A stretch of DNA of 64,000 nt from Undibacterium pigrum (GTDB lineage Bacteria > Pseudomonadota > Gammaproteobacteria > Burkholderiales > Burkholderiaceae_D): assembly GCF_003201815.1 (NCBI RefSeq), contig NZ_QJKB01000001.1, positions 124,001-188,000 of the forward strand. Direction: 5' to 3'. The translations under genes were made by a program, and so were the position numbers. The first letter of the stretch is position 1. Every line of letters begins with the position of its first letter. The notes beneath the pieces were generated by a model. That model ran no database searches, had not been told where the DNA came from, and worked only from the letters and a program-made list of their open reading frames with translations. This document shows positions 1-64,000 of this stretch, piece after piece.

Positions 1-1061
1 ATATGGGTATAGGCGAGCCAGACTTTACAGCTCCGCAAGCGGTGATTGATGCTGCCGCGAAGGCCATGGCTGCCGGGCGTTTGCAATATACCTCGGCCCT
101 GGGTTTGCCAGCATTGCGCGCAGCAATATCGCAGCATTACCGTGATGTGTTTGATCTTGATGTGCCCGCTTCCCGCATTATTGTGACTGCCGGTGCATCG
201 GCTGCCCTATTGCTGGCTTGTGCAGCCCTGGTCGAACCGGGCAGGGAAGTGTTGATGCCTGACCCTTGCTATCCATGCAACCGCCATTTTGTCGCAGCGT
301 TCGAGGGCAGGGCAAAACTTATCGCCAGCGGGCCTGATCACCGCTTTCAGCTGACTGAAGAAATCGTTCGCCAGCAATGGGATGAGCGTACTAGCGGCGT
401 TTTGTTGGCCTCTCCATCAAACCCTACCGGCACATCCATAGAACATGAAGAATTGGGAAAGATCGTCGCTGCAGTAAAGGAGTTGGGTGGCTTTAGCATT
501 GTCGATGAGATTTATCAGGGCCTGACTTATGATGGAGCACCATTTTCTGCATTGTCTCTGGATGAAGATGTGGTCGTCATCAATAGCTTCAGCAAGTATT
601 TCAATATGACAGGCTGGCGTCTTGGCTGGCTGGTCGTGCCTGAGCGTATCGTGCCTGCACTGGAAAAGCTGGCGCAAAACTTGTTCATCTGCCCGTCTTC
701 AATCGCCCAGTACGCGGCGCTGGCTTGCTTTGAACCGGCAACTATCGCCATTTATGAAGAGCGCAAGGCAGAGTTCAAGCGTCGCCGTGACTATATCGTG
801 CCAGCATTGCGTGAGCTTGGCTTTGGTATTCCTGTCATGCCAGATGGAGCCTTCTATGTATATGCTGATTGTTCCAGCTTTACCGATGATGCAGACGCTT
901 TTGCCAAACAGGTATTGAATGAAGCCGGTGTGGTGATCGTACCCGGCCTGGATTTTGGTCCGGCGACAGCGACATCGTATGTGCGTCTGTCGTATGCTAA
1001 TTCAATGGAGAATCTGCAGGAAGCAGTTGCCAGGTTGAAGAAATTTCTGACTGACAGATGA
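1..1061 (+). CDS. PLP-dependent class I/II aminotransferase (5' truncated by window)
   Basis: Fold-type I pyridoxal-phosphate aminotransferase, expected to be cytosolic and to move an amino group between an amino acid and a 2-oxo acid. The visible part opens at the family motif GEPDF that normally lies about 30 residues into the protein, so the true start is left of the window; the reading frame is open to base 1. Visible landmarks are SPSNPTG (substrate and PLP contact), the VDEIYQGL segment with the PLP-binding Asp/Tyr, and NSFSKYFNMTGWRLGW, where the Lys of SFSK is the Schiff-base lysine and R(L)GW follows. The C-terminal YVRLSYA motif carries the carboxylate-binding Arg. Substrate cannot be told from this; it is close to the AspC/AlaA-like Ib group. 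A strong bidirectional hairpin terminator follows at once. Confidence 0.93.
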   Translation, partial: MGIGEPDFTAPQAVIDAAAKAMAAGRLQYTSALGLPALRAAISQHYRDVFDLDVPASRIIVTAGASAALLLACAALVEPGREVLMPDPCYPCNRHFVAAFEGRAKLIASGPDHRFQLTEEIVRQQWDERTSGVLLASPSNPTGTSIEHEELGKIVAAVKELGGFSIVDEIYQGLTYDGAPFSALSLDEDVVVINSFSKYFNMTGWRLGWLVVPERIVPALEKLAQNLFICPSSIAQYAALACFEPATIAIYEERKAEFKRRRDYIVPALRELGFGIPVMPDGAFYVYADCSSFTDDADAFAKQVLNEAGVVIVPGLDFGPATATSYVRLSYANSMENLQEAVARLKKFLTDR

Positions 1062-1080
1062 TGATGGGTGCGAGGAAGTA

Positions 1081-1118
1081 AAAAAGCCGCCTGATCAGAA
1101 ATGATCAGGCGGCTTTTT
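1081..1118. terminator. Bidirectional intrinsic terminator
   Basis: A perfect stem (GCCGCCTGATCA against TGATCAGGCGGC) with a GAAA tetraloop is flanked by an A-run on the left and a T-run on the right, so it can stop transcription of both the aminotransferase (+) and the convergent lytic transglycosylase (-). Confidence 0.93.
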
Positions 1119-1141
1119 CAAAAGAGCGGGAAAGAGCAGTA

Positions 1142-2092
1142 TTACAGCGCTGCGACCTGGTCTTTTTTAGTTTCCACTGTCAGCTTGGCTTCTGTCGCTT
1201 CAGGCTTGTGCGCTGGAGCTGCTTCGATAGGACGGGCTTGCACAGGTGCTGGTGCAGGGGCGCTAAAGAAGGTTGGTACATTTTTACCTGCCGAGACATC
1301 TTTCAGGCGTTTGTATTCATTCAATACACGCGCACCATAGCCAGAATCATTGTCGGCATCGGCTGCACCTACATACATCTTCAGGCCAGCTTCAACAGAG
1401 CCGCCACGGGTGACGTAGTCTTTCAATATCAATGCGCCAACACGGATATTGGCAACCGGGTTCAGCGCAGCCTTGACGCCACCAAGGTCCTGGAATTTGT
1501 CGTGATGTACTTTGGACATGACTTGCATCAGGCCTTGAGCACCTACAGGGCTTTCAGCAAAAGGATTCAGACCGGATTCTATCGCCATGACAGACAAGAT
1601 CAGCAAAGGGTCAATCTTGATTTCCTTGGCGGTCAGGTAAGCGGCAGATACCAGCATATTGGTGGCATCAGTCGCTACACGGTAGCGTTTTGCCAGCCAG
1701 GTGGTGACCCATTGTTGTTGACGTGTATTGCCCAGCATTTTTGCTTCTTCTTCAGAAGAGCTTATCTTTTGCAAATTGACGTCAGAATTAGCCTGGCCCG
1801 GGTTTTGCATCAAATGTGCAAGATTAGGCGCTGGTACGGCTGCTACAGCTTCTGCTGGCTCAGCGTCAGCTTCAACGTAGGGGGACAAACCTTTGAATTT
1901 GTCAGTGAGTTCAGGTTTGACATACATCATGACCAAAACGATCATGGCGATAATGCCAGCGAGTGTCAGCAGGTTGCGCAGGGTGGTGAATAAGCCACTG
2001 GTTGTATCACGCGCTACCATGGAGAGCGCTTTGCGCTTGTCCATTGAAGAAAAACTACTTTGTTGTACAGCTAAAATAAAACGTTGAAACAT
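1142..2092 (-). CDS. Membrane-anchored lytic transglycosylase (SLT domain)
   Basis: Predicted 316-residue peptidoglycan lytic transglycosylase that would cleave the MurNAc-GlcNAc bond on the periplasmic side. The N-terminus is basic/polar, followed by one membrane helix at about residues 41-58 (signal anchor). A low-complexity Ala/Pro/Glu linker follows, then a GH23/SLT domain at about 145-265. The catalytic Glu lies in AIESGLNPF (E172), and GAQGLMQVM follows as in other SLT family proteins. The C-terminal 45 residues are Ala/Pro/Lys rich. The start is supported by a near-consensus Shine-Dalgarno (AGGAGGT) a few bases upstream. It is preceded by a 480-bp hairpin-rich gap that could form a leader. 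Substrate partner and role (cell division, secretion system assembly or turnover) cannot be assigned. Confidence 0.9.
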   Translation of the reverse strand: MFQRFILAVQQSSFSSMDKRKALSMVARDTTSGLFTTLRNLLTLAGIIAMIVLVMMYVKPELTDKFKGLSPYVEADAEPAEAVAAVPAPNLAHLMQNPGQANSDVNLQKISSSEEEAKMLGNTRQQQWVTTWLAKRYRVATDATNMLVSAAYLTAKEIKIDPLLILSVMAIESGLNPFAESPVGAQGLMQVMSKVHHDKFQDLGGVKAALNPVANIRVGALILKDYVTRGGSVEAGLKMYVGAADADNDSGYGARVLNEYKRLKDVSAGKNVPTFFSAPAPAPVQARPIEAAPAHKPEATEAKLTVETKKDQVAAL

Positions 2093-2575
2093 TCTTACCT
2101 CCTGAATTTTCGCGATGCGTCATCCAACTTATTAAAAAGTTAAACACAGTGCATACTTCCGCGAATCAGAAACATCGTCCCCGTCACAAGCGTGATCGTG
2201 AGACGCCGGAGCCGTTTGTCAAATCAGGTCCGTCGAACCTGTTCATGGTGTGTCCAGTGACAAACAACTTTTTTCGGGTTAAGGCAGACGCCTTTTGAAA
2301 ACAATCCTTACAATGTTATGTGGGGCCCGATCCCCGTGAATGATGTTACCGTGTGGCGAAACTCTCTTTGTGTCGAAAGTGGCGGAAGTCATTAACCTCT
2401 TCATCAAGTTGGGCGAATTGTAGGGGCGGTTTTATATCAAGTCAACACTATCAAATGAGAAGTTGATTACTTTTATGTATAATGAATTGTGCTGCAATGC
2501 AGCAAAGTTCAATAAAATCAAGCACTTGGCAGAAGTTGCTAGTGCGACTAATGCAGAGATACTAAAAAGCGAAAA
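2093..2575. other. Hairpin-rich intergenic region between lytic transglycosylase and ubiD
   Basis: The two flanking genes diverge, so this gap holds both promoters. Visible structure: a compound stem 2214-2220 / 2259-2265 with an inner stem 2225-2229 / 2237-2241 and a T-run at 2269-2274; a small AAGGC/GCCTT hairpin at 2281-2294; a GGGG/CCCC hairpin at 2322-2335. A perfect TATAAT lies at 2478-2483, about 95 bases before ubiD, without a good -35 box. No known riboswitch or ncRNA consensus was recognised. Confidence 0.45.
2184..2246 (-). CDS. Possible 20-codon leader peptide ORF upstream of lytic transglycosylase
   Basis: A short ATG-to-TGA frame on the same strand as the transglycosylase, ending about 90 bases before its start. 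The encoded peptide reads MNRFDGPDLTNGSGVSRSRL. It is embedded in a region of nested inverted repeats (GTTTGTC ... GACAAAC enclosing CAGGT ... ACCTG), a layout typical of leader-peptide attenuators. There is no clear Shine-Dalgarno in front of the ATG, so translation is uncertain. It may be chance. Confidence 0.25.
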   Translation of the reverse strand: MNRFDGPDLTNGSGVSRSRL

Positions 2576-4063
2576 ATGATGAAATATTCTGATTTGAGAG
2601 ATTTTATTTCTCAACTGCAAGAAAAAGGCGAACTAAAACAGGTGGACTTGCCTGTTTCACCACATTTGGAAATGACAGAGATTTGCGACCGCACTTTACG
2701 TGCCGAAGGTCCTGCTCTTTTATTCACCAAACCTGTTGGTCATACCATACCAGTGCTGGGGAATTTATTTGGCACGACACGCCGTGTCGCACTCGGTATG
2801 GGGGCAGAAAACCTGAGCGAATTACGCCAGATAGGCCATGTTCTGTCGGCGCTAAAAGAGCCGGAACCACCCAAGGGTTTTAAAGAAATCATGGGCATGG
2901 GGTCATTGATAAAAGCCGTCTGGGACATGTCGCCAAAAGAGCTGCGCGGCGCCAAATGTCAGGAGATAGTCTGGGAAGGCAATGACGTTGATCTCGCCCG
3001 TTTACCCATACAGCATTGCTGGCCTGGTGACGTTGCACCCTTGATTACCTGGGGCCTGGTAATTACCAAAGGTCCTAATAAAAAACGTCAGAATCTGGGT
3101 ATATATAGACAGCAGGTGTTGGGGCGCAATAAAGTCATCATGCGCTGGCTGGCTCATCGCGGCGGTGCGCTGGATTTTCGTGAGCATGGCATCGTCAATA
3201 AAGGCAAGCCTTATCCTATCGCTGTTGCGCTGGGCGCAGACCCGGCAACCATATTAGGTGCCGTGACACCCGTGCCAGACAGTTTGTCTGAATACCAGTT
3301 CGCCGGGCTCTTGCGCGGCAGCCGCACTGAACTGGTCAAGGCCATAGGCAGCGAGTTGCGTGTGCCCGCGTCAGCAGAAATTGTGCTGGAAGGGCATATC
3401 TATCCTGACGAAAATCACCCCAGCGGCTATGAGCATGCGCTTGAAGGACCGTATGGTGACCACACCGGTTACTACAATGAGAAAGACTGGTTCCCGGTCT
3501 TTACGATAGACCGCATCACCATGCGCCGTGATCCTATTTATCACTCTACGTATACAGGTAAACCGCCAGATGAACCTGCTGTACTTGGGGTGGCGCTGAA
3601 CGAAGTCTTTATCCCTCTGCTGCAAAAGCAGTTCAGTGAAATCACGGACTTCTATTTACCACCAGAAGGCTGCAGTTATCGCATGGCCGTGGTGCAAATG
3701 AAAAAAGCTTATGCTGGTCATGCCAAGCGCGTCATGTTTGGCGTTTGGAGCTTTTTGCGTCAGTTCATGTATACCAAGTTCATCATCGTCGTGGATGAAG
3801 ATGTCAATATCCGTGACTGGAAAGAAGTCATCTGGGCGATCACCACCCGTGTTGATCCCTTACGTGATACCACTCTGGTCGATAACACGCCTATTGATTA
3901 CCTGGACTTTGCTTCCCCCGTTAGCGGCCTGGGCAGCAAGATGGGTATAGACGCTACCAATAAATGGCCGGGCGAGACCAGTCGTGAGTGGGGCACAACC
4001 ATAGAAATGACGCCGGAAGTCAAAGCCAAGGTAGACCAGATCTGGCAAGAACTGGGCTTGTGA
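2576..4063 (+). CDS. ubiD: UbiD, 4-hydroxy-3-polyprenylbenzoate decarboxylase
   Basis: Decarboxylates 3-polyprenyl-4-hydroxybenzoate in ubiquinone biosynthesis, using the prenylated FMN cofactor made by UbiX. The 495-residue length and an end-to-end match to the remembered E. coli UbiD sequence make this firm: LRDFISQL at the start, then [27 protein letters not shown], the [13 protein letters not shown] block, NLGIYRQQV (prFMN and metal-binding region) and HRGGALD. The late [11 protein letters not shown] segment carries the conserved acidic residues. Two consecutive ATGs (2576 and 2579) are possible starts; the second gives the usual MKYSDLRDF. It stands alone, with a thioesterase gene about 60 bases downstream that may be co-transcribed. 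Confidence 0.97.
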
Positions 4064-4124
4064 TTGGTTTGCGAGTGATTTGTAAGGCCGGTGTTTTAGT
4101 GATTAAATTTTTGCGTGTATATAT

Positions 4125-4631
4125 ATGACTGTAATGAATGGATTAAATGCTTCAGAGGCTTTAGAGACTTCAGGTACTTCCCTGGTTTGGGATTATCCGC
4201 AACCGTTCACGCGGGCAGTGAAACCGCAAGAAAGTGATATCGATGGTTTGAATCACACCAACAATGCAGTGTATGTACGCTGGTGTGAAGAAGTCGCATG
4301 GGGGCATTCTGAAGCACTGGGTTTGAATCTGGCAGATTATCATCGGCTGGACCGCGCTATGGCAATCAGGCGTGGTGAATACGATTATGTCTTGCCCACC
4401 TTGCTCGGTGAGTCACTGACGCTGGCGACATGGTTGTTTGCCAGTGATGGCAAACTCACCATGGACAGGCGTTTTCAGTTGATACGTGATAGCGATGGTG
4501 CCACCGTGCTCAGGGGGCGCTGGGATCTGGTCTGCATCGAGCTCAGCAGCGGTCGCGCCCGCCGCATGCCTGCGGAGTTTTGCGATATCTATTTGCCAGC
4601 AGTGGTTCCTGCTTTAGCTCCGGCATCATAG
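4125..4631 (+). CDS. Acyl-CoA thioesterase, hotdog fold (YbgC/FadM-type 4HBT family)
   Basis: A 168-residue single hotdog domain protein, expected to hydrolyse acyl-CoA thioesters in the cytosol. The active-site signature DIDGLNHTNNAVYVRW at residues 38-53 matches the 4HBT family pattern, with the catalytic Asp, the turn Gly/His and the Asn pair before a Tyr. The length is 20-30 residues longer than the shortest family members because of an N-terminal extension before VWDYPQPF, the more conserved beginning. No strong Shine-Dalgarno precedes the ATG at 4125, and the later in-frame ATG at residue 4 is equally possible. Substrate chain length cannot be read from the sequence. Confidence 0.85.
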   Translation: MTVMNGLNASEALETSGTSLVWDYPQPFTRAVKPQESDIDGLNHTNNAVYVRWCEEVAWGHSEALGLNLADYHRLDRAMAIRRGEYDYVLPTLLGESLTLATWLFASDGKLTMDRRFQLIRDSDGATVLRGRWDLVCIELSSGRARRMPAEFCDIYLPAVVPALAPAS

Positions 4632-4779
4632 GCTGCTTGCAGCATCTTGCCTTTGCATTTACTGTAATGGCGATGTGTTGGCATCAGGCTACGTTTTTTC
4701 TTTATGACGATAGCGCTGCTCAGGTGGTGTGGATTAATCAAGTACAATCAATTAATCACACCTCCTTGCTTTCCTCTAT

Positions 4780-5739
4780 ATGAAACGCCCGCGTTTTTTA
4801 CCTGATAACATGACTTTGCTATTGCTAGGCGTAGTCACTCTGGCCAGCCTGTTTCCTGCGCGCGGAGCAGTTGCTTCAGGCTTTGATCATTTATCCATTG
4901 CCATGATTGCCTTGCTATTTTTTATGCATGGTGCGAGGTTGTCGCGTCAGGCAGTAGTAGCGGGGCTGACTCACTGGCGGCTACATCTACTGGTCATGGC
5001 CTTTACTTTTGCCATCTTCCCTTTGATGGGTGTGGCCCTGAAGCCCTTGCTCTTGTATATGCTGACGCCAGAATTGTATGTGGGCATACTGTTCCTGTGC
5101 GTGCTGCCATCTACCGTGCAATCCTCCATCGCCTTTACTTCTGTCGCTCGTGGCAATGTACCTGCTGCGGTGTGCAGTGCATCGGCCAGCAATATGCTGG
5201 GGATATTCCTGACGCCCTTGCTGGTTAGTCTGGTCGTGGTGGCGCATGGCGAGAGCCATTCTTCAATCGATGCCATGTTGAAGATTGTGTATCAGCTATT
5301 ACTGCCCTTTGTCGCAGGACAGATAGCCCGTCCCTGGCTGCAGGCATGGCTGGAGAAATATGAAGCAGTGCTGAGGATGGTCGATCAGAGTTCCATCCTG
5401 CTGGTTGTATATGTGGCTTTCAGCGAGGCCGTGGTACAGGGTTTGTGGCAACAATTGCCACCAGTGATGCTGGCTAGCTTGCTGGGCATCAGTGCCTTGA
5501 TGCTGGCGATTATCATGGTCCTGACTACCGTCATCAGCCGTCGCCTCGGTTTTAATAAGGAAGATGAAATTACTATAGTCTTTTGCGGCTCCAAGAAAAG
5601 CCTTGCCAGCGGTGTGCCTATGGCGAAAGTTTTATTTGCCAGCCATGCTGTAGGTATGGTCTTATTGCCGTTAATGTTATTTCATCAGTTACAGTTAATG
5701 GTCTGCGCCATCATGGCGCAACGTTACGCCAAAAGATAA
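4780..5739 (+). CDS. Bile acid:sodium symporter-like membrane transporter (YfeH/SBF-like)
   Basis: A 319-residue, very hydrophobic protein with about nine or ten membrane helices, beginning [17 protein letters not shown]. It resembles the SBF-like group represented by E. coli YfeH. Family hallmarks seen are the FFMHGARLS segment in helix 2, [18 protein letters not shown] in the middle and [14 protein letters not shown] near the end, which lie in the sodium/substrate crossover region of the fold. Substrate is unknown for this group. Its stop codon overlaps the ribosome binding site of the next gene (hyi), so the two are probably co-translated. The upstream gap of about 150 bases contains two copies of ATTAATCA 16 bases apart, of unknown meaning. 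Confidence 0.88.
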
Positions 5740-5749
5740 GGAGTCAGAT

Positions 5750-6553
5750 ATGCCCCGTTTTGCTGCCAATCTCAGCATGATGTATACCGAATTTGCATTT
5801 CCTGAGCGCTTTGCCGCTGCAGCGAAAGATGGTTTCAAGGCGGTTGAATATCTGTTCCCTTATGAATATCCGGCCGCAGACTTGCGTCGTTTGCTGGATG
5901 AACACGGGTTGGAACAAGTCCTGTTCAATACTGCTCCGGGTAACTGGGCTTTGGGCGAGCGGGGAATTGCTTCCTTGCCTGGCCGTGAAGAAGAATTCAA
6001 GCAAGCCTTCAGCACTTCCCTTGATTATGCACGTATGCTGGGTAACCGTCATTTGCATGTCATGGCTGGATTGATACAGCCTGAGCAAGACAGGGAAAAA
6101 CACAGGGCCGTGTATTTGCGCAATCTTGCCTATGCTGCCTTGCTGGCCGCCAGGGAAGGCATTACTATAGTTATAGAACCCATCAATACCCGTGACATAC
6201 CCGGCTATTTTTTGAATCGCCAGGACGAGGCGCAAGAGATTTGCCTGGAGATAGGTGTAGAGAACTTGCGTGTGCAATTTGATATCTATCATTGTCAGAT
6301 TGTTGAAGGTGATGTTGCTACGAAGTTGCGCCGTGATATGTCGCGCTTGCATGCAGGTATTGGTCATATACAGATAGCCGGAGTGCCAGACAGGCATGAG
6401 CCTGATCTGGGTGAAGTCAATTATCCATATTTGTTTGACTTGATTGACGAGCTTGGCTATCAGGGATGGATAGGTTGTGAATATCGTCCCCGGGCTGGCA
6501 CCAGTGCAGGCCTCGGATGGCTGGCACCCTGGTTACGCCAGGCGAAAGCGTAA
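5750..6553 (+). CDS. hyi: Hydroxypyruvate isomerase (Hyi/OtnI-type TIM barrel)
   Basis: Interconverts hydroxypyruvate and tartronate semialdehyde in glyoxylate/glycerate metabolism. The 267-residue length and the opening [19 protein letters not shown] are typical, followed by the conserved [15 protein letters not shown] segment. Metal-binding/catalytic Glu residues are seen in VIEPINTRD (about residue 143) and near the C-terminus in [10 protein letters not shown], and the His of FDIYHCQI also fits the xylose-isomerase-like barrel. The Shine-Dalgarno TAAGGAG overlaps the upstream transporter stop, supporting the ATG at 5750. The glyoxylate carboligase and tartronate reductase usually found nearby are absent, so the pathway context is not complete here. 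Confidence 0.93.
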
Positions 6554-6642
6554 GGCAGGTGAGCGGCTAAAATCGGGGGCTAAATTTTAATAGCTCCTTG
6601 TGTTTGCATCAATTTGTAGTGCCTGTTACTCCTTGAATAACA

Positions 6643-7434
6643 ATGGGGACGATCATGAGCATGCGAATCAAAACCTGGCTGCTGGCCTCATTGTTGTCGA
6701 TACTGTCATCGCTGCCGTCGTTCCTATTGCTGCCATTTTTGACAGGCAGCGCTCAGGCACAAACTTCCATTGTATTGAATACCCCTTTTTTTGCGCCCAT
6801 CACATCCCCCGGGCGTGATGGCGTGCTTGATTTGTTCTACGCGGAGTTATTCAAGCGCGTGGGTTTGAAGGTGGATATCCAGCCCATGTCAGCTGAACGC
6901 AGCCTGCTGAACGTGAATAATGGCATCGATGATGGTGATGTCTCGCGTGTGCTGGGTATAGACCAAGCATATCCGAATCTGGTGCGTGTGCCTGAACCGG
7001 TGATGTTTTATCAAATGGTGGTGTTTACCCGCAAACCCAGCTTCGTCGTCAAAGGTGCTGCCAGCCTTGAGGCATTTGATGTAGGCATACTCACGGGCTG
7101 GAAAATCCTTGAGCGTAATATCGTCAATACCAGATCCCTGTTAAAACTGGAGACTGGTGCTCAATTATTCTCCATGCTTGATAAAGGCAGGATAGATATT
7201 GCCGTGATTGAGAAACTGGAAGGTCTGCATTTCATTCAAAGCCTGGGGCTGAAAAATATCAGGATCATGGAACCCGCCTTTGTCGAGGGCGACTGGTTTT
7301 TATACTTGCACAAAAAACATGAGGCACTGGTGCCCCGGCTGACAGAAGAAATCCGCAAGATGAAACAGGATGGCACGCACAAGCGTATTTTTGATACTGT
7401 ATTAAAGCGCTATCAGCCTGTTGCCGGTGCCTGA
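6643..7434 (+). CDS. Periplasmic solute-binding protein (SBP_bac_3-like) of a signalling operon
   Basis: A 263-residue exported protein with an N-terminal signal peptide: basic MRIK, a Leu-rich core, and a likely cleavage after SAQAQ at about residue 40. The mature part resembles family-3 extracellular solute-binding proteins (lobe 1 from SIVLNTPFF, and an EIRKMKQDGTHKRIFD end that matches their usual C-terminus). There is no ABC permease or ATPase nearby; the next gene, abutting with no gap, is a membrane histidine kinase. The protein is therefore more likely a ligand-sensing partner than a transporter component. The ATG at 6655 (giving MSMRIK) may be the real start because GGGGAC precedes it at a suitable distance. 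Confidence 0.8.
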   Translation: MGTIMSMRIKTWLLASLLSILSSLPSFLLLPFLTGSAQAQTSIVLNTPFFAPITSPGRDGVLDLFYAELFKRVGLKVDIQPMSAERSLLNVNNGIDDGDVSRVLGIDQAYPNLVRVPEPVMFYQMVVFTRKPSFVVKGAASLEAFDVGILTGWKILERNIVNTRSLLKLETGAQLFSMLDKGRIDIAVIEKLEGLHFIQSLGLKNIRIMEPAFVEGDWFLYLHKKHEALVPRLTEEIRKMKQDGTHKRIFDTVLKRYQPVAGA

Positions 7435-9339
7435 ATGCGCACACTGATGCTTAATCTGGGTGGAGCTGGCGCCACGAATAGTCTGGGGCGCAGGATAGCG
7501 ATCGCCATACTTTTGTTCAGCTCGGTGGTGACTCTGGTTGCTACTCTGTTCCAGCTGATACTCGACTACAGGCGGGAAGTCGGGGATATAGAAACACAGA
7601 TGGAGCAGATACAGTCCAGTTATCAGGAAAGCCTGTCATCAAGTTTATGGGTCACCAGCATACGTGATCTGGAACTGCAATTGAATGGCATCTTGCGCTT
7701 GCCGGATATGCAGTATGCCGAAGTCCGCAATGACCAGGGGGTATTGGTTGCCAAGGCGGGCCACACCATCAATACGCAAGTCATACGCCATGAATTTCCA
7801 CTTGATTTCAAGCACAGGCAAAACCAGGTGCATATAGGTAGTGTGCTGCTGGTCGCCAGTCTGGATGGTGTGTATCACCGTTTGCGTAACAAGGTGGTGG
7901 TGATCCTGATTACCCAGACCATCAAAACCTTTCTGGTGTCGCTGTTTATCCTCATGTTGTTTCAGTACATGGTGGGCCGGCATTTAAAGAAAATTGCCTT
8001 GTTTTCAGATCGCCTGTTTGCTGGACGTACGACTGAAAAACTGGTGCTGGACCGCAAAAATAATGCCAAGGTAGCGGGAGATGAACTTGAACAAGTCGCC
8101 AATGCCCTCAATGCCATGCAGCAGCGCCTGGATGAATTTGTTGAAGAATTGCAGGAGAGTGAGTTCCGCTGGAAGTTTGCGCTGGAAGGAGCGGGGGATG
8201 GTGTCTGGGACTTGAATCTCGTCACTAATGAAGTGGTGTATTCACGACGCTGGATGGAGATGCTGGGTTACACGGAAGGTGAACTGCCTGGCACTCTGGA
8301 TACCTACACCATGCTCGCGCACCCTGATGACGCTGCCTGCGCTTTTGCCCAACTCGAGGATAATTTATCAGGCAAAACTGATTTTTTCAGCATAGAGCAA
8401 AGAATGCTATGCAAGGATGGTGGCTGGAAATGGGTGATGTCGCGCGGCATGGTCGTTGATAGAAATGTCCAGGGTATGGCCTTGCGCATGATAGGTACGC
8501 ATACCGATATCAGCGAGCAATTAAAAGCGGCGGAGGATATGAGGGCCTTGCTGGCAGAGAATGAGCAGGCCAGGGCAGAACTGCGTCTGGCCAATGACAG
8601 CATGGAAAAACAAGTGCAGGAACGTACCGCGCAACTGGAAACAGCTAACAAGGAACTGGAAGCATTTTCTTACTCGGTGTCGCATGACTTGCGCAGCCCC
8701 CTGCGTGGTATTGATGGCTGGAGCCTGGCTTTACAGGAAGACTATGGACCACAACTGGATGCAACGGGGCAGGGATATCTGGAAAGGGTGAGGTCAGAAA
8801 GCCAGCGCATGGGCCAGTTGATAGATGACATGCTGCAGTTTTCCAGGTTGGGCCGTTCTGCATTGAATATGCGTGAAACAGACCTGAGCGATCTGGCCCA
8901 TACCATCGCCAGCCGTATACAAGAAGCCCATCCGCAGCGTCATTTGGAATTTGTCATCAGTCCTGGTCTGCACGCATGGGGTGACAGGCGTTTGCTGGAA
9001 GCCGTACTGACCAATCTGTTTGAAAATGCGGCCAAATTTTCGAATATGAAAGAGGTCGCGCAAATTGTATTTGGCCGTTTGCAAATCAAAGAACCTGAAT
9101 CACAAAATGAAGTCATGGCATTTTATGTGCAAGACAATGGGGCTGGTTTTGACATGCGCTATGCCCATAAGCTTTTTGGCGTGTTTCAACGATTGCATAA
9201 ATCCAGCGAGTTCAGCGGTACGGGCATAGGCCTGGCCACCGTACAGCGTATCGTCTTCCGCCACGGAGGCATGATCTGGGCTGATTCCACGCCAGGCGAG
9301 GGGGCAACGTTCTATTTCACCTTGAAGGAGCATCAATGA
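7435..9339 (+). CDS. Membrane PAS sensor histidine kinase
   Basis: A 634-residue kinase. It has a TM helix at about 20-44, a periplasmic sensor region of about 110 residues, a second TM at about 153-178, a HAMP-like linker (about 180-240), a PAS/PAC domain (about 243-362, ending GTHTDISE), a coiled coil and HisKA with the phospho-accepting His in YSVSHDLRSPLRG (H417). A HATPase_c domain follows, with N-box NLFENAAKFS and G-boxes DNGAGFD and GTGIGLA. The H-box region is the type seen in bacteriophytochrome-like kinases whose partners are single-domain receivers. It starts directly after the stop of the solute-binding protein gene, and its stop overlaps (ATGA) the start of such a receiver. The periplasmic loop is the natural docking surface for the upstream binding protein; this is inference. 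Confidence 0.93.
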   Translation: MRTLMLNLGGAGATNSLGRRIAIAILLFSSVVTLVATLFQLILDYRREVGDIETQMEQIQSSYQESLSSSLWVTSIRDLELQLNGILRLPDMQYAEVRNDQGVLVAKAGHTINTQVIRHEFPLDFKHRQNQVHIGSVLLVASLDGVYHRLRNKVVVILITQTIKTFLVSLFILMLFQYMVGRHLKKIALFSDRLFAGRTTEKLVLDRKNNAKVAGDELEQVANALNAMQQRLDEFVEELQESEFRWKFALEGAGDGVWDLNLVTNEVVYSRRWMEMLGYTEGELPGTLDTYTMLAHPDDAACAFAQLEDNLSGKTDFFSIEQRMLCKDGGWKWVMSRGMVVDRNVQGMALRMIGTHTDISEQLKAAEDMRALLAENEQARAELRLANDSMEKQVQERTAQLETANKELEAFSYSVSHDLRSPLRGIDGWSLALQEDYGPQLDATGQGYLERVRSESQRMGQLIDDMLQFSRLGRSALNMRETDLSDLAHTIASRIQEAHPQRHLEFVISPGLHAWGDRRLLEAVLTNLFENAAKFSNMKEVAQIVFGRLQIKEPESQNEVMAFYVQDNGAGFDMRYAHKLFGVFQRLHKSSEFSGTGIGLATVQRIVFRHGGMIWADSTPGEGATFYFTLKEHQ

Positions 9340-9776
9340 ATACAGGAACAATCTTGCTGATAGAAGATAATCCAAGTGACATAGGCTTGACCGAGCGCGC
9401 CTTCAAGAAAAGCCACATCACCAATGATCTGGTGATTGCCCAGGATGGGCAGGAGGGCCTTGATTTTCTATTTTGTCAGGGGGCTTATGCCAGCCGCGAA
9501 GATACTACGCCACCCATGCTGGTATTGCTGGATTTGAAATTGCCCAAAGTCGATGGCCTGGAAGTATTGAGACAGATACGCAATGACCCGCGCACTCACA
9601 GAGTACCAGTGGTAATACTGACTTCCTCACGAGAGGAGCAGGACGTGGCAGCAGGCTATGATCTGGGTGTCAACAGCTACATACGCAAGCCGGTAGATTT
9701 TCAACAGTTTGCCGAAGTGATCAAGCAATTGGGTCTATATTGGCTGGTGATTAACGAAAGTCCTCACCGGCCATAG
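9336..9776 (+). CDS. Single-domain response regulator (Rcp1-like)
   Basis: A 146-residue receiver with no output domain. The acidic pocket is in LLIEDNPSD, the phospho-acceptor Asp is D66 in LVLLDLKLPK, the switch Thr is T96 in ILTSS, and the conserved Lys is K118 in YIRKPV. The loop before beta-3 is longer than in CheY, as in Rcp1-type receivers that pair with phytochrome-like kinases. It overlaps the kinase gene by four bases, so it is almost certainly the cognate receiver. Output is probably by protein-protein contact, perhaps with the kinase/receiver hybrid encoded next. Confidence 0.93.
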   Translation: MNTGTILLIEDNPSDIGLTERAFKKSHITNDLVIAQDGQEGLDFLFCQGAYASREDTTPPMLVLLDLKLPKVDGLEVLRQIRNDPRTHRVPVVILTSSREEQDVAAGYDLGVNSYIRKPVDFQQFAEVIKQLGLYWLVINESPHRP

Positions 9777-9805
9777 CTGGCAGATGAAAATGGAGCAAGC
9801 TTGAC

Positions 9806-11434
9806 ATGGCGACCCCTCTGGCTTTACTGATGGTCGAAGACTCCGATATGGATGCGGAGCTGGTCATGCTATGTCTGCGGCGTGCTGATTTTGATGTCAG
9901 CATGACCCGTGTTGAAACTGCAGAGGAAATGCGCGAGGCCCTGTTGGAAGGTTCCTGGGATGTCATACTCTCTGACTATAATTTACCGCATTTCAATACC
10001 AATGAAGCCCTGGCCTTGCTGAAAGAATCTGGTCTGGATTTGCCTTTCATCGTGGTGTCTGCCGAGCTGGGCGAAAACGCAGCCGTTGCCCTCATGAAGG
10101 CCGGTGCGCATGATTATGTGATGAAAGATAATCTGCTGCGTTTGCCTCCTGCCATCAAGCGTGAAATGAGCGAGGCAGAGCAAAGGCGTGCCCACCGGCT
10201 GGCAGTAGAAGCTTTACGTGAAAGTGAAGAGCGATGGAGCTTCGCTCTTGAAGGTGCAGGTTATGGCGTGTCTGACTGGAACATCAAGACAGGTCATGTG
10301 CTGTACTCAGCATGCTGGGCCAGCATGCATGGTTATGTGGAGGATGAAATTCCACAGACGCTGCGTGGCGGTATGGACTTGATACATCCAGATGAACTGC
10401 CTTTGGTGACCGCAGCACTTCAGGATTATTTTGCCGCCGCCATGCCGCGCTATCACAGTGAACACCGGATACGCTGCAAGGATGGTAGCTGGAAGTGGGT
10501 GATAGACAGAGGCATGATCGTCAGCCGTGATGAGCAAGGTCAGCCCCTGCGCATGATTTGCACGCATGTCGACATCTCTGAGCGCAAACAGGCAGAAGAA
10601 GAATTGCGTATCCTCAATGAGCAACTGGAGCTGCGGGTAGAAGAACGCACGCGGGAATTGCGTCGCGCCATGACCCAGATTATTGAGTCAGAAAAACTCG
10701 CTTCACTGGGCGTGCTGGTAGCCGGTGTCTCGCATGAGCTCAATACGCCTATAGGGAATATGTTGCTGGCTGCCTCATCCCTGGCAGAAAAACTCAATGA
10801 GGTTAGCAAGCTCATCGATACCGGAAAAATGACACGCTCTGGTCTTGTACATGCGCTTGATGAATGTGCCGGCGTCAGTCAGCTGATAGTGCGCAGTGGA
10901 GGGCGGGCCAGTGAATTGATCGACAGCTTCAAACGTGTTTCAGTAGACCAGACCAGCCAGCGCAGGCGTGAATTTGATGTGCGTATGGCGGTGCAGGATA
11001 GTATCAATGCGCTGGGTGGTCAGATCAGTCGTGCTGGTGTCGCTGTCGACAACCGCATACCCGAGGGGGTGAGGATGGATAGTTTTCCTGGTCACCTGGA
11101 ACAGATCGTCAATAATCTCATCATGAATTCGCTGGCGCATGGCTTCGAAGGCTGCGCCAACAAGCATATAGTCATCAATGGACATGCTCATGATGGCCTG
11201 GTTGAATTTGTCTACACAGATGATGGCATTGGTATCCCGGCAGTGTTGCAACATAAGGTATTCGAACCTTTTTATACCACGCGTTTGGGGCAGGGCGGCT
11301 CAGGCCTGGGCTTGTATATAGTCCATAACCTGGTGCAGGGGATATTCAAAGGCAGCGTCAGGCTGGAAAGTGAAGTGAATCAGGGTGTGCGCTTGTATTT
11401 CAGTTTTCCGGCAACGACACCAAGGATGAGCTGA
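9806..11434 (+). CDS. Soluble hybrid: receiver - PAS - histidine kinase
   Basis: A 542-residue cytosolic protein without membrane helices. Its order is an N-terminal receiver (1-125, acceptor Asp D57 in DVILSDYNL), a PAS/PAC domain (about 142-258, ending CTHVDISE), a coiled coil (260-290), HisKA with H310 in GVSHELNTPIGN, and HATPase_c with N-box NNLIMNSLAHG and G-boxes DDGIGI and GGSGLGLYI. The kinase part belongs to the group with the SHELNTP H-box. Its PAS domain is clearly related to that of the kinase two genes upstream (shared WxFALEGAG, RCKDGxWKWV, RGM and CTH/GTH-DIS), which suggests duplication. It lies 29 bases after the single-domain receiver, as the last gene of the cassette. Confidence 0.92.
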   Translation: MATPLALLMVEDSDMDAELVMLCLRRADFDVSMTRVETAEEMREALLEGSWDVILSDYNLPHFNTNEALALLKESGLDLPFIVVSAELGENAAVALMKAGAHDYVMKDNLLRLPPAIKREMSEAEQRRAHRLAVEALRESEERWSFALEGAGYGVSDWNIKTGHVLYSACWASMHGYVEDEIPQTLRGGMDLIHPDELPLVTAALQDYFAAAMPRYHSEHRIRCKDGSWKWVIDRGMIVSRDEQGQPLRMICTHVDISERKQAEEELRILNEQLELRVEERTRELRRAMTQIIESEKLASLGVLVAGVSHELNTPIGNMLLAASSLAEKLNEVSKLIDTGKMTRSGLVHALDECAGVSQLIVRSGGRASELIDSFKRVSVDQTSQRRREFDVRMAVQDSINALGGQISRAGVAVDNRIPEGVRMDSFPGHLEQIVNNLIMNSLAHGFEGCANKHIVINGHAHDGLVEFVYTDDGIGIPAVLQHKVFEPFYTTRLGQGGSGLGLYIVHNLVQGIFKGSVRLESEVNQGVRLYFSFPATTPRMS

Positions 11435-11455
11435 GGATAGTTGATAGTAGCCATG

Positions 11456-11484
11456 ACAGTCTGGTTTATGTCAAACCAGACTGT
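11456..11484. terminator. 12-bp perfect hairpin between convergent genes
   Basis: ACAGTCTGGTTT and its exact reverse complement enclose a five-base loop between the hybrid kinase (+) and the reductase gene (-). No T-run follows on either strand, so it is terminator-like rather than a canonical intrinsic terminator. Confidence 0.6.
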
Positions 11485-11501
11485 GCCACATCGAATGGGC
11501 C

Positions 11502-12527
11502 TTACTCGTCTGCGACCTGCAAAATCAGCTTGCCAAAGTTCTTGCCTTCAAACAGCATCATCAGCGTGTCAGGGAAGGTTTCCAGGCCCTTGACGATATC
11601 TTCGCGTGTCTGGAATTTGCCCTCAGCCATCCATTTACCCATTTCAGCTACTGCTTCACCATAGCGGGCGGCATAATCAAATACCACTATGCCTTCCATA
11701 CGGGCACGGTTCACCAGCAATGACAGGTAATTGGCCGGGCCTTTGACAGGTGTAGTATTGTTGTACTGCGAGATCGCACCGCAAATGATGATGCGTGCTT
11801 TCAGATTGATACGGGTCAGTACGGTATCGAGGATGTCACCACCAACGTTGTCAAAATAAATATCCACGCCATTCGGGCAGTGTTCTTTTAAACCATCTTT
11901 GACTGAACCTGACTTGTAATCTATGCAGGCATCAAAGCCCAGTTCATTGACCACGAAATCACATTTATCCTTGCCACCGGCAATACCAACGACACGGCAA
12001 CCTTTTTGTTTGGCGACCTGGCCTACAGTCTGGCCAACTGCACCGGCGGCACCAGATACCACAACTGTTTCACCTGCTTTTGGTTGGCCAACATCGAGCA
12101 AACCAAAATAAGCTGTCATGCCAGGCATGCCCAGCGCATTCATGAATTTTGGCAAAGGGGCGAGTTTTGGGCTGACCTTGTAAAAGCCCGCCGTTTTATC
12201 GTCTGCCGCACCTACCCAGTATTGCTGCACGCCTGTACCACCAGAAACATAATCACCCACCGCAAATTTGGGGGACTTTGAAGCAATCACCTTGCCTATG
12301 CCACCAGCGCGCATGACCTCATTGATAGCAACCGGGCGGATGTAAGATTTGCCTTCATTCATCCAGCCGCGCATGGCAGGGTCCAGCGAGATATAGATGG
12401 TTTGTACGACGATTTCACCATCCGTGATATCGCGCACTTCTTCTGTTGTGAAGTTCCAGTCGCTATGCTTGGGGTTGCCGACAGGACGGGCGGCGAGGCG
12501 GTATTGTTGATTGCTGAGTGTGCTCAT
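11502..12527 (-). CDS. NADP-dependent oxidoreductase, zinc-independent MDR family (CurA-like)
   Basis: A 341-residue medium-chain reductase that would use NADPH to reduce alpha,beta-unsaturated ketones or aldehydes. It aligns along its length with remembered E. coli CurA (YncB): TIYISLDPAMRGWM, VGDYVSGGTGVQQYW, ALGMPGMTAYFGLLDVGQPKAGE, then the Rossmann motif AAGAVGQTVGQ, and the closing EGKNFGKLILQVA. Structural zinc-ligand cysteines are absent, as expected for this branch. It is monocistronic, diverges from purU across a 260-base gap and is terminated by the hairpin shared with the signalling operon. Confidence 0.92.
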   Translation of the reverse strand: MSTLSNQQYRLAARPVGNPKHSDWNFTTEEVRDITDGEIVVQTIYISLDPAMRGWMNEGKSYIRPVAINEVMRAGGIGKVIASKSPKFAVGDYVSGGTGVQQYWVGAADDKTAGFYKVSPKLAPLPKFMNALGMPGMTAYFGLLDVGQPKAGETVVVSGAAGAVGQTVGQVAKQKGCRVVGIAGGKDKCDFVVNELGFDACIDYKSGSVKDGLKEHCPNGVDIYFDNVGGDILDTVLTRINLKARIIICGAISQYNNTTPVKGPANYLSLLVNRARMEGIVVFDYAARYGEAVAEMGKWMAEGKFQTREDIVKGLETFPDTLMMLFEGKNFGKLILQVADE

Positions 12528-12787
12528 GTTGTCTCCAGAATGTTGTGCTTGGGTTGCTGCTGTCTAAACCAATTTTTTTTGGGTGGGGCTGCCAGAAGAA
12601 CGACTATACACTAATTAGAACGATCGTGCTTTTTGTTGTGATTATTTAATTGAAGATGGATTCTATGAATTATGCGACTGATCATGCGACAATAGACGGT
12701 TAATCTTTAAGCTTTGCAATCAATTTAACGAATTTAATTTGTTTCTGGCCATGGAAAGCAGCAAATCCTGGCCTATACACTGACATC

Positions 12788-13660
12788 ATGAGCATACGAC
12801 CAGAATATATCCTGACTTTATCCTGTCCCGATCAGCGCGGTATCGTGCATAGCGTATCGGGATTTTTAGCCAACCACGGCTGTAATATTATCGATTCTGC
12901 CCAGTTTGGTGATGCACAATCTGCCACTTTCTTCATGCGCGTGCATTTTGCGGTAGAAGATTCCAGTGTCAGCGATGGTGCCCTGCGCGAAGAGTTTGCG
13001 GCTTTGGGTGCGAATATGCAAATGAACTGGCAATTGCATGATGCCCATCACAAGCCGCGCGTCATGCTGATGGTATCCAAGATAGGCCATTGCCTGAATG
13101 ACTTGCTGTTCCGCTACAAGAGCGGTTTGCTGCCTGTAGAAATCAAGGCTATCGTTTCGAATCACACTGATTTTTATCAGTTGGCAGCCAGCTACAATAT
13201 TCCTTTCCACCATCTGCCATTGGCGGCTGGTGCACCGGCAGAAGCCAAGCAGGCGCAGGAACAAAAGGTATTGGATATTGTTGCCAGCAATGATATTGAA
13301 CTGGTGGTACTTGCCCGTTACATGCAGATATTGTCGCCGCAACTATGCGATGCCCTGAAAGGCAAGGCCATCAATATTCACCATTCTTTCCTGCCTAGCT
13401 TCAAGGGAGCCAAGCCTTATTATCAGGCGCATGAGCGTGGCGTTAAACTGATAGGCGCAACAGCGCACTTTGTGACGGGTGATCTGGACGAAGGCCCTAT
13501 CATTGAGCAGGATGTGGAGCGTGTCGATCATTCCATGGAGCCTGAAACCCTGACAGCCATAGGCCGCGATGTAGAATGCGTGGTGCTGGCGCGTGCCGTT
13601 AAATGCTTTGTCGAACATCGCATTTTATTGAATGGTCACAAAACGGTGGTGTTCAAATAA
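12788..13660 (+). CDS. purU: PurU, formyltetrahydrofolate deformylase
   Basis: Hydrolyses 10-formyl-tetrahydrofolate to formate and tetrahydrofolate, balancing one-carbon pools and supplying formate for purine synthesis. The 290 residues show an N-terminal ACT domain (about 6-85; TLSCPDQRGIVHSVSGFL) and a C-terminal formyltransferase domain (about 90-285). The latter carries the conserved catalytic region INIHHSFLPSFKGAKPY and the GDLDEGPIIEQD segment with the active-site Asp. The stop codon TAA shares its last base with the ATG of the next gene (yaeQ), so the two are translationally coupled. Confidence 0.96.
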   Translation: MSIRPEYILTLSCPDQRGIVHSVSGFLANHGCNIIDSAQFGDAQSATFFMRVHFAVEDSSVSDGALREEFAALGANMQMNWQLHDAHHKPRVMLMVSKIGHCLNDLLFRYKSGLLPVEIKAIVSNHTDFYQLAASYNIPFHHLPLAAGAPAEAKQAQEQKVLDIVASNDIELVVLARYMQILSPQLCDALKGKAINIHHSFLPSFKGAKPYYQAHERGVKLIGATAHFVTGDLDEGPIIEQDVERVDHSMEPETLTAIGRDVECVVLARAVKCFVEHRILLNGHKTVVFK

Positions 13661-14202
13661 TGGCACTCAAATCCATCATTTATAAAGCTGACCTGAATAT
13701 CTCGGACATGGACCGTGGCTATTACGCCGACCATAGTCTGACTATCGCCCGTCATCCATCCGAAACCGATGAGCGCATGATGATACGCGTGCTGGCTTTT
13801 GCTATTCATGCGGCCGAGCGTCTGGAATTTGGTAAAGGCATATCCGACACAGAAGAACCTGATATCTGGCTCAAGGATTACACCGACGCCATACAGTTAT
13901 GGATAGAAGTCGGTCAGCCAGATGACCGACGTTTGTTAAAGGCGTGTGGTCGTTCAGAACAAGTCATCGTCTACAGTTTTGCCAGCGCCAGTGACATCTG
14001 GTGGAAAGCAATGAATAGCCGTCTTGACCGCGCCAAGAACCTGCGCGTCATGAACGTGCCTTCAGAGCAAAGCCAGGCACTGGAAAAACTCGCGCAACGC
14101 AATATGCAATTGCAATGCACGATACAGGACGGGCAAATCTGGATGTCTGCCGGAGATGCATCCGTACAGATTGACCTGGAAACGCTGAAAGACTTTGCCT
14201 AA
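13660..14202 (+). CDS. yaeQ: YaeQ family protein
   Basis: A 180-residue homologue of E. coli YaeQ, recognised by MALKSIIYKADLNISDMDRGYY, ARHPSETDERMMIRVLAFA, the DEPD/EEPDIW region, ELGxPDxRR-like EVGQPDDRRLLKACG, and the late TIQDGxIW motif. YaeQ adopts a PD-(D/E)XK nuclease-like fold, but its activity is not established; older work linked it to complementation of RfaH function. The start chosen is the ATG at 13660 that overlaps the purU stop by one base, giving the family-typical N-terminus. A longer in-frame extension inside purU is not credible. Confidence 0.93.
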   Translation: MALKSIIYKADLNISDMDRGYYADHSLTIARHPSETDERMMIRVLAFAIHAAERLEFGKGISDTEEPDIWLKDYTDAIQLWIEVGQPDDRRLLKACGRSEQVIVYSFASASDIWWKAMNSRLDRAKNLRVMNVPSEQSQALEKLAQRNMQLQCTIQDGQIWMSAGDASVQIDLETLKDFA

Positions 14203-14930
14203 TTTGATGTGCCGGATATCTGCGCTGCCTCTGCCCATTGCATGGGTGCGGGCAGTGCAGTGGCACTGAATTCCAGATGCAAGACTCTGCGTTGGCTGGC
14301 ATTCACTGCCTTGTCAGAGGCATGCAAGAGCAGAGGCCTCATCAGCAAGGCATCTCCCGCCTGCATGGTGCAAATGTGCATATCTGCATCACGCGATTTT
14401 TCTATGTACGCATCCAGTTGCTTACCCTTCAGCTTGCCGTGACGATGGCTGCCGGCCAGCACTTTTAAGGCAGCATTCTCGTGATTGGCAGCATCCATGG
14501 CGATGCGCATGGTCAGCATCTGGTCCAGCACCTCAGCAGGTGGTTCGACATGATGCACGCCATTTTTTTGCGTCCATTTGCCGTACCCAGCCAGCTCTGC
14601 TTTTTGACTCACACAAATCGTCATGTCCTGATGCCAGGGAACCAGCCAGTTATGCGCTGCATTTTTATTGAAGTACAGGCTGCGTACAGGTTTCGCCGTA
14701 GATATTCCGGCAGCATCCAGGACTGATATTATTTTCTGCCAGGGCAGTGACCTGGCTATGTCTGGATGGGTTTGCAAAACCTGGCGCACGCCGTAATCAT
14801 TGATGATGGGATGACAGGCTTGCTCTAGCCAGGCCAGTTCAGCCTGATCAAGAAACCTGCGCAAGATGACAAAACCCTGGCTTGCCAGGGTTTGCGAAAT
14901 ACTCTGATAGTCAGCTAATGCCGCGCTCAT
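14199..14930 (-). CDS. Phytanoyl-CoA dioxygenase family (PhyH) Fe(II)/2-oxoglutarate oxygenase
   Basis: A 243-residue cytosolic dioxygenase of the PhyH family, which hydroxylates small organic substrates with 2-oxoglutarate and O2. The iron ligands are visible as H100 and D102 in VPWHQDM and H203 in LLLHAS; the 2-oxoglutarate Arg is R214 in QRRVLHLEF. GSHRHGKLKG is the usual loop before the distal His. The start is set by the ATGA overlap with the preceding carboxylesterase stop and a GGGAAA ribosome site, nine codons shorter than the longest frame. It is the third gene of a coupled trio (YdjM-like, esterase, PhyH). Substrate is unknown. Its end overlaps by four bases the convergent yaeQ end. 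Confidence 0.87.
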   Translation of the reverse strand: MSAALADYQSISQTLASQGFVILRRFLDQAELAWLEQACHPIINDYGVRQVLQTHPDIARSLPWQKIISVLDAAGISTAKPVRSLYFNKNAAHNWLVPWHQDMTICVSQKAELAGYGKWTQKNGVHHVEPPAEVLDQMLTMRIAMDAANHENAALKVLAGSHRHGKLKGKQLDAYIEKSRDADMHICTMQAGDALLMRPLLLHASDKAVNASQRRVLHLEFSATALPAPMQWAEAAQISGTSN

Positions 14931-15604
14931 TTTCCCTGCAAGACTTTTTTCAGCCACTGACTGATGTCAGTCAGTTCTTCCTGGCAGACTTGATGTGCCA
15001 TCAGATATTCATGCCAGTCTACCTGGTAGCCTGATGCTAGCAAAAGATCGCGCGATTCTTTGGCGCGTTGAATTTGAATAACGTCGTCCACCTGGCCGTG
15101 CGCCTGAAAGATGGGAGTTTCTATATTCGCTTCATGCCGTTCTGTTGTCAGCAAATTACGCAGTGGCAAATAGCCTGACAGACAGAGCAAGCCCGCCAGT
15201 TTTTCAGGATAACGCAGACCGGTTTGCAAGGTCATTGCACAGCCCTGAGAGAAACCTGCGAGGATAATATGATCTGATGGAATGCCACGGGCATTTTCCC
15301 TGGCAATCAATTGTTCTATGCGTTTTTGTGATGCACGCAAACCATTTTCATCTTCACGTGCAGCCAGGTCTTTGCCAAGTATGTCATACCATGCGCGCAT
15401 GACATAACGATCATAAAAAGTGATAGGCATCGTTGGCGCAGTGGGGAAAACAAACCGTATGCCAGGGCAGTTTTCCAAATCGAGTTCCCTGACTATCGAC
15501 AGGAAGTCATTGCCGTCCGCGCCCAGGCCATGCATCCAGATAATGGCAACACTTGGGTTTGCTGCGGTTTCTCTTTCTACAGTCGCTAAGATATCTTGTG
15601 TCAT
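14927..15604 (-). CDS. Alpha/beta hydrolase, phospholipase/carboxylesterase family
   Basis: A 225-residue serine hydrolase of the carboxylesterase II / acyl-protein thioesterase-like group. The oxyanion and entry motif is IIWMHGLGADGNDF, the nucleophile Ser is S119 in GFSQG, and the acid is D173 in HGQVDDV. The His is H204 in MAHQVC, where most relatives have MGHQVC. Substrates would be short-chain esters. The ATG at 15604 overlaps the upstream gene's TGA (ATGA) and gives the normal MTQ... start, whereas the longest open frame begins inside the upstream gene. It is coupled downstream to PhyH in the same way. Confidence 0.92.
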   Translation of the reverse strand: MTQDILATVERETAANPSVAIIWMHGLGADGNDFLSIVRELDLENCPGIRFVFPTAPTMPITFYDRYVMRAWYDILGKDLAAREDENGLRASQKRIEQLIARENARGIPSDHIILAGFSQGCAMTLQTGLRYPEKLAGLLCLSGYLPLRNLLTTERHEANIETPIFQAHGQVDDVIQIQRAKESRDLLLASGYQVDWHEYLMAHQVCQEELTDISQWLKKVLQGK

Positions 15605-16149
15605 GATGATTTTTGTGAGGATGAAGAATAAGTAGCCAGTTTGACGGATAGCACCAGCAAGCTGCACGGTAACCAGACTGTCAATAATTCGGATTGTATT
15701 ACACGCCAGCCACGCGCTGTCAGAAAGCGATTTACGCCTATAGGCGATACCTGAATGAATTGCCAGGGGAAGAAATAGCGTTCTTCAGTCAATGGCCAAA
15801 AAAATTCCACGCCCAGTCCACCGGTTGTCAGCGCATCGAGCAGGCCGTGCGACAAGGTAGAAAACGCGATGAACAGCCAGCAAACCAGAATAGAGCTACG
15901 CAAGCGCGTATGAAATATGCTGGCCATGCTGGCGACCAGCATGGCAAACACGATGGAGTGACTAAAGCCGCGGTGACCAAAGGCTGAATCGTAAGCAATG
16001 CCAAGCTTGAAACTAATCACATCCAGATCTGGCAGGATTGCTGCCAGCATGCCTGTTAGCACGAGAGGCCAGGGCAGGCGTTTTTGCCCTAGTCCTAGCA
16101 TCAAGCCCAAAGTCAGTGGTACAACAGGATGCGTCAGTATGGTCGCCAT
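15601..16149 (-). CDS. YdjM-family membrane-bound metal-dependent hydrolase
   Basis: A 182-residue inner-membrane protein with about four hydrophobic helices, belonging to the YdjM / LexA-regulated membrane hydrolase family. Conserved polar motifs that could bind metal are THPVVPL near the N-terminus, ILPDLDVI (Asp pair), the central HRGFSHS, and FSTLSHGLLDALTTGG. These motifs define the family, whose enzymatic activity has not been settled. It is first in an ATGA-coupled trio with the esterase and PhyH dioxygenase and starts 21 bases downstream of the mog stop, so transcription may continue from darP-mog. Confidence 0.87.
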   Translation of the reverse strand: MATILTHPVVPLTLGLMLGLGQKRLPWPLVLTGMLAAILPDLDVISFKLGIAYDSAFGHRGFSHSIVFAMLVASMASIFHTRLRSSILVCWLFIAFSTLSHGLLDALTTGGLGVEFFWPLTEERYFFPWQFIQVSPIGVNRFLTARGWRVIQSELLTVWLPCSLLVLSVKLATYSSSSQKSS

Positions 16150-16170
16150 CGCAATCGTATTTTTTGCAGT

Positions 16171-16791
16171 TCAGGCAGATGGGGTTTTGGCGCGTATCGC
16201 GTTTTTAGGGCGAAAAGCCTTGCAGACGCAGTCATCCGTTTCTATGTACGGGCCGCCTATCAAATCCACGCAATACGGTACAGCTGCGAAAATACCGGCA
16301 ACTACTTGCTGGCCTTCTGCATCTTTCAAGCCTTCCAGGGTTTCCTTGATGGATTTGGGCTGGCCTGGCAGATTTAAAATTAATGCCGCATGATCCGGCG
16401 TTTCGCGTATCACGGCGACCTGGCGTGACAAAATGGCAGTTGGTACAAATTTCAGGCTGATCTGGCGCATTTGCTCGCCAAAACCTGGCATTTCCTTGGT
16501 GGCGACTGCCAGTGTGGCTTCGGGTGTCACATCGCGCCTGGATGGGCCGGTGCCGCCAGTGGTGATAACGAGATGACATTGCTCGTCGTCCACCAGGGCG
16601 ATCAAAGCCTGCTCTATGGCCGCGCGCTCATCCGGGATCAGGCGTGTCACCATCTCCCATGGGCTGGTGAGTGCTTTGCCAAACCATTCCTGCAAGGCGG
16701 GCAAACCCTGGTCCTGATAAATACCGGCAGAGGCGCGGTCTGAGATTGATACCAGGCCTATTTTGAGTTTTTCGCCATCTGCTACGGTCAT
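16171..16791 (-). CDS. mog: Mog, molybdopterin adenylyltransferase
   Basis: Adenylylates molybdopterin before molybdenum insertion in molybdenum cofactor biosynthesis. The protein (206 residues from this start) follows the remembered E. coli MogA closely: KIGLVSISDRASAGIYQD, the nucleotide-binding TTGGTGPSRRDVTPEAT, EMPGFGEQMRQISLKFVPTAILSRQ, and LNLPGQPKSIKE. The start at 16791 gives MTVADGEKLKIGLVSIS, the usual N-terminus, ten bases after the darP stop. An alternative ATG at 16812 overlaps darP and would add seven residues. It sits in a darP-mog pair on the minus strand; pairing with darP is common in related bacteria. Confidence 0.94.
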   Translation of the reverse strand: MTVADGEKLKIGLVSISDRASAGIYQDQGLPALQEWFGKALTSPWEMVTRLIPDERAAIEQALIALVDDEQCHLVITTGGTGPSRRDVTPEATLAVATKEMPGFGEQMRQISLKFVPTAILSRQVAVIRETPDHAALILNLPGQPKSIKETLEGLKDAEGQQVVAGIFAAVPYCVDLIGGPYIETDDCVCKAFRPKNAIRAKTPSA

Positions 16792-16801
16792 TTGTTCAGG
16801 C

Positions 16802-17416
16802 TCACTTGTCATCAAACTCATCGTCTTCTTCATCCAGGTCTGCGTCATCCGCTTCGTCAGCATTGGCTGCAGCTTTGGATTTTTGCAAATCTTTCAAAAT
16901 CTGGAAGATTTCGCGATAAGCCTTCGGTGGCTTGTTTTCAGCCTGTTCTTTGCGCGCATTACGTATCATGGTGCGCAATTGCTGTACGTCGAGCTGAGGG
17001 TGTTCAGCCATCAACTCAGTCAGGGCATTGTCATCTGCCAGCAATTTGTCGCGACGGCGTTCCAGCGCATGCATGGCTGCAGTCTCGGCCTTGGATGCAC
17101 CTTTCCAGCTGTCTATGGTTTTCTGGATCAGGGCGATTTCTTCTTCATCCAGGGTACGCATTTTCTTGCCTACGTACTGCATCTGGCGACGACGGCCTTC
17201 ATGGTCCTTGATTTGCTGGCATTCAAGAATGGCGTCACGCACATCTTCTGGCATGGGTACGCGCTTGACGCGTTCACGCGGCTGCTCAACCAATTCCTGC
17301 CCCAATTTCTGCAAGGCGGTCATCTCGCGCTTTAATTGTGACTTGGAAGGACGCTCGTATTCTGGTTCGAACTCACTGGACTGGTAGCCACATGAGCCAC
17401 GATTTGGATTTGGCAT
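16802..17416 (-). CDS. darP: DarP (YjgA, DUF615), dual-action ribosomal maturation protein
   Basis: A 204-residue, highly charged and mostly alpha-helical protein of the YjgA/DUF615 family, shown in E. coli to help late assembly of the 50S ribosomal subunit. Typical segments are YERPSKSQLKREMTALQKLGQELV, RLPMPEDVRDAI-like RVPMPEDVRDAI, RRRQMQYVGKKMR, and LRTMIRNARKEQ. The tail is a run of Asp/Glu, more acidic than the E. coli protein. It is transcribed divergently from pmbA, an arrangement conserved across many proteobacteria. Confidence 0.95.
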   Translation of the reverse strand: MPNPNRGSCGYQSSEFEPEYERPSKSQLKREMTALQKLGQELVEQPRERVKRVPMPEDVRDAILECQQIKDHEGRRRQMQYVGKKMRTLDEEEIALIQKTIDSWKGASKAETAAMHALERRRDKLLADDNALTELMAEHPQLDVQQLRTMIRNARKEQAENKPPKAYREIFQILKDLQKSKAAANADEADDADLDEEDDEFDDK

Positions 17417-17595
17417 AATTCTGCGCCTTTACTATTAACTTAATGAAACGGCTGCTATGATACCCTTTTTAGCTTGGAATTACCTAAAATCAAGCCCGGA
17501 TTGCACCTGGTATGGTGTGAATTAAGGTAAATGATTAGGATATTTCCATTTAGCCTTTTAGTTCAGACTCACACTGACCCAGATAGAACCCATTC

Positions 17596-18948
17596 ATGAG
17601 CAAACCAGTTTTCACCCATACCCAGGACCAGTTAAAGCAAATCGCGCAGGATATGTTGCGTTTCGCCCGTGAAAAAGGGGCATCGGATGCTGCAGTTGAA
17701 ATCAGTGAGGGCGGCGGCCTGTCCATTAGTGTGCGCAAGGGCAAGATAGAGACCATAGAGCAAAATCGCGACAAGGGTATAGGCATTACTGTGTATATCG
17801 GGCAGCGTCGCGGAAATGCCAGTACCTCGGATTTTTCTGAGCGGGCCCTGCGTGACTCTGTCGATGCTGCCTACAATATTGCCCGCTTTACAGCAGAAGA
17901 TGATTGCGCCGGCTTGCCGGATGCAGATTTGCTGGAAATGGCACCACGCGATCTCAAATTGTGCTATCCATGGCTGATCACTGCCGAAGAAGCCATAGAG
18001 CTGGCAAAACGCACAGAAGCAGCAGCTTTTGCCGTTGATAAGCGTATCACTAACAGCGAGGGCGCAAGTGTACACGCCCAGCAATCGCATTTTGTGGCTG
18101 CCAATTCGCGTGGGTTCATGGGAGGGTATCCTGTTTCTCGCCAGACGATCTCGGTCGCACCTATTGCTGGCAGAGGTGCAAAAATGCAAAGGGATGACTG
18201 GTATTCATCTCAGCGCAACGCCAAAAAACTGGCAGAGCCAGAAGCAATCGGCCGTTATGCTGCTGAACGCGCACTCGCCAAACTAAATGCCCGCAAGCTT
18301 GATACCCGCAAGTGCCCGGTTTTGTTTGAGGCCCCGCTGGCTGCGGGTTTATTGGGTGCCCTGGTGCAAGCGACCTCTGGCGGTGCTCTGTATCGCAAGT
18401 CCAGCTTCTTGCTGGATTCACTGGGCACGCAAATTTTCCCTTCCCACATACAAGTGCAGGAAGACCCGCACGTCATTGGTGCTGTCGGTTCATCGCCTTT
18501 TGATGATGAGGGCGTCAAGACGCGAAAACGCAATGTTGTTTCTGATGGTGTCTTGCAAGGCTATTTCCTGTCTACTTATTCTGCCCGCAAGCTGGGTATG
18601 CAAACTACGGGTAATGCTGGCGGCTCTCATAATCTGTCCCTGACTTCCAGCCTCACAAAACGAACAGACAATTTTGTTGGTATGCTCAAAAAGATGGGTA
18701 CTGGCTTACTGGTAACCGAGCTGATGGGACAGGGCGTGAATTATGTAACTGGTGATTATTCACGCGGTGCGTCTGGCTACTGGGTAGAAAATGGCGTGAT
18801 CCAGTATGCAGTAGAAGAAATTACGATTGCTGGCAATATGCGCGAGATGTTCCAGCAAATTGTGGCGATAGGTAATGATAGCTTGATACGTGGTACCAAA
18901 CAGACTGGCTCTATCCTGATTGAAAGCATGACAGTAGCGGGTAGCTAA
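17596..18948 (+). CDS. pmbA: PmbA (TldE) metalloprotease-family subunit
   Basis: A 450-residue cytosolic TldD/PmbA family protein. With TldD it forms a heterodimeric protease implicated in microcin B17 maturation and CcdA degradation. The sequence shows the family opening (ASDAAVEISEGGGLSISVRKGKIET), the AFDxR-like NSEGASV segment, and the C-terminal GTKQTGSILIESM end. PmbA lacks the TldD HEXXXH zinc motif and none is seen here, so catalysis would depend on a TldD encoded elsewhere. It is divergent from darP and followed by a good terminator. Confidence 0.95.
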   Translation: MSKPVFTHTQDQLKQIAQDMLRFAREKGASDAAVEISEGGGLSISVRKGKIETIEQNRDKGIGITVYIGQRRGNASTSDFSERALRDSVDAAYNIARFTAEDDCAGLPDADLLEMAPRDLKLCYPWLITAEEAIELAKRTEAAAFAVDKRITNSEGASVHAQQSHFVAANSRGFMGGYPVSRQTISVAPIAGRGAKMQRDDWYSSQRNAKKLAEPEAIGRYAAERALAKLNARKLDTRKCPVLFEAPLAAGLLGALVQATSGGALYRKSSFLLDSLGTQIFPSHIQVQEDPHVIGAVGSSPFDDEGVKTRKRNVVSDGVLQGYFLSTYSARKLGMQTTGNAGGSHNLSLTSSLTKRTDNFVGMLKKMGTGLLVTELMGQGVNYVTGDYSRGASGYWVENGVIQYAVEEITIAGNMREMFQQIVAIGNDSLIRGTKQTGSILIESMTVAGS

Positions 18949-18977
18949 AAGCTGCTTGTCTTTACAGCATTCTATGC

Positions 18978-19017
18978 GCCGGGCAATATCCTTATTTGAT
19001 ATTGTCCGGCATTTTAT
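18978..19017 (+). terminator. Intrinsic terminator after pmbA
   Basis: A 13-bp stem (GCCGGGCAATATC with GATATTGTCCGGC, one G-T pair) with a seven-base loop is followed by ATTTTATTT, about 30 bases after the pmbA stop. Confidence 0.88.
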
Positions 19018-19154
19018 TTGCCTGCTCAGAATTGTCCTGGATGGATGCGTCCATCAGACCTTAATTTAGTGCACTTGCAAAAAATGAAAGTGTGGATGTT
19101 GTTAATCGCCCTCAGTAAAAATACTTAAATTTCCTTTTTTGCAAGCAAAACACA

Positions 19155-19185
19155 GGCATATGCAGCATTTCAGGGGCATATGCAG
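19155..19185. promoter_or_regulatory. Tandem GCATATGC palindromes upstream of TRAP binding-protein gene
   Basis: The 11-base unit GGCATATGCAG occurs at 19155-19165 and again at 19175-19185, exactly 20 bases apart. Each contains the perfect 8-base palindrome GCATATGC (19156-19163 and 19176-19183). Two same-face palindromes two helical turns apart look like a cooperative operator. A further palindrome, TTGCA-T-TGCAA, lies at 19204-19214 next to a TATAAA at 19215-19220. The regulator is not identified. Confidence 0.5.
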
Positions 19186-19272
19186 GTGCTGCGCTTGTAA
19201 ATGTTGCATTGCAATATAAACATTTATTGCTAGGCCAGGATTACGCCCATAGAATGATTTCGGTTTTTAGTA

Positions 19273-19290
19273 AATGACGTCAATGTCATT
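19273..19290. promoter_or_regulatory. Inverted repeat AATGAC-N6-GTCATT
   Basis: A perfect 6-base inverted repeat about 60 bases before the TRAP binding-protein start. Possible second operator in the 400-base leader region that spans 18949-19346; apart from this, the tandem palindromes and the pmbA terminator nothing else was seen there. Confidence 0.3.
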
Positions 19291-19346
19291 GATTAGCGTG
19301 CAGGCCGGAAGCAATTCAGGTCATTATTCAAAATATCGGAGATAGT

Positions 19347-20438
19347 ATGGAACGTCGTTCCTTTCTTAAAAAAGCCGCAGCAAGTGCATCAGTTGGCGCT
19401 GCGGTTGCCGCGCCAGCCCTGGCTGCGGATGCTTTGCCTACCCTTAATTGGCGTTTGACATCCAGTTTCCCTAAAAGTCTGGACACCATTTTTGGTGCAT
19501 CCGAGGTTTTTGCCGCTCGTGTCAAAGAGCTGACAGATGGCAAATTGAATATACGGGTGTTTGCAGCCGGTGAGATTGTTCCAGGCACTGCGGTTTTGGA
19601 TGCCGTGCAAAATGGTACGGTGGAAATGGGGCACACAGCGTCGTATTATTATTTTGGTAAAGACCCTACATTTGCATTTGATACAGCAGTGCCATTTGGC
19701 CTGACTTCACGCCAGCAAACTGCGTGGATGCTGCATGGTAATGGCATGAAACTCATGCGCGAATTTTTCGCTGACTACAATGTCGTGAACTTCCTGGGCG
19801 GGAATACTGGCACTCAAATGGGTGGCTGGTTCCGTAAAGAAATCAAGACGGTAGCTGATTTAAATGGTTTGAAATTCCGCGTCGGTGGTTTTGCTGGCCG
19901 CGTCTTGTCCAAGCTGGGTACAGTGCCGCAACAGATCGCTGGCGGTGATATTTATCCTGCACTGGAAAAAGGTACGATCGATGCAGCAGAGTGGGTAGGT
20001 CCTTACGATGATGAAAAACTGGGCTTCAACAAGATTGCCAAGTTTTATTACTATCCAGGCTGGTGGGAAGGTGGCGCGCAGTTGTCTTTCTACGTCAGTA
20101 AAAAAGAATGGGATAAATTGCCCAAGCAGTACCAGGCAGCGATAGAGGCAGCAACGCATGAAGCGCATAACGACATGCAAGCCAAGTACGATGCACGCAA
20201 CCCTCCCGCTCTTGGACGTTTGCTGGCGCAAAAAATCAATCTGAAGCCTTTCCCGCAGCCAGTCATGGATGCTTGCTTTAAAGCTGCTCAGGATACGTTT
20301 ACGGAAGAAGTCGCAAAGAATCCTAAATTTGCCAAGGTGTATGCAGACTGGTTAAATTTCCGTAATAACCAGGGGCAGTGGTTTGGGGTTGCTGAACAAA
20401 GTTTTGCTCGCTTTAACTTTGGCAAGGCTTTGAAATAA
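19347..20438 (+). CDS. TRAP transporter substrate-binding protein (DctP family, TakP-like)
   Basis: A 363-residue periplasmic binding protein for a TRAP transporter, which imports carboxylates using a sodium gradient. The N-terminus MERRSFLKKAAASASVGAA is a twin-arginine-type signal (RRSFLKK, then a hydrophobic stretch and cleavage near APALAA). Mature landmarks are LTSSFPKSLDTIFGAS, GTAVLDAVQNGTVEMGHTA, LNGLKFRVGGFAGRVLSKLG (the helix with the carboxylate-binding Arg) and IDAAEWVGPYDDEKLGF. The last two match the alpha-keto acid-binding TakP-like group, so a 2-oxo or hydroxy carboxylate ligand is likely. The permease genes lie just downstream but on the opposite strand, which is unusual for TRAP operons. 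Confidence 0.92.
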   Translation: MERRSFLKKAAASASVGAAVAAPALAADALPTLNWRLTSSFPKSLDTIFGASEVFAARVKELTDGKLNIRVFAAGEIVPGTAVLDAVQNGTVEMGHTASYYYFGKDPTFAFDTAVPFGLTSRQQTAWMLHGNGMKLMREFFADYNVVNFLGGNTGTQMGGWFRKEIKTVADLNGLKFRVGGFAGRVLSKLGTVPQQIAGGDIYPALEKGTIDAAEWVGPYDDEKLGFNKIAKFYYYPGWWEGGAQLSFYVSKKEWDKLPKQYQAAIEAATHEAHNDMQAKYDARNPPALGRLLAQKINLKPFPQPVMDACFKAAQDTFTEEVAKNPKFAKVYADWLNFRNNQGQWFGVAEQSFARFNFGKALK

Positions 20439-20460
20439 TAGTATTTCAGGTTTTACAAAA

Positions 20461-20499
20461 TAAAAATCCCCGCAGAAAAATTTTTGCGGGGATTTTTTT
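20461..20499. terminator. Bidirectional intrinsic terminator between TRAP P and M genes
   Basis: The stem AAAATCCCCGC / GCGGGGATTTT, with an additional AAAAATTTTT in the loop and a run of seven T on the + side and A-run on the other, separates the convergent binding-protein gene and large permease gene. Confidence 0.9.
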
Positions 20500-20591
20500 G
20501 CGCCTTGTCTGCGGCAATGAAAAAACCTCTGCTATTGCTGGCCAGAGGTTTTCGCATTGCGAATCTATTACCTACTTATTTTATTCACTGC

Positions 20592-22358
20592 TTACTTCTG
20601 CGGCTCCTGGAACTGGAACTTGGGTTGTTCCTCTTCTGGCGGCGTATCAGGTGTGGCAGGTGCACTGGCTGGCTTTTCGGTACTTTCGCTAAATACCGGT
20701 GGCTTAGCTTCTACATCCGGCTCATTGACAGTCTTCTCTATCACCAGATTGCCTGATACCGGTTTGTCAGAACCCTTGTCCAGCAAGGCAGTTACCATGA
20801 CAGGGAAGCACATGACCAGTACCACCATGATCATCTGGAGGCCTACCCAGGGCAGGGCGCCCCAGTAGATGTCAGAGCTCTTGACTTCTTTAGGGGCTAC
20901 ACCACGCAGGTAGAACAGGGCGAAACCAAACGGTGGATGCATGAATGAGGTTTGCATGTTCACGCATAACATCACGCCAAACCAGACCAGTGCAGCAGAA
21001 GAGGCTGCTTGCGGGCTACCCATGCTTTCCAGTAAAACAGGTGCAAGGATTTTTTCTGCGACCGGTGCCAGCATGGGAACCACGATGAAGGCAATTTCAA
21101 AGAAATCCAGGAAGAAAGCCAGGAAGAAAATGAACAGGTTGACGATCAGCAAAAAGCCTATCCAGCCTCCTGGCAAAGACGTAAACAAATGTTCTACCCA
21201 TACCCCACCATCGACACCCTGGAACACGACCGAGAAGCAGGTTGAGCCTATCAGGATAAACACCACCATCGCAGTAATGCGCATGGTGGATTGATAGCCC
21301 AGCGTGATCAGGGCGCGCAAGTCAGCAATCCGATAGGCGCGCGTCACCAGCCAGACTATGGCAACGTACACCAGCACCAGGGCTATTTGTAATGCGAGCT
21401 TTGCAGGCTTGCTGATTTCATTGGCATCAGAGTAAAAAAACAGGCCGATGATGAGAGCAATACCGAGGCCAGCAAGACCAACACGGAAAGCCAGTTTGTC
21501 TCTCTTGTTGAATTCCTTGTCGCGCAAAACCGCCAGGATAATTGCACCCAGTGCTCCCATGGCGCCAGATTCTGTTGGTGTTGCTATGCCCAGCATCATG
21601 GTGCCGAGTACCATGAAAATCAATACGGCTGATGGAATAATCCCTTGCAGGCATTTTTTCCACAAGGCCCAGCCTTGCAGGGTACGCGCTTCTTTGGGGA
21701 CGGCTGGCAGCCAGTCAGGCTTAAGACGTGACAGGATGAAGGTGTACAGAATGAACAAGGCGATCTGTACCAGTGATGGGCCCCATGCGCCCAGATACAT
21801 GCTGCCTACGTCGGCGCTGGAAGTCTGGGTTTTCAATTGGTCAGCCAATACCACCAGCACCAGGGAAGGTGGGACCAGTTGGGTAATCGTGCCTGAGGCT
21901 GCCAATACGCCAGTGGTATAGCGTATGTTGTAACCATAACGCATCATGACGGGCAAGGAAATCATCGCCATCGCAATTACCTGAGCTGCAACCGTGCCTG
22001 TGATGGCGCCAAGGATGAAGCCAACGATAATGACAGAATAACCAAGACCACCACGGATAGGACCAAACAACTGGCCCATGGAGTCAAGCATGTCTTCTGC
22101 CAGGCCACACTTCTCAAGTATCGCCCCCATGAAGGTAAAGAAGGGAATCGCCAATAAAAGATCATTGGCCAGCACGCTGCCAAAAATACGTTGTGGAACC
22201 GCTTGCAGGAAAGCGACGTTGAAAAAGCCCAGTTCTATTGATAACAGGCCAAACGAAAGACCAACAGCCAGCAGGGAAAATGCGACGGGAAAACCGACAA
22301 GCATAAACAGCACCAGGCCGCCAAACATCAGTGGCGGCATATACTCGATAGGGATCAT
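20592..22358 (-). CDS. TRAP transporter large permease subunit (DctM family)
   Basis: A 588-residue inner-membrane protein, about 150 residues longer than the classic DctM. It has the DctM family core with more than ten helices (LLAIPFFTFMGAILEKCGLAEDML, TPTESGAMGALGAI, FLDFFEIAFIVVPM), an extra pair of helices near residues 290-340, and a soluble Pro/Glu/Lys-rich tail of about 65 residues after ALLDKGSDKP. Large M subunits with this insertion are typical of TakP-type systems, in agreement with the neighbouring binding protein. Its ATG overlaps the stop of the small permease (ATGA), so the pair is coupled. It converges with the binding-protein gene across a bidirectional terminator. Confidence 0.93.
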   Translation of the reverse strand: MIPIEYMPPLMFGGLVLFMLVGFPVAFSLLAVGLSFGLLSIELGFFNVAFLQAVPQRIFGSVLANDLLLAIPFFTFMGAILEKCGLAEDMLDSMGQLFGPIRGGLGYSVIIVGFILGAITGTVAAQVIAMAMISLPVMMRYGYNIRYTTGVLAASGTITQLVPPSLVLVVLADQLKTQTSSADVGSMYLGAWGPSLVQIALFILYTFILSRLKPDWLPAVPKEARTLQGWALWKKCLQGIIPSAVLIFMVLGTMMLGIATPTESGAMGALGAIILAVLRDKEFNKRDKLAFRVGLAGLGIALIIGLFFYSDANEISKPAKLALQIALVLVYVAIVWLVTRAYRIADLRALITLGYQSTMRITAMVVFILIGSTCFSVVFQGVDGGVWVEHLFTSLPGGWIGFLLIVNLFIFFLAFFLDFFEIAFIVVPMLAPVAEKILAPVLLESMGSPQAASSAALVWFGVMLCVNMQTSFMHPPFGFALFYLRGVAPKEVKSSDIYWGALPWVGLQMIMVVLVMCFPVMVTALLDKGSDKPVSGNLVIEKTVNEPDVEAKPPVFSESTEKPASAPATPDTPPEEEQPKFQFQEPQK

Positions 22359-22903
22359 TGCACAGGCCTTTCGTATTTCGATTCCAGATGTGTTTTGCCC
22401 AGCAAGGATGCAATACGTTTGATGAGTTCAGATACGCCTTGCAATGTCAGCAATGCAAAGCCGACAGGAACGATGAGTTTGATCGGGTAGCGCGGCAGGC
22501 CACCGGAGTTACTCGATTGTTCCAGAATTTCCCAGGAAGGCAGGAACAAGGATTTCCAGGCCAGCCAGGAAAACAGGATGCATGAAGGGAAAAGGAAAAA
22601 GACGATACCGAAAATATCGATCCAGAGTTGCGCCCGTTCAGAAACATGGGCATAGATCAAATCTACCCGCACATGTTCATTTTTCTGGAAGGTGTATGAA
22701 GCACCCAGCATGACGGCTGCACCAAACAAATACCATTGCAATTCCAGTGGCCAGTTGTCGCTCCAGTCGAAACCATAACGTATTAACGCATTACTGGCGC
22801 TGACGATACATGATAATAAAATTAACAAGTTTGCCAGACTGCCGATACGTTCATTCATTACGTCGATCCATTTAGACAGACGCAGAAATACTTGCATATA
22901 CAT
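22355..22903 (-). CDS. TRAP transporter small permease subunit (DctQ family)
   Basis: A 182-residue membrane protein with four predicted helices, the small subunit that pairs with DctM. Features include NALIRYGFDWSDNWPLELQWYLFGAAVMLGASYTFQKNEHVRVDL, where the helix-2 region and the EHVRVD motif are the DctQ hallmark. The start could be either Met1 or Met3 (22897); an AGGAGA-like stretch (GAGATA on this strand) lies just upstream. It is the first gene of a two-gene permease operon whose control region is the 22904-23229 gap. Confidence 0.91.
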   Translation of the reverse strand: MYMQVFLRLSKWIDVMNERIGSLANLLILLSCIVSASNALIRYGFDWSDNWPLELQWYLFGAAVMLGASYTFQKNEHVRVDLIYAHVSERAQLWIDIFGIVFFLFPSCILFSWLAWKSLFLPSWEILEQSSNSGGLPRYPIKLIVPVGFALLTLQGVSELIKRIASLLGKTHLESKYERPVQ

Positions 22904-23229
22904 ATCTCCTGAGTTTTTATTTTACAGACGTCAACAACGCGCATGCCAGCCATTGCCTTGCTGCCAGATAAGGGTTGTTGAGTCTTGTTTTTTGTGCTTT
23001 TGAAATCACCATGCGCATAGTGCAGGTATTCACATGCCGTCACGAGTATAAGACATTTTTTCACATACACGAGAGTCTGTATGAGTTGAAAAAATACTTT
23101 TTTGAAGTGAAAACGACAATCCCAGTATTTCTACTTAGATCAAGATAAAAAGCGTGGAAAGGCTTTTGGGTTATGGGTGCAATTTTCTGATTGTAAATCG
23201 CACCCATAACAGTTGATTGAGTAGCTATG
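22904..23229. other. Intergenic region upstream of TRAP permease genes
   Basis: This 326-base gap separates the permease operon from the end of argH. It holds an 11-bp perfect stem with a 19-base loop (23170-23180 / 23200-23210) just past the argH stop, probably its transcription end although no T-run follows. No copy of the GCATATGC operator seen in front of the binding-protein gene was found. No ORF with protein-like character is visible. Confidence 0.5.
23170..23210 (-). terminator. Hairpin downstream of argH
   Basis: GTTATGGGTGC and GCACCCATAAC form a perfect 11-bp stem around a 19-base loop, 20 bases beyond the argH stop. Absence of a T-run on the minus strand lowers confidence that it is an intrinsic terminator. 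Confidence 0.5.
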
Positions 23230-24624
23230 TTAGCTGAGTTGGTTGCGCAGTCTGGCAATTGCCAGTTTAACTTGCTGTGGTGCTGTGCCACCGATATGGT
23301 TACGCGCTGCAACTGAGCCTTCCAGCGTCAGGACTTCAAATATATCCTCATTGATGAGGCTGGAGAAGGCGCGCAATTCTTCCAGCGACATATCGCTAAG
23401 GTCACAGCCTTTTTCTACACAAGTGCGTACCGCCAGAGCGACAGCTTCATGGGCATCACGGAAAGGCAGGCCTTTCTTGACCAGATAATCGGCCAGGTCA
23501 GTTGCTGTTGCATAGCCTTGCAGGGCGGCGGCACGCATGGCTTCTGGCTTGACAGTGATACCGCCTGCCATATCAGCAAAAATGCGCAGGGTATCGATGA
23601 CCGTGTCTACCGTATCAAACAAGGGTTCCTTGTCTTCCTGGTTGTCTTTGTTGTAAGCCAGTGGCTGGCCTTTCATCAGAGTCAGCAGGGCGATCAGGTG
23701 ACCATTCACGCGACCAGTCTTGCCACGTGCCAGTTCCGGTACGTCAGGGTTTTTCTTTTGCGGCATGATGGAAGAGCCTGTGCAAAAGCGGTCAGCGATA
23801 TCGATAAAGCCTATGCGCGGGCTCATCCAGATCACCAGTTCTTCTGACATGCGCGAGATATGGGTCATCACCAGCGCAGCAGCAGCGCAAAATTCTATGG
23901 CGAAATCGCGGTCAGAGACGGCATCCAGCGAGTTATAGCAAACTTCGTCAAAGCCCAATGTTCTGGCAACGCGCTCACGGTCGATAGGGAAGGTCGTGCC
24001 AGCCAGGGCAGCTGCGCCCAGCGGCAAGCGATTCACACGTCTGCGGCAATCCTGCATACGCTCGGTGTCACGGCCAAACATTTCTACATAGGCAAGGATG
24101 TGGTGACCAAAAGTGATAGGCTGGGCTACTTGCATATGCGTGAAGCCTGGCAGTATGGTGTCGGCATTTTTTTCTGCCAGATCCAGCAAGGCCAGGCGGA
24201 AGTCTTGCAGCAAGCCGAGGATATTGTCGATGGCACTGCGCATGTATAAACGGATATCAGTGGCCACCTGGTCATTGCGTGAACGGCCCGTATGCAGACG
24301 CTTGCCAGCATCGCCAACCAGTTCGGTCAGGCGTTTTTCTATATTCAGATGCACATCTTCCAGGTCCAGCAGCCATTCAAACTTGCCACTGTCGATTTCA
24401 GACTTGATTTGCGCCATGCCACGTTGTATGTCGGCATAGTCCTGGGCGGTGATGATGTTTTGTGCCTGCAGCATCTCGGCATGTGCCAGCGAGCCCTGGA
24501 TATCAAAGGCAGCCATGCGGTTGTCAAAGAAAACCGAGGCAGTATAGCGTTTGACCAGATCAGAAACAGGCTCAGAGAAACGGGCAGACCATGCCTCGTT
24601 TTTTTTATTGAATTGTGATGTCAT
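23230..24624 (-). CDS. argH: ArgH, argininosuccinate lyase
   Basis: Splits argininosuccinate into arginine and fumarate, the last step of arginine biosynthesis; a homotetramer of the fumarase/aspartase superfamily. The 464 residues show [30 protein letters not shown], the [19 protein letters not shown] block and the signature loop [15 protein letters not shown] carrying the catalytic Ser region. The start chosen ([19 protein letters not shown]) is nine codons inside the longest frame and matches the family N-terminus. The gene is divergent from an algZ/algR-like pair, a neighbourhood known from Pseudomonas. Confidence 0.97.
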
Positions 24625-24831
24625 AGTGAATTGTTGCCATATTGGCTGCATTTGCGAGAGAATTTCCCCTGATTATCCCAGATTTTGCCCTTGATTACCC
24701 TTGGAAATGCTGGATGCTTGTAGAGTCAGGGGGAATAGATCAGCAATTAATGGGTCGCGTGGTCAAATAAAGGCTGAGTACGCCTGGGCCGGAGATGCCA
24801 TCAAGGTGTTCAACAATAAGACAAAGCAGAG

Positions 24832-25869
24832 ATGACTAACGATAAAAAAGACAGCATAAGCGAGCCATTGGTACCAGATTGCTGCAATCTGGGCGTTTTT
24901 TCCCGTGTACTGATCAGTGTTAACTTGCTGGGTTTATTTGTCCTGTGGTCGCGCGGAGACGATTGGCGAATGGTGCTGCAGAATTTTCTGGAAAGCGCAA
25001 TGTTGCTGGAAACCATATGCCTTTTATCTTTATTGGCCTTGTGTAATTTGCGCCGGCTGGCAATGCGTTTTCCCATGTCGGCCTGGTTTCAGCGCTTATT
25101 ATGTTGCATGTTACCAACAGCCATCGCATCATTGATCATGGTGTATTTGCGTATGCAAGACTGGTTTTTGGCGGGCTTCCCCAGGCTCAGTCCCATTTTT
25201 GTCGTTGCCGCAAGTGGCGTGCTGGCGCTGATATTCCAGCAGTATTTTGAATTGCGCACCCGGGCATATTCACCCGCTTTGGGTGAGGCGAAGCTGCAAG
25301 CCTTGCAGGCCAGGATACGCCCTCATTTCTTGTTCAATAGTCTCAATACCGCTTTGTCATTGATACGCACAGAGCCGCGCCGTGCGGAAATGGTACTGGA
25401 AGATCTGGCAGATTTATTCAGGGTTTTGATGCGTGATACCCGTAATGTCACCAGCTTGCAAGAGGAAATACGCTTGTGTGAACAATATCTGGCGATAGAA
25501 AAAATACGTATAGGTGAGCGTTTGCAGGTGACCTGGGATATGGAGAAAATCTCTGTCAAAGAGTTGAACGAGATACAAATTCCCTCTTTGTTATTGCAGC
25601 CCTTGCTTGAAAATGCTGTTCACTACGGCGTAGAGCCTTCAGTGCAGCAAGCCACCATCACCGTAGAGATAAAGCGCCAGCTGGACAAGGTGGAAATTCG
25701 CGTTTGCAATCCCTTCCATGCCGACGCCAATACGGTGTCGGGTAACCAGATGGCATTGGAAAACATACGTCAGCGACTAAGTTTGCTTTATGATATCGAA
25801 GCGCAGATCCAATATGGGGTGGTAGATGCGTATTTTGAAGTTAAATTGCAGTTCCCAGCTAAAAGATGA
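24832..25869 (+). CDS. algZ: LytS/AlgZ-type membrane sensor histidine kinase
   Basis: A 345-residue kinase with about four TM helices in the first 135 residues, followed by a His_kinase domain of the LytS/AlgZ type. The phospho-acceptor His lies in RIRPHFLFNSLNT (H165), and the ATP-binding part begins around IPSLLLQPLLENAVHYGVEP (N-box). No extra sensor domain is present, so sensing is probably through the membrane bundle. The gene overlaps by four bases (ATGATGA) a LytTR response regulator and diverges from argH. In Pseudomonas the AlgZ(FimS)/AlgR pair, which controls alginate and type IV pilus genes, lies next to argH, so the symbol is used on synteny and domain grounds. Confidence 0.87.
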   Translation: MTNDKKDSISEPLVPDCCNLGVFSRVLISVNLLGLFVLWSRGDDWRMVLQNFLESAMLLETICLLSLLALCNLRRLAMRFPMSAWFQRLLCCMLPTAIASLIMVYLRMQDWFLAGFPRLSPIFVVAASGVLALIFQQYFELRTRAYSPALGEAKLQALQARIRPHFLFNSLNTALSLIRTEPRRAEMVLEDLADLFRVLMRDTRNVTSLQEEIRLCEQYLAIEKIRIGERLQVTWDMEKISVKELNEIQIPSLLLQPLLENAVHYGVEPSVQQATITVEIKRQLDKVEIRVCNPFHADANTVSGNQMALENIRQRLSLLYDIEAQIQYGVVDAYFEVKLQFPAKR

Positions 25870-26666
25870 TGACACCAAGAATATTGATTGTTGATGATGA
25901 AGCACCCGCAAGACAAAGGTTGATGACGCTATTAACCGACATCCAGGCAGAGTGCCCGGTGACGGTGGTGGGAGAAGCAGAAAACGCCATGCTGGCGCTG
26001 GAAAAAATAGACAGCCTGCATCCTGAAATCGTTTTGCTGGATGTGCAGATGCCAGGCATGAACGGTATAGAGCTGGCATATCACCTGGCGCAACATCAGG
26101 CCAGTGTGCGCCCGCCAGCGATTATTTTTGTGACGGCCTATGATGAATTTGCTGTCAAGGCTTTTGAAGTGCACGCACTTGACTACCTGATGAAGCCAGT
26201 TCGGGCCAGCAGGCTGGTAGATGCCTTGCAGCGCGCCTGCGAAAAAGTGAAAGTGCAGCATCGCCTGCCTGAAACCATCGCCGCCGATGCACACTGCGCC
26301 AAGCGCAAGCATTTTTCAGTATTGGAAAGAGGGCGAATTTTACTTGTGCCCGTCACAGATGTGCTGTTTTTAAAGGCAGAACAAAAATATGTGACCCTGC
26401 ACACGGCCCAGAGGGAGTATTTGCTGGAAGAGTCACTGACTTCGATAGAGCTGGAGCTGGGAGATTTCCTGATCAGGGTGCATAGGAATGCCCTGGTAGC
26501 GCGTGCCGCCATTCATGGCGTCGAGAGAGCAGTGCAAGTGGTGGATACTGATGGCAGTCAGGAAAAGGTGTCGGAATCCTGGCAAGTCATTGTCACGGGT
26601 TGTACAGAACGGCTGCCAATCTCACGCCGGCAATGGCCAGCTATAAAGGCATTGGTAAGAGTCTGA
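25866..26666 (+). CDS. algR: LytTR response regulator (AlgR-like)
   Basis: A 266-residue regulator with an N-terminal receiver (about 1-125) and a C-terminal LytTR DNA-binding domain (about 165-260). Acceptor Asp D59 lies in IVLLDVQMPGMNG, the switch Thr in IFVTAYDEFAV, and the conserved Lys in YLMKPV. The LytTR part includes VLFLKAEQKYVTLHT and the FLIRVHRNALV motif, which is the usual LytTR recognition strand-loop region. Two adjacent ATGs are possible starts; both overlap the kinase stop. The partner is the kinase immediately upstream. AlgR binding sites were not searched for exhaustively. Confidence 0.88.
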   Translation: MMTPRILIVDDEAPARQRLMTLLTDIQAECPVTVVGEAENAMLALEKIDSLHPEIVLLDVQMPGMNGIELAYHLAQHQASVRPPAIIFVTAYDEFAVKAFEVHALDYLMKPVRASRLVDALQRACEKVKVQHRLPETIAADAHCAKRKHFSVLERGRILLVPVTDVLFLKAEQKYVTLHTAQREYLLEESLTSIELELGDFLIRVHRNALVARAAIHGVERAVQVVDTDGSQEKVSESWQVIVTGCTERLPISRRQWPAIKALVRV

Positions 26667-26704
26667 GGTGCAGGGATATTTATGGAGTAAGGGTGCCCGG
26701 CACC

Positions 26705-26932
26705 TCAACGCCAGACAGGCAGGCCGGTCAAATCAGTGTTTTCATCCTGTACCCAGGCTGGCAGGCCAGTGCGGTCAGTTGGTCCCAGTACTTCAAGTAA
26801 CTCTAGTTGCTCTTGTTTTTTGCCGCGCCGACCTGGTGCTGGCTTTACTGGTTTTCTGTTCTCCGGCAATAAAAACGCAGGTTCGCCGAAGCCGGGCAAT
26901 TCCAGGGTGGCGTGATCTTTATTGTCTTTCAT
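26705..26932 (-). CDS. Small hypothetical protein, convergent with algR-like gene
   Basis: A 75-residue frame starting MKDNKDHATLELPGFGEPAF. A TTG start 16 codons further upstream is also possible. The middle is basic and Pro-rich (RKPVKPAPGRRGKK), and the end reads LPAWVQDENTDLTGLPVW followed by Arg and stop. The alternation of a short hydrophobic N-terminal motif, a charged linker and a Trp/Leu/Pro-rich C-terminus looks like a real, partly disordered protein rather than random sequence. I do not recognise the family. It sits alone between algR and the initiator tRNA; nothing else is seen in 26667-27057. Confidence 0.5.
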   Translation of the reverse strand: MKDNKDHATLELPGFGEPAFLLPENRKPVKPAPGRRGKKQEQLELLEVLGPTDRTGLPAWVQDENTDLTGLPVWR

Positions 26933-27057
26933 CAGCTTATAGGTAGTTGGTGGTGGTGATGTTTGTACAAATGGAGACAATAAATCCCTGGCTATGCTTT
27001 GTCAGGGGTATTAATTGTGCTCGGTAGATTTGTGCGAATGCACCAGAACAAAAACTT

Positions 27058-27134
<77 letters not shown>

Positions 27135-27148
27135 TCTGAAGGAGGCGA

Positions 27149-27177
27149 ATTGTACATGGCGCAGGCGCTATATACAA
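27149..27177 (-). promoter_or_regulatory. Candidate promoter of initiator tRNA
   Basis: On the minus strand TTGTAT (27172-27177) and TACAAT (27149-27154) are spaced by 17 bases, with a GC-rich stretch between -10 and the tRNA 5' end 14 bases downstream. Fits a sigma-70 promoter by eye. The rest of the 27135-27415 gap shows nothing else. Confidence 0.5.
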
Positions 27178-27415
27178 TCATTTATAAAAATATTTTTTTG
27201 CAAGCCGCAGATCGCTTGTTTGGTATGGACGTAATTTGCCATTCTTCACAATACAAATGTGGAAAATAATGCTGCTGATACAACCCGCAGAATAAATTGG
27301 ATGCATAATGGAAGTACAGGCATCAGCCTTGTGATGCCATGTAAGTGGCAGAGTATGGATCAGCAGCGTAGAGATCCGCAGCACAGAGATCATTTTCAGG
27401 AGTGAAAAAGCAGTT

Positions 27416-28786
27416 ATGGAATTCGAAGTCATCGACACACAAATTTCACCCGGCGGCCGTATGGAGGTTTTGTCCAAGGCCGAGGTTGTGCAGTTGCTCG
27501 ACAATAGTCATGGTGGCTTGTACCAGGTATTTCGCAGTTGTGCACTGGCGGTACTGAATTGCGGTAGCGGCCTTGACGATGGCAAGGAATTGCTGGAGCG
27601 TTACAAGAGCTTTGATATCAGCATCATCCAGCGCGAGCGCGGCATCAAGCTTGATGTCAAGGGTGCGCCTGCGAGTGCTTTTGTTGATGGCGTCATGATC
27701 AAAGGTATACAAGAGCATTTGTTTGCCGTATTGCGCGACATCCTGTTCATCAAGGCGGCCATAGAAGATGACCGTAAGTTTGATTTGAATACGACGGAAG
27801 GTATCAGCGATGCCGTGTTTCACGTCATGCGCAATGCCAATTTGCTCAAGCCACAGGTCAATCCTAATCTGGTGGTGTGCTGGGGCGGGCATTCAATTTC
27901 CAGTGATGAATACGATTACACCAAGCATGTAGGCTATCAACTGGGTTTGCGTGGAATGGATATCTGTACCGGTTGTGGTCCTGGTGCCATGAAAGGCCCG
28001 ATGAAAGGCGCCACCATAGGCCATGCCAAGCAAAGGATTACCACTGGCCGTTACCTGGGTATTACTGAGCCAGGCATTATTGCGGCCGAAGCGCCTAACC
28101 CTATCGTCAATGATCTGGCGATTTTGCCTGATATAGAAAAACGCCTGGAAGCTTTTGTGCGCATGGGCCATGCAGTCATTGTCTTCCCGGGTGGTGCCGG
28201 CACGGCAGAAGAGATTTTGTATTTGCTGGGTATTTTGCTGCATCCAGACAATGCCGAACTGCCTTTCCCGCTGATTTTCACGGGGCCAGAGACAGCCGCA
28301 GACTATTTCCGCCAGATAGACCAGTTCATTGCGGCTACCCTGGGACCTAAGGCACAGCAGAGTTACCAGATCATTGTGAATGACCCGGTCAGGGTGGCGC
28401 AAGAAGTGCAGGCAGGCATCAGGCAAGTGCGCGAATTCCGCAAGGCCAAGGGTGACGCCTATTATTTCAACTGGTTATTGAAGATAGATGCAGAATTCCA
28501 GAAGCCGTTTGAACCTACGCATGAAAACATGCGCAATCTGGCACTGCACAAAAACCAGGAAACCCATCTGCTGGCGGCCAACTTGCGCCGCGCTTTTTCA
28601 GGCGTGGTGGCTGGCAATGTCAAGAACCAGGGCATACGGGCCATAGAAAAACATGGACATTTTGAAATTCGCGGCGATAGTGAAATAATGGCATCAATGG
28701 ATACCTTGCTGGCATCTTTTGTTGCACAAAATCGCATGAAATTGCCTGGTAAGGCTTATACCCCTTGTTACCGTGTTATAAAGTAA
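27416..28786 (+). CDS. ppnN: PpnN, nucleotide 5'-monophosphate nucleosidase (LOG family)
   Basis: A 456-residue homologue of E. coli YgdH/PpnN, which cleaves purine and pyrimidine nucleoside monophosphates into base and ribose 5-phosphate and is stimulated by (p)ppGpp. The LOG catalytic domain is central: VVCWGGHSISSDEYDYTKHVGYQLGLRGMDICTGCGPGAMKGPM, then the hallmark FPGGAGTAEE with the catalytic Glu. N- and C-terminal alarmone/ancillary domains give the longer length (LOG-only proteins are about 190 residues). It appears monocistronic. Confidence 0.95.
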   Translation: MEFEVIDTQISPGGRMEVLSKAEVVQLLDNSHGGLYQVFRSCALAVLNCGSGLDDGKELLERYKSFDISIIQRERGIKLDVKGAPASAFVDGVMIKGIQEHLFAVLRDILFIKAAIEDDRKFDLNTTEGISDAVFHVMRNANLLKPQVNPNLVVCWGGHSISSDEYDYTKHVGYQLGLRGMDICTGCGPGAMKGPMKGATIGHAKQRITTGRYLGITEPGIIAAEAPNPIVNDLAILPDIEKRLEAFVRMGHAVIVFPGGAGTAEEILYLLGILLHPDNAELPFPLIFTGPETAADYFRQIDQFIAATLGPKAQQSYQIIVNDPVRVAQEVQAGIRQVREFRKAKGDAYYFNWLLKIDAEFQKPFEPTHENMRNLALHKNQETHLLAANLRRAFSGVVAGNVKNQGIRAIEKHGHFEIRGDSEIMASMDTLLASFVAQNRMKLPGKAYTPCYRVIK

Positions 28787-28852
28787 TTGCGTTGCATTAA
28801 AACAGTAGGATAATGGTGCATCCCCTGTTCCATCACTATGAGGAAAACAGAC

Positions 28853-29809
28853 ATGAGTTCCGTACAGCAAGAAGTCGATGAACGTACCAACCTGACGGCG
28901 TCGAACAAGTTTGAGCTATTACTGTTCCGTCTGGGGACGGATGGCAACAACGACAGGTCAGAATTGTTTGGCATCAATGTTTTCAAGGTGCGAGAGATAG
29001 TCGCCATGCCGACCATCACTGGTATGGCAGGCGCGATGCCCCATATGCTCGGCGTGGTAAATTTGCGTGGTCAGATCATCCCTGTCATTGATCTGCCTTC
29101 CGTAGTCGGTCTTAAACCGAAAACTGGCTTGAATATCATGCTCGTTACCGAGTATGCACGTACCACCCAGGGTTTTGCGGTTGAATCGGTAGAAGAAATC
29201 GTACGTCTGGACTGGAACCAGGTCCTCTCTGCTGAAAGCAGTGCGGCAGGTGGTATGGTCACCAGTATCGCCCGTCTGGATGGCGATACCGAAGATACAC
29301 GTCTGGCCCAGGTGCTGGACGTGGAGCAGATCCTGCGTCAGATCACGCCATCTGATACCAAGGATGTAGATCCGGATACCATAGGTGCCAAGCTGCAGAT
29401 GATACCGGGCTCTGCCATTCTGGCCGCCGATGATTCCGCAGTTGCCCGTGGTCTGATCGAGCAGGCGCTGACCGCCATGGGTGCCCAGTTCATCATGACC
29501 AAGACCGGCAAGGAAGCCTGGGAGAAATTGCAATCCCTTGCGACTGCAGCTCAGGCAGAAGGCAAGGGCGTGCGCGACAAGGTTTCCATGGTGCTAACCG
29601 ATCTGGAAATGCCAGAAATGGATGGTTTTACCCTGACGCGCAAGATCAAACAGGATGACAGGTTCAAGTTCTTGCCTGTGGTAATTCATTCCTCTCTGTC
29701 AGGCGCGACCAATGAAGACCATATCAAGACCGTAGGCGCAGACGCCTATGTCGCTAAATTTGTGGCAGAAGAACTGGCAGCGACGATACGGAGTGTATTG
29801 TCGAAATAA
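28853..29809 (+). CDS. cheV: CheV chemotaxis coupling protein (CheW-receiver)
   Basis: A 318-residue cytosolic adaptor that couples chemoreceptors to CheA. The CheW domain spans about 20-165 (ELFGINVFKVREIV, MLGVVNLRGQIIPVIDLP), and the receiver about 185-315 with acceptor Asp D250 in MVLTDLEMPEMDGF and switch residue region VVIHSSLSG, then the conserved Lys in YVAKFV. The ATG at 28853 is preceded by GAGGA at a good distance and is preferred over an ATG 15 bases earlier. No other chemotaxis genes are adjacent; a strong terminator follows. Confidence 0.93.
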   Translation: MSSVQQEVDERTNLTASNKFELLLFRLGTDGNNDRSELFGINVFKVREIVAMPTITGMAGAMPHMLGVVNLRGQIIPVIDLPSVVGLKPKTGLNIMLVTEYARTTQGFAVESVEEIVRLDWNQVLSAESSAAGGMVTSIARLDGDTEDTRLAQVLDVEQILRQITPSDTKDVDPDTIGAKLQMIPGSAILAADDSAVARGLIEQALTAMGAQFIMTKTGKEAWEKLQSLATAAQAEGKGVRDKVSMVLTDLEMPEMDGFTLTRKIKQDDRFKFLPVVIHSSLSGATNEDHIKTVGADAYVAKFVAEELAATIRSVLSK

Positions 29810-29836
29810 ATTCCTGCTCTAGCAGTTGGGCATAGT

Positions 29837-29874
29837 AAAAAGGGTGCAATTAGTGAAATAATTGCACCCTTTTT
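29837..29874. terminator. Bidirectional intrinsic terminator after cheV
   Basis: AAAAAGGGTGCAATTA and its exact reverse complement enclose GTGAAA, with T-runs on both strands. It lies between cheV and a convergent hypothetical gene. Confidence 0.93.
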
Positions 29875-29909
29875 GTTATCTTGCCGCTTCTATTTCGCTT
29901 GGCAGTATT

Positions 29910-30371
29910 TCAGCGCCTTTGTGCTGGTACACGTTGCCAGCCAGCAGGACATGCTTTGATGGCCGGGTAAAAGCCATCTGGTTGATGGCAATACAGCCAA
30001 TCCTTGCCTTCGGTAGCTTGCGGGCTGGGATTTGCCTGGTTGATGATGCTGCTGTCATTCAGGTAGTCTGGTCCATACGTGGTATTGCTATCCGTATAAA
30101 CGATGTTGCTGGTTTGGACTACGGGCGTGACATAGCTTATCGTCGGTGCGATGACGGTGCTGGGGTAGTAGCGCCAGGAATAATCATAGGGGTAATAGCT
30201 TGCGCCATAGTTATACCGGTTGCCATAGTGAATATATAGAGGTGGAATGGCAATCCCGATGCTGAGCCTGGAGTGACGGTAATGGCCGCCAGGGCGTGCC
30301 GATGCGGATGTCGCGATACTGGCAAGGCTGACAAGGGCGATTGTTACAAGTAAAGTTTTGAAGAGTTTCAT
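29910..30371 (-). CDS. Secreted Tyr-rich hypothetical protein
   Basis: A 153-residue protein with a clear Sec signal peptide (MKLFKTLLVTIALVSLASIATSASA, cleavage near residue 25). The mature part is unusually rich in Tyr with Gly/Ser/Pro (YGNRYNYGASYYPYDYSWRYYP). It ends in a small Cys-containing module, DWLYCHQPDGFYPAIKACPAGWQRVP, in which the two Cys could pair. The terminal module C-x-x-P-x-G-[FY]-Y-P...C-P-x-G-W recurs at the C-termini of small exported proteins of proteobacteria. Function is unknown. It converges with cheV and diverges from the CocE-like hydrolase gene. Confidence 0.8.
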   Translation of the reverse strand: MKLFKTLLVTIALVSLASIATSASARPGGHYRHSRLSIGIAIPPLYIHYGNRYNYGASYYPYDYSWRYYPSTVIAPTISYVTPVVQTSNIVYTDSNTTYGPDYLNDSSIINQANPSPQATEGKDWLYCHQPDGFYPAIKACPAGWQRVPAQRR

Positions 30372-30564
30372 GGCTGATTCACAATCAATTGCTGGTTTTG
30401 TGTCTGTGTCTGTTTTTGAACTGTTTTTCAGTTTAGGCCGAAATCAGGAAACTTATTGAGATAATTTCACTCTTTATCATTCCATACCTGCAGACTTGAG
30501 CCTGTGTTTGCTGACAATGAATAAAACTGAACATCAATAAAAATATCAAATTACAAAGGGAAAT

Positions 30565-32514
30565 ATGCAATTTGTGATTAAAAAATGCGCAGCCTTGTGC
30601 GCGCTTGCCATGCTGGCACACCTGCCTGCACTTGCCCATGATCTGGCGATGGCAGATGCTCCAGAAGCCCCTAAGTTATCGATACGTGAACAATACACCA
30701 AGTATGAATACAATATCCCAATGCGCGATGGTGTGCGCCTGTTCACCGTAGTCTATGTCCCCAAGGATGGCAGCAAGGCTTATCCCTTCCTGATGACCCG
30801 TTCACCCTACGGCAGTGGCGTCTATGATTCAGGGCAATCGCGCTATGGGGTGGACTTTTATCCGCAATCGCTAGGGCCTTCCAAAGAATTTGACCAGAGT
30901 GGCTATATCTTTGTGAAACAGGATGTGCGTGGCCGCTATATGTCTGAAGGTGTATGGCAAGAAATGACGCCGCATATCAAGACAAGCAGGCTGGCAGGCG
31001 AGGGTGTCGAAAGCCAGGACATGCATGACACCGTTGAATGGCTGTTGAAAAACGTCAAGGGTAATAATGGCAAGGTGGGCGTCTGGGGTATTTCTTACCC
31101 CGGCTTTTATGCTTCGGCCAGTATCATAGATTCACACCCAGCCATCAAGGCCGCCTCACCGCAGGCACCTGTCACTGATTTGTTCATGGGCGATGACTCC
31201 TATCATGGCGGCGCTTTCATGCTGGCTGCCAACTTTGGATTCTTTTCCAACTTCACAGTAGAAAAAAATCCCACTACCTTGCCCAAGCGCTGGGAAGAGT
31301 TTGATTTTGGTACCTCGGATGGTTATCAATATTTTCTCAAGCACATGAGTTTGAAAAATATTACTGCGCAACTCAGTGAAAAACAGCGCGAATTGCTGAT
31401 GCCGACCATAGAACATAGCAGCTACGATGATTTCTGGAAGAGCAGGAATATCGCGCCACACCTGAAAAACATCAAGGCCGCTGTGCTGACCGTGGGCGGC
31501 TGGTATGACGCCGAAGACCCGCAAGGCCCATTCACGACCTACCACAGCATCAAAAACAATAACAAAGGCTATTACAATGGCCTGGTCATGGGCCCCTGGT
31601 CACACGGAGGCTGGGCCAGTGCCGAAGGCAAATCCATAGGCAATGTCAGCTTTGATACCAAGACTGGTGAACACTACCGCAAGAACATCGTTTTTCCTTT
31701 CTTTGAGCAGCATTTGAAAGGAGCTACTGGCAAGGCTTTGCCTGAAGTGACTGTATTTGAAACAGGCACCAATGTCTGGCGCGAATACCCTAGCTGGCCA
31801 CCGCAGCAGGCGAAAAAACGCACCCTGTATTTTGGCAATGATGGCAGCCTGAGCTGGAAAGAACCACAGACAGAATTCAATACCTTTGATGAGTACGTCA
31901 GCGACCCTAAAAAACCCGTGCCTTTCATCTCTTACGCTGCTACTGGTGCGCCCCGTGAATATGTAGTCTCTGACCAGCGCTTTGCTTCTACGCGACCAGA
32001 TGTACTGGTTTACCAGACTGAACCGCTGGAAGAAGACGTCACCATCGTCGGGCCAGTCAATCCCAAATTGTTTGTCTCCACTTCTGGTACGGATGCTGAC
32101 TGGGTCGTCAAACTCATCGATGTTTATCCATCGACTTATCCGGATAAGCAGGTAGTGCGTGAACGTGCCAATGATGTGCCGCCACCGCCAGTGGTCATGG
32201 CTGGTTATCAGCAACTGGTCAGAGGCGAGCCTTTGCGCGGCAAGTTCCGTAACAGCTTTGAAAAACCCGAGCCTTTTGTGCCTGGCAAAGTCGCAGCAAT
32301 CAGCTATAGCATGCCGGATATCCAGCACACCTTCCGCCGTGGTCACCGCATCATGGTGCAGGTGCAGAGTAGCTGGTTCCCGTTGGTGGATTTGAACCCA
32401 CAAAAATTCATGGATATTCCCAAGGCCAATCCTGAAGATTTTCAGAAAGCGACGCAAAGGGTTTATCGTTCACCAGGACAATATTCAGGTATAGCCGTGC
32501 AAGTAATGCCGTAA
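30565..32514 (+). CDS. Exported CocE/NonD-family hydrolase (X-Pro dipeptidyl-peptidase-like)
   Basis: A 649-residue periplasmic or secreted serine hydrolase with a signal peptide ending near LPALAH. The alpha/beta-hydrolase core carries the nucleophile S177 in VGVWGISYPGF, the acid in VGGWYDAEDPQ and the His in MGPWSHGGW. The C-terminal third is the jelly-roll domain of the X-Pro dipeptidyl-peptidase C-terminal type (from about residue 430; IVGPVNPKLFVSTSGTDADWVVKLIDVYP). Related enzymes include cocaine esterase, glutaryl-7-ACA acylases and alpha-amino acid ester hydrolases. An M13 peptidase gene follows 24 bases later, probably in the same transcript, so a role in peptide or amide hydrolysis outside the cytosol is plausible. 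Confidence 0.92.
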   Translation: MQFVIKKCAALCALAMLAHLPALAHDLAMADAPEAPKLSIREQYTKYEYNIPMRDGVRLFTVVYVPKDGSKAYPFLMTRSPYGSGVYDSGQSRYGVDFYPQSLGPSKEFDQSGYIFVKQDVRGRYMSEGVWQEMTPHIKTSRLAGEGVESQDMHDTVEWLLKNVKGNNGKVGVWGISYPGFYASASIIDSHPAIKAASPQAPVTDLFMGDDSYHGGAFMLAANFGFFSNFTVEKNPTTLPKRWEEFDFGTSDGYQYFLKHMSLKNITAQLSEKQRELLMPTIEHSSYDDFWKSRNIAPHLKNIKAAVLTVGGWYDAEDPQGPFTTYHSIKNNNKGYYNGLVMGPWSHGGWASAEGKSIGNVSFDTKTGEHYRKNIVFPFFEQHLKGATGKALPEVTVFETGTNVWREYPSWPPQQAKKRTLYFGNDGSLSWKEPQTEFNTFDEYVSDPKKPVPFISYAATGAPREYVVSDQRFASTRPDVLVYQTEPLEEDVTIVGPVNPKLFVSTSGTDADWVVKLIDVYPSTYPDKQVVRERANDVPPPPVVMAGYQQLVRGEPLRGKFRNSFEKPEPFVPGKVAAISYSMPDIQHTFRRGHRIMVQVQSSWFPLVDLNPQKFMDIPKANPEDFQKATQRVYRSPGQYSGIAVQVMP

Positions 32515-32538
32515 AAATTAAGAAACAGGGACAAAAAA

Positions 32539-34590
32539 ATGAAAACAAAAAATATCTTCAAACGCAGTGTGATGGCCAGCCTGGTTGGCGTGACTTGCAT
32601 GGGTAATGCAGTATTTGCTCAGACAGCGACTTCAAACCAATTGGTCTTGGAATCCATGACCATGGATAAAAAGGCTGATCCTTGCACAGATTTCTTCCAG
32701 TATTCAAATGGCGAATGGCTGAAAGCCAATCCCATTCCTTCCGACCGTGCGCGTTACAGTGCCTACGACGAAGTGACTGAACGAAATCTGATCGCCTTGA
32801 AACTGATTGCCGAGACCGCTGCAAAAGGTGACGGCAAGAGCAAGGCAGCACAACTGGTCGGTGCTTTTTATGCCAGCGGCATGAATGAAGCACAGATAGA
32901 AAAAGAAGGTATCAAACCGCTGGAACCACAGTTTGCGCAAATCAATAACATCAAGGATAGCCAGCAGTTGTTGGCTGTGATCGCTGGATTGCACAAGCAA
33001 GGTGTTTCTCCCTTGTTTGGTTTTGCAGTAGATCAGGACGCTAAAAATACTACCCGTTATATCCCGCAAATCATGCAAGGTGGCCTGGGTTTGCCTGACC
33101 GCGATTATTACCTGAAGACCGATGCCAAGACCAGGGATATCCGTGACAAGTATGTCGCCTATGTTACCCAGATTTTTACTTTGCTCGGCGATGCTCCAGA
33201 CCTGGCAAAGAAAAACGCTGCAGTTGTGATGACACTGGAAACTCGTCTGGCCAAGGCATCCTTGACCAAGGTCGAATTGCGTGACCCGCAAGCCAGTTAC
33301 CATTTGTCTGACTTGAATGCTCTGCAAAAGACAGACAATAAAACTGCATGGTCCACCTATTTCAATGAACTGGGCCTGGCGCAGCCTGGTCAGTTCAATC
33401 TTGCCCATCCCAAGTTCATTGCCGAAGCAGGGCGCATGGTCAATACCATCAGCCTTGATCAATGGAAAACTTATTTGCGCTGGCAACTGGCGAATGCGCG
33501 TGCCAGGGATTTGAGCTCAGCCTTCGTCAATGCTAATTTTGATTTCTATGGCAAGACCCTGGCTGGTACCAAGGAATTGCAACCACGCTGGAAGCGTGTT
33601 TTGGGTTCTATCGATGTCATGGCCGGCGAAGCCATGGGCGAGCTGTATGTTGCCAAATTCTTTGGCCCGGAAGCCAAGGCAGGTGTGCTGGAAATGGTCG
33701 ATAACATCAAACTGGCCATGCGCGAAAGCATTAGCAAGCTGGAATGGATGTCGGATACCACCAAGCAGCAAGCCTATAAAAAACTTGACACTATCCTGGT
33801 GAAAATAGGTTACCCCGATGTATGGCGTGATTACAGCAGCTTGCAAATTGATACTGGCCCCTATGCTGCAAACATGGCACGCGCCGCTGAATTTGAATTC
33901 AAGCGCAATCTCGCCAAGCTCGGCAAGCCCATAGACAGGAATGAGTGGGGCATGACGCCACAAACCGTGAATGCCTATTACAACCCGACCATGAATGAAA
34001 TGGTGTTCCCGGCAGGCATACTGCAACCGCCTCTGTACCATGTGAATGCTGACCCTGCCGCCAACTATGGCAATACCGGTGCAACAATTGGTCACGAACT
34101 GACCCATGCCTTTGATGATGAAGGCCGCCAATATGATGCCCAGGGTAACCTGAAAAGCTGGTGGACCAAGGACGATGAGAAAAAATTCCTGGTCCGTGTC
34201 AAAGCTATAGAAAAGCAATTTGATGAGTTTAATCCTATCGACAAATTGCATATCAATGGCAAGCTGACTGCCGGTGAAAATATTGCTGACTTGGGCGGTA
34301 TGAAGATTGCCCTGCAAGCCTTGCGAAAATCACTGGAACGCAAGCCCCAGGCTAAGGAAATTGATGGTTTGACAGCAGAGCAGCGTTTTTTTGTTGCCAA
34401 TGCCCAAAGCTTCCGCAGCCTTATCCGTGATGAAATGTTGCGTATGAAACTGGCAACTGATCCCCACTCACCAGACAAATACCGTGTCATTGCACCATTG
34501 GCAAATATGACAGAATTTTCTGATGCTTTCCAGTGCAAGGGTGATCGGTCGCCACTGCGTCCAACGGCGACCCGGGTAAATATCTGGTAA
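32539..34590 (+). CDS. Exported M13-family metallopeptidase (neprilysin/PepO-like)
   Basis: A 683-residue zinc endopeptidase with a signal peptide (cleavage near AVFAQT). The helical M13 N-domain (PCTDFFQYSNGEWLKANPIPSDRARYSAYDEV) precedes the catalytic domain. That domain contains NAYYNPTMNEMVFPAGILQPP, the zinc motif HELTH (H519, E520, H523) in IGHELTHAFDDEGRQYD, and the third ligand E580 in GENIADLGG. The C-terminus, which in many M13 enzymes ends CxVW, here ends RVNIW. It would cleave short peptides in the periplasm or outside. It shares an operon with the CocE-like hydrolase. Confidence 0.94.
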   Translation: MKTKNIFKRSVMASLVGVTCMGNAVFAQTATSNQLVLESMTMDKKADPCTDFFQYSNGEWLKANPIPSDRARYSAYDEVTERNLIALKLIAETAAKGDGKSKAAQLVGAFYASGMNEAQIEKEGIKPLEPQFAQINNIKDSQQLLAVIAGLHKQGVSPLFGFAVDQDAKNTTRYIPQIMQGGLGLPDRDYYLKTDAKTRDIRDKYVAYVTQIFTLLGDAPDLAKKNAAVVMTLETRLAKASLTKVELRDPQASYHLSDLNALQKTDNKTAWSTYFNELGLAQPGQFNLAHPKFIAEAGRMVNTISLDQWKTYLRWQLANARARDLSSAFVNANFDFYGKTLAGTKELQPRWKRVLGSIDVMAGEAMGELYVAKFFGPEAKAGVLEMVDNIKLAMRESISKLEWMSDTTKQQAYKKLDTILVKIGYPDVWRDYSSLQIDTGPYAANMARAAEFEFKRNLAKLGKPIDRNEWGMTPQTVNAYYNPTMNEMVFPAGILQPPLYHVNADPAANYGNTGATIGHELTHAFDDEGRQYDAQGNLKSWWTKDDEKKFLVRVKAIEKQFDEFNPIDKLHINGKLTAGENIADLGGMKIALQALRKSLERKPQAKEIDGLTAEQRFFVANAQSFRSLIRDEMLRMKLATDPHSPDKYRVIAPLANMTEFSDAFQCKGDRSPLRPTATRVNIW

Positions 34591-34729
34591 CAGCGTATAC
34601 TATGGCTTGAAATGCAGTAGTGGATGCAGGCTAAAGGGGCGCTGGATGCAAATCTGGCAATCCCAAGCCTGCCAATATTTCTTGTCATCAGAGTGCATGC
34701 CAGCATGTACTCCAGATATGTAGGGCTAT

Positions 34730-35860
34730 ATGGAAACCAAAGTTGTCGAATTTGAACGTCCTCAGATGGATGTGGGCAGTAGCTGTACCGCCAATGCCTG
34801 GGCGCGCATACCTGATGCGCCTTCAGCAATAGAAAAACTGGAACTCAAAGCCAGAATACGCCAGCTCTTGAAAGAAAAGCAGGCTGTACTGGTGGCGCAT
34901 TATTATGTCGATGCCGAATTGCAAGACCTGGCAGAAGAAACCGGTGGCTGTGTTTCTGACTCGCTGGAAATGGCAAGATTTGGACGTGATCATCCCGCCA
35001 AGACCCTGGTGGTGGCTGGTGTCAAGTTCATGGGCGAAACCGCCAAAATACTCAGCCCCGAAAAAACCATTTTAATGCCCGACCTGGATGCGACCTGCTC
35101 GCTGGACCTGGGTTGCCCGGCAGATGAGTTTGCAGCGTTCTGCGATGCCCATCCTGACCGTACCGTCGTCGTGTATGCCAATACCAGCGCAGCCGTCAAG
35201 GCAAGAGCTGACTGGATGGTGACGTCCAGCATAGGTCTGGACATCGTCGCTCACCTGCATGCGCAAGGTAAAAAAATACTCTGGGCACCTGATAAACATC
35301 TGGGTGCTTATATCCAGAAACAGACCGGTGCTGACATGCTGCTGTGGCAGGGTTCCTGTCTTGTGCATGATGAATTCAAGGGCATAGAGCTGGATGTGCT
35401 CAAGGCTGAGCATCCTCATGCCAAGGTCCTGGTTCATCCTGAGTCCCCGGCAGCCGTGGTTGCACTCGCTGATGTGGTCGGTTCGACTTCACAAATGATT
35501 CATGCTGCTATGACGCTGGATGCAGAAGAATTTATCGTTGCAACCGATAATGGCATCCTCCATAAAATGCAGATGGCGGCGCCAGGCAAACGATTCATCG
35601 TTGCCCCAACCGCTGGCAATAGCGCGACTTGCAAAAGCTGTGCACATTGCCCATGGATGGCAATGAATGGCTTGCGCAATCTGCTGCAGGTACTGGAGAA
35701 CGGTAATAATGAAATCCAGGTTGACCCGGCAGTAGGGCAAAAAGCCAAGGTTTGCATAGACCGCATGCTGGATTTCGCAGCGGCCAAAAAAGCCAATGTG
35801 CGCCCGTCCGGTGATCTGGCTAAAGAAGCCAAGCTGTTCTCTGGCATAGGCCCTGCCTGA
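34730..35860 (+). CDS. nadA: NadA, quinolinate synthase
   Basis: Condenses iminoaspartate (from NadB) with dihydroxyacetone phosphate to make quinolinate in NAD biosynthesis; contains an oxygen-sensitive [4Fe-4S] cluster. The 376 residues include [66 protein letters not shown] with the first cluster Cys, and the late [13 protein letters not shown] segment carrying the last. Upstream 139 bases separate it from the M13 gene. nadC follows 43 bases later; nadB lies 7 kb further on the other strand. Confidence 0.97.
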
Positions 35861-35903
35861 ATGCTGCACAAGCTCCATCCAATTAAATCGAGGTTATCTG
35901 GAC

Positions 35904-36770
35904 ATGTCTGGTAATTTAAAGAATACGCATTTCCCTTTTGATGCAGATTTACAAAAAGCATTTGAACGCAATATCAGTGATGCGCTGGCTGAAGATGTCG
36001 GCGCTGCTGATCTGACAGGTTTGCTGGTGCCTGCTGATGAAATCGTGAATGCACAAGTCATCGTGCGTGAAGATGCTGTTCTGTGTGGTGCTCCATGGTT
36101 TAACGCCGTCATGGCAGCACTGGATACAAGTATAGAAGTAGACTGGCAATATGCCGAAGGCGAGCAAATGAAGGCCAACACTGTCGTCTGTAAAATCAAG
36201 GCACCTGCCAGGGCCTTGCTGACAGCCGAACGTGCTGCGCTGAACTTCCTGCAATTATTATCTGCTGTCGCAACCGCCACCAGCAAATATGTCGCCATCA
36301 TCGCTGGCACAAAAGCAGCGATACTCGATACACGCAAAACCTTGCCTGGCCTGCGTCTGGCGCAAAAATATGCAGTGCGTGTAGGTGGTGGCAAGAACCA
36401 GCGCCTGGCATTGTACGATGGCATCCTCATCAAGGAAAACCATATCGCTGCAGCAGGTGGCGTGGCTGAAGCCATGCAAAAGGCGCTGAGCCTGAATGCT
36501 GGTGTCACTATACAAATAGAAGTGGAAACCCTGGAACAATTGCAAACGGCACTGAATGCCGGTGCGACATCCATCTTGCTGGATAACTTCAACACTGACA
36601 TGATGCGCGAAGCAGTTGCCATTACCGATGGTCGCGCCTTGCTGGAAGCATCCGGCGGTATCGATCATGCAAGCGTGAGAGCAATTGCTGAGACCGGTGT
36701 CGACAGAATATCCATAGGCAGCCTGACCAAGGATGTCAAAGCGACGGATTATTCCTTGCGGATTGTTTAA
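35904..36770 (+). CDS. nadC: NadC, nicotinate-nucleotide pyrophosphorylase (carboxylating)
   Basis: Converts quinolinate and PRPP to nicotinate mononucleotide with loss of CO2. At 288 residues it shows the expected features: ALAEDVGAADLTGLLVP, ERAALNFLQLLSAVAT, the ILDTRKTLPGLRLAQKYAVRVGGGKNQRLALYDGILIKENH block with the substrate-binding Arg/Lys/His residues, IEVETLEQLQTAL, and ASGGI near the end. It is coupled with nadA and is followed after only 14 bases by an unrelated pentapeptide-repeat gene. Confidence 0.97.
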   Translation: MSGNLKNTHFPFDADLQKAFERNISDALAEDVGAADLTGLLVPADEIVNAQVIVREDAVLCGAPWFNAVMAALDTSIEVDWQYAEGEQMKANTVVCKIKAPARALLTAERAALNFLQLLSAVATATSKYVAIIAGTKAAILDTRKTLPGLRLAQKYAVRVGGGKNQRLALYDGILIKENHIAAAGGVAEAMQKALSLNAGVTIQIEVETLEQLQTALNAGATSILLDNFNTDMMREAVAITDGRALLEASGGIDHASVRAIAETGVDRISIGSLTKDVKATDYSLRIV

Positions 36771-36784
36771 TCCCTTCATGTCAC

Positions 36785-37189
36785 ATGCTGTTTGAAAACC
36801 AGAACTTTATATCCAGGTTGAAGAAACCAGTCAGCCTGGATGAACATGTTTTTCGCTATTGTGAGTTTTCAGATATTCAATTTGAAGGCGGAGACATCAC
36901 ATCTACTTTCCTGGCGTGCAGCTTTGCTGACTGCGGATGGTACTGGGGTTTGTTCAACACCTGCATCTTTGTTGATGTGAAATTCTCGAATTGTATTTTT
37001 CGTGGAACAACATTTTCTGGTGCCAGGTTTGTTAACTGCGAATTTGAGAATTGTGCTTTTTTAAAAGATAATCTCAATTCGTCATGCACATTCAATCAGG
37101 TCAACTGGTTTGCTTGCGTACAGAGAAATTGTACAGGGCTTGAAAATGAATTTCGTACGAGAGATAAAGGGCGTAGTTATCTCTCATGA
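36785..37189 (+). CDS. Pentapeptide-repeat protein, Cys/Phe-rich
   Basis: A 134-residue protein built from roughly eight to ten quasi-repeats of the type [x]-F-x-N-C/x (for example FVDVKFSNCIFRGTTFSGARFVNCEFENCAF). It fits the pentapeptide-repeat beta-helix with Phe or Leu at the central position and many Cys at the next. It lacks a signal peptide or TM helix, so it is likely cytosolic. Known family members mimic DNA (gyrase protection) or act as scaffolds, but nothing here assigns such a role. No clear Shine-Dalgarno precedes it, though it lies only 14 bases after nadC. The stretch 36785-38030 looks more AT-rich than its neighbours, which suggests acquisition. Confidence 0.75.
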   Translation: MLFENQNFISRLKKPVSLDEHVFRYCEFSDIQFEGGDITSTFLACSFADCGWYWGLFNTCIFVDVKFSNCIFRGTTFSGARFVNCEFENCAFLKDNLNSSCTFNQVNWFACVQRNCTGLENEFRTRDKGRSYLS

Positions 37190-37243
37190 TTTATTTTGCG
37201 CTACATATAGCCAATTCATTACCATCAATTCGCAAGATGTAGC

Positions 37244-37278
37244 TGCGATATACGAAATAATCTATTCCGTATATCGCA
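37244..37278. terminator. Hairpin overlapping end of minus-strand hypothetical gene
   Basis: TGCGATATACG and CGTATATCGCA form a perfect 11-bp stem around 13 bases and span the stop codon of the hypothetical gene at 37262. It sits between convergent genes. No long T-run. Confidence 0.5.
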
Positions 37279-38029
37279 ACACCAGCACATGTTGCGATTC
37301 TTCTTTTTTGTTCATGACCAGTTCAATCCAGCTCATGGCTTTTTCACCGTAAAGCTTCAGTAAAATATCTGTCAGGTCACTTGCCTGGCTCGGGCTTAGC
37401 TGCGATTCCCTGAGGAGGGCAAGGTATGACGCACCGATTCCCATCAGGCTGTAACCATAATTTACTCTGAGATGCCGGCACAGGGCATGATTTTCAAAGG
37501 GATTCAGGTCGGATGAAAAATAGCCGTTTGGAAAGGCTGCAAGACTGTCTTCTGCCTTGTTGACGATGGCTCTGAAAGCATAAATGCTGTCATCCAGAAT
37601 TGATAACCAGTTTTCTTGCGCAGAGATTAATTCTGAAAGTGATTCATCATTTAAAAGCAGGTTTTTTTCCTGAAAAATTCGCTCCAGGCTGCTTTCCTTG
37701 CATAGTTTTTCAAAATTTCCCAAACGAATAAAAAATTCAGATTTGCTACTCAGATAGCCGACATGCTCGCCATCTTCAAAGCATATCGCATCAAGTGAGC
37801 TTAAGTCGTAACCCTCGGTCTCGTCCAGGTCATGAGAGCCCTTGCTATGCATGGATGTGTACTGAGCTTGTCCCAGATTATCTAAAGTCAGCAGTATTCT
37901 GGAGTCGGGGAACATGTCTCCCAACTCTCTCCAGTCTTCCAGTAATTCGGCCTGACTATCGTATTTTTCTGCTTCATATATATCACACAAATATTCAAAA
38001 TCTTTGGATGATAAGGGAGTGAATTTCAT
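37262..38029 (-). CDS. Hypothetical acidic protein downstream of ABC operon
   Basis: A 255-residue soluble-looking protein with no signal peptide or TM segment, rich in Asp/Glu/Leu and predicted largely helical after residue 90. The start at 38029 (MKFTPLSSKDFEYL) is supported by GAGGAAAAA directly upstream. The frame can extend nine codons further but without a ribosome site. It includes a stretch YDLSSLDAICFEDGEHVGYL that loosely recalls SMI1/KNR4-type immunity-like proteins, but I would not assign that family. It follows the ABC permease by 59 bases on the same strand and could be the last gene of that operon. Function unknown. Confidence 0.7.
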   Translation of the reverse strand: MKFTPLSSKDFEYLCDIYEAEKYDSQAELLEDWRELGDMFPDSRILLTLDNLGQAQYTSMHSKGSHDLDETEGYDLSSLDAICFEDGEHVGYLSSKSEFFIRLGNFEKLCKESSLERIFQEKNLLLNDESLSELISAQENWLSILDDSIYAFRAIVNKAEDSLAAFPNGYFSSDLNPFENHALCRHLRVNYGYSLMGIGASYLALLRESQLSPSQASDLTDILLKLYGEKAMSWIELVMNKKEESQHVLVLRYTE

Positions 38030-38088
38030 TTTTTCCTCGTCCCAGATTAATGGCATTTAATTGCATTGGAATACGCAGATGTGCTGAG

Positions 38089-39324
38089 TCAACCATCCGT
38101 CCGCAAAGCTGCAATCGGGTCCAGTGCCGCTGCCTGACGTGCAGGAAATACACCAAAGCCCAGGCCCACAGCCACGCAGGCGCTGACGGCAATAAACAGG
38201 CTGACAGGTGACCAGGCGACTGACCAGCCTGCCAGTGCGGCGATACTATATGCTGCGATTGCTCCCAGCACGACACCGAGCAAGGCGCCGCTGAAGGCGA
38301 TGACCAGGGCTTCTGCGAGAAACTGTTCTATGACATCGCGCCTGCGTGCACCAAGGGCGCGTTTCAAGCCAATCTCGCGGCGACGTTCTAGTACATTGGC
38401 CAGCATGATATTCATGATGCCTATGCCACCCACTAATAAGGATACGGCAGCAATCGAACTCATGACGATGGTGAAGATGCGCTGGGTCTGCTGGTTTTGC
38501 CGATACAAGCCCATGGGGACAATGAGATTGGTATCATCGGTACCTGCATGTCTTTGTTCTATCAGGTTTTGCAGGACTCGCGCAGCGATGTCTGGTGGTG
38601 TCTGACCATCCAGGCGCAAACTCATGCTGTCGACCTCGTTTTCCAGTGCAGTGAAATGGAAACGGGCGCGCCCGGTTTGCCAGGGGACAAACAGGCGTTC
38701 GTCGTCCAGGCCCAGTTTAACGCCCTCGAATTCTGATTTGCTCAGCGCACGGTTCGCCAGTACGCCAACCACTTCCAGCCAGGCATGATTGAGTTTGATG
38801 CGTTCGCCGACAGGATTCTTGTCACCAAACAGTTGATGTGCCAGGCGTGGGCCTATCACACATACCGGTGCCAGACTGGCATCGTCAGAAGGGCTCAACC
38901 AGCGCCCCTGGCCTATTTGCAGGCCACCGAGTTCAGCATACGAGTCAGATACGGCAAAGGCGCGGGCAGGAACAACATTGCTGCCATTAACAAGTTGGTC
39001 AACCTTGATTTCTTTTTTTAACGCCACTGCTTTTGCGCCAGGCACGACTGCCAGCGCGGCATCGGCGTCGGCGGCAGACAAGCCCAGTGAGCGTGTACGT
39101 ATATCTTTGAGACGTTTGTCGTCGATGTTCTTGCTTTCAATGATGACATTATCCAGGCCCAGTTCCGCTACCAGACGCAAGGCTTCGCGGCGGCTGCCTT
39201 CGCCCACAGCCAGCATGGCAACGATGGCTGCGACGCCAAATATCATGCCCAATAAAGTCAGGCCGGTACGTAATTTGCGCCTTTGCAGTTCATTGATTGC
39301 TTCCAGTATCAGGGCGCGGTTCAT
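38089..39324 (-). CDS. ABC transporter permease, MacB/FtsX type
   Basis: A 411-residue inner-membrane permease with one TM near the N-terminus (GLTLLGMIFGVAAIVAMLAVGEG), a large MacB-type periplasmic core domain (about 45-275), and three TM helices at the end in the FtsX domain. The conserved ERRREIGLKRALGARRRDVIEQFLAEALVIAF precedes the last helices. Unlike MacB, it has no fused ATPase; the ATPase is encoded three genes upstream. Such mechanotransmission permeases move lipoproteins, peptides or virulence factors within or from the periplasm. Its ATG overlaps the stop of the lipoprotein adaptor gene by four bases. Confidence 0.92.
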   Translation of the reverse strand: MNRALILEAINELQRRKLRTGLTLLGMIFGVAAIVAMLAVGEGSRREALRLVAELGLDNVIIESKNIDDKRLKDIRTRSLGLSAADADAALAVVPGAKAVALKKEIKVDQLVNGSNVVPARAFAVSDSYAELGGLQIGQGRWLSPSDDASLAPVCVIGPRLAHQLFGDKNPVGERIKLNHAWLEVVGVLANRALSKSEFEGVKLGLDDERLFVPWQTGRARFHFTALENEVDSMSLRLDGQTPPDIAARVLQNLIEQRHAGTDDTNLIVPMGLYRQNQQTQRIFTIVMSSIAAVSLLVGGIGIMNIMLANVLERRREIGLKRALGARRRDVIEQFLAEALVIAFSGALLGVVLGAIAAYSIAALAGWSVAWSPVSLFIAVSACVAVGLGFGVFPARQAAALDPIAALRTDG

Positions 39325-40574
39325 GACTGTGTATCCTTGTTCTTTTCTTTGTTTTTTTCTTTATCTTTTATTTCCGGCAGAAGAACAATCTGATTACCCT
39401 GGCTGATACCTGACTTGATTTCACTGCGCACCGGGCCGCGCTGGCCGAGGACGACAGTCTGGCGTTTGAGCTGATCGCCTTCTTTGATATAGGCCGCGAA
39501 GCTGGCACCGTCCTGGATCAGGGCGATATTTGGTATGGTCATGGCTTTGGCTTGATTGATGAGGCTTACTGTGCCCAATAATGCCTGACCTGGTTTCAAT
39601 GCCAGGCTTTGGGCCTGTTCTTTTTTGAAGGCAGCTTCAAACGTGATGAATTTCACAGGAGAGTCCCGTGAAGTGACGCTGGCGCTGTTGCCAACCTTGG
39701 TGATGCTGAGTTCAATTTCCTGGCCACTGCCAGCCAACCTTACTTTAACAGGCAAGCCCACTTTCAAGCCAAAGGTACGGCCTTCTTCTATATTGAATTT
39801 GGCAACCAGTTGTTCCAGGTCGGGTAGTGAGCCAAATTCTTCGCGCGGGCGAAAACTTCCTCCCACCTGAGGTTTGCTGCCGTCCCAGTTTGTCTGCAAC
39901 AAGAAAACGCCATCATGCGGTGCCAGTAATTCCAGCGCATCCAGGTTTTTTTTGTGCTGGACGGCATTCAGGCTGACACTTTCTTTTTGTGAGCTCAGTA
40001 CCGCTTGTTCTGCTGCGCTACGCGCCTGCACCTGGCCAGTTTTCCAGTTCAGATAGCCGCGCTTGTCTTTGAGGAATCCGCTATCCTGCAGTTCATCCAG
40101 AATTTTATTGCGAGAAAAAATGGCCAGGTCAGCATTGGCATAGCGCTCACTCAGGCGCAAGTCTGTCTGGACTTTTGCATGATCTGCAGACAGGGTAGAG
40201 CGGCTGCTGGCATCGCTGGCCTGTATGGTTTCTTTTGCCAATTCCTTGCGTAGCAATTCCAGTTCTGCCTGCGATAATTCCATGCGGGATTTGGGCGCAT
40301 CAAAACGGGCAATGACCTGATCTTTTTTTACCAGGCTACCTTCGGGCAGCATGTCTATCAGGGTGCGGCCATCCCAGCCTTGTCCCGGTACGGTCAAAGG
40401 GGTTTTGTTGGCCGCAATAATTTCGCCGTCGACGACGATGCTTTCTTGCCAGGTTCTTGGCGCGAAAGTTTCTGTCGCTACTTGTATCTGATCTGTTTTG
40501 CCTGTGCAGGCAAGATTGCTGACGGCTATTGCCAGGCAGGTAAAGATGAGTTTGGATTTGAGCCAGATTTTCAT
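39321..40574 (-). CDS. Periplasmic adaptor lipoprotein of ABC exporter (HlyD/MacA-like)
   Basis: A 417-residue membrane-fusion-type protein. A lipoprotein signal is visible (hydrophobic core, then SNLACTG, with Cys23 as lipidation site). A lipoyl-like half motif (VDGEIIAANKTPLTVPGQGW ... LPEGSLVKKDQVIARFD) is followed by a coiled-coil hairpin (about 110-215), the second lipoyl half (LLAPHDGVFL), and a beta-barrel with membrane-proximal domain. The C-terminus is a low-complexity Lys/Glu/Asp tail (KDKEKNKEKNKD). It overlaps both neighbours by ATGA. With the larger adaptor next to it, the operon has two adaptor proteins, which is not the standard MacAB design. Confidence 0.88.
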   Translation of the reverse strand: MKIWLKSKLIFTCLAIAVSNLACTGKTDQIQVATETFAPRTWQESIVVDGEIIAANKTPLTVPGQGWDGRTLIDMLPEGSLVKKDQVIARFDAPKSRMELSQAELELLRKELAKETIQASDASSRSTLSADHAKVQTDLRLSERYANADLAIFSRNKILDELQDSGFLKDKRGYLNWKTGQVQARSAAEQAVLSSQKESVSLNAVQHKKNLDALELLAPHDGVFLLQTNWDGSKPQVGGSFRPREEFGSLPDLEQLVAKFNIEEGRTFGLKVGLPVKVRLAGSGQEIELSITKVGNSASVTSRDSPVKFITFEAAFKKEQAQSLALKPGQALLGTVSLINQAKAMTIPNIALIQDGASFAAYIKEGDQLKRQTVVLGQRGPVRSEIKSGISQGNQIVLLPEIKDKEKNKEKNKDTQS

Positions 40575-42565
40575 TTTTTAACTGCTCCTGCTATTGTGTC
40601 TGTTCCAGCTGCGCTCAGAATGGCTTGCACGGCAGCTCCAGGTTTAAGTCCTTTGGGCATCTGGTCAAATTCAAGTTCTATATCGCGCACAATGATGGGT
40701 TGTGAAGTGGATTTGCTATGAAATACATTACCAAGGCCAGTGACGCGTGCAGGCACCGTCAGGTTTGCGCCGGGGATGGTGATGCGTGCGCTTTGCCCTA
40801 TGGCGATCGCGCTTGACTGCGCTTCTGGTATTTTGGCTGAGACAAATAATTTGTCAGGATCAGCCACACTGGCTATCGACAGGCCCATCCAGATCTGGCT
40901 GCCGGTAGTGAATTTTTCGCCGTCCATATTGCTTTTGTAGATCATCATGCCGGGTTTTGTCGCTGTAATGGTCAGTGCTTGCTGACCTTTCACCAATACG
41001 TCTATCTTCCCCTGCAACTTTGCTACCTCGGTTTCCAGTCCGGCCTTTTCTGCCTTGCGGGCGCGTGCCTGTGTGACACGCAGACGCAAGGACAGTGCTG
41101 CCAGATCACTATTAAGGGATTTTTCTATGACCAGCTTGTCGTAATCCACGCGTCGTATCAATTCTTTTGGCATGGTGGCTTTGCGTGCGGCCTTTTCAGC
41201 ATTGCTTTGTGCTTCAGCTACTGCCAGGTCGGCAGCTTTTTCTGCCTCTGATTGTTCCAGCTTGAGTTTTTCCAGTGCCCTCAGCTTTTCATTCAACTGA
41301 CTTTTTTGGTTGGCAAGTTGTGTTGGTACTTCAGCAGCCTGGAACATGGCAAGTATGTCACCCGCTTTTACCGGGCTGCCTTCGGGCGCAATTTTTGCCA
41401 GGGTGTATTGCCAGATATAAGGGATGGTTGGCGGCCCTATAGGCGTATTGTTGCGCGATTGTATTTCACCTTCTATGGTCAGTTCCCCGGTTTTATTGAT
41501 GCGCTTTTCTGAGGCTTGCTGGCTGGCCTGTACTGGCTCAATTAGTGCACTCATGCCTGGCACCAGCTTGAAATTTAATTGTGGTGGCAACTTGATGCTG
41601 ACGCGAAAATATCTGCCATAACCCCAACTGCTATGCTCTTCAGGGGCATTGGAAATGCTGGTGATACTGGCGATTGTTTCTGATCCGGGTAAGGCATCAA
41701 ATTTCAGTTTAACGGCTTGCCCCTCTTTCAGGTATATCCTGTCGGCTTCCAGTGCCCAGGCCTGTACCTCCATCTGGCCTGAGCCTATGACCTGGCCAGC
41801 ATTATTGCCAGGAAAGGCGCTGGAACCTTCTTCCAGTCTCTCGTTACGCCAGGTGCTGTATCCATGGACGACGAAGCCATCCTGAGTGGCCCGTACTTCA
41901 GACAGTGTCAGTTGTGCCTTCAGATATTGGATATTGATTTCCTGTTTTTTGATTTCCAGTTCAGCATCTGATTTTTTTCTGTTGATGGCAGCATAGGCGT
42001 TATCAAATGCCAGTTGCTTCACTTGCAGGTCGCGTTCTGATTTTTCTTTTTCTCCCTGGTATTTATCAAAATCCAGTGCGGAAATTTGCGACTTTGGCAA
42101 GGCTGCATCGACGAGCGCCTTGGCGAGTGCTGCCCTGGCTGTGAGCAGGTTTTTTTCGGCTTCTAGCGTGGCAACTTCCAGCTTGGCCTGCTCAGAATCA
42201 GCTTTGGCCCTGGTTTGCTGCAAGCCAATTTCAAGTTGCTCTATATTCGAACCATTAGGCGTTTCTATGCGTAATACCAGATCGCCTTTTTTGACCTTGC
42301 TGCCTTCAGCAATAAAATTGCGCAACACTACAGGCGCGGAATTTGAGGGCGGCACAAAAATGATTTGTGAGTCTTTGGCAATGACTTCACCAGTCAATAA
42401 GACAGGGCGATTTTTTGCTGTGACTGCGCTAGCTGTGCTGGCCGGGGCGACAGTAGCACCTGACAATAGAGCAGAGCTGCTTGTCAGTGCCAGCATGACA
42501 GATAAATGCAGTGCCGATAATCTCATGTGCTTATGTTTGTGCTTATGCTTGTCTATATGCTTCAT
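40571..42565 (-). CDS. Large periplasmic adaptor with two tandem HlyD-type modules
   Basis: A 664-residue protein that reads as two membrane-fusion modules in one chain. Module 1 (about 50-345) has lipoyl half VLLTGEVIAKDSQIIFVPP ... AEGSKVKKGDLVLRIETP, a coiled coil (105-225), RATQDGFVVHG, and a barrel. Module 2 (about 360-655) repeats this order with GELTIEGEIQSRNN ... APEGSPVKAGDILAMF, a longer coiled coil (400-520), TATKPGMMIYK, and a barrel ending in PIIVRDIELEFD. The start overlaps the ATPase stop (ATGA). It gives an odd Lys/His-repeat leader (DKHKHKHKH) before a signal-peptide-like stretch from Met14 (MRLSALHLSVMLALTSSSALL). The common family has one module in about 350-420 residues. 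Confidence 0.85.
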   Translation of the reverse strand: MKHIDKHKHKHKHMRLSALHLSVMLALTSSSALLSGATVAPASTASAVTAKNRPVLLTGEVIAKDSQIIFVPPSNSAPVVLRNFIAEGSKVKKGDLVLRIETPNGSNIEQLEIGLQQTRAKADSEQAKLEVATLEAEKNLLTARAALAKALVDAALPKSQISALDFDKYQGEKEKSERDLQVKQLAFDNAYAAINRKKSDAELEIKKQEINIQYLKAQLTLSEVRATQDGFVVHGYSTWRNERLEEGSSAFPGNNAGQVIGSGQMEVQAWALEADRIYLKEGQAVKLKFDALPGSETIASITSISNAPEEHSSWGYGRYFRVSIKLPPQLNFKLVPGMSALIEPVQASQQASEKRINKTGELTIEGEIQSRNNTPIGPPTIPYIWQYTLAKIAPEGSPVKAGDILAMFQAAEVPTQLANQKSQLNEKLRALEKLKLEQSEAEKAADLAVAEAQSNAEKAARKATMPKELIRRVDYDKLVIEKSLNSDLAALSLRLRVTQARARKAEKAGLETEVAKLQGKIDVLVKGQQALTITATKPGMMIYKSNMDGEKFTTGSQIWMGLSIASVADPDKLFVSAKIPEAQSSAIAIGQSARITIPGANLTVPARVTGLGNVFHSKSTSQPIIVRDIELEFDQMPKGLKPGAAVQAILSAAGTDTIAGAVKK

Positions 42566-43233
42566 GCTGCAATCCCCGCGACCTTGCCATCCGCCAGATG
42601 GATGGTTCTCTGCGCTTTGGCTGCAACTGCAGGATCATGGGTAACCAGCACCAGCGTCTGCCCACCCGCATGCAATTCGCTCAGCAAGTTCAGAACATCT
42701 GCCGCACTCTTTGAATCCAGATTGCCTGTTGGTTCGTCGGCCAGCAGCAGGGCAGGTTGGTTCAGCAGGGCGCGGGCAATAGCTGCGCGTTGCAACTGGC
42801 CACCAGATAATTCACCTGGGCGGTGATCCATGCGGGTTGCCAGGCCTATGCGCTCTAGCAATTGGCGGGCGCGTGTTTCAGCCTGGGCATCTGGCGAATT
42901 GCTATAGCGCTGTGGCAGCAAAACATTTTCCAGTACGGTCAGGCGTGGCAGTAAATGAAAGGATTGAAAGACAAAGCCGATATTGCGATTGCGGATATCA
43001 GAAGCCGCATCATCATTCATGACGCTGATGTCTTCCTTGTTCAGCAGGTAGCTGCCATGATCCGGGCGATCAAGTGCGCCCAGCACATTCAGTAATGTGG
43101 ATTTGCCCGAGCCAGAGGGCCCCATGATGGCGACGAATTCCCCGCTGGCTATATGGAGATCTATGCCATCGAGTGCCCTGATTTCATTACCACCCTGCTT
43201 ATAGGTTTTGCGTATCTGGCTCAGCTTTATCAT
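42562..43233 (-). CDS. ABC transporter ATPase (MacB/LolD type)
   Basis: A 223-residue nucleotide-binding subunit. Walker A is GPSGSGKS (38-45), the Q-loop lies in FVFQSFHLLPRLTVLENV, the signature is LSGGQLQR (142-149), Walker B is LLLADEPTGNLDS and the H-loop is LVTHD. The sequence and length fit the MacB/LolD/FtsE subgroup that works with FtsX-type permeases. It is the first gene of the operon (ATPase, double adaptor, lipoprotein adaptor, permease), all joined by four-base overlaps. A TolC-like outer-membrane channel is not encoded here and would be supplied from elsewhere. Confidence 0.95.
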   Translation of the reverse strand: MIKLSQIRKTYKQGGNEIRALDGIDLHIASGEFVAIMGPSGSGKSTLLNVLGALDRPDHGSYLLNKEDISVMNDDAASDIRNRNIGFVFQSFHLLPRLTVLENVLLPQRYSNSPDAQAETRARQLLERIGLATRMDHRPGELSGGQLQRAAIARALLNQPALLLADEPTGNLDSKSAADVLNLLSELHAGGQTLVLVTHDPAVAAKAQRTIHLADGKVAGIAA

Positions 43234-43387
43234 GCAAATTTTCTCTGGATTTTTATATGAATCCCGCCAGAAAATAGTGCGAAAATACCGCCCGGCGAGT
43301 TAGCTGGGCAGTATCAGGCTGATAATTTAATTTGTCAAATGGCTATTGGTATGGCAAGCAAAATTACAAAGCATTTTAAGTGCAGAT

Positions 43388-44995
43388 TTACTTTTTCCGT
43401 TTTGGTGACAGCACTGTAGGCAAGGCTTTGGGCAGGGTGTCGGGATAGTCGCGGCTGAAATGCAGGCCACGGCTTTCACGGCGGGACAAGGCGCTGTTGA
43501 CGATCAGTGAGGCCACTTCCACCAGATTACGCAACTCCAGCAAATTATTCGAGATGCGAAAGTTGGCATAGTATTCGTCTATCTCTTCTTTCAGCAGACG
43601 TATACGGTGTTTGGCGCGCTCAAGCCGTTTGGTGGTGCGGACGATGCCTACATAATTCCACATGAAACGACGCAGCTCATCCCAGTTATTGGCAATCACC
43701 ACTTCTTCATCAGCATCAGAGACGCGGCTTTCATCCCAGTCTGGCAGGGCAATCACATTGGCGCGTTCCTGCTTTTCTATGTGTTTGGCAGCGGCGCGGC
43801 CGACCACCAGGCATTCAAGCAGGGAATTGCTGGCCAGGCGGTTGGCGCCATGCAAGCCGGTGTAAGCAGTTTCACCAACTGCATACAAACCTGGCAGGTC
43901 AGTGCGGCCATCTGTATCGGTGACGATACCGCCGCAAGTGAAGTGCACAGCAGGTACTACCGGTATTGCTTGTTTGGTGATGTCTATGCCCAGCTCCAGG
44001 CAGCGCGCATAAATGGTGGGGAAATGCTCTTGCAAAAATTCTGGTGGCTGATGGCTGATGTCGAGTTCAACAAAGTCCAGGCCACGTTTTTTCATTTCAA
44101 AGTCAATTGCGCGGGCAACTACGTCGCGCGGTGCCAGTTCCATGCGTTCGTCATGGTTGGTCATGAAGCGTTTGCCTGCTGCAGCCCCCGCTTCGGCAGG
44201 CAATTTCAGAATGCCGCCTTCGCCGCGCACAGCTTCGGTGATCAAAAAGGATTTGGCAAAAGGATGATAGAGGCAAGTAGGGTGGAACTGGATGAATTCC
44301 ATATTGCTGACCCTGCAACCGGCACGCCATGCCATCGCAATACCGTCACCTGTTGCCGTGTCGGGGTTGGTGGTGTATAGATATACCTTGCCAGCACCGC
44401 CCGTTGCCATGACGGTATGCTGCGCAGCAAAAGTATGCACTTTGCCGGTTTTTACGTCTTGAACATACAGGCCCAGGCAATGTGGAGTGGGTGAAGTATC
44501 ACCAAGCTTGGCGGACGTAATCACGTCAATCGCATAATGATGTTCAAACAGACTGATGTTGGGGTGGTTGCGTACTTTTTGTTCCAGTGTGACCTGCACT
44601 GCATGGCCGGTCGCATCGGCCGCATGGATGATGCGGCGCTGGCTGTGGCCACCTTCACGAGTCAGGTGGAAGCCCAGTTCCGCTTCTTCGTCACGTGTGA
44701 AGGGCACTCCTTGCTCTATCAGCCAGTCTATGGCTTCGCGCCCGTGTTCAATGATATAGCGGGTAGCGCCTTCATCACAAAGCCCGCCACCGGCTATCAG
44801 GGTATCTGAAATATGCTGCTCATGGCTATCGTGGGAGTCCAGCACGGCGGCAATGCCACCTTGTGCCCAATTACTGGCGCCATCCAGTAATTCACGTTTG
44901 GAAATAATCGCGACTTTGCGTGTTTGTGCCAGATGTAAAGCGACAGATAAGCCAGCCAGTCCACTACCTACAATTGCTACGTCAAAATTCTTCAT
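43388..44995 (-). CDS. nadB: NadB, L-aspartate oxidase
   Basis: FAD-dependent oxidase that converts L-aspartate to iminoaspartate for NadA. The 535 residues begin with the FAD Rossmann motif [18 protein letters not shown], continue with the family-typical [25 protein letters not shown]-like [34 protein letters not shown] and [13 protein letters not shown]. The flavoprotein C-terminal helices follow ([22 protein letters not shown]), with [12 protein letters not shown] at the end. Its partner genes nadA-nadC are 7 kb away on the other strand, separated by the ABC operon. Confidence 0.97.
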
Positions 44996-45430
44996 TATCT
45001 TTTGTGAGTATATTTTTTTGGGGTACTACCCGGGATTTTTCAGTGTTCGCGCTTTGTTTTTGCTTCAGGATGCCGGAATGGGTGTCCCATAACTTTAAGC
45101 CATACCTTATGCCGACTTGGGAATGGTTGCACAGTATGCTGCTTGTATTCTAATTCAGGATGGCGGGAAGGGTATCTTTTCCATGCAGCAAAAAGCAGAT
45201 GCTCAACTGATCTTTTACACAGTAAGTTCGTGCTGGAAAGGCAGAAAAATTGTATAAGCAAATTACAAATCACCAAACTTCAACAGAAAGCTTGCAAACA
45301 GCTTGACACAAAGCTTTGCGGCTTGCTCTAATACCGGATGCAGATTTCCTGCTTGCCGTGATAGATGCACGACCAATAAAATAATCGAATACATCATCGC
45401 GAAATTCAAATTTTTGTGAGGGGGCTATAA
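44996..45430. other. Intergenic region between nadB and hupB with imperfect direct repeat
   Basis: The two genes diverge, so this gap holds both promoters. A 23-base unit (TTCAGGATGCCGGAATGGG...) at 45064-45086 recurs with four differences at 45154-45176, exactly 90 bases away. Short AAGCTT/AGCTTG motifs recur around 45288-45316 near a good sigma-70 -35 box. Frames crossing the repeat encode Arg/His/Pro-rich peptides that look like translated repeat DNA, not a gene. Confidence 0.5.
45303..45332 (+). promoter_or_regulatory. Candidate hupB promoter
   Basis: A consensus -35 TTGACA (45303-45308) is followed after 18 bases by TCTAAT (45327-45332), about 100 bases before the hupB start. Judged by eye only. 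Confidence 0.5.
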
Positions 45431-45703
45431 GTGAATAAGACTGAGTTGATCGATCATATTGCGAAAACAGCGGACATTTCCAAAGCGGCTTCGTCGCGTG
45501 CGTTAGATGCAGTGATCGGTGCGGTAAAAACGACATTGAAGAAAAAAGGCACAGTAACGCTGGTGGGTTTTGGTACTTTTTCTGTTGCCAAACGTGCTGC
45601 AAGACCGGGCCGTAATCCTAAAACTGGCGAAGCCATCAAAATCAAATCTGCCTGGGTACCTAAATTTAAATCTGGCAAAGCGTTGAAAGATGCGGTAAAC
45701 TAA
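45431..45703 (+). CDS. hupB: HU-family DNA-binding protein (HupB)
   Basis: A 90-residue histone-like nucleoid protein that binds and bends DNA as a dimer. The HU body is complete: [25 protein letters not shown], the turn and strand [11 protein letters not shown], the [14 protein letters not shown] arm with the conserved Pro intercalating into DNA, and [14 protein letters not shown]. The start is a GTG at 45431 preceded by GAGGGGGC. It is followed directly by two tRNA genes and ppiD, a gene order common in Burkholderiales. Confidence 0.96.
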
Positions 45704-45754
45704 TGCTCTTTCGTGGCTCAGTGACATGTGCCGCGATGTTTGTTTGTATGCGTG

Positions 45755-45830
45755 GGGCGCTTAGCTCAGTTGGTAGAGCGGAGCCCTTACAAGGCTTAGG
45801 TCGGGAGTTCGAGCCTCTCAGCGCCCACCA
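45755..45830 (+). tRNA. tRNA-Val (anticodon UAC)
   Basis: Complete 76-base cloverleaf with encoded CCA. Acceptor GGGCGCT pairs with AGCGCCC, the D-arm is GCTC ... GAGC, the anticodon loop is CTTACAA with TAC, and the T-arm is GTTCGAG. Confidence 0.96.
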
Positions 45831-45863
45831 AGATCAGACAAAAGTAGTATTTGTAGTAAAAAA

Positions 45864-45940
45864 GGAGTGGTAGTTCAGTTGGTTAGAATACCGGCCTGTC
45901 ACGCCGGGGGTCGCGGGTTCGAGCCCCGTCCGCTCCGCCA
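45864..45940 (+). tRNA. tRNA-Asp (anticodon GUC)
   Basis: Complete 77-base cloverleaf with encoded CCA. Acceptor GGAGTGG pairs with CCGCTCC (one G-T), the anticodon stem CCGGC/GCCGG encloses CTGTCAC with GTC, and the T-arm is GGTTCGAGCCC. Confidence 0.96.
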
Positions 45941-45948
45941 GAAAATCG

Positions 45949-45977
45949 AAAAGGCGAACGAAAGTTCGCCTTTTTTT
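45949..45977 (+). terminator. Intrinsic terminator after tRNA-Asp
   Basis: AAAAGGCGAAC / GTTCGCCTTTT stem with a GAAA tetraloop and seven T, just after the tRNA. Confidence 0.92.
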
Positions 45978-46026
45978 GTATTCGTCAAATTGTTATTGTG
46001 ATACTTAGCCACTTGATTGGTTGAAC

Positions 46027-47949
46027 ATGTTTGAATTTATTCGTAGCCATCAGCGCTTAATGCAAATTTTGTTAGCTGTTCTCATCTTGCCATCTCTTGT
46101 TTTATTTGGTAACACAGATGCTTTGCGTTCTATTGGTAAAGAGGAGGGCATTGCAAAAGTCGCAGGTGTTCCTATTACCCAGGCTGAGTTTGATCTGGCA
46201 TTACGAGATCAGTTAGACCGTATGCGTCAAATGTATGGTCCGCAATTTGATGCAAAGATGCTCAATACTGTAGAAGCAAGGCAGAGCATCCTGGATGAGT
46301 TGATAGACCGGAAAGCTATAGCCGCTGAGATCGCAGTGAGAAAGCTGGCAATTGCAGACACAACTTTGCAGGATAAAATTGCCAAGTCACCTGGCATGCT
46401 GAAGGCTGACGGTCATTTTGATAATGAACAGTATACGCGCTTGCTGGCACAGCAGGGCATGACGCCTGTAATGTTCGAGCAACGTTTGCGTCAGGATATG
46501 GTGCTCCAGCAATTGCTGTCACCTGTTCAGGCTGGTGCTTTTGTACCAAAAACCGTAGCAGATCGCTTTTCAGCAATCAATGAGCAAGAGCGCGAAGTGC
46601 AGATGCTGATGTACAAACCAGGCGATTTCGCGGCCAAGGTCAAAGTCACTGACGAAATGCTCAAGGCTTATTATGAAAAAAACTCAGCGCAGTTTGCGAT
46701 TCCTGAGCAAATTAATGCCGAGTATGTCGTCCTCAATAGTGAAGCACTGGCTGAGCAAATTACAGTCACTGATGCTGAAGTCCAGGCTTACTATAAATCG
46801 AATGAAAAAAGCTACACGACTGAAGAGCAACGTCGTGCCAGCCATATTCTGATTGCTGTTAGCAAGGATAGCAGTGCTGCTGACAAGGCCAAGGCAAAGA
46901 CCAAGGCAGCCGATATTCTGGCCCAGTTAAAGAAAAAACCGGAAGACTTCGCTAAACTGGCGAAAGAAAATTCAGATGACCCAGGCACCAAAGAGAAGGG
47001 GGGCGATCTGGACTTCTTTGGCCGTCCTAGTGGCATGGTTCCAGAGTTTGAAGAAAGTGCATTCAAACTTAAGCAAGGTGAAATCAGTGACCTGGTTCAG
47101 ACCGAATTTGGTTTTCACATTATTACCATCACAGCAATCAAACCGGCGACTGTAAAAGCACTGGATGAAGTAAAGGCGCAAATCTCTGCTGAAATCAAAA
47201 AACAAAAAGCTGTCAAAGCCTATGCAGAAGCGGCAGAGACTTTTGGGAATATGCTGTACGAGCAGGCCGACAGTCTGAAGCCTGTTGCTGAAAAACTGAA
47301 ATTGAAGATTCAAACAGCCAATGGTTTGACTCGTATCAGCAAACCTGGTGTTCCTGCGACAGTTGAAGTCAATAATTCCAAGTTCTTGACAGCGTTGTTT
47401 TCCGACGATGTAGTGAAGAAAAAACACAATACTGAAGCTATTGAGATTGCACCGAATACAAAAATTGCTGGTCGTATCCTTGAGTACAAAGCTGCTTCCA
47501 AACGTCCATTTGAAGAAGTAAAAGCATCAATACAGGCGCAAGTAACAGCAACTGAAGCAGCGGCCTTGGCTGAAAAAGAAGGTATCGCCAAACTGGCAGC
47601 ATTGAAAGCGGCTGATTCGACAGCTGGTTTTACTGAGGCAAAAATGGTGTCGCGCTTGAAAAATCAGGATATTCCAAGCGCGGCCTTGCTTGATCTGATG
47701 CGTGCTGATACGCAAAAACTGCCTGCCTTCGTTGGTACGGCTTTGGGTAATGCAGGTTATGTTATTTTCCGTATAGGCAAGGTAACTGCAGGTACGCCTG
47801 ATGTTGCACGTCGTGCTTCTGAAGCACAGCAACTGGCCAATATGCAATCTTCGCAAAACATGTATGCTTATCTTGAGTTGTTGAAGCAAAGAGCAAAAGT
47901 GACTGTCAATAAAACTGCTGTCACTGCGCCAGTTACTGCAGCACCGTAA
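46027..47949 (+). CDS. ppiD: PpiD-like periplasmic folding chaperone (SurA_N / PPIC-type PPIase)
   Basis: A 640-residue inner-membrane-anchored chaperone acting on outer-membrane and secreted proteins near the Sec translocon exit. The single N-terminal TM helix (about 12-30) is followed by a SurA-N-like helical chaperone domain (GKEEGIAKVAGVPITQAEFD ... ILDELIDRKAIAAE). A parvulin PPIC domain spans about 262-365 (RRASHILIAVSK ... GGDLDFFGRPSGMVPEFEESAFKLKQGEISDLVQTEFGFHIITI), and a long helical C-region completes the chain. The ATG at 46027 gives the usual MFEFIRSHQRLMQ start, while a TTG two codons earlier is a poor alternative. It follows hupB and the tRNAs as in related genomes. Confidence 0.95.
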   Translation: MFEFIRSHQRLMQILLAVLILPSLVLFGNTDALRSIGKEEGIAKVAGVPITQAEFDLALRDQLDRMRQMYGPQFDAKMLNTVEARQSILDELIDRKAIAAEIAVRKLAIADTTLQDKIAKSPGMLKADGHFDNEQYTRLLAQQGMTPVMFEQRLRQDMVLQQLLSPVQAGAFVPKTVADRFSAINEQEREVQMLMYKPGDFAAKVKVTDEMLKAYYEKNSAQFAIPEQINAEYVVLNSEALAEQITVTDAEVQAYYKSNEKSYTTEEQRRASHILIAVSKDSSAADKAKAKTKAADILAQLKKKPEDFAKLAKENSDDPGTKEKGGDLDFFGRPSGMVPEFEESAFKLKQGEISDLVQTEFGFHIITITAIKPATVKALDEVKAQISAEIKKQKAVKAYAEAAETFGNMLYEQADSLKPVAEKLKLKIQTANGLTRISKPGVPATVEVNNSKFLTALFSDDVVKKKHNTEAIEIAPNTKIAGRILEYKAASKRPFEEVKASIQAQVTATEAAALAEKEGIAKLAALKAADSTAGFTEAKMVSRLKNQDIPSAALLDLMRADTQKLPAFVGTALGNAGYVIFRIGKVTAGTPDVARRASEAQQLANMQSSQNMYAYLELLKQRAKVTVNKTAVTAPVTAAP

Positions 47950-48002
47950 TTTAGCTGCCCCTTATTTGGCTCGCCCTTATTCAGCGAGTTCTGGTTGTAG
48001 AG

Positions 48003-48032
48003 AAAAGGCACCCTTTGGGTGTCTTTTTTTTT
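48003..48032 (+). terminator. Intrinsic terminator after ppiD
   Basis: GGCACCC / GGGTGTC (one G-T pair) within A- and T-runs, TTT loop, nine T, about 55 bases after the ppiD stop. Confidence 0.88.
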
Positions 48033-48110
48033 GTGTTTTTTGAAATTTGATACTGTGCTTGCTTGCAAGTGTAGTCTTTCACTGGTTATTGACTTTGAAT
48101 CTGGCCGCAT

Positions 48111-48124
48111 TTGATGTGCATCAA
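48111..48124. promoter_or_regulatory. FNR/ANR box upstream of ccoN
   Basis: TTGATGTGCATCAA is a perfect TTGAT-N4-ATCAA site. A TATTCT (48147-48152) lies about 32 bases from the site centre, the spacing expected of a class II FNR-activated promoter. The ccoN start codon is 59 bases downstream of the box. This indicates low-oxygen induction of the oxidase operon. Confidence 0.85.
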
Positions 48125-48182
48125 TGTAGCTGGGCAAGGCGATTGTTATTCTGGCGGTGTATTTTTACAACAGAGTGAGATC

Positions 48183-49622
48183 ATGACAATAACTAAAGAA
48201 AACACATACAACTATCGGGTTGTAAGGCAATTTTCTGTCATGGCAGTGGTATGGGGAATAGTCGGCATGCTCGTGGGCGTGGTGATTGCAACCCAGCTTG
48301 CCTGGCCGGAATTTCTTGGGGGGATACCGTGGCTAAGCTATGGCCGCTTGCGCCCTCTGCATACAAATGCCGTGATCTTTGCTTTCGGTGGTTGCGCCTT
48401 GTTTGCTACTTCCTACTATGTCGTACAGCGCACATCTAACGTACGTCTGTTTGCAGAAGGTCTTGCCGAGTTTACTTTCTGGGGCTGGCAACTGGTGATT
48501 GTTGCTGCGGCCATCAGCCTGCCCATGGGTTTTACCCAGGGTAAGGAATATGCAGAACTCGAATGGCCGATTGATTTGCTGATCGCTGTGGTCTGGGTAT
48601 CGTATGCCATCGTGTTTTTTGGCACACTGGTCAAGCGCAAGGTCGAGCATATTTATGTCGCTAACTGGTTTTACGGTGCCTTCATTATTGCCGTAGCGGT
48701 TTTGCATATCGTCAATAGCGCAGCTATCCCTGTGTCTTTCATGAAATCCTATTCTGCCTATTCTGGTGTGCAGGATGCGATGGTGCAATGGTGGTATGGC
48801 CACAATGCGGTGGGCTTTTTCCTGACTGCCGGTTTCCTGGGCATGATGTATTACTTCATCCCCAAACAAATTGAGCGTCCGGTTTATTCTTATCGTCTGT
48901 CCATCGTCCACTTCTGGGCTTTGATTTTCACTTACATGTGGGCGGGTCCGCATCATCTGCATTACACCGCCTTGCCTGATTGGGCGCAATCCATAGGCAT
49001 GCTGTTCTCACTGATCTTGCTGGCGCCTTCCTGGGGCGGTATGGTCAACGGCATCATGACCTTGTCTGGTGCCTGGAGCAAGCTGCGTTCTGATCCTATC
49101 CTGCGTTTCCTTATCGTGTCCCTGTCTTTCTACGGTATGTCTACCTTTGAAGGCCCGATGATGGCAATCAAGACTGTGAATGCCTTGTCGCACTACACAG
49201 ACTGGACCGTGGGTCACGTGCATTCTGGTGCCCTGGGCTGGGTTGGTTTTATCACGATTGGTAGTTTGTATTACCTGATCCCACGTCTGTTTGGTCAGAC
49301 CCAGATGTATAGCAAACGTCTCATCGAAGTGCATTTCTGGGTAGCGACCATAGGTGTTGTCCTTTACATTGCTTCCATGTGGATCGCCGGTGTCATGCAG
49401 GGTCTGATGTGGCGTGCAGTCAATGACGACGGCACCCTGACTTACTCTTTCGTGGAAAGTGTCAAAGCGACTTATCCCTACTATGTGATACGCATGATGG
49501 GTGGCTTGCTGTACCTGGGTGGCATGCTGGTCATGGCTTATAACGTTGCTAAAACCTTGATGGCAGCCAAGCCTGTCAATAATGCGATCCCGGCCTTGCC
49601 TGCTGCTGCAGCGCATGCATAG
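48183..49622 (+). CDS. ccoN: CcoN, cbb3-type cytochrome c oxidase subunit I
   Basis: Catalytic haem-copper subunit of the high-affinity cbb3 terminal oxidase, which reduces O2 at low oxygen and pumps protons. The 479-residue protein has about twelve TM helices and conserved His ligands in [59 protein letters not shown] (the copper site) and [17 protein letters not shown]. The frame is open further upstream but the ATG at 48183 gives the normal [18 protein letters not shown] start behind GAGTGAGA. An FNR box lies just upstream. First gene of ccoNOQP. Confidence 0.98.
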
Positions 49623-49648
49623 ATCATAGAAATCAAAGGAGAAATTTG

Positions 49649-50266
49649 ATGCGTAATTTTACTCATGATCTGATCGAGCGGAATGTCGGCTTGTTGCTGG
49701 TGCTGGTGATTTTGACGATCAGCGTTGGTGGTCTGGTCGAGATCGTTCCCTTGTTTTTTCAAAAGTCGACGACCCAGCCTGTACAGGGTATGCAACCGTA
49801 CTCGGCCCTGCAACTTGCTGGCCGCGATATTTATCTGAGAGAGGGCTGCTATGGTTGCCACTCACAGATGATACGTCCCTTCCGTGCAGAAACTGAACGC
49901 TATGGTCACTATTCAGTGGCAGGTGAATCTGTCTACGACCATCCTTTCCAGTGGGGCAGCAAGCGCACAGGTCCTGACCTGGCGCGGGTAGGTGGTCGCT
50001 ATAGCGATACCTGGCACAAAGACCATTTGAATGATCCGCGTTCCGTGGTGGTTGAGTCAAACATGCCTGCCTATCCATGGTTGGCCAAGACCCAGCTGGA
50101 TGCAAACGCAATCGCTCCAAAATTGCAGGCCATGAAAACCCTGGGCGTGCCATATACCGACGAGCAGATCAAGGCAAGCGCAGCTGAAGTCGCCAATAAG
50201 ACCGAGCTGGATGCACTGATCGCTTACCTGCAGGTGTTGGGTACAGCAATCAAGAACAAGAATTGA
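49649..50266 (+). CDS. ccoO: CcoO, cbb3 oxidase mono-haem cytochrome c subunit II
   Basis: A 205-residue membrane-anchored mono-haem cytochrome c that passes electrons to CcoN. It has one N-terminal TM helix ([25 protein letters not shown]), then [28 protein letters not shown] with the haem motif CYGCH. The axial Met would be in [10 protein letters not shown]. The start is set at the ATG at 49649 behind AAAGGAG; a TTG one codon earlier is not needed. Confidence 0.97.
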
Positions 50267-50315
50267 TACAGGAATAGCGGGGCCATCGCGGCCCTGCCTC
50301 TCGGGGAGAAATAAA

Positions 50316-50462
50316 ATGAATTTCACGATAATCAGCAGCGTAGTGACGGTCATCAGCCTCATCGTATTCCTTGGCATTCTTTACTGGGCATTCAGTGCCT
50401 CCAACAAGGAAAAATTCGAAAAAATGGCACGCTTGCCAATTGATAATGAGAATGGAAAATAG
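50316..50462 (+). CDS. ccoQ: CcoQ, small cbb3 oxidase subunit
   Basis: A 48-residue single-TM protein (MNFTIISSVVTVISLIVFLG..., hydrophobic to about residue 26) with a charged C-terminal tail. By position between ccoO and ccoP, size and topology it is the CcoQ/FixQ assembly-stabilising subunit. GGGGAGAAATAAA provides the ribosome site. It ends two bases before the ccoP ATG. Confidence 0.93.
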   Translation: MNFTIISSVVTVISLIVFLGILYWAFSASNKEKFEKMARLPIDNENGK

Positions 50463-50464
50463 CC

Positions 50465-51466
50465 ATGGCAGACTTTTTTAATGAATGGTGGAGTACTGGC
50501 ATCGCCATCGCTACGGCCTTGTCTATGCTGGCCTGTGTTTTATTGTTGTGGTCACAATCCAAGGTCAAGGTAAAAGTAGGCAGTGATGGCAAACCCTTGC
50601 CAGCAGAGACTACTGGTCATGTCTGGGATAATGATCTGATGGAGCAAAACAATCCCCTGCCTAAATGGTGGATGTGGTTGTTTTATCTGACCGTGGTGTA
50701 TAGCGTCGGTTATCTCGTCGTCTATCCTGGCTTTGGTAAATGGCAGGGTACATTTGGCTGGAGCCAAAAAGGCGAGTATGAAAAAGAGATGAAGGACGGA
50801 GAAGCACAATACGGCCCCATCTTCAATAAATACCTGGCCATGGATATCAAGGCAGTGGCCAAAGACCCACAGGCACGTGACATTGGTCAGCGTCTGTTTC
50901 TTAATACCTGCGCGCAATGCCATGGCTCTGATGCGCAGGGTGGCAAGGGCTATCCTAATCTGGCCGACAATGACTGGCTGTATGGCGGTGATCCACAAAC
51001 CATATTGACGACCATACGCGAAGGTCGCCATGGCCAGATGCCACCCATGGGCGCAGCCCTGGGCACGGACGATGATGTCAGGAATGTCGCCAACTATGTG
51101 CTGAGCTTGTCCAGCTCTGCCCATGATCCTATCAAGGCGGCTTTGGGTAAATCCAAATTTGCTGCCTGCGCCGCCTGTCATGGTGGTGATGGTAAAGGGA
51201 ACCAGGCTCTGGGCGCGCCCAATCTGACAGACAAGGTATGGCTGTATGGCGGTGGTATCGACAATGTCATGGAAACCATCAACAAGGGTCGCAATAACCA
51301 GATGCCAGCCCACAAGAATATTTTGACTGAGGGCAAAGTGCACTTGCTGGCAGCCTATGTCTGGGGTTTGTCTAATAACTCCGCCTCTGCGCAAATAAGT
51401 GATGCAGATGCGGGTGCAGTTAAACAGATCGCTGCAACTGCTTCAGAAGCTGCTGCAAGCAAGTAA
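50465..51466 (+). CDS. ccoP: CcoP, cbb3 oxidase di-haem cytochrome c subunit III
   Basis: A 333-residue di-haem cytochrome c that delivers electrons from cytochrome c. It has two TM helices (about 8-28 and 63-85, the second in MWLFYLTVVYSVGYLVVYPGFG). Two cytochrome c domains follow with haem motifs CAQCH in LFLNTCAQCHGSDAQGGKGYPNL and CAACH in FAACAACHGGDGKGN. Axial Met candidates are in GQMPPMG and NQMPAH. The C-terminus is Ala/Ser rich. It is the last of the ccoNOQP set, followed by a palindromic insert before ccoG. Confidence 0.97.
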   Translation: MADFFNEWWSTGIAIATALSMLACVLLLWSQSKVKVKVGSDGKPLPAETTGHVWDNDLMEQNNPLPKWWMWLFYLTVVYSVGYLVVYPGFGKWQGTFGWSQKGEYEKEMKDGEAQYGPIFNKYLAMDIKAVAKDPQARDIGQRLFLNTCAQCHGSDAQGGKGYPNLADNDWLYGGDPQTILTTIREGRHGQMPPMGAALGTDDDVRNVANYVLSLSSSAHDPIKAALGKSKFAACAACHGGDGKGNQALGAPNLTDKVWLYGGGIDNVMETINKGRNNQMPAHKNILTEGKVHLLAAYVWGLSNNSASAQISDADAGAVKQIAATASEAAASK

Positions 51467-51510
51467 TTCATGATACCGATGACAGCGCTAATCAGGCATA
51501 AGGAGGAGCA

Positions 51511-51564
51511 ATGATCATACAGCACGCCCCGCCTGCCCTGGATAGCGCTGTCTTTTTGCCTTAG
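51511..51564 (+). CDS. Possible truncated ORF with strong RBS before a palindromic element
   Basis: An ATG behind a near-perfect Shine-Dalgarno (AAGGAGGAGCA) opens a 17-codon frame (MIIQHAPPALDSAVFLP) that ends in a TAG at the left edge of the palindromic element. The ccoG start 180 bases further on has only a weak ribosome site (AAGAAGAAC). This may be a translational leader, or the former start region of ccoG separated from its gene by insertion of the element. Neither is proven. Confidence 0.35.
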   Translation: MIIQHAPPALDSAVFLP

Positions 51565-51717
51565 AACCTGCTTACGATCTTACTGCGCGAGCGCAACCGA
51601 AATTAATGCGGGGCCTCATGCGCTGCTCAAAATGCTCATGTACTAGAGTACATTCCGCTTTTTGCGCTGCTCTTCAACCCGCTGACGCACGCTCGCTACA
51701 GATCGTAAACACGTTCT
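51563..51717. repeat. Palindromic REP/MITE-like element between ccoP and ccoG
   Basis: The ends are inverted repeats, AGAACCTGCTTACGATCT on the left (51563-51580) and the reverse complement of AGAACGTGTTTACGATCT on the right (51700-51717), followed inward by GCGAGCG / CGCTCGC. The centre has a perfect ATGTACT-AG-AGTACAT hairpin (51635-51650). The whole could fold into one long cruciform or RNA hairpin. No transposase is encoded, and no second copy was noticed in the window. Confidence 0.75.
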
Positions 51718-51743
51718 TACTAAATAAGAAGAACAGAATCACC

Positions 51744-53156
51744 ATGAAGCACATACCCATCATCCCGGTGCCGATAGACGAAGCTGAATTGGCGCTTTTT
51801 GAAGAACGCAGAAAGATTTATCCGCGTACACAAACAGGCTGGTTTTCTTCCTGGCGCTGGGTATTGGTATTTTTTACCCAGGCATTATTCTACGGAACTG
51901 CCTGGCTGAACTGGAATGACAGGCAAGCGGTCTTGTTTGATCTGGTTGCCCGCAAATTCTATATTTTTGGCCTGGTCCTGTGGCCGCAAGACTTTATCTA
52001 TCTGGCAGTCTTGCTGGTGATTTCTGCCCTGAGCCTGTTCTTGTTTACTGCCATAGCTGGCCGTTTATTTTGCGGCTATGCCTGTCCGCAAACTGTCTAT
52101 ACCGAGATTTTTCTGTGGATAGAAGCGAAGATAGAGGGTGAACGCAATGCCAGAATCAAGCTGGATGCCTCGCCCATGTCGGCGCACAAGTTCTCACTCA
52201 AATTCCTCAAGCACTTTATATGGATAACGCTGGCATTGTGGACAGGTTTCACCTTTGTTGGCTACTTCACACCCATCCGTGAACTGGCAATCTCGGTAGG
52301 TGATTTTACCCTTGGCCCGTGGGAAACATTCTGGTTCCTGTTTTACGGTTTTGCCACGTATGGCAATGCAGGCTGGATGCGTGAGCAGGTTTGCAAATAC
52401 ATGTGTCCTTATGCTCGCTTCCAGAGCGCCATGTTTGACAAGGACACGCTCATCGTCACTTATGACACCGCGCGTGGTGATCCCCGTGGTTCCAGAAACA
52501 AGAAGATCGATTACAAGGCCAAGGGCCTGGGTGATTGTGTCGATTGCGGGATTTGCGTCCAGGTTTGTCCAACAGGGATTGATATCCGCGAAGGCTTGCA
52601 ATATGAATGCATAGCCTGCGGAGCCTGTATTGATGGTTGTGACCAGGTGATGGACAAGATGGGCTATGAGCGTGGCCTGATACGCTATACCACCGAGCAT
52701 GCCCTGACACGCAAGCTGGATGACAAAGCCATGTGGAAACGTGTGTTCCGGGCGCGTACTTTGATCTATGGTGGCTTGCTCGGCCTGATCATCTTGCTGG
52801 CAGCAGTTTCCCTGGCCATGCATACACCTTTGAAGGTCGATGTCATCAAGGACAGGGGTATGCCAAAAATTACTGAAACGGGTGCGATAGAAAATGTCTA
52901 CCGTTTGCAAGTGATGAATACCCAGGAATCAGGGCGCCATTACAGCGTGGAAGTGCAGGGCGCTGCCGGTGCTGTCATTGTTAATCCTGCTGATCTTGAA
53001 GTTGGCTCTGCAAGTACAAAAGCATTTCCGATCAGGGTCAGGGTGCCTGCCAATGTGCTGGCTGGCGGGTCTAACCGCATACGTTTTGTCGTCAAGGATA
53101 TTGACTCACCAGAAGTGACGGTCACTGAAAAAGCCGTGTTTACCGTGCCACGATAG
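51744..53156 (+). CDS. ccoG: CcoG, cbb3 oxidase accessory ferredoxin-like protein (RdxA/FixG)
   Basis: A 470-residue membrane protein reported to reduce copper for cbb3 oxidase assembly. It has about five TM helices; FCGYACPQTVYTEIFLWIEAKIEGERNARIKLD and REQVCKYMCPYARFQSAMFDKDTLIVTYD are the CcoG signatures. Two ferredoxin-type clusters follow in DCVDCGICVQVCPTGIDIREGLQYECIACGACIDGCD. An FN3-like periplasmic C-terminal domain comes after the last TM. The ATG at 51744 gives MKHIPIIPVPIDEAE; the open frame upstream runs through the palindromic element and is not coding. Confidence 0.96.
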   Translation: MKHIPIIPVPIDEAELALFEERRKIYPRTQTGWFSSWRWVLVFFTQALFYGTAWLNWNDRQAVLFDLVARKFYIFGLVLWPQDFIYLAVLLVISALSLFLFTAIAGRLFCGYACPQTVYTEIFLWIEAKIEGERNARIKLDASPMSAHKFSLKFLKHFIWITLALWTGFTFVGYFTPIRELAISVGDFTLGPWETFWFLFYGFATYGNAGWMREQVCKYMCPYARFQSAMFDKDTLIVTYDTARGDPRGSRNKKIDYKAKGLGDCVDCGICVQVCPTGIDIREGLQYECIACGACIDGCDQVMDKMGYERGLIRYTTEHALTRKLDDKAMWKRVFRARTLIYGGLLGLIILLAAVSLAMHTPLKVDVIKDRGMPKITETGAIENVYRLQVMNTQESGRHYSVEVQGAAGAVIVNPADLEVGSASTKAFPIRVRVPANVLAGGSNRIRFVVKDIDSPEVTVTEKAVFTVPR

Positions 53157-53165
53157 GAGAAGAAA

Positions 53166-53711
53166 ATGGAAGCCAGTCTGATGCCCCCAAAATCCAGGCG
53201 CGATACCTGGTACAAAGAACCATGGTTGCTGCTGGTTGCAGGCGGCCCCGCCTTTGTGGTGTGTGCCAGTATCTATACCGGGTATGTTGCCATGCGCGGT
53301 GCTGACAAGGTAGTCGCCGAGGATTATTACAAGCAGGGCCTGATGATCAATAAAGACATACAGCGCGATGCAAAGGCCAGGGAATTGCAATTGAATGCCT
53401 ATCTCAATGCCGACTTTGCCAGGGGTAAGATACTATTGCAACTCAGTGGCAAGGGTAATTTGCCAGACAACATACAACTCAGCCTGGCCAATGCGGCAAC
53501 GGGTGGTAATTCGGTAAGCGAAGTCATACGGCGGTTGCCGCTGAAGCAGATAGGCCCGGGCCAGTATGAAGGCGAGCTGAAACTGCTGCCACATGCCGGG
53601 GAAGACGCAGTCAGGTTGTTCCATATCAAACTGGAGACCACAGACTGGCGTCTGACTGGCGACTGGTTTGATCCAGGACAAAAACCAGTGCAACTGAATG
53701 CAGCAAAATGA
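53166..53711 (+). CDS. ccoH: CcoH/FixH family cbb3 oxidase assembly protein
   Basis: A 181-residue protein with one TM helix at about 20-42 (PWLLLVAGGPAFVVCASIYTGYVA) and a periplasmic FixH domain that starts at VAEDYYKQGLMINKDIQRD, a family signature. CcoH stabilises CcoP/CcoNO during oxidase assembly. It starts nine bases after the ccoG stop behind GGAGAAGAAA. ccoI and ccoS, the usual next genes, do not follow; a small two-TM protein does. Confidence 0.92.
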   Translation: MEASLMPPKSRRDTWYKEPWLLLVAGGPAFVVCASIYTGYVAMRGADKVVAEDYYKQGLMINKDIQRDAKARELQLNAYLNADFARGKILLQLSGKGNLPDNIQLSLANAATGGNSVSEVIRRLPLKQIGPGQYEGELKLLPHAGEDAVRLFHIKLETTDWRLTGDWFDPGQKPVQLNAAK

Positions 53712-53769
53712 GGGCAATCCCTGAATTTTGCTGATCTGAGGCTGGATAACCACTAGAAGGGGACAGGAT

Positions 53770-54027
53770 TTGGAACATAGCACTCTCACAGCACGCAAAC
53801 CACAGTTGCGTTCGATGTTAATGATCGTTTTGTGGCCCGCTTTTTTGATGGCTTGTGCGGCAACAGGCTTGTTCTTCAGCATGGTTGATCCCATGGAATT
53901 GATCGTGCTGGACAAGCGCCTGCAAATGCATGAGACGGGTGTTTATACCGTAGGTTTTTTTGCCTTCTGGTTGCTGGGTATCCTGTCTAGTGGTTTGACG
54001 GCTTTGCTTGTGCAAAAAGCACACTAG
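53770..54027 (+). CDS. Small two-TM hypothetical protein in cco cluster (TTG start)
   Basis: An 85-residue frame that starts with TTG at 53770, seven bases behind AAGGGG. The protein has two clear TM helices (about 18-38, LMIVLWPAFLMACAATGLFFSMV, and 60-80, VYTVGFFAFWLLGILSSGLTALL) with a short polar loop, VDPMELIVLDKRLQMHETG. The first ATG (residue 16) would cut into TM1, so TTG is preferred. It is in line with ccoH and hemN, with 11 bases to hemN, so it may serve oxidase assembly. No family is recognised. Confidence 0.75.
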   Translation: MEHSTLTARKPQLRSMLMIVLWPAFLMACAATGLFFSMVDPMELIVLDKRLQMHETGVYTVGFFAFWLLGILSSGLTALLVQKAH

Positions 54028-54038
54028 AAAATTACATC

Positions 54039-55442
54039 ATGAAAATGAACGAAGCGGCTGCATTTCCAGCGATAGAAATCCCTGAAGACCTGATACGCCG
54101 CTTCGATAGTCTGGGGCCGCGTTACACCTCCTATCCGACGGCAGACAGGTTCACTGATGACTTTACTGCAGAGTCATATGTCAGCTATTTGCAGGCCCGT
54201 AGCCAGCTGACAGACAAGCCGCCTCTGTCGCTCTACATACATATACCGTTTTGTGCTTCGCTTTGTTATTACTGTGCTTGCAACAAGGTCATTACCAAGG
54301 ACCATGGTCGCTCGGCCAAATATCTGGAATATCTGGCCAAGGAACTGCGCCTGGTCGCGGCGCACTTGGGTGGGCGTGAAACCCTGAGCCAGTTGCATCT
54401 GGGCGGCGGTACTCCCACCTTCCTCAGTCATGCTGAATTACGTCAATTAATGCAATTGCTGCGTCAGTATTTTGACTTTTCTGATGATGCGGAAATATCG
54501 ATAGAAATAGATCCGCGCACCGTCACTACCGAGACCTTGCACGTATTGGCAGAGCTGGGTTTCAACCGCACCAGTCTGGGTGTGCAAGATTTTAACGCCG
54601 ATGTACAAAAGGCAGTGCACCGCATACAGCCTTACGAGATGGTGGCGCAAACCGTGGCAGACAGTCGCAACTGTGGTTTTCAGTCGATTAATTTTGATTT
54701 GATCTATGGCTTGCCCAAACAAAACCTGGAGAGTTTTTCGCAAACCCTGGATCAGGTCATTGCCTTGTCGCCAGCCCGCATTGCCTTATACAACTATGCG
54801 CATTTGCCGACACGCTTCAAGCCACAACGCCGCATTGCTGAGACCGATTTGCCATCGGCTGAACAGCGCCTGCAGATTTTTTTGATGTCCATACGGCGCT
54901 TGCTGGCAGAAGGCTATGTCTACATAGGCCTGGACCATTTTGCCAAACCGGATGATAGTCTTGCACTGGCGACACTGGATGGCAGCCTGCATAGAAATTT
55001 CCAGGGTTATACCACGAGAGCTGACTGTGATCTTATCGCTCTGGGTTTGTCGGCAATCGGCAAGGTGGGTGCTTCATATGGCCAGAACCTGCGCACACTG
55101 GATGAGTATTATGCCTGCCTTGATCAGGGTAAATTGCCTGTAGAAAAAGGTTATCACCTCGATGCCGATGATATCTTGCGCAGGCAAGTCATCATGAGCC
55201 TGATGTGCAGCAATACCCTGAATTTTCAATTTTTGGAAATGCAGTATGGAATTTCTTTTCATGAATACTTTGCTGCTGAATTGTTGAAATTGCAGGATTA
55301 TGCAAAAGAAGGTTTGTTGCTCATTGATGATTACAGCATCAGTATCCCGCCCAGAGGTCGTTTATTTGTGCGCGCACTGGCGATGGTATTTGATGCTTAC
55401 CTGGCGCAGCAATCAGGTGCCAGATATTCCAAACTGATTTGA
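54039..55442 (+). CDS. hemN: HemN, oxygen-independent coproporphyrinogen III oxidase
   Basis: Radical-SAM enzyme that converts coproporphyrinogen III to protoporphyrinogen IX without O2, feeding haem synthesis under the same conditions in which cbb3 oxidase is used. The 467 residues show GPRYTSYPTADRF at the N-terminus and the cluster motif PFCASLCYYCAC (C72, C76, C79 plus C81). HLGGGTPTFLS, IEIDPRTVTTE, FNRTSLGVQDF and NFDLIYGLPKQ follow as expected. Its stop is one base before the ATG of the next gene, so they are coupled. Gene neighbourhood strongly supports anaerobic function. Confidence 0.96.
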   Translation: MKMNEAAAFPAIEIPEDLIRRFDSLGPRYTSYPTADRFTDDFTAESYVSYLQARSQLTDKPPLSLYIHIPFCASLCYYCACNKVITKDHGRSAKYLEYLAKELRLVAAHLGGRETLSQLHLGGGTPTFLSHAELRQLMQLLRQYFDFSDDAEISIEIDPRTVTTETLHVLAELGFNRTSLGVQDFNADVQKAVHRIQPYEMVAQTVADSRNCGFQSINFDLIYGLPKQNLESFSQTLDQVIALSPARIALYNYAHLPTRFKPQRRIAETDLPSAEQRLQIFLMSIRRLLAEGYVYIGLDHFAKPDDSLALATLDGSLHRNFQGYTTRADCDLIALGLSAIGKVGASYGQNLRTLDEYYACLDQGKLPVEKGYHLDADDILRRQVIMSLMCSNTLNFQFLEMQYGISFHEYFAAELLKLQDYAKEGLLLIDDYSISIPPRGRLFVRALAMVFDAYLAQQSGARYSKLI

Positions 55443-55443
55443 T

Positions 55444-56232
55444 ATGTTGACCTTGCCTCTGGTATTTGCTGCGATGACTGCCGGAGCCATAGGCGGCGTG
55501 CATTGTGTCGGCATGTGCGGAGGCATATCCACGCTGTTGACCCGGACTGGGCAAAATCGCCAAGCACGAGGTGCAAGCAAGATCATTCCGATTGCCATGC
55601 TTGCCCAGGGTGCTCAGGGTAGTACAGTGCGGACCGCCAACAGCCTGCCAGGCAACTTGCTTTATCAAGCCTTGTTGCAAAGTGGGCGCATTTTTACCTA
55701 TGTAATTGTGGGCGCGATATTCGGTGGCTTGGGCACTGCCGGAATGCTGTTCAAACCTTATTTACCAATTCAGCAGATCCTGTTTGTTGTCGGTAATTTG
55801 ATGTTGATACTTTTGGGTTTTCGCATAGCGGGTTTGTCACCCCATCTGCCATTGCTACAACATGCTTTGGCAAATTTGCATGCCAGTTTGAGCAAGAAAC
55901 TGCCATCGCTGCAAGAGGCCGCAAAATATCCATTTTTAATGGGGATGAGCTGGGGTTGCCTGCCTTGTGGACTTTTGTATGGCGTTGCGCCATTTGCCCT
56001 GCTATCAGGCGATGCCTGGTCGGGCGGCGTGCTGATGCTGATTTTTGGCCTATGTGCATTACCACATCTGTTACTGACTCAAGCACTCTTGCAGCAAGTG
56101 CAGGGTAAAGCCATCATGCGTGGTGTGCGTTATCTGGGGGCGCTGATACTGATGGGGATTGGTGTTGCGGGTCTGTGGTATTTTGATATGAAGGATATGC
56201 CATCTTTCCTGTGTCTGGTACCAGCTAATTAG
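55444..56232 (+). CDS. TauE/SafE-like membrane protein of cbb3 clusters
   Basis: A 262-residue membrane protein with about six helices, of the sulfite exporter TauE/SafE (UreH/CcoS-neighbour) family. The motifs GAIGGVHCVGMCGGISTLL (N-terminal HCxGMCGG) and GMSWGCLPCGLLYGVAPFALLSG (CLPCG) put Cys/His pairs in the membrane, which is consistent with metal (copper) handling in oxidase maturation. The family is often found beside cco genes, but its substrate is not established. The ATG is one base after the hemN stop. The end faces a convergent rod-like gene across a short gap with a weak CCAGCT/AGCTGG hairpin. Confidence 0.85.
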   Translation: MLTLPLVFAAMTAGAIGGVHCVGMCGGISTLLTRTGQNRQARGASKIIPIAMLAQGAQGSTVRTANSLPGNLLYQALLQSGRIFTYVIVGAIFGGLGTAGMLFKPYLPIQQILFVVGNLMLILLGFRIAGLSPHLPLLQHALANLHASLSKKLPSLQEAAKYPFLMGMSWGCLPCGLLYGVAPFALLSGDAWSGGVLMLIFGLCALPHLLLTQALLQQVQGKAIMRGVRYLGALILMGIGVAGLWYFDMKDMPSFLCLVPAN

Positions 56233-56245
56233 CGAGCTGGCAATC

Positions 56246-56569
56246 TCAGGCCTTGATGTCAATCAGTGTACCCAGCACTTCATCTGCTGTTTTGACGACC
56301 TTTGCTGACAAGTCAAAACCTAGCTTGAATTGCAAGGATTGCACAATTTCATTTGCCAGATCAGTACCGCTCAATTCCTGAGATGCCAGGCTGCTGCCTT
56401 CCTTACTGATGTTGGCAATCACACCACCGGCTGGCTGCTCCTGGAAGCTGGCTTGTTGCGGTATGAAGCCTGCGGTACTTGCATTCGCCACATTATGGCC
56501 AGAGCTGTCCAAAGCCGTGCTATAGGCCTTGAGTCCTGAAAGACCGCTGCTGAGCGCCGAAACTGACAT
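56246..56569 (-). CDS. Orphan flagellar basal-body rod-like small protein
   Basis: A 107-residue protein with the N-terminal rod motif (SGLSGLKAYSTALDSSGHNVANASTAGF, the Flg_bb_rod pattern S-A-L-D-x-x-x-x-N-V-A-N-x-x-T-x-G-F). Its C-terminus is a Flg_bbr_C-type helix (SGTDLANEIVQSLQFKLGFDLSAKVVKTADEVLGTLIDI). It lacks the central domain that makes FlgG/FlgC larger, so it joins the two coiled-coil ends directly. No flagellar operon is near. Such single-domain rod-like proteins occur in several betaproteobacteria, with unknown role. Confidence 0.82.
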   Translation of the reverse strand: MSVSALSSGLSGLKAYSTALDSSGHNVANASTAGFIPQQASFQEQPAGGVIANISKEGSSLASQELSGTDLANEIVQSLQFKLGFDLSAKVVKTADEVLGTLIDIKA

Positions 56570-56704
56570 GAAAAAACTCCAAAATAGAATGCGAACTTCC
56601 GTAAGCTTATACTGGATTTTGCAAGTCTGCTTGCCTGCCGAATTTGCTTAACTTATTGAATTTCTTTATTTTCTTTACTTATTTACTTTGCTTAGTGGCT
56701 TGAC

Positions 56705-58633
56705 TTAATTCATTGGCAAATTAATTTTTAGCCTGGTTCCTTCACCCGGCTGACTATCCACCAGAAATTCACCATGCATGGCCTTGACGCGTTCGCGCAT
56801 GCCGACCAGACCGAAGGAGCTTGATTTACGCATTTCGTCGGCTTCTATGCCCTTGCCATTGTCAGTAATGCTGAAACTCAACATGCTGGCAGTGCGCTCA
56901 AAAATAATTTGTACTTCTGTGGCAACTGCATGTCTGACCACATTCGTCAGTGACTCTTGAACGATGCGGAAGATGGCCGTGCTGCGTGCATCATCAAGCG
57001 CGAGCTGTTCTTCATTGGCTTGCAATTCGCAGTCTATGCCATGACGGATGGAAAAATCCTTTTGCAGGGTTTGCAGGGCAAAATACAAACCACCTTCATC
57101 CAGAGCACGTGGTCTGAGGTCGGTGGCGATACGCCTCAGGGTAGTGATGGAAGTCAGCAACAACTGGTCCATGCTGTTCATGGTTTGCTGGGTTTTTTCC
57201 GTTACCACACTGTCCCTTTGCAGCAATGATAAGTCCATGCGCAGGGCGGCCAGCAACTGACCAAGATCATCATGCAATTCGCGTGCGATATGCTTGCGTT
57301 CTTCTTCACGTATGCTTTGCAGGGCGGCTGATAACTGCGTCAGTTCATCGTGGTAAAGTGCCATTTTTTCTTTGGCGACCTTGCGCTCGGTAATGTCGCG
57401 GAAAATGACCGTGTAAAAACGCTTGCCGTTTTCTATCTGGCTGGAGATGGAGGCTTCGATGGGAAATTCTTCTCCATTGGCTTTGACACCGGTGACATAA
57501 AAATCTTCAAAATTACCACCCATCTTCCGGCGGGTCTCACCTGTTTCTCCAAATTGTTCTACATGTTTTCCGTGTACTTTGCGATGGCGTTCTGGCAGTA
57601 CGAGGTTGAGCGAGGCACCCAGCAAATCTTCTACGTCATAACCGAAAGTGGCAGCAGCGGCAGGGTTGACCAGAATGATGGACTGGGTTTGATCGATAGT
57701 GATAATGCCATCGATGGCGGTATCTATCATGCGGCTCAGGCGCTCCCGCTCTATGCTTAGTTCTTCTGCCGAACGCGCCAGATTCTCGCTGGTCTCAGCC
57801 AGGGTCGCATAAGGAGTATGAATATTAATTGCTACCATGCCGCGATAGATGGCGATTGCTGCCAGCAACTGGAATACGTGGCCAATCGCGACGAAGATAT
57901 CGTAGCCATTGGTGTAAATGGCAAAATACACTTCCGAGATTGCCAATAACACGGCCGCCAGGAACAGAGGGGCAGGTTCAATTTGCAGGCGGCTTCCATG
58001 TTCATTTGTTGTTGATACGGCATCACCCTGTTTGTTCATTTGGTAGGCGGTGAACAGGTTGATGGCTATCAGGCCAATTTCACAGGCCAGCTTGAATGAA
58101 GTTTGTCCCTGGCCTTCGATATAAGTCAGGGGCAACAGGTGCGGAAATATAAATACCGTCGTCATCCAGCCTGCAGTCGCCAGCAGTCCGGCAATCAGGA
58201 CAAAGTAAGCCTGCCGCGGGCTGACTTCTGAATCTTCCGGTGCCAGTGCCAGACCCAGCAAGGTAGTGGCGATGAAGGAACGCGACAGCAGCCAGAATAG
58301 CAGGGACTTGTGCATATCCTCAGCAGCAGGAAAACCTGGCATACCCTGAAAGCTGATGGCGTGCATGAAACCCAGGATGGCAGTGCACAAAAAGGCGACC
58401 GCCAGGATGACACTGCTCTTTTTCCTTGCGCCGCCAAAGGCATTCCAGCACACGATAAACACCGATGTAAAAATGACGATGGTGATGGTTTCCAATACCG
58501 TATGTACAGGTAGAGGGGCGGGCATACGTATGGCAGACAAGCTGTCATGATTGAGCCACAGGATGAGGGAAAGGATAGCGAGCGTACCCGCTATCCAGCG
58601 GGCGCTTGTCAGTCCGGGGTATTCATGTGCCAT
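56705..58633 (-). CDS. MASE3-PAS-HisKA_3 sensor histidine kinase
   Basis: A 642-residue membrane kinase. The N-terminal 270 residues form seven to eight TM helices of the MASE3 sensor type (FLCTAILGFMHAISFQGMPGF, with the MxHAxxFxGM pattern). A PAS domain follows at about 298-417 (IDTAIDGIITIDQTQSIILVNPAAAATFGY), then HisKA_3 with H454 in RKHIARELHDDLGQLLAALRMDL, and a HATPase with N-box VQESLTNVVRHA and G-boxes DNGKGI and FGLVGMRERV. The kinase class phosphorylates NarL-type regulators; the closest such regulator is at 61609-62250, four genes away, on the same strand. The two probably pair. Confidence 0.92.
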   Translation of the reverse strand: MAHEYPGLTSARWIAGTLAILSLILWLNHDSLSAIRMPAPLPVHTVLETITIVIFTSVFIVCWNAFGGARKKSSVILAVAFLCTAILGFMHAISFQGMPGFPAAEDMHKSLLFWLLSRSFIATTLLGLALAPEDSEVSPRQAYFVLIAGLLATAGWMTTVFIFPHLLPLTYIEGQGQTSFKLACEIGLIAINLFTAYQMNKQGDAVSTTNEHGSRLQIEPAPLFLAAVLLAISEVYFAIYTNGYDIFVAIGHVFQLLAAIAIYRGMVAINIHTPYATLAETSENLARSAEELSIERERLSRMIDTAIDGIITIDQTQSIILVNPAAAATFGYDVEDLLGASLNLVLPERHRKVHGKHVEQFGETGETRRKMGGNFEDFYVTGVKANGEEFPIEASISSQIENGKRFYTVIFRDITERKVAKEKMALYHDELTQLSAALQSIREEERKHIARELHDDLGQLLAALRMDLSLLQRDSVVTEKTQQTMNSMDQLLLTSITTLRRIATDLRPRALDEGGLYFALQTLQKDFSIRHGIDCELQANEEQLALDDARSTAIFRIVQESLTNVVRHAVATEVQIIFERTASMLSFSITDNGKGIEADEMRKSSSFGLVGMRERVKAMHGEFLVDSQPGEGTRLKINLPMN

Positions 58634-58701
58634 ATGTTTTTATTGTAGGAAAAGAGAACGGGTATTTTAAGGGCAGTTCACGATACTGATGCTACAAATG
58701 A

Positions 58702-58731
58702 AAATGACACTCCAGTGTGGGAGTGTCATTT
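58702..58731 (-). terminator. Intrinsic terminator-like hairpin after universal stress gene
   Basis: AAATGACACTCC and its exact reverse complement form a 12-bp stem with a six-base loop, 20 bases past the universal stress gene stop on the minus strand, followed by TCATTT. Confidence 0.75.
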
Positions 58732-58750
58732 GGGCAAGGCTGAAGCCAGA

Positions 58751-59590
58751 CTAATGTGACATAAGTACGGGTACAGTCATGCTTTGTAAAATAGTGCGGG
58801 TAACGCCACCCATGATCATTTCGCGGAAACGCGAATGGCCGTAGCCACCCATGACCAGCATATCACTATCAAGATCATGCGCCAGCGAGAGCAGGGCATT
58901 GCCAATATCGGTAGAAGTTTTATGCACACCGACTTCTACCTTGATACCATGTCGTGCCAGGTACAGGGCGATATCCGCCCCGGGTTGTTCGCCATGGCTG
59001 TCTGGCACGGTCTTGGGATTGAAGATCGCGACCTGGACCAGGTCAGCACGTCGCAGCAGGGGAATGGCATCGGTAATGGCGCGTGTTGATTCGCGACTGG
59101 CATCCCAGGCGATCAGGGGGCGCTTTCCAACGGTTGTGAAATCGCCGACATAAGGGATGATCAATATGGGGCGTCCTGAATTCATGATAAGGTATTCGGG
59201 AAAGTCTGGCAGCACCGAAGGTGAGGGTTCATCGCGATTGGTCTGGCCTATGACCACCAGGTCGCTATATCTGGCCTGCAAACCTATACCGCCGCCAGCT
59301 TCATCATTGGCGATCATGCTTTCGAAAGAATTGACACCGCTGGACTGGGCCTGCTGATTAAAGTTGTCTACCGCTTTTTCTGCACGTTCACGCAGATAAT
59401 TCAAATGTATGGTCAGATTGGGGTCATTCGCGCTGATATTGCCATCCTGGTAGATGAAGCGTGAGACACCCGTCACTGCAGTGCCTACCAGATGGGCTTC
59501 GTCCTTGTTGGCAATTTCTGCAGCGACGCGGACGCGAAAATTAGAACGTTCAGATTCATCAATATGAACCAGGATGGTTTTGTATGGCAT
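58751..59590 (-). CDS. Universal stress protein, two-domain
   Basis: A 279-residue protein with tandem UspA folds. Domain 1 begins YKTILVHIDESERS and ends PILIIPYVG; domain 2 begins RPLIAWDASRESTRAI and ends VPVLMSH. Only domain 2 keeps the ATP-binding loop, GGYGHSRFREMIMGGVT (G-2x-G-9x-G/S type). Tandem Usp proteins of this type are common in low-oxygen regulons of betaproteobacteria. It lies downstream of the Fnr-family gene (124 bases) on the same strand. Confidence 0.92.
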   Translation of the reverse strand: MPYKTILVHIDESERSNFRVRVAAEIANKDEAHLVGTAVTGVSRFIYQDGNISANDPNLTIHLNYLRERAEKAVDNFNQQAQSSGVNSFESMIANDEAGGGIGLQARYSDLVVIGQTNRDEPSPSVLPDFPEYLIMNSGRPILIIPYVGDFTTVGKRPLIAWDASRESTRAITDAIPLLRRADLVQVAIFNPKTVPDSHGEQPGADIALYLARHGIKVEVGVHKTSTDIGNALLSLAHDLDSDMLVMGGYGHSRFREMIMGGVTRTILQSMTVPVLMSH

Positions 59591-59714
59591 GTTTTGCTCC
59601 TTGATCTTAAATCGTGGAAAAAAAACAAATTCAGTGATGCTTTTGCTGCATAAGCCAGGGGAAAAATCCCGGAAAAATCCAGCAAAGGCATGTACCTACT
59701 TGTTAAAGCTTACA

Positions 59715-60602
59715 CTAATTTAAAGCAACGGCAACTTCTTTGCCCCATTGCGGTAATAAATTCTTGCCAACTAAAGCAGATACTTTTTCACTGACTTTGA
59801 TGCGCGCCTTGGCAGGTGGCAGGCGGCGCAGGGTTTTCAGTGCAGGCACGTCCAGCAGGGCGATCTGGCGTTGATCAACACTGATCATGCCCATTTCATT
59901 AAAGGCTGACAGGGTACGGCTGACGGTTTCCAGTGTCAGGCCCAGATAACTGCCAATTTCGTGACGTGTCATGCGCAAATTGAAAGATTTGCCAGAATAA
60001 CCGAGCTGACTGAAGCGTTCACCCAGTGTAGTCAGGAAACGCGCCACTTTGGCTTCTGCACTCAGGGCGCTCAGCATGCCTATCATGATTTGCTCACGTA
60101 CCAGTTCACGACTCATGACGCTGAACATGGCTTGTTCCAGTTCTGCATAAGTGCGGCCCAGTGCAGAGAAAGTCTTGTAAGGCATGAGGATGATATCGCA
60201 ATCAGACAGGGCGACGGCTTCAGAAGCGTGATGCTGGTTGTGTATGCCATCTATGCCCAGCAAATCCCCTTTCATGGGAAAGCTCAACACTTGCTCATTG
60301 CCATATTCATCAATGAGCACGGTTTTCAGGAAACCGGAATTAACGATGTAGAGGGTGTCAAAATCCTGGCCTATGGTATGCACTCTTTGACCTGCTTTAT
60401 AGCGTACGTGCTGGAACAGCACTTCTTCATCGGCAGAGGCTGCGGGAGTAGGTATGCGCAAGAGTTCACACACTTCACGCAGGTTGGACCAGAGGTTGCC
60501 GTGGCAGCGCCACCCGGCTTCATTGGAGACGACCGGAAATGCATTTTTGCTGATAACTGAAGACAGACTGCTGTTACTCTTAGTGATGGCTGCTGTAGTC
60601 AT
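59715..60602 (-). CDS. Crp/Fnr-family transcriptional regulator with altered cysteine set
   Basis: A 295-residue regulator with cyclic-nucleotide-binding-like domain (about 65-150), dimer helix, and C-terminal HTH (RHEIGSYLGLTLETVSRTLSAF). The recognition helix keeps the FNR-type E..SR residues (LETVSR), which predicts binding to TTGAT-N4-ATCAA. In E. coli FNR four Cys (20, 23, 29, 122) hold the [4Fe-4S] cluster. Here C45 (LREVCELL) and C135 (LSDCDI) match the last two, but the Cys pair is replaced by a single C33 in GWRCHGN, so a normal FNR cluster cannot form as in E. coli. A C-terminal extension of about 50 residues follows the HTH. It sits beside usp and receiver genes. Confidence 0.9.
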   Translation of the reverse strand: MTTAAITKSNSSLSSVISKNAFPVVSNEAGWRCHGNLWSNLREVCELLRIPTPAASADEEVLFQHVRYKAGQRVHTIGQDFDTLYIVNSGFLKTVLIDEYGNEQVLSFPMKGDLLGIDGIHNQHHASEAVALSDCDIILMPYKTFSALGRTYAELEQAMFSVMSRELVREQIMIGMLSALSAEAKVARFLTTLGERFSQLGYSGKSFNLRMTRHEIGSYLGLTLETVSRTLSAFNEMGMISVDQRQIALLDVPALKTLRRLPPAKARIKVSEKVSALVGKNLLPQWGKEVAVALN

Positions 60603-60655
60603 GGTAATCCCCTTGAAAGGTGTGCGACATTAGTTAAATGATGATTCGAATCCGG

Positions 60656-61012
60656 TTACTGCCAACGCAGCAGATAATCTTGTAGCAAGGCAAAGTCGGT
60701 GGACTTGTCCAGAAAACCATCTGCGCCGGCACGCAAGGCATGCTGGCGGTTGTTTTCTGTTGCATGATTGGTCAGCACCACTACCTTGATGCCGGGCTTG
60801 CTTTGCTTTATATTTTTTAGCAACTGCAAACCATTGCCATCGGCGAGCTGGATGTCCAGTATCAGGGCATCGGCATCATTGCCCAGCAGTGCCTGGTAGG
60901 CGCTACCCATATCACTTGCTACCCCCAGTACGTGCATGCCAGGCACTTCTTCAACAAACCGTACCAAACGGTTTTGAATCAGGACTGAATCTTCAACGAT
61001 GTAGAGGTTCAT
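60656..61012 (-). CDS. Single-domain response regulator
   Basis: A 118-residue receiver with acidic pair in IVEDS, acceptor Asp D53 in LILDIQLADGNG, switch Thr in VVLTNHAT, and K103 in FLDKSTD. No output domain. It lies 53 bases upstream of the Fnr-family gene on the same strand, and an FNR-like box is centred about 60 bases before its start, so it may open a receiver-Fnr-Usp transcript. Partner kinase unknown; the MASE3 kinase is the closest candidate. Confidence 0.92.
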   Translation of the reverse strand: MNLYIVEDSVLIQNRLVRFVEEVPGMHVLGVASDMGSAYQALLGNDADALILDIQLADGNGLQLLKNIKQSKPGIKVVVLTNHATENNRQHALRAGADGFLDKSTDFALLQDYLLRWQ

Positions 61013-61065
61013 GTTGTGGCTTGCTGTGCTTGTTTGCTCAGGCTCTATTATCGTGAGCGCGGGCT

Positions 61066-61079
61066 TTGATTTAAATCAG
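61066..61079. promoter_or_regulatory. FNR-box-like palindrome upstream of receiver gene
   Basis: TTGATTTAAATCAG matches TTGAT-N4-ATCAA at nine of ten positions, 53 bases before the start of the single-domain receiver (minus strand). No convincing -10 box is at class II spacing, so promoter class is unclear. Confidence 0.6.
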
Positions 61080-61130
61080 GGGATGCTGATTTGAACTGTC
61101 AGATTTGGCGCTGCCAGGGTAGGAATATTC

Positions 61131-61499
61131 CTAGAACTCATTTCATAAATAGGGTGAGATGCGTTTGCCTCATAACGTGGGCTGGTAAGGGTAAAGCAGG
61201 GGTTTCGTGCAACATGTTGCACGCCTGCGTACGATGTGCGCTTACCAGCGCACATGCGCCCTGCAAGGGGACGAGGCGATCAATAGCGGTGCTATTGATA
61301 ACGAGTCCAACGCAGTCCAGCGCGCGTTATGAGGCAAACCCTTAGTGAACTGACGATTTGGGCGCATTGCAGCGCGTAGTGAGCCACCCCTCCTTTGCTA
61401 AGGCAGGAGCCTTAGCTGCAGAAGGGAAACACCTGAGGCCTTGCACTGCATCCCAAATCGTCTTGTTCGCACTCATCCTATTTATGAAATGAGTTCTAG
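61131..61499. mobile_element. MITE-like element with terminal inverted repeats and CTAG flanks
   Basis: The ends are AACTCATTTCATAAATAGG (19 bases identical) followed by one mismatch and TGAG, in inverted orientation; the interior runs 61135-61495 and CTAG flanks both ends (61131-61134 and 61496-61499). CTAG could be a 4-bp target duplication, as IS5-group elements make. Inside are further perfect inverted repeats: 61163-61177 / 61325-61339, 61352-61362 / 61452-61462, and hairpins at 61207-61222, 61235-61254 and 61279-61299. No transposase frame exists; frames through it are Arg/Pro-rich noise. It lies between the receiver gene and the NarL-type gene and fills the 61013-61608 gap. Confidence 0.8.
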
Positions 61500-61608
61500 A
61501 GAGCAATGGCGTCAACTGATGAGGCGCAAAATGGCGAAGCGCAAGCCATCCTGCCCAGACTGGCCGCACTGTATCAACTATGCTGGGAAGGGAACTTGCG
61601 GGGGAGGG

Positions 61609-62250
61609 TCAGGCTTGTGGTTGCAAGAGATGGTGCGCAACGGCGTATTGCACCAGGTCAGACAAATTACTCATATTCATTTTTTGCATGATACGGGTTT
61701 TATGTGTGCTTACGGTCTTCACGCTCAAATGCAAAAGCTCTCCGATTTCGGTAATGGACTTGCCTTTGACGAGATGGGTAAATACTTCAAACTCACGGTC
61801 AGACAGACTGGTGTGCGGCTGGCTGTCATCGGCTGGCATGGCACTCATGGCCAGTTGTTCTGCTACTTCTATGCTGATGTAGGGGCGGCCAGAAGCCACT
61901 TTGCGCAAGGCCGTCACCAGTTGCGTGCCTGCGCTTTCCTTGGTCAGGTAGCCACGTGCACCGGCGCGTATGGCACGCACGGCATACTGCTCTTCTTCAT
62001 GCATGGTAAGTATCAGTATGGGCAGCTTGGGGAACTCATCCTTGATCTGGCGTATCAGGTCTACCCCGCTACGGCCAGGCATGGACAGGTCCATCAGCAA
62101 GACATCAAATTCAGTGTTGCGTACTTTTTCCAGGGTATCAAAACCATCTACTGCTTCGGCAACTACTTGTATATCTTCTATACCTTCAAGTATGCGTTTG
62201 AGTCCCTCACGCATGATGGTATGGTCGTCGGCGATCAAGATGCGGGTCAT
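61609..62250 (-). CDS. NarL/FixJ-family response regulator
   Basis: A 213-residue two-domain regulator. Receiver 1-120 has the acidic pair in ILIADDH, acceptor D54 in VLLMDLSMPGRSG, switch Thr in LILTMHEE and Lys in GYLTKES. The LuxR-type HTH at about 150-205 (LSDREFEVFTHLVKGKSITEIGELLHLSVKTVSTHKTRIMQKM) is intact. The ATG at 62250 gives the normal MTRILIADDH start; the longer frame adds only six residues. The closest HisKA_3 kinase is the MASE3 protein at 56705-58633, the probable partner. Confidence 0.93.
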   Translation of the reverse strand: MTRILIADDHTIMREGLKRILEGIEDIQVVAEAVDGFDTLEKVRNTEFDVLLMDLSMPGRSGVDLIRQIKDEFPKLPILILTMHEEEQYAVRAIRAGARGYLTKESAGTQLVTALRKVASGRPYISIEVAEQLAMSAMPADDSQPHTSLSDREFEVFTHLVKGKSITEIGELLHLSVKTVSTHKTRIMQKMNMSNLSDLVQYAVAHHLLQPQA

Positions 62251-62363
62251 AGGGCGATAGGAGTGCAATACATGTTCAGTGGCATGTCAGGCACAAGTTT
62301 GTGCCTGGACAAGAATTTCCACTATTGTACTGTAGCCTGTGCTGATGTGTGACTCAGTCTCGT

Positions 62364-62819
62364 TCAGTGATGCTTGATCCTGTGTACCAGTACCGGTATC
62401 AGGCACAATGACAATACCTTGGTGGTAACGCTGCCAAGAATGAATTGCCCCAGGCCGCTGCGACCGTGCGAACCCATGAAGATCAGGTCGCAGGCATATT
62501 CCTGGGCAGTATGAACAATTTCTTTTGCGGTGGAATCATTGAATTGTATGACTTGCTGGCAGGCCAGTCCTGCGGCTGCGGCCGCCTCTCTGACGGGTTG
62601 CAGGTAGCTTTCCGCCAGGGTTTGCATGGCTGCCTGGTACTCTTCTTCAGTAGGGCCATTGGGCGGCAGGATATCGACATACAGTGGGTATTGATAATTG
62701 CCCGCAACATAGACGGCAACTACTTCAGCCTGCAGTTGCTGAGCAAATTCCAGTCCCGCCGTGACGCAGGCATGTGACAGTTCTGAACCATCGGTTGGTA
62801 ACAATATGCGTTTGTACAT
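62364..62819 (-). CDS. Universal stress protein, single domain
   Basis: A 151-residue UspA-type protein that binds ATP. It begins MYKRILLPTDGSELS and ends with the nucleotide loop MGSHGRSGLGQFILGSVTTKVL (G-2x-G-9x-G-S/T). An FNR-like box is centred about 60 bases upstream, so low-oxygen control is likely. Separate transcription unit from the NarL-type gene; 113 bases between them. Confidence 0.94.
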   Translation of the reverse strand: MYKRILLPTDGSELSHACVTAGLEFAQQLQAEVVAVYVAGNYQYPLYVDILPPNGPTEEEYQAAMQTLAESYLQPVREAAAAAGLACQQVIQFNDSTAKEIVHTAQEYACDLIFMGSHGRSGLGQFILGSVTTKVLSLCLIPVLVHRIKHH

Positions 62820-62872
62820 GATGTATCCCCTGAAATGTGGCTTCAGACTGCACTTGAATTGTCACATCTGCC

Positions 62873-62886
62873 TTGATTTCAAACAA
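62873..62886. promoter_or_regulatory. FNR-box-like palindrome upstream of universal stress gene
   Basis: TTGATTTCAAACAA matches TTGAT-N4-ATCAA at nine of ten positions, 53 bases before the start of the minus-strand universal stress gene, the same distance as the box before the lone receiver. Confidence 0.6.
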
Positions 62887-62959
62887 GGGAAATAAGAAAA
62901 AATGCACAATAAAGTAGCAATGCATTGCCACAATATTGTGCTTTTTACAGATGCATGAC

Positions 62960-64000
62960 TTAAAATTCTGTACTGAGTAGCTGGAATAGCTCTGGCGAGT
63001 TGCAGTGTTGTAGCTGGATGTTGGCGCAATCATGCCAGCTGGCAAATTCGCGTAGGGTTTTGCCAAGGTCAGTGGCTAATGCCTGGGAAGTGCGCACACC
63101 AGGTTCCATATGCAGGGCCTTGATTTCGAACAAGCCGTCCTTGCGATGGGCTTTGGCATCCATGCGACCTATCAACGCGCCTCTGCGCAATATTGGCAAG
63201 GTGAAGTAGCCGTAGCGTCGTTTTGGAGCGGGCGTATAACATTCGAGTTTGTAGTCAAAATCAAATAATTCTATGGCGCGTTTTCTGTCCCAGACTACCG
63301 GGTCAAACGGCGAAAGTATTCGGGTGGCTGTTGCCTTGAGTTGATTATCCTGAGCACCTTGCAGTGTATCCAGACGATCTGGATGAACATAGAAAAGTTG
63401 CTCCTGATTTTCTATCTGCACCGGTATTAGCAGGCCTTCTTTGACGAGTTGTGCGGGCTGGTTTTTTGCATCGAATTTACCCATGCGAAAATAATCTGCC
63501 ATCCAGCTGGCTTTGCAAATGCCCAGTGCGCGCACTGCCTGCAAGACCTGCGTGCGTTCGCATTCTGCAGGCGAACGCAGATGTTTTTTGTCATTCCATT
63601 TTGGATGCACGCGCTCACGCAAATCATAGATGCGCTGGAAGTTGTGGCGTTTGGCCACCATCACTTCACCTGTCGTGAACAAGACTTCCAGTGAGCGTTT
63701 TTCCGGCTTCCATTCCCACCAGCCACCACTCTTGCCATCAGTGCGTTCAAAGTCGGCAGAACGGCTGGCACCCTTGTCACGTATATGCTGGCGTATGGCT
63801 TCTACCTGGGCGGCATTTTCCTTGAGCCACTTGTGGTTGTATTTCCAGCCCAGTCCTTGCGGCGACACCATTTGATGACGGTACAAACCATAGTCTTCTA
63901 TAGGCAGAAAACAGGCCTCATGCGACCAGTATTCAAACAGATGGCCTTCTTCCAGTAATTCATTGAGCCAGGCATGTTCATAGTGCCCAAGGCGGCTCCA
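62960..64000 (-). CDS. YcaQ-like winged-helix DNA glycosylase family protein (5' truncated by window)
   Basis: The C-terminal 346 residues of a protein of the YcaQ/HTH_42 family, in which E. coli YcaQ unhooks interstrand DNA crosslinks. The frame is open to the window edge and reads AWLNELLEEGHLFEYWSHEACFLPIEDYGLYRHQM, a YcaQ-type segment, so about 60-70 N-terminal residues are missing. Further landmarks are TDGKSGGWWEWKPEKRSLEVLFTTGEVMVAKR, LSPFDPVVWDRKRAIELFDFDYKLECYTP and LIGRMDAKAHRKDG. The catalytic QxQ motif of the family, if present, is in the missing part or could not be identified here. Confidence 0.9.
   Translation of the reverse strand, partial: WSRLGHYEHAWLNELLEEGHLFEYWSHEACFLPIEDYGLYRHQMVSPQGLGWKYNHKWLKENAAQVEAIRQHIRDKGASRSADFERTDGKSGGWWEWKPEKRSLEVLFTTGEVMVAKRHNFQRIYDLRERVHPKWNDKKHLRSPAECERTQVLQAVRALGICKASWMADYFRMGKFDAKNQPAQLVKEGLLIPVQIENQEQLFYVHPDRLDTLQGAQDNQLKATATRILSPFDPVVWDRKRAIELFDFDYKLECYTPAPKRRYGYFTLPILRRGALIGRMDAKAHRKDGLFEIKALHMEPGVRTSQALATDLGKTLREFASWHDCANIQLQHCNSPELFQLLSTEF

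Follow-up and report, generated by a model that had tools for sequence, protein, structure and literature searches.

The question raised by this locus is how a regulator that seems to have kept the DNA-reading helix of FNR, but to have lost most of the cysteines that hold its [4Fe-4S] cluster, receives its signal. The gene, here called FNRL, lies in a 64,000-nucleotide stretch of the Undibacterium pigrum genome; the whole stretch is referred to below as the window. The gene and its relevant codons are the following:

59715..60602, minus strand: FNRL, a Crp/Fnr-type regulator predicted to lack an FNR-type cluster (ORF list, Pfam, Fnr model PRK11161)
59916..59933, minus strand: LETVSR recognition helix, residues 224-229, with E225, S228 and R229 (sequence)
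60504..60506, minus strand: Cys33, poorly conserved in the clade, Cys in 19/74 (alignment)
60468..60470, minus strand: Cys45, in the column of FNR ligand C29, Cys in 71/74 (alignment)
60198..60200, minus strand: Cys135, three residues ahead of the FNR C122 column, Cys in 72/74 (alignment, PDB match)

The reading frame, whose exact coordinates were confirmed by the ORF list, begins with ATG and specifies 295 amino acids, and its Pfam matches (cNMP_binding, HTH_Crp_2 and Crp) each exceed their cut-offs. Fnr (PRK11161) is the best NCBIfam model at 165.8 bits, below the cut-off of 228, and the FixK family model scores 86.2 bits, which is below both its own cut-off of 300 and the Fnr score of the protein. 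The nearest named relatives in a homologue search are Undibacterium proteins. Residues E225, T226, V227, S228 and R229 are unchanged across 18 aligned FNRL rows and contain the E-x2-S-R arrangement with which FNR reads TTGAT, so that the same DNA reading is predicted for FNRL; the assignment to the Fnr family with an LETVSR helix, made earlier from the letters alone, thus holds.

The cysteines were compared in an alignment of 105 rows, comprising 31 canonical sequences (E. coli FNR and those of 30 loci) and 74 members of the FNRL clade; identical proteins were removed and no protein was excluded for being shorter than 200 amino acids. All four ligand columns (C20, C23, C29 and C122) hold Cys in 31/31 canonical rows, and the respective counts among FNRL rows are 0/74, 1/74 (L126), 71/74 and 0/74. 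In FNRL itself C20, C23 and C122 of E. coli FNR are replaced by N36, S39 and I138, and C29 is kept as C45. Thus, of the four cysteine ligands of a [4Fe-4S] FNR the C29 equivalent alone remains, and, to judge from the sequence, an Fe-S ligand motif is absent, as in FixK. Cysteines 33, 45 and 135 are the only ones in the protein; the sequence-only reading, which gave C33 and C45 alone for the N-terminal region, is correct on this point, and the pattern is not a sequencing artefact because C45 and C135 recur in 25/25 named loci (C33 does not occur in all of these). What did not survive is the view of all three as a ligand set: C33 falls in a non-ligand column of the FNR alignment and does not characterise the family, and C135 does not correspond to the fourth FNR ligand, its column being Ser in 31/31 canonical rows and Cys in 72/74 FNRL rows. 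The gap-free alignment with the closest PDB matches, 'FNR type regulator' chains of Aliivibrio fischeri FNR, likewise places Ser opposite Cys135 and the FNR Cys opposite Ile138; it starts at residue 59 or 60, so the N-terminal cysteine region of FNRL lies outside it. With one FNR ligand kept, C33 local and C135 offset, lack of an FNR-type cluster is a better reading than an 'altered ligand set'; the Fnr-family alignment proposed as a check confirmed that the ligand set differs from that of FNR.

Two alternatives make use of the remaining cysteines. FNRL could carry a different Fe-S cluster, for instance one in which C45 and C135 bridge subunits or non-Cys ligands complete the set, given that two conserved cysteines lie near the old cluster site, one of them at an original ligand position. 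We regard this as very unlikely because the clade has lost three of the four ligand positions and C33 is Cys in 19/74 rows only; the family alignment, with C33 unconserved and C135 offset from C122, weakens any altered-cluster reading, and the earlier suggestion of a different cluster found no support beyond the two conserved cysteines. Alternatively, FNRL might itself be a thiol switch, a C45/C135 disulfide or oxidation setting DNA binding and replacing the cluster, an idea in line with the position of both residues at or near former ligand positions, with their retention in 71/74 and 72/74 clade rows (C135 being Ser in 31/31 canonical rows) and with the oxidation sensitivity of the single cysteine of FixK2 (PMC9104804). 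However, FNRL is highly conserved throughout, which makes cysteine conservation weak as evidence, C45 is missing in L108 and L129, C135 in L127 and both in L130, and the AlphaFold model (mean pLDDT 59.4, pTM 0.46) is too poor for estimating the C45-C135 distance or for comparing folds. On balance, we consider a thiol switch in place of the cluster rather improbable; such a switch could also operate on top of transcriptional control, and a response of C45/C135 to another redox signal, one of the earlier guesses, is possible. The retention of C45 and C135 almost everywhere is in tension with the purely transcriptional scheme favoured below, which leaves it unexplained. As a separate observation, the L126 protein (L126:1351-2271, minus strand), from another family, shows Cys in both the C23 and the C29 column, also retains C135 and is a possible intermediate in ligand loss.

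By sequence, FNRL is part of a large Oxalobacteraceae clade distinct from canonical FNR. In a quick tree, which was midpoint-rooted and contained several long branches, the two are separated by a branch with 100% SH-aLRT support, and recent decay of a canonical FNR gene is disfavoured by that branch. The sequence-only reading had named membership of a well-described group with the same cysteine pattern and a known cluster as grounds for its refutation; the group proved large, but no description of it was found in titles and abstract openings of the open-licence literature, although it may still be known.

No second FNR-type protein was detected when the 6.4-Mb genome to which the window belongs, rated 100% complete, was searched at the protein level. 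The two other Crp-family matches in it are 26% and 24% identical, and their helices, MTRQTLSK and SRQRANQ, both lack E-x2-SR. Among 195 genomes of the family, 175 gave matches to FNRL at E <= 1e-15, and the best matches were split by a wide gap, being either <= 8.5e-94 or >= 5.0e-48; with presence defined as a best E <= 1e-90 in the protein search (the table being read by eye), FNRL is found in 126/195. Matches to the Fnr model at E <= 1e-60 occur in 136/195 family genomes, in 132 of them above the model cut-off. Both types are present in 90 family genomes, FNRL only in 36, the canonical type only in 46 and neither in 23. The notion that FNRL competes at FNR sites therefore does not apply to its own genome, in which no canonical FNR was found, but could hold in the 90/195 that have both. 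At the order level, 12/300 genomes pass 1e-60, eight from the same family and four from two others (f22 and f23). Within the genus (43 genomes), 36 have the FNRL type only, as matches below the Fnr cut-off, some with two or three of these; two (G154 and G515) have canonical FNR only, as a single match each above that cut-off; and five have neither. A further family member (G024, 4.0 Mb) shows an unusual expansion to ten FNR/FNRL-type matches.

The neighbourhood of FNRL is centred on the genes for a cbb3 oxidase:

48111..48124, no strand assigned: perfect FNR box TTGATGTGCATCAA upstream of ccoN (box scan)
48183..49622, plus strand: ccoN, cbb3 oxidase subunit I (COX1 match)
49646..51466, plus strand: ORFs 49646-50266 and 50465-51466, presumably ccoO and ccoP, named by position and sequence
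51606..53711, plus strand: ccoG/fixG at 51606-53156 (FixG_C) and a fixH-like ORF at 53166-53711 (by position only)
54039..55442, plus strand: hemN (Radical_SAM, HemN_C)

The cbb3 clusters of G154 and G515 carry their canonical FNR gene right beside fixH and in the opposite orientation; the same side of fixH in the window is taken up by hemN, an exporter-like ORF, a histidine kinase, the universal stress protein gene USPa and FNRL. The ccoN gene is present in 39/43 genus genomes, including G507 (96% complete, 360 contigs), which gave no FNR-type match. In the 30 of the 39 ccoN-bearing genomes that were compared, G154 and G515 not among them, a perfect TTGATN4ATCAA precedes ccoN in 29/30 loci and the thirtieth has one mismatch; the box centre lies 64-78 bp from the start codon, and both half-sites are constant, with variable inner bases. 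Mononucleotide shuffles yielded a perfect box in 0.13% of cases. In the window, 32 bp separate the box centre from that of the TATTCT hexamer at 48147, which matches a class II arrangement of FNR promoters, and ccoN is a likely target of FNRL, as judged from its promoter. Per-genome totals of FNR boxes were dropped as evidence for FNRL because one genus genome lacking both FNRL and canonical FNR (G085) has 21 perfect boxes.

DNR is a cluster-less FNR relative that reads a similar box. The existence of such relatives would be compatible with FNRL as a heme- or NO-binding regulator of the DNR/NnrR kind; we nevertheless hold this to be highly improbable, given that FNR leads the 56 PDB matches listed (E <= 1e-3), among which no chain is labelled DNR, that Fnr is the best NCBIfam model of FNRL and that the mapped neighbourhood consists of a cbb3 oxidase and hemN.

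With FNRL predicted to have an FNR-type head and no FNR-type cluster, its own promoter and the genes next to it become relevant to the question of signal input:

60656..61012, minus strand: RRsd, a single-domain receiver, FixT-like in position (ORF list, Pfam)
61066..61079, minus strand: one-mismatch FNR-type box CTGATTTAAATCAA within the promoter of RRsd-FNRL (box scan)
61120..61133, no strand assigned: palindrome TAGGAATATTCCTA, a proposed response-regulator site (promoter alignment, genome scan)
61609..62268, minus strand: RRlux, a LuxR-type response regulator of the NarL/FixJ family (ORF list, Pfam, homologue searches)
62364..62819, minus strand: USPb, a universal stress protein (Pfam)
58751..59590, minus strand: USPa, a universal stress protein downstream of FNRL (ORF list, Pfam)
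56705..58633, minus strand: MASE3-PAS-HisKA_3 histidine kinase (Pfam, PAS match)

An FNR box with at most one mismatch is found upstream of RRsd in 22/23 related loci, almost always as CTGATNTAAATCAA. In the window, the GATAAT hexamer of the RRsd promoter is only 23 bp from the box centre, so that activation is not assured, and negative autoregulation of the RRsd-FNRL operon would be equally possible. A one-mismatch FNR-like box, TTGTTTGAAATCAA, is located at 62873-62886 upstream of USPb, where a box with no more than one mismatch occurs in 9/10 loci, and no conserved FNR boxes were found within 250 bp of RRlux, FNRL, USPa, the kinase or hemN. Beside the regulatory cluster there is also a gene for an AlkZ-like DNA glycosylase (62960-63886, minus strand; PF06224, E 1.4e-48).

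RRlux, the ORF of which is listed from a TTG although translation more probably begins at 62250 with the ATG of MTRILIAD, scores 184.2 as UvrY/GacA (cut-off 280) and 96.8 as FixJ (cut-off 255), in both cases below the cut-off. When called at E <= 1e-80, it accompanies FNRL in 124 of the 195 family genomes; two have FNRL only (G066 and G087, 81% and 68% complete), none has RRlux only and 69 have neither. At E <= 1e-70 the corresponding numbers are 125, 1, 3 and 66. Of the 43 genus genomes, counted by eye, 35 have both genes and six neither, the two exceptions being G513 (FNRL only, 65% complete) and G503 (RRlux only, 83% complete). The distance between the two genes is at most 3 kb in 102 of the 120 genomes with both positions listed and exceeds 3 kb in 18; several of the latter are fragmented assemblies or contain extra FNRL copies, and only the best FNRL position of a genome entered the count.

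Alignment of 24 RRsd promoters brought out the palindrome TAGGAATATTCCTA, which varies among them (L006 and L013, for example, each deviate at one specified base). The exact form TAGGAN4TCCTA occurs once in the 6.4-Mb genome, at 61120-61133, compared with 14 copies of a backward control, suggesting that it is generally avoided elsewhere in this genome. Within 700 bp upstream of FNRL, an exact copy is present in 49/83 rows and one with at most one mismatch in 65/83, against 0/83 and 7/83 in the same stretches reversed; in the other 18/83 rows it is absent or poor (2-4 mismatches), and the 83 rows include near-duplicates from the same species. The palindrome also precedes FNRL in three loci of other families (L126, L127 and L129). 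At least one exact copy is found in 91/124 family genomes with RRlux and in 31/71 without it, with means of 1.5 and 0.8 copies per genome (Mann-Whitney p 1e-4, among related genomes). This difference is modest and the genomes are related, so genome totals were set aside as main evidence and the argument rests on the location upstream of FNRL. A text search of the literature with three spellings of the palindrome returned nothing related.

RRlux and FNRL might nevertheless be linked by shared ancestry only, the palindrome being the site of another regulator. The family genomes are related, their counts are not independent, and co-occurrence p-values are for this reason unusable as probabilities; moreover, the palindrome occurs in some genomes without RRlux, such as G154, which has two copies and neither RRlux nor FNRL. 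Against this explanation, two genomes (G073 and G110) keep both genes although these lie far apart on a single contig, both genes are jointly absent from the four genus genomes more than 90% complete that lack FNRL, and the palindrome stands ahead of FNRL even where RRlux was not in the stretch examined (L106, L109 and L115). Shared ancestry alone seems to us an unlikely explanation, though not a negligible one, and a functional link between RRlux and the RRsd-FNRL promoter is preferred.

The probable source of the signal is the kinase, encoded downstream of USPa and composed of MASE3, PAS, HisKA_3 and HATPase domains. FixL (1d06) is the first match of its PAS domain (E 4.1e-14), with DosP ranking lower, and His354 (57572-57574) occupies the column of a FixL histidine that serves there as the heme ligand. 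This histidine is kept in 21/21 aligned MASE3-type relatives; these comprise 20/20 Undibacterium-type loci plus L108, which belongs to another genus and is 48% identical. Two more distant kinases differ at this column, L111 having His and L116 lacking it. Similarity and the proximal histidine together fit a FixL-type heme-PAS domain, and the domain may bind heme; the distal region, the place of the distal arginine, has an insertion relative to FixL. The kinase gene adjoins FNRL in 21/45 mapped loci, 20 of them of the Undibacterium type. RRsd, encoded directly upstream of FNRL and devoid of cysteines, is found in 23/25 Undibacterium-type and near loci and in L108, and has counterparts with 43-44% identity in L126, L127 and L129; genes resembling RRlux, RRsd and FNRL lie side by side in L126 and L129.

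Ligand loss, an intact helix, the failure to detect a second FNR, conserved boxes and co-occurrence can all be read directly from the sequences, and we consider it probable that FNRL is a FixK-like regulator of the FNR branch, devoid of a cluster, whose signal would enter by transcription through an RRlux/kinase relay. The MASE3-PAS kinase, a product of this gene cluster, would sense oxygen by heme and probably phosphorylate RRlux, which would bind TAGGAATATTCCTA ahead of RRsd-FNRL and switch the operon on. FNRL, with the DNA-reading head of FNR, would bind TTGATN4ATCAA boxes, activate the cbb3 operon and affect its own operon in one direction or the other; an FNR-type cluster would play no part in oxygen sensing by FNRL, control being exerted at transcription instead, and RRsd may supply feedback in the manner of FixT. 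Evidence that weighs against this reading comes from the 18/83 FNRL rows with an absent or poor palindrome, the palindromes in genomes without RRlux, the adjacency of the kinase gene in no more than 21/45 loci, the distal insertion of the kinase, and G507, in which ccoN is present without an FNR-type match. Among the three earlier guesses, oxygen insensitivity, as far as an FNR-type cluster is concerned, is the best supported, given the loss of three of four ligands throughout the clade and the association of the gene with a response regulator. More tentatively, and at somewhat less than even chances, a complete FixL-FixJ-FixT-FixK-like circuit could have arisen independently in Oxalobacteraceae and a few of their relatives by recruitment of non-orthologous parts, replacing FNR at the cbb3 locus of Undibacterium while keeping the FNR sites, with essentially one dedicated RRlux promoter in the present genome. 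If the relay reading is true, a direct oxygen sensor can be exchanged for a kinase relay without rewiring of the target promoters. The genus offers a natural experiment: most genomes combine FNRL with RRlux, two have canonical FNR as their sole type, and one rated 100% complete (G085) has no FNR of either type, no RRlux and no ccoN. For annotation, the name 'Fnr' within the FNRL clade is no ground for assuming oxygen sensing.

FNRL shares with FNR of E. coli and Aliivibrio fischeri the Crp/Fnr domains, the E-x2-SR helix and promoters with FNR boxes, but is without three of the four ligands and has a partner response regulator. Herbaspirillum seropedicae belongs to the same bacterial family as the FNRL host. 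Its Fnr1 resembles FNRL in that the gene is near fixNOP, an operon controlled by Fnr1; Fnr1 and Fnr3 are, however, treated as [4Fe-4S] proteins with conserved cysteine ligands, and the available part of the source mentions no two-component partner for Fnr1 (PMC5934665). RRsd, being a single-domain receiver in the FNRL operon, recalls FixT, a receiver tied to the FixLJ circuit, but has no cysteine, whereas the Caulobacter protein has a four-Cys Fe-S motif (PMC7078487). RRlux departs from FixJ in family score (184.2 as UvrY/GacA against 96.8). RcsB, like RRlux, is a NarL/FixJ-family regulator. The RcsAB box consensus, TaAGaatatTCcta (PMC4325325), differs from TAGGAATATTCCTA at one position. The closest functional parallel is FixLJ-FixK2 of Bradyrhizobium, in which, as described in PMC9104804, a two-component system controls an FNR-branch regulator that activates fixNOQP (cbb3), FixK2 is active without an identifiable effector, the Fe-S motif is absent from FixK-type proteins and negative autoregulation of fixK2 is on record. 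The circuit proposed here would have the same outline, namely two-component control of an FNR-branch regulator without a cluster and a cbb3 operon as likely output. It differs in that the Fnr model gives FNRL 165.8 bits and the FixK model 86.2, the kinase is of the MASE3-PAS-HisKA_3 type, and the DNA-binding domain of FNRL has no cysteine, unlike FixK2 with its C183 near that domain (PMC9104804). On sequence grounds, the FNRL circuit appears to resemble the rhizobial FixLJ-FixK circuit in its arrangement while being built, by family score, from different parts.
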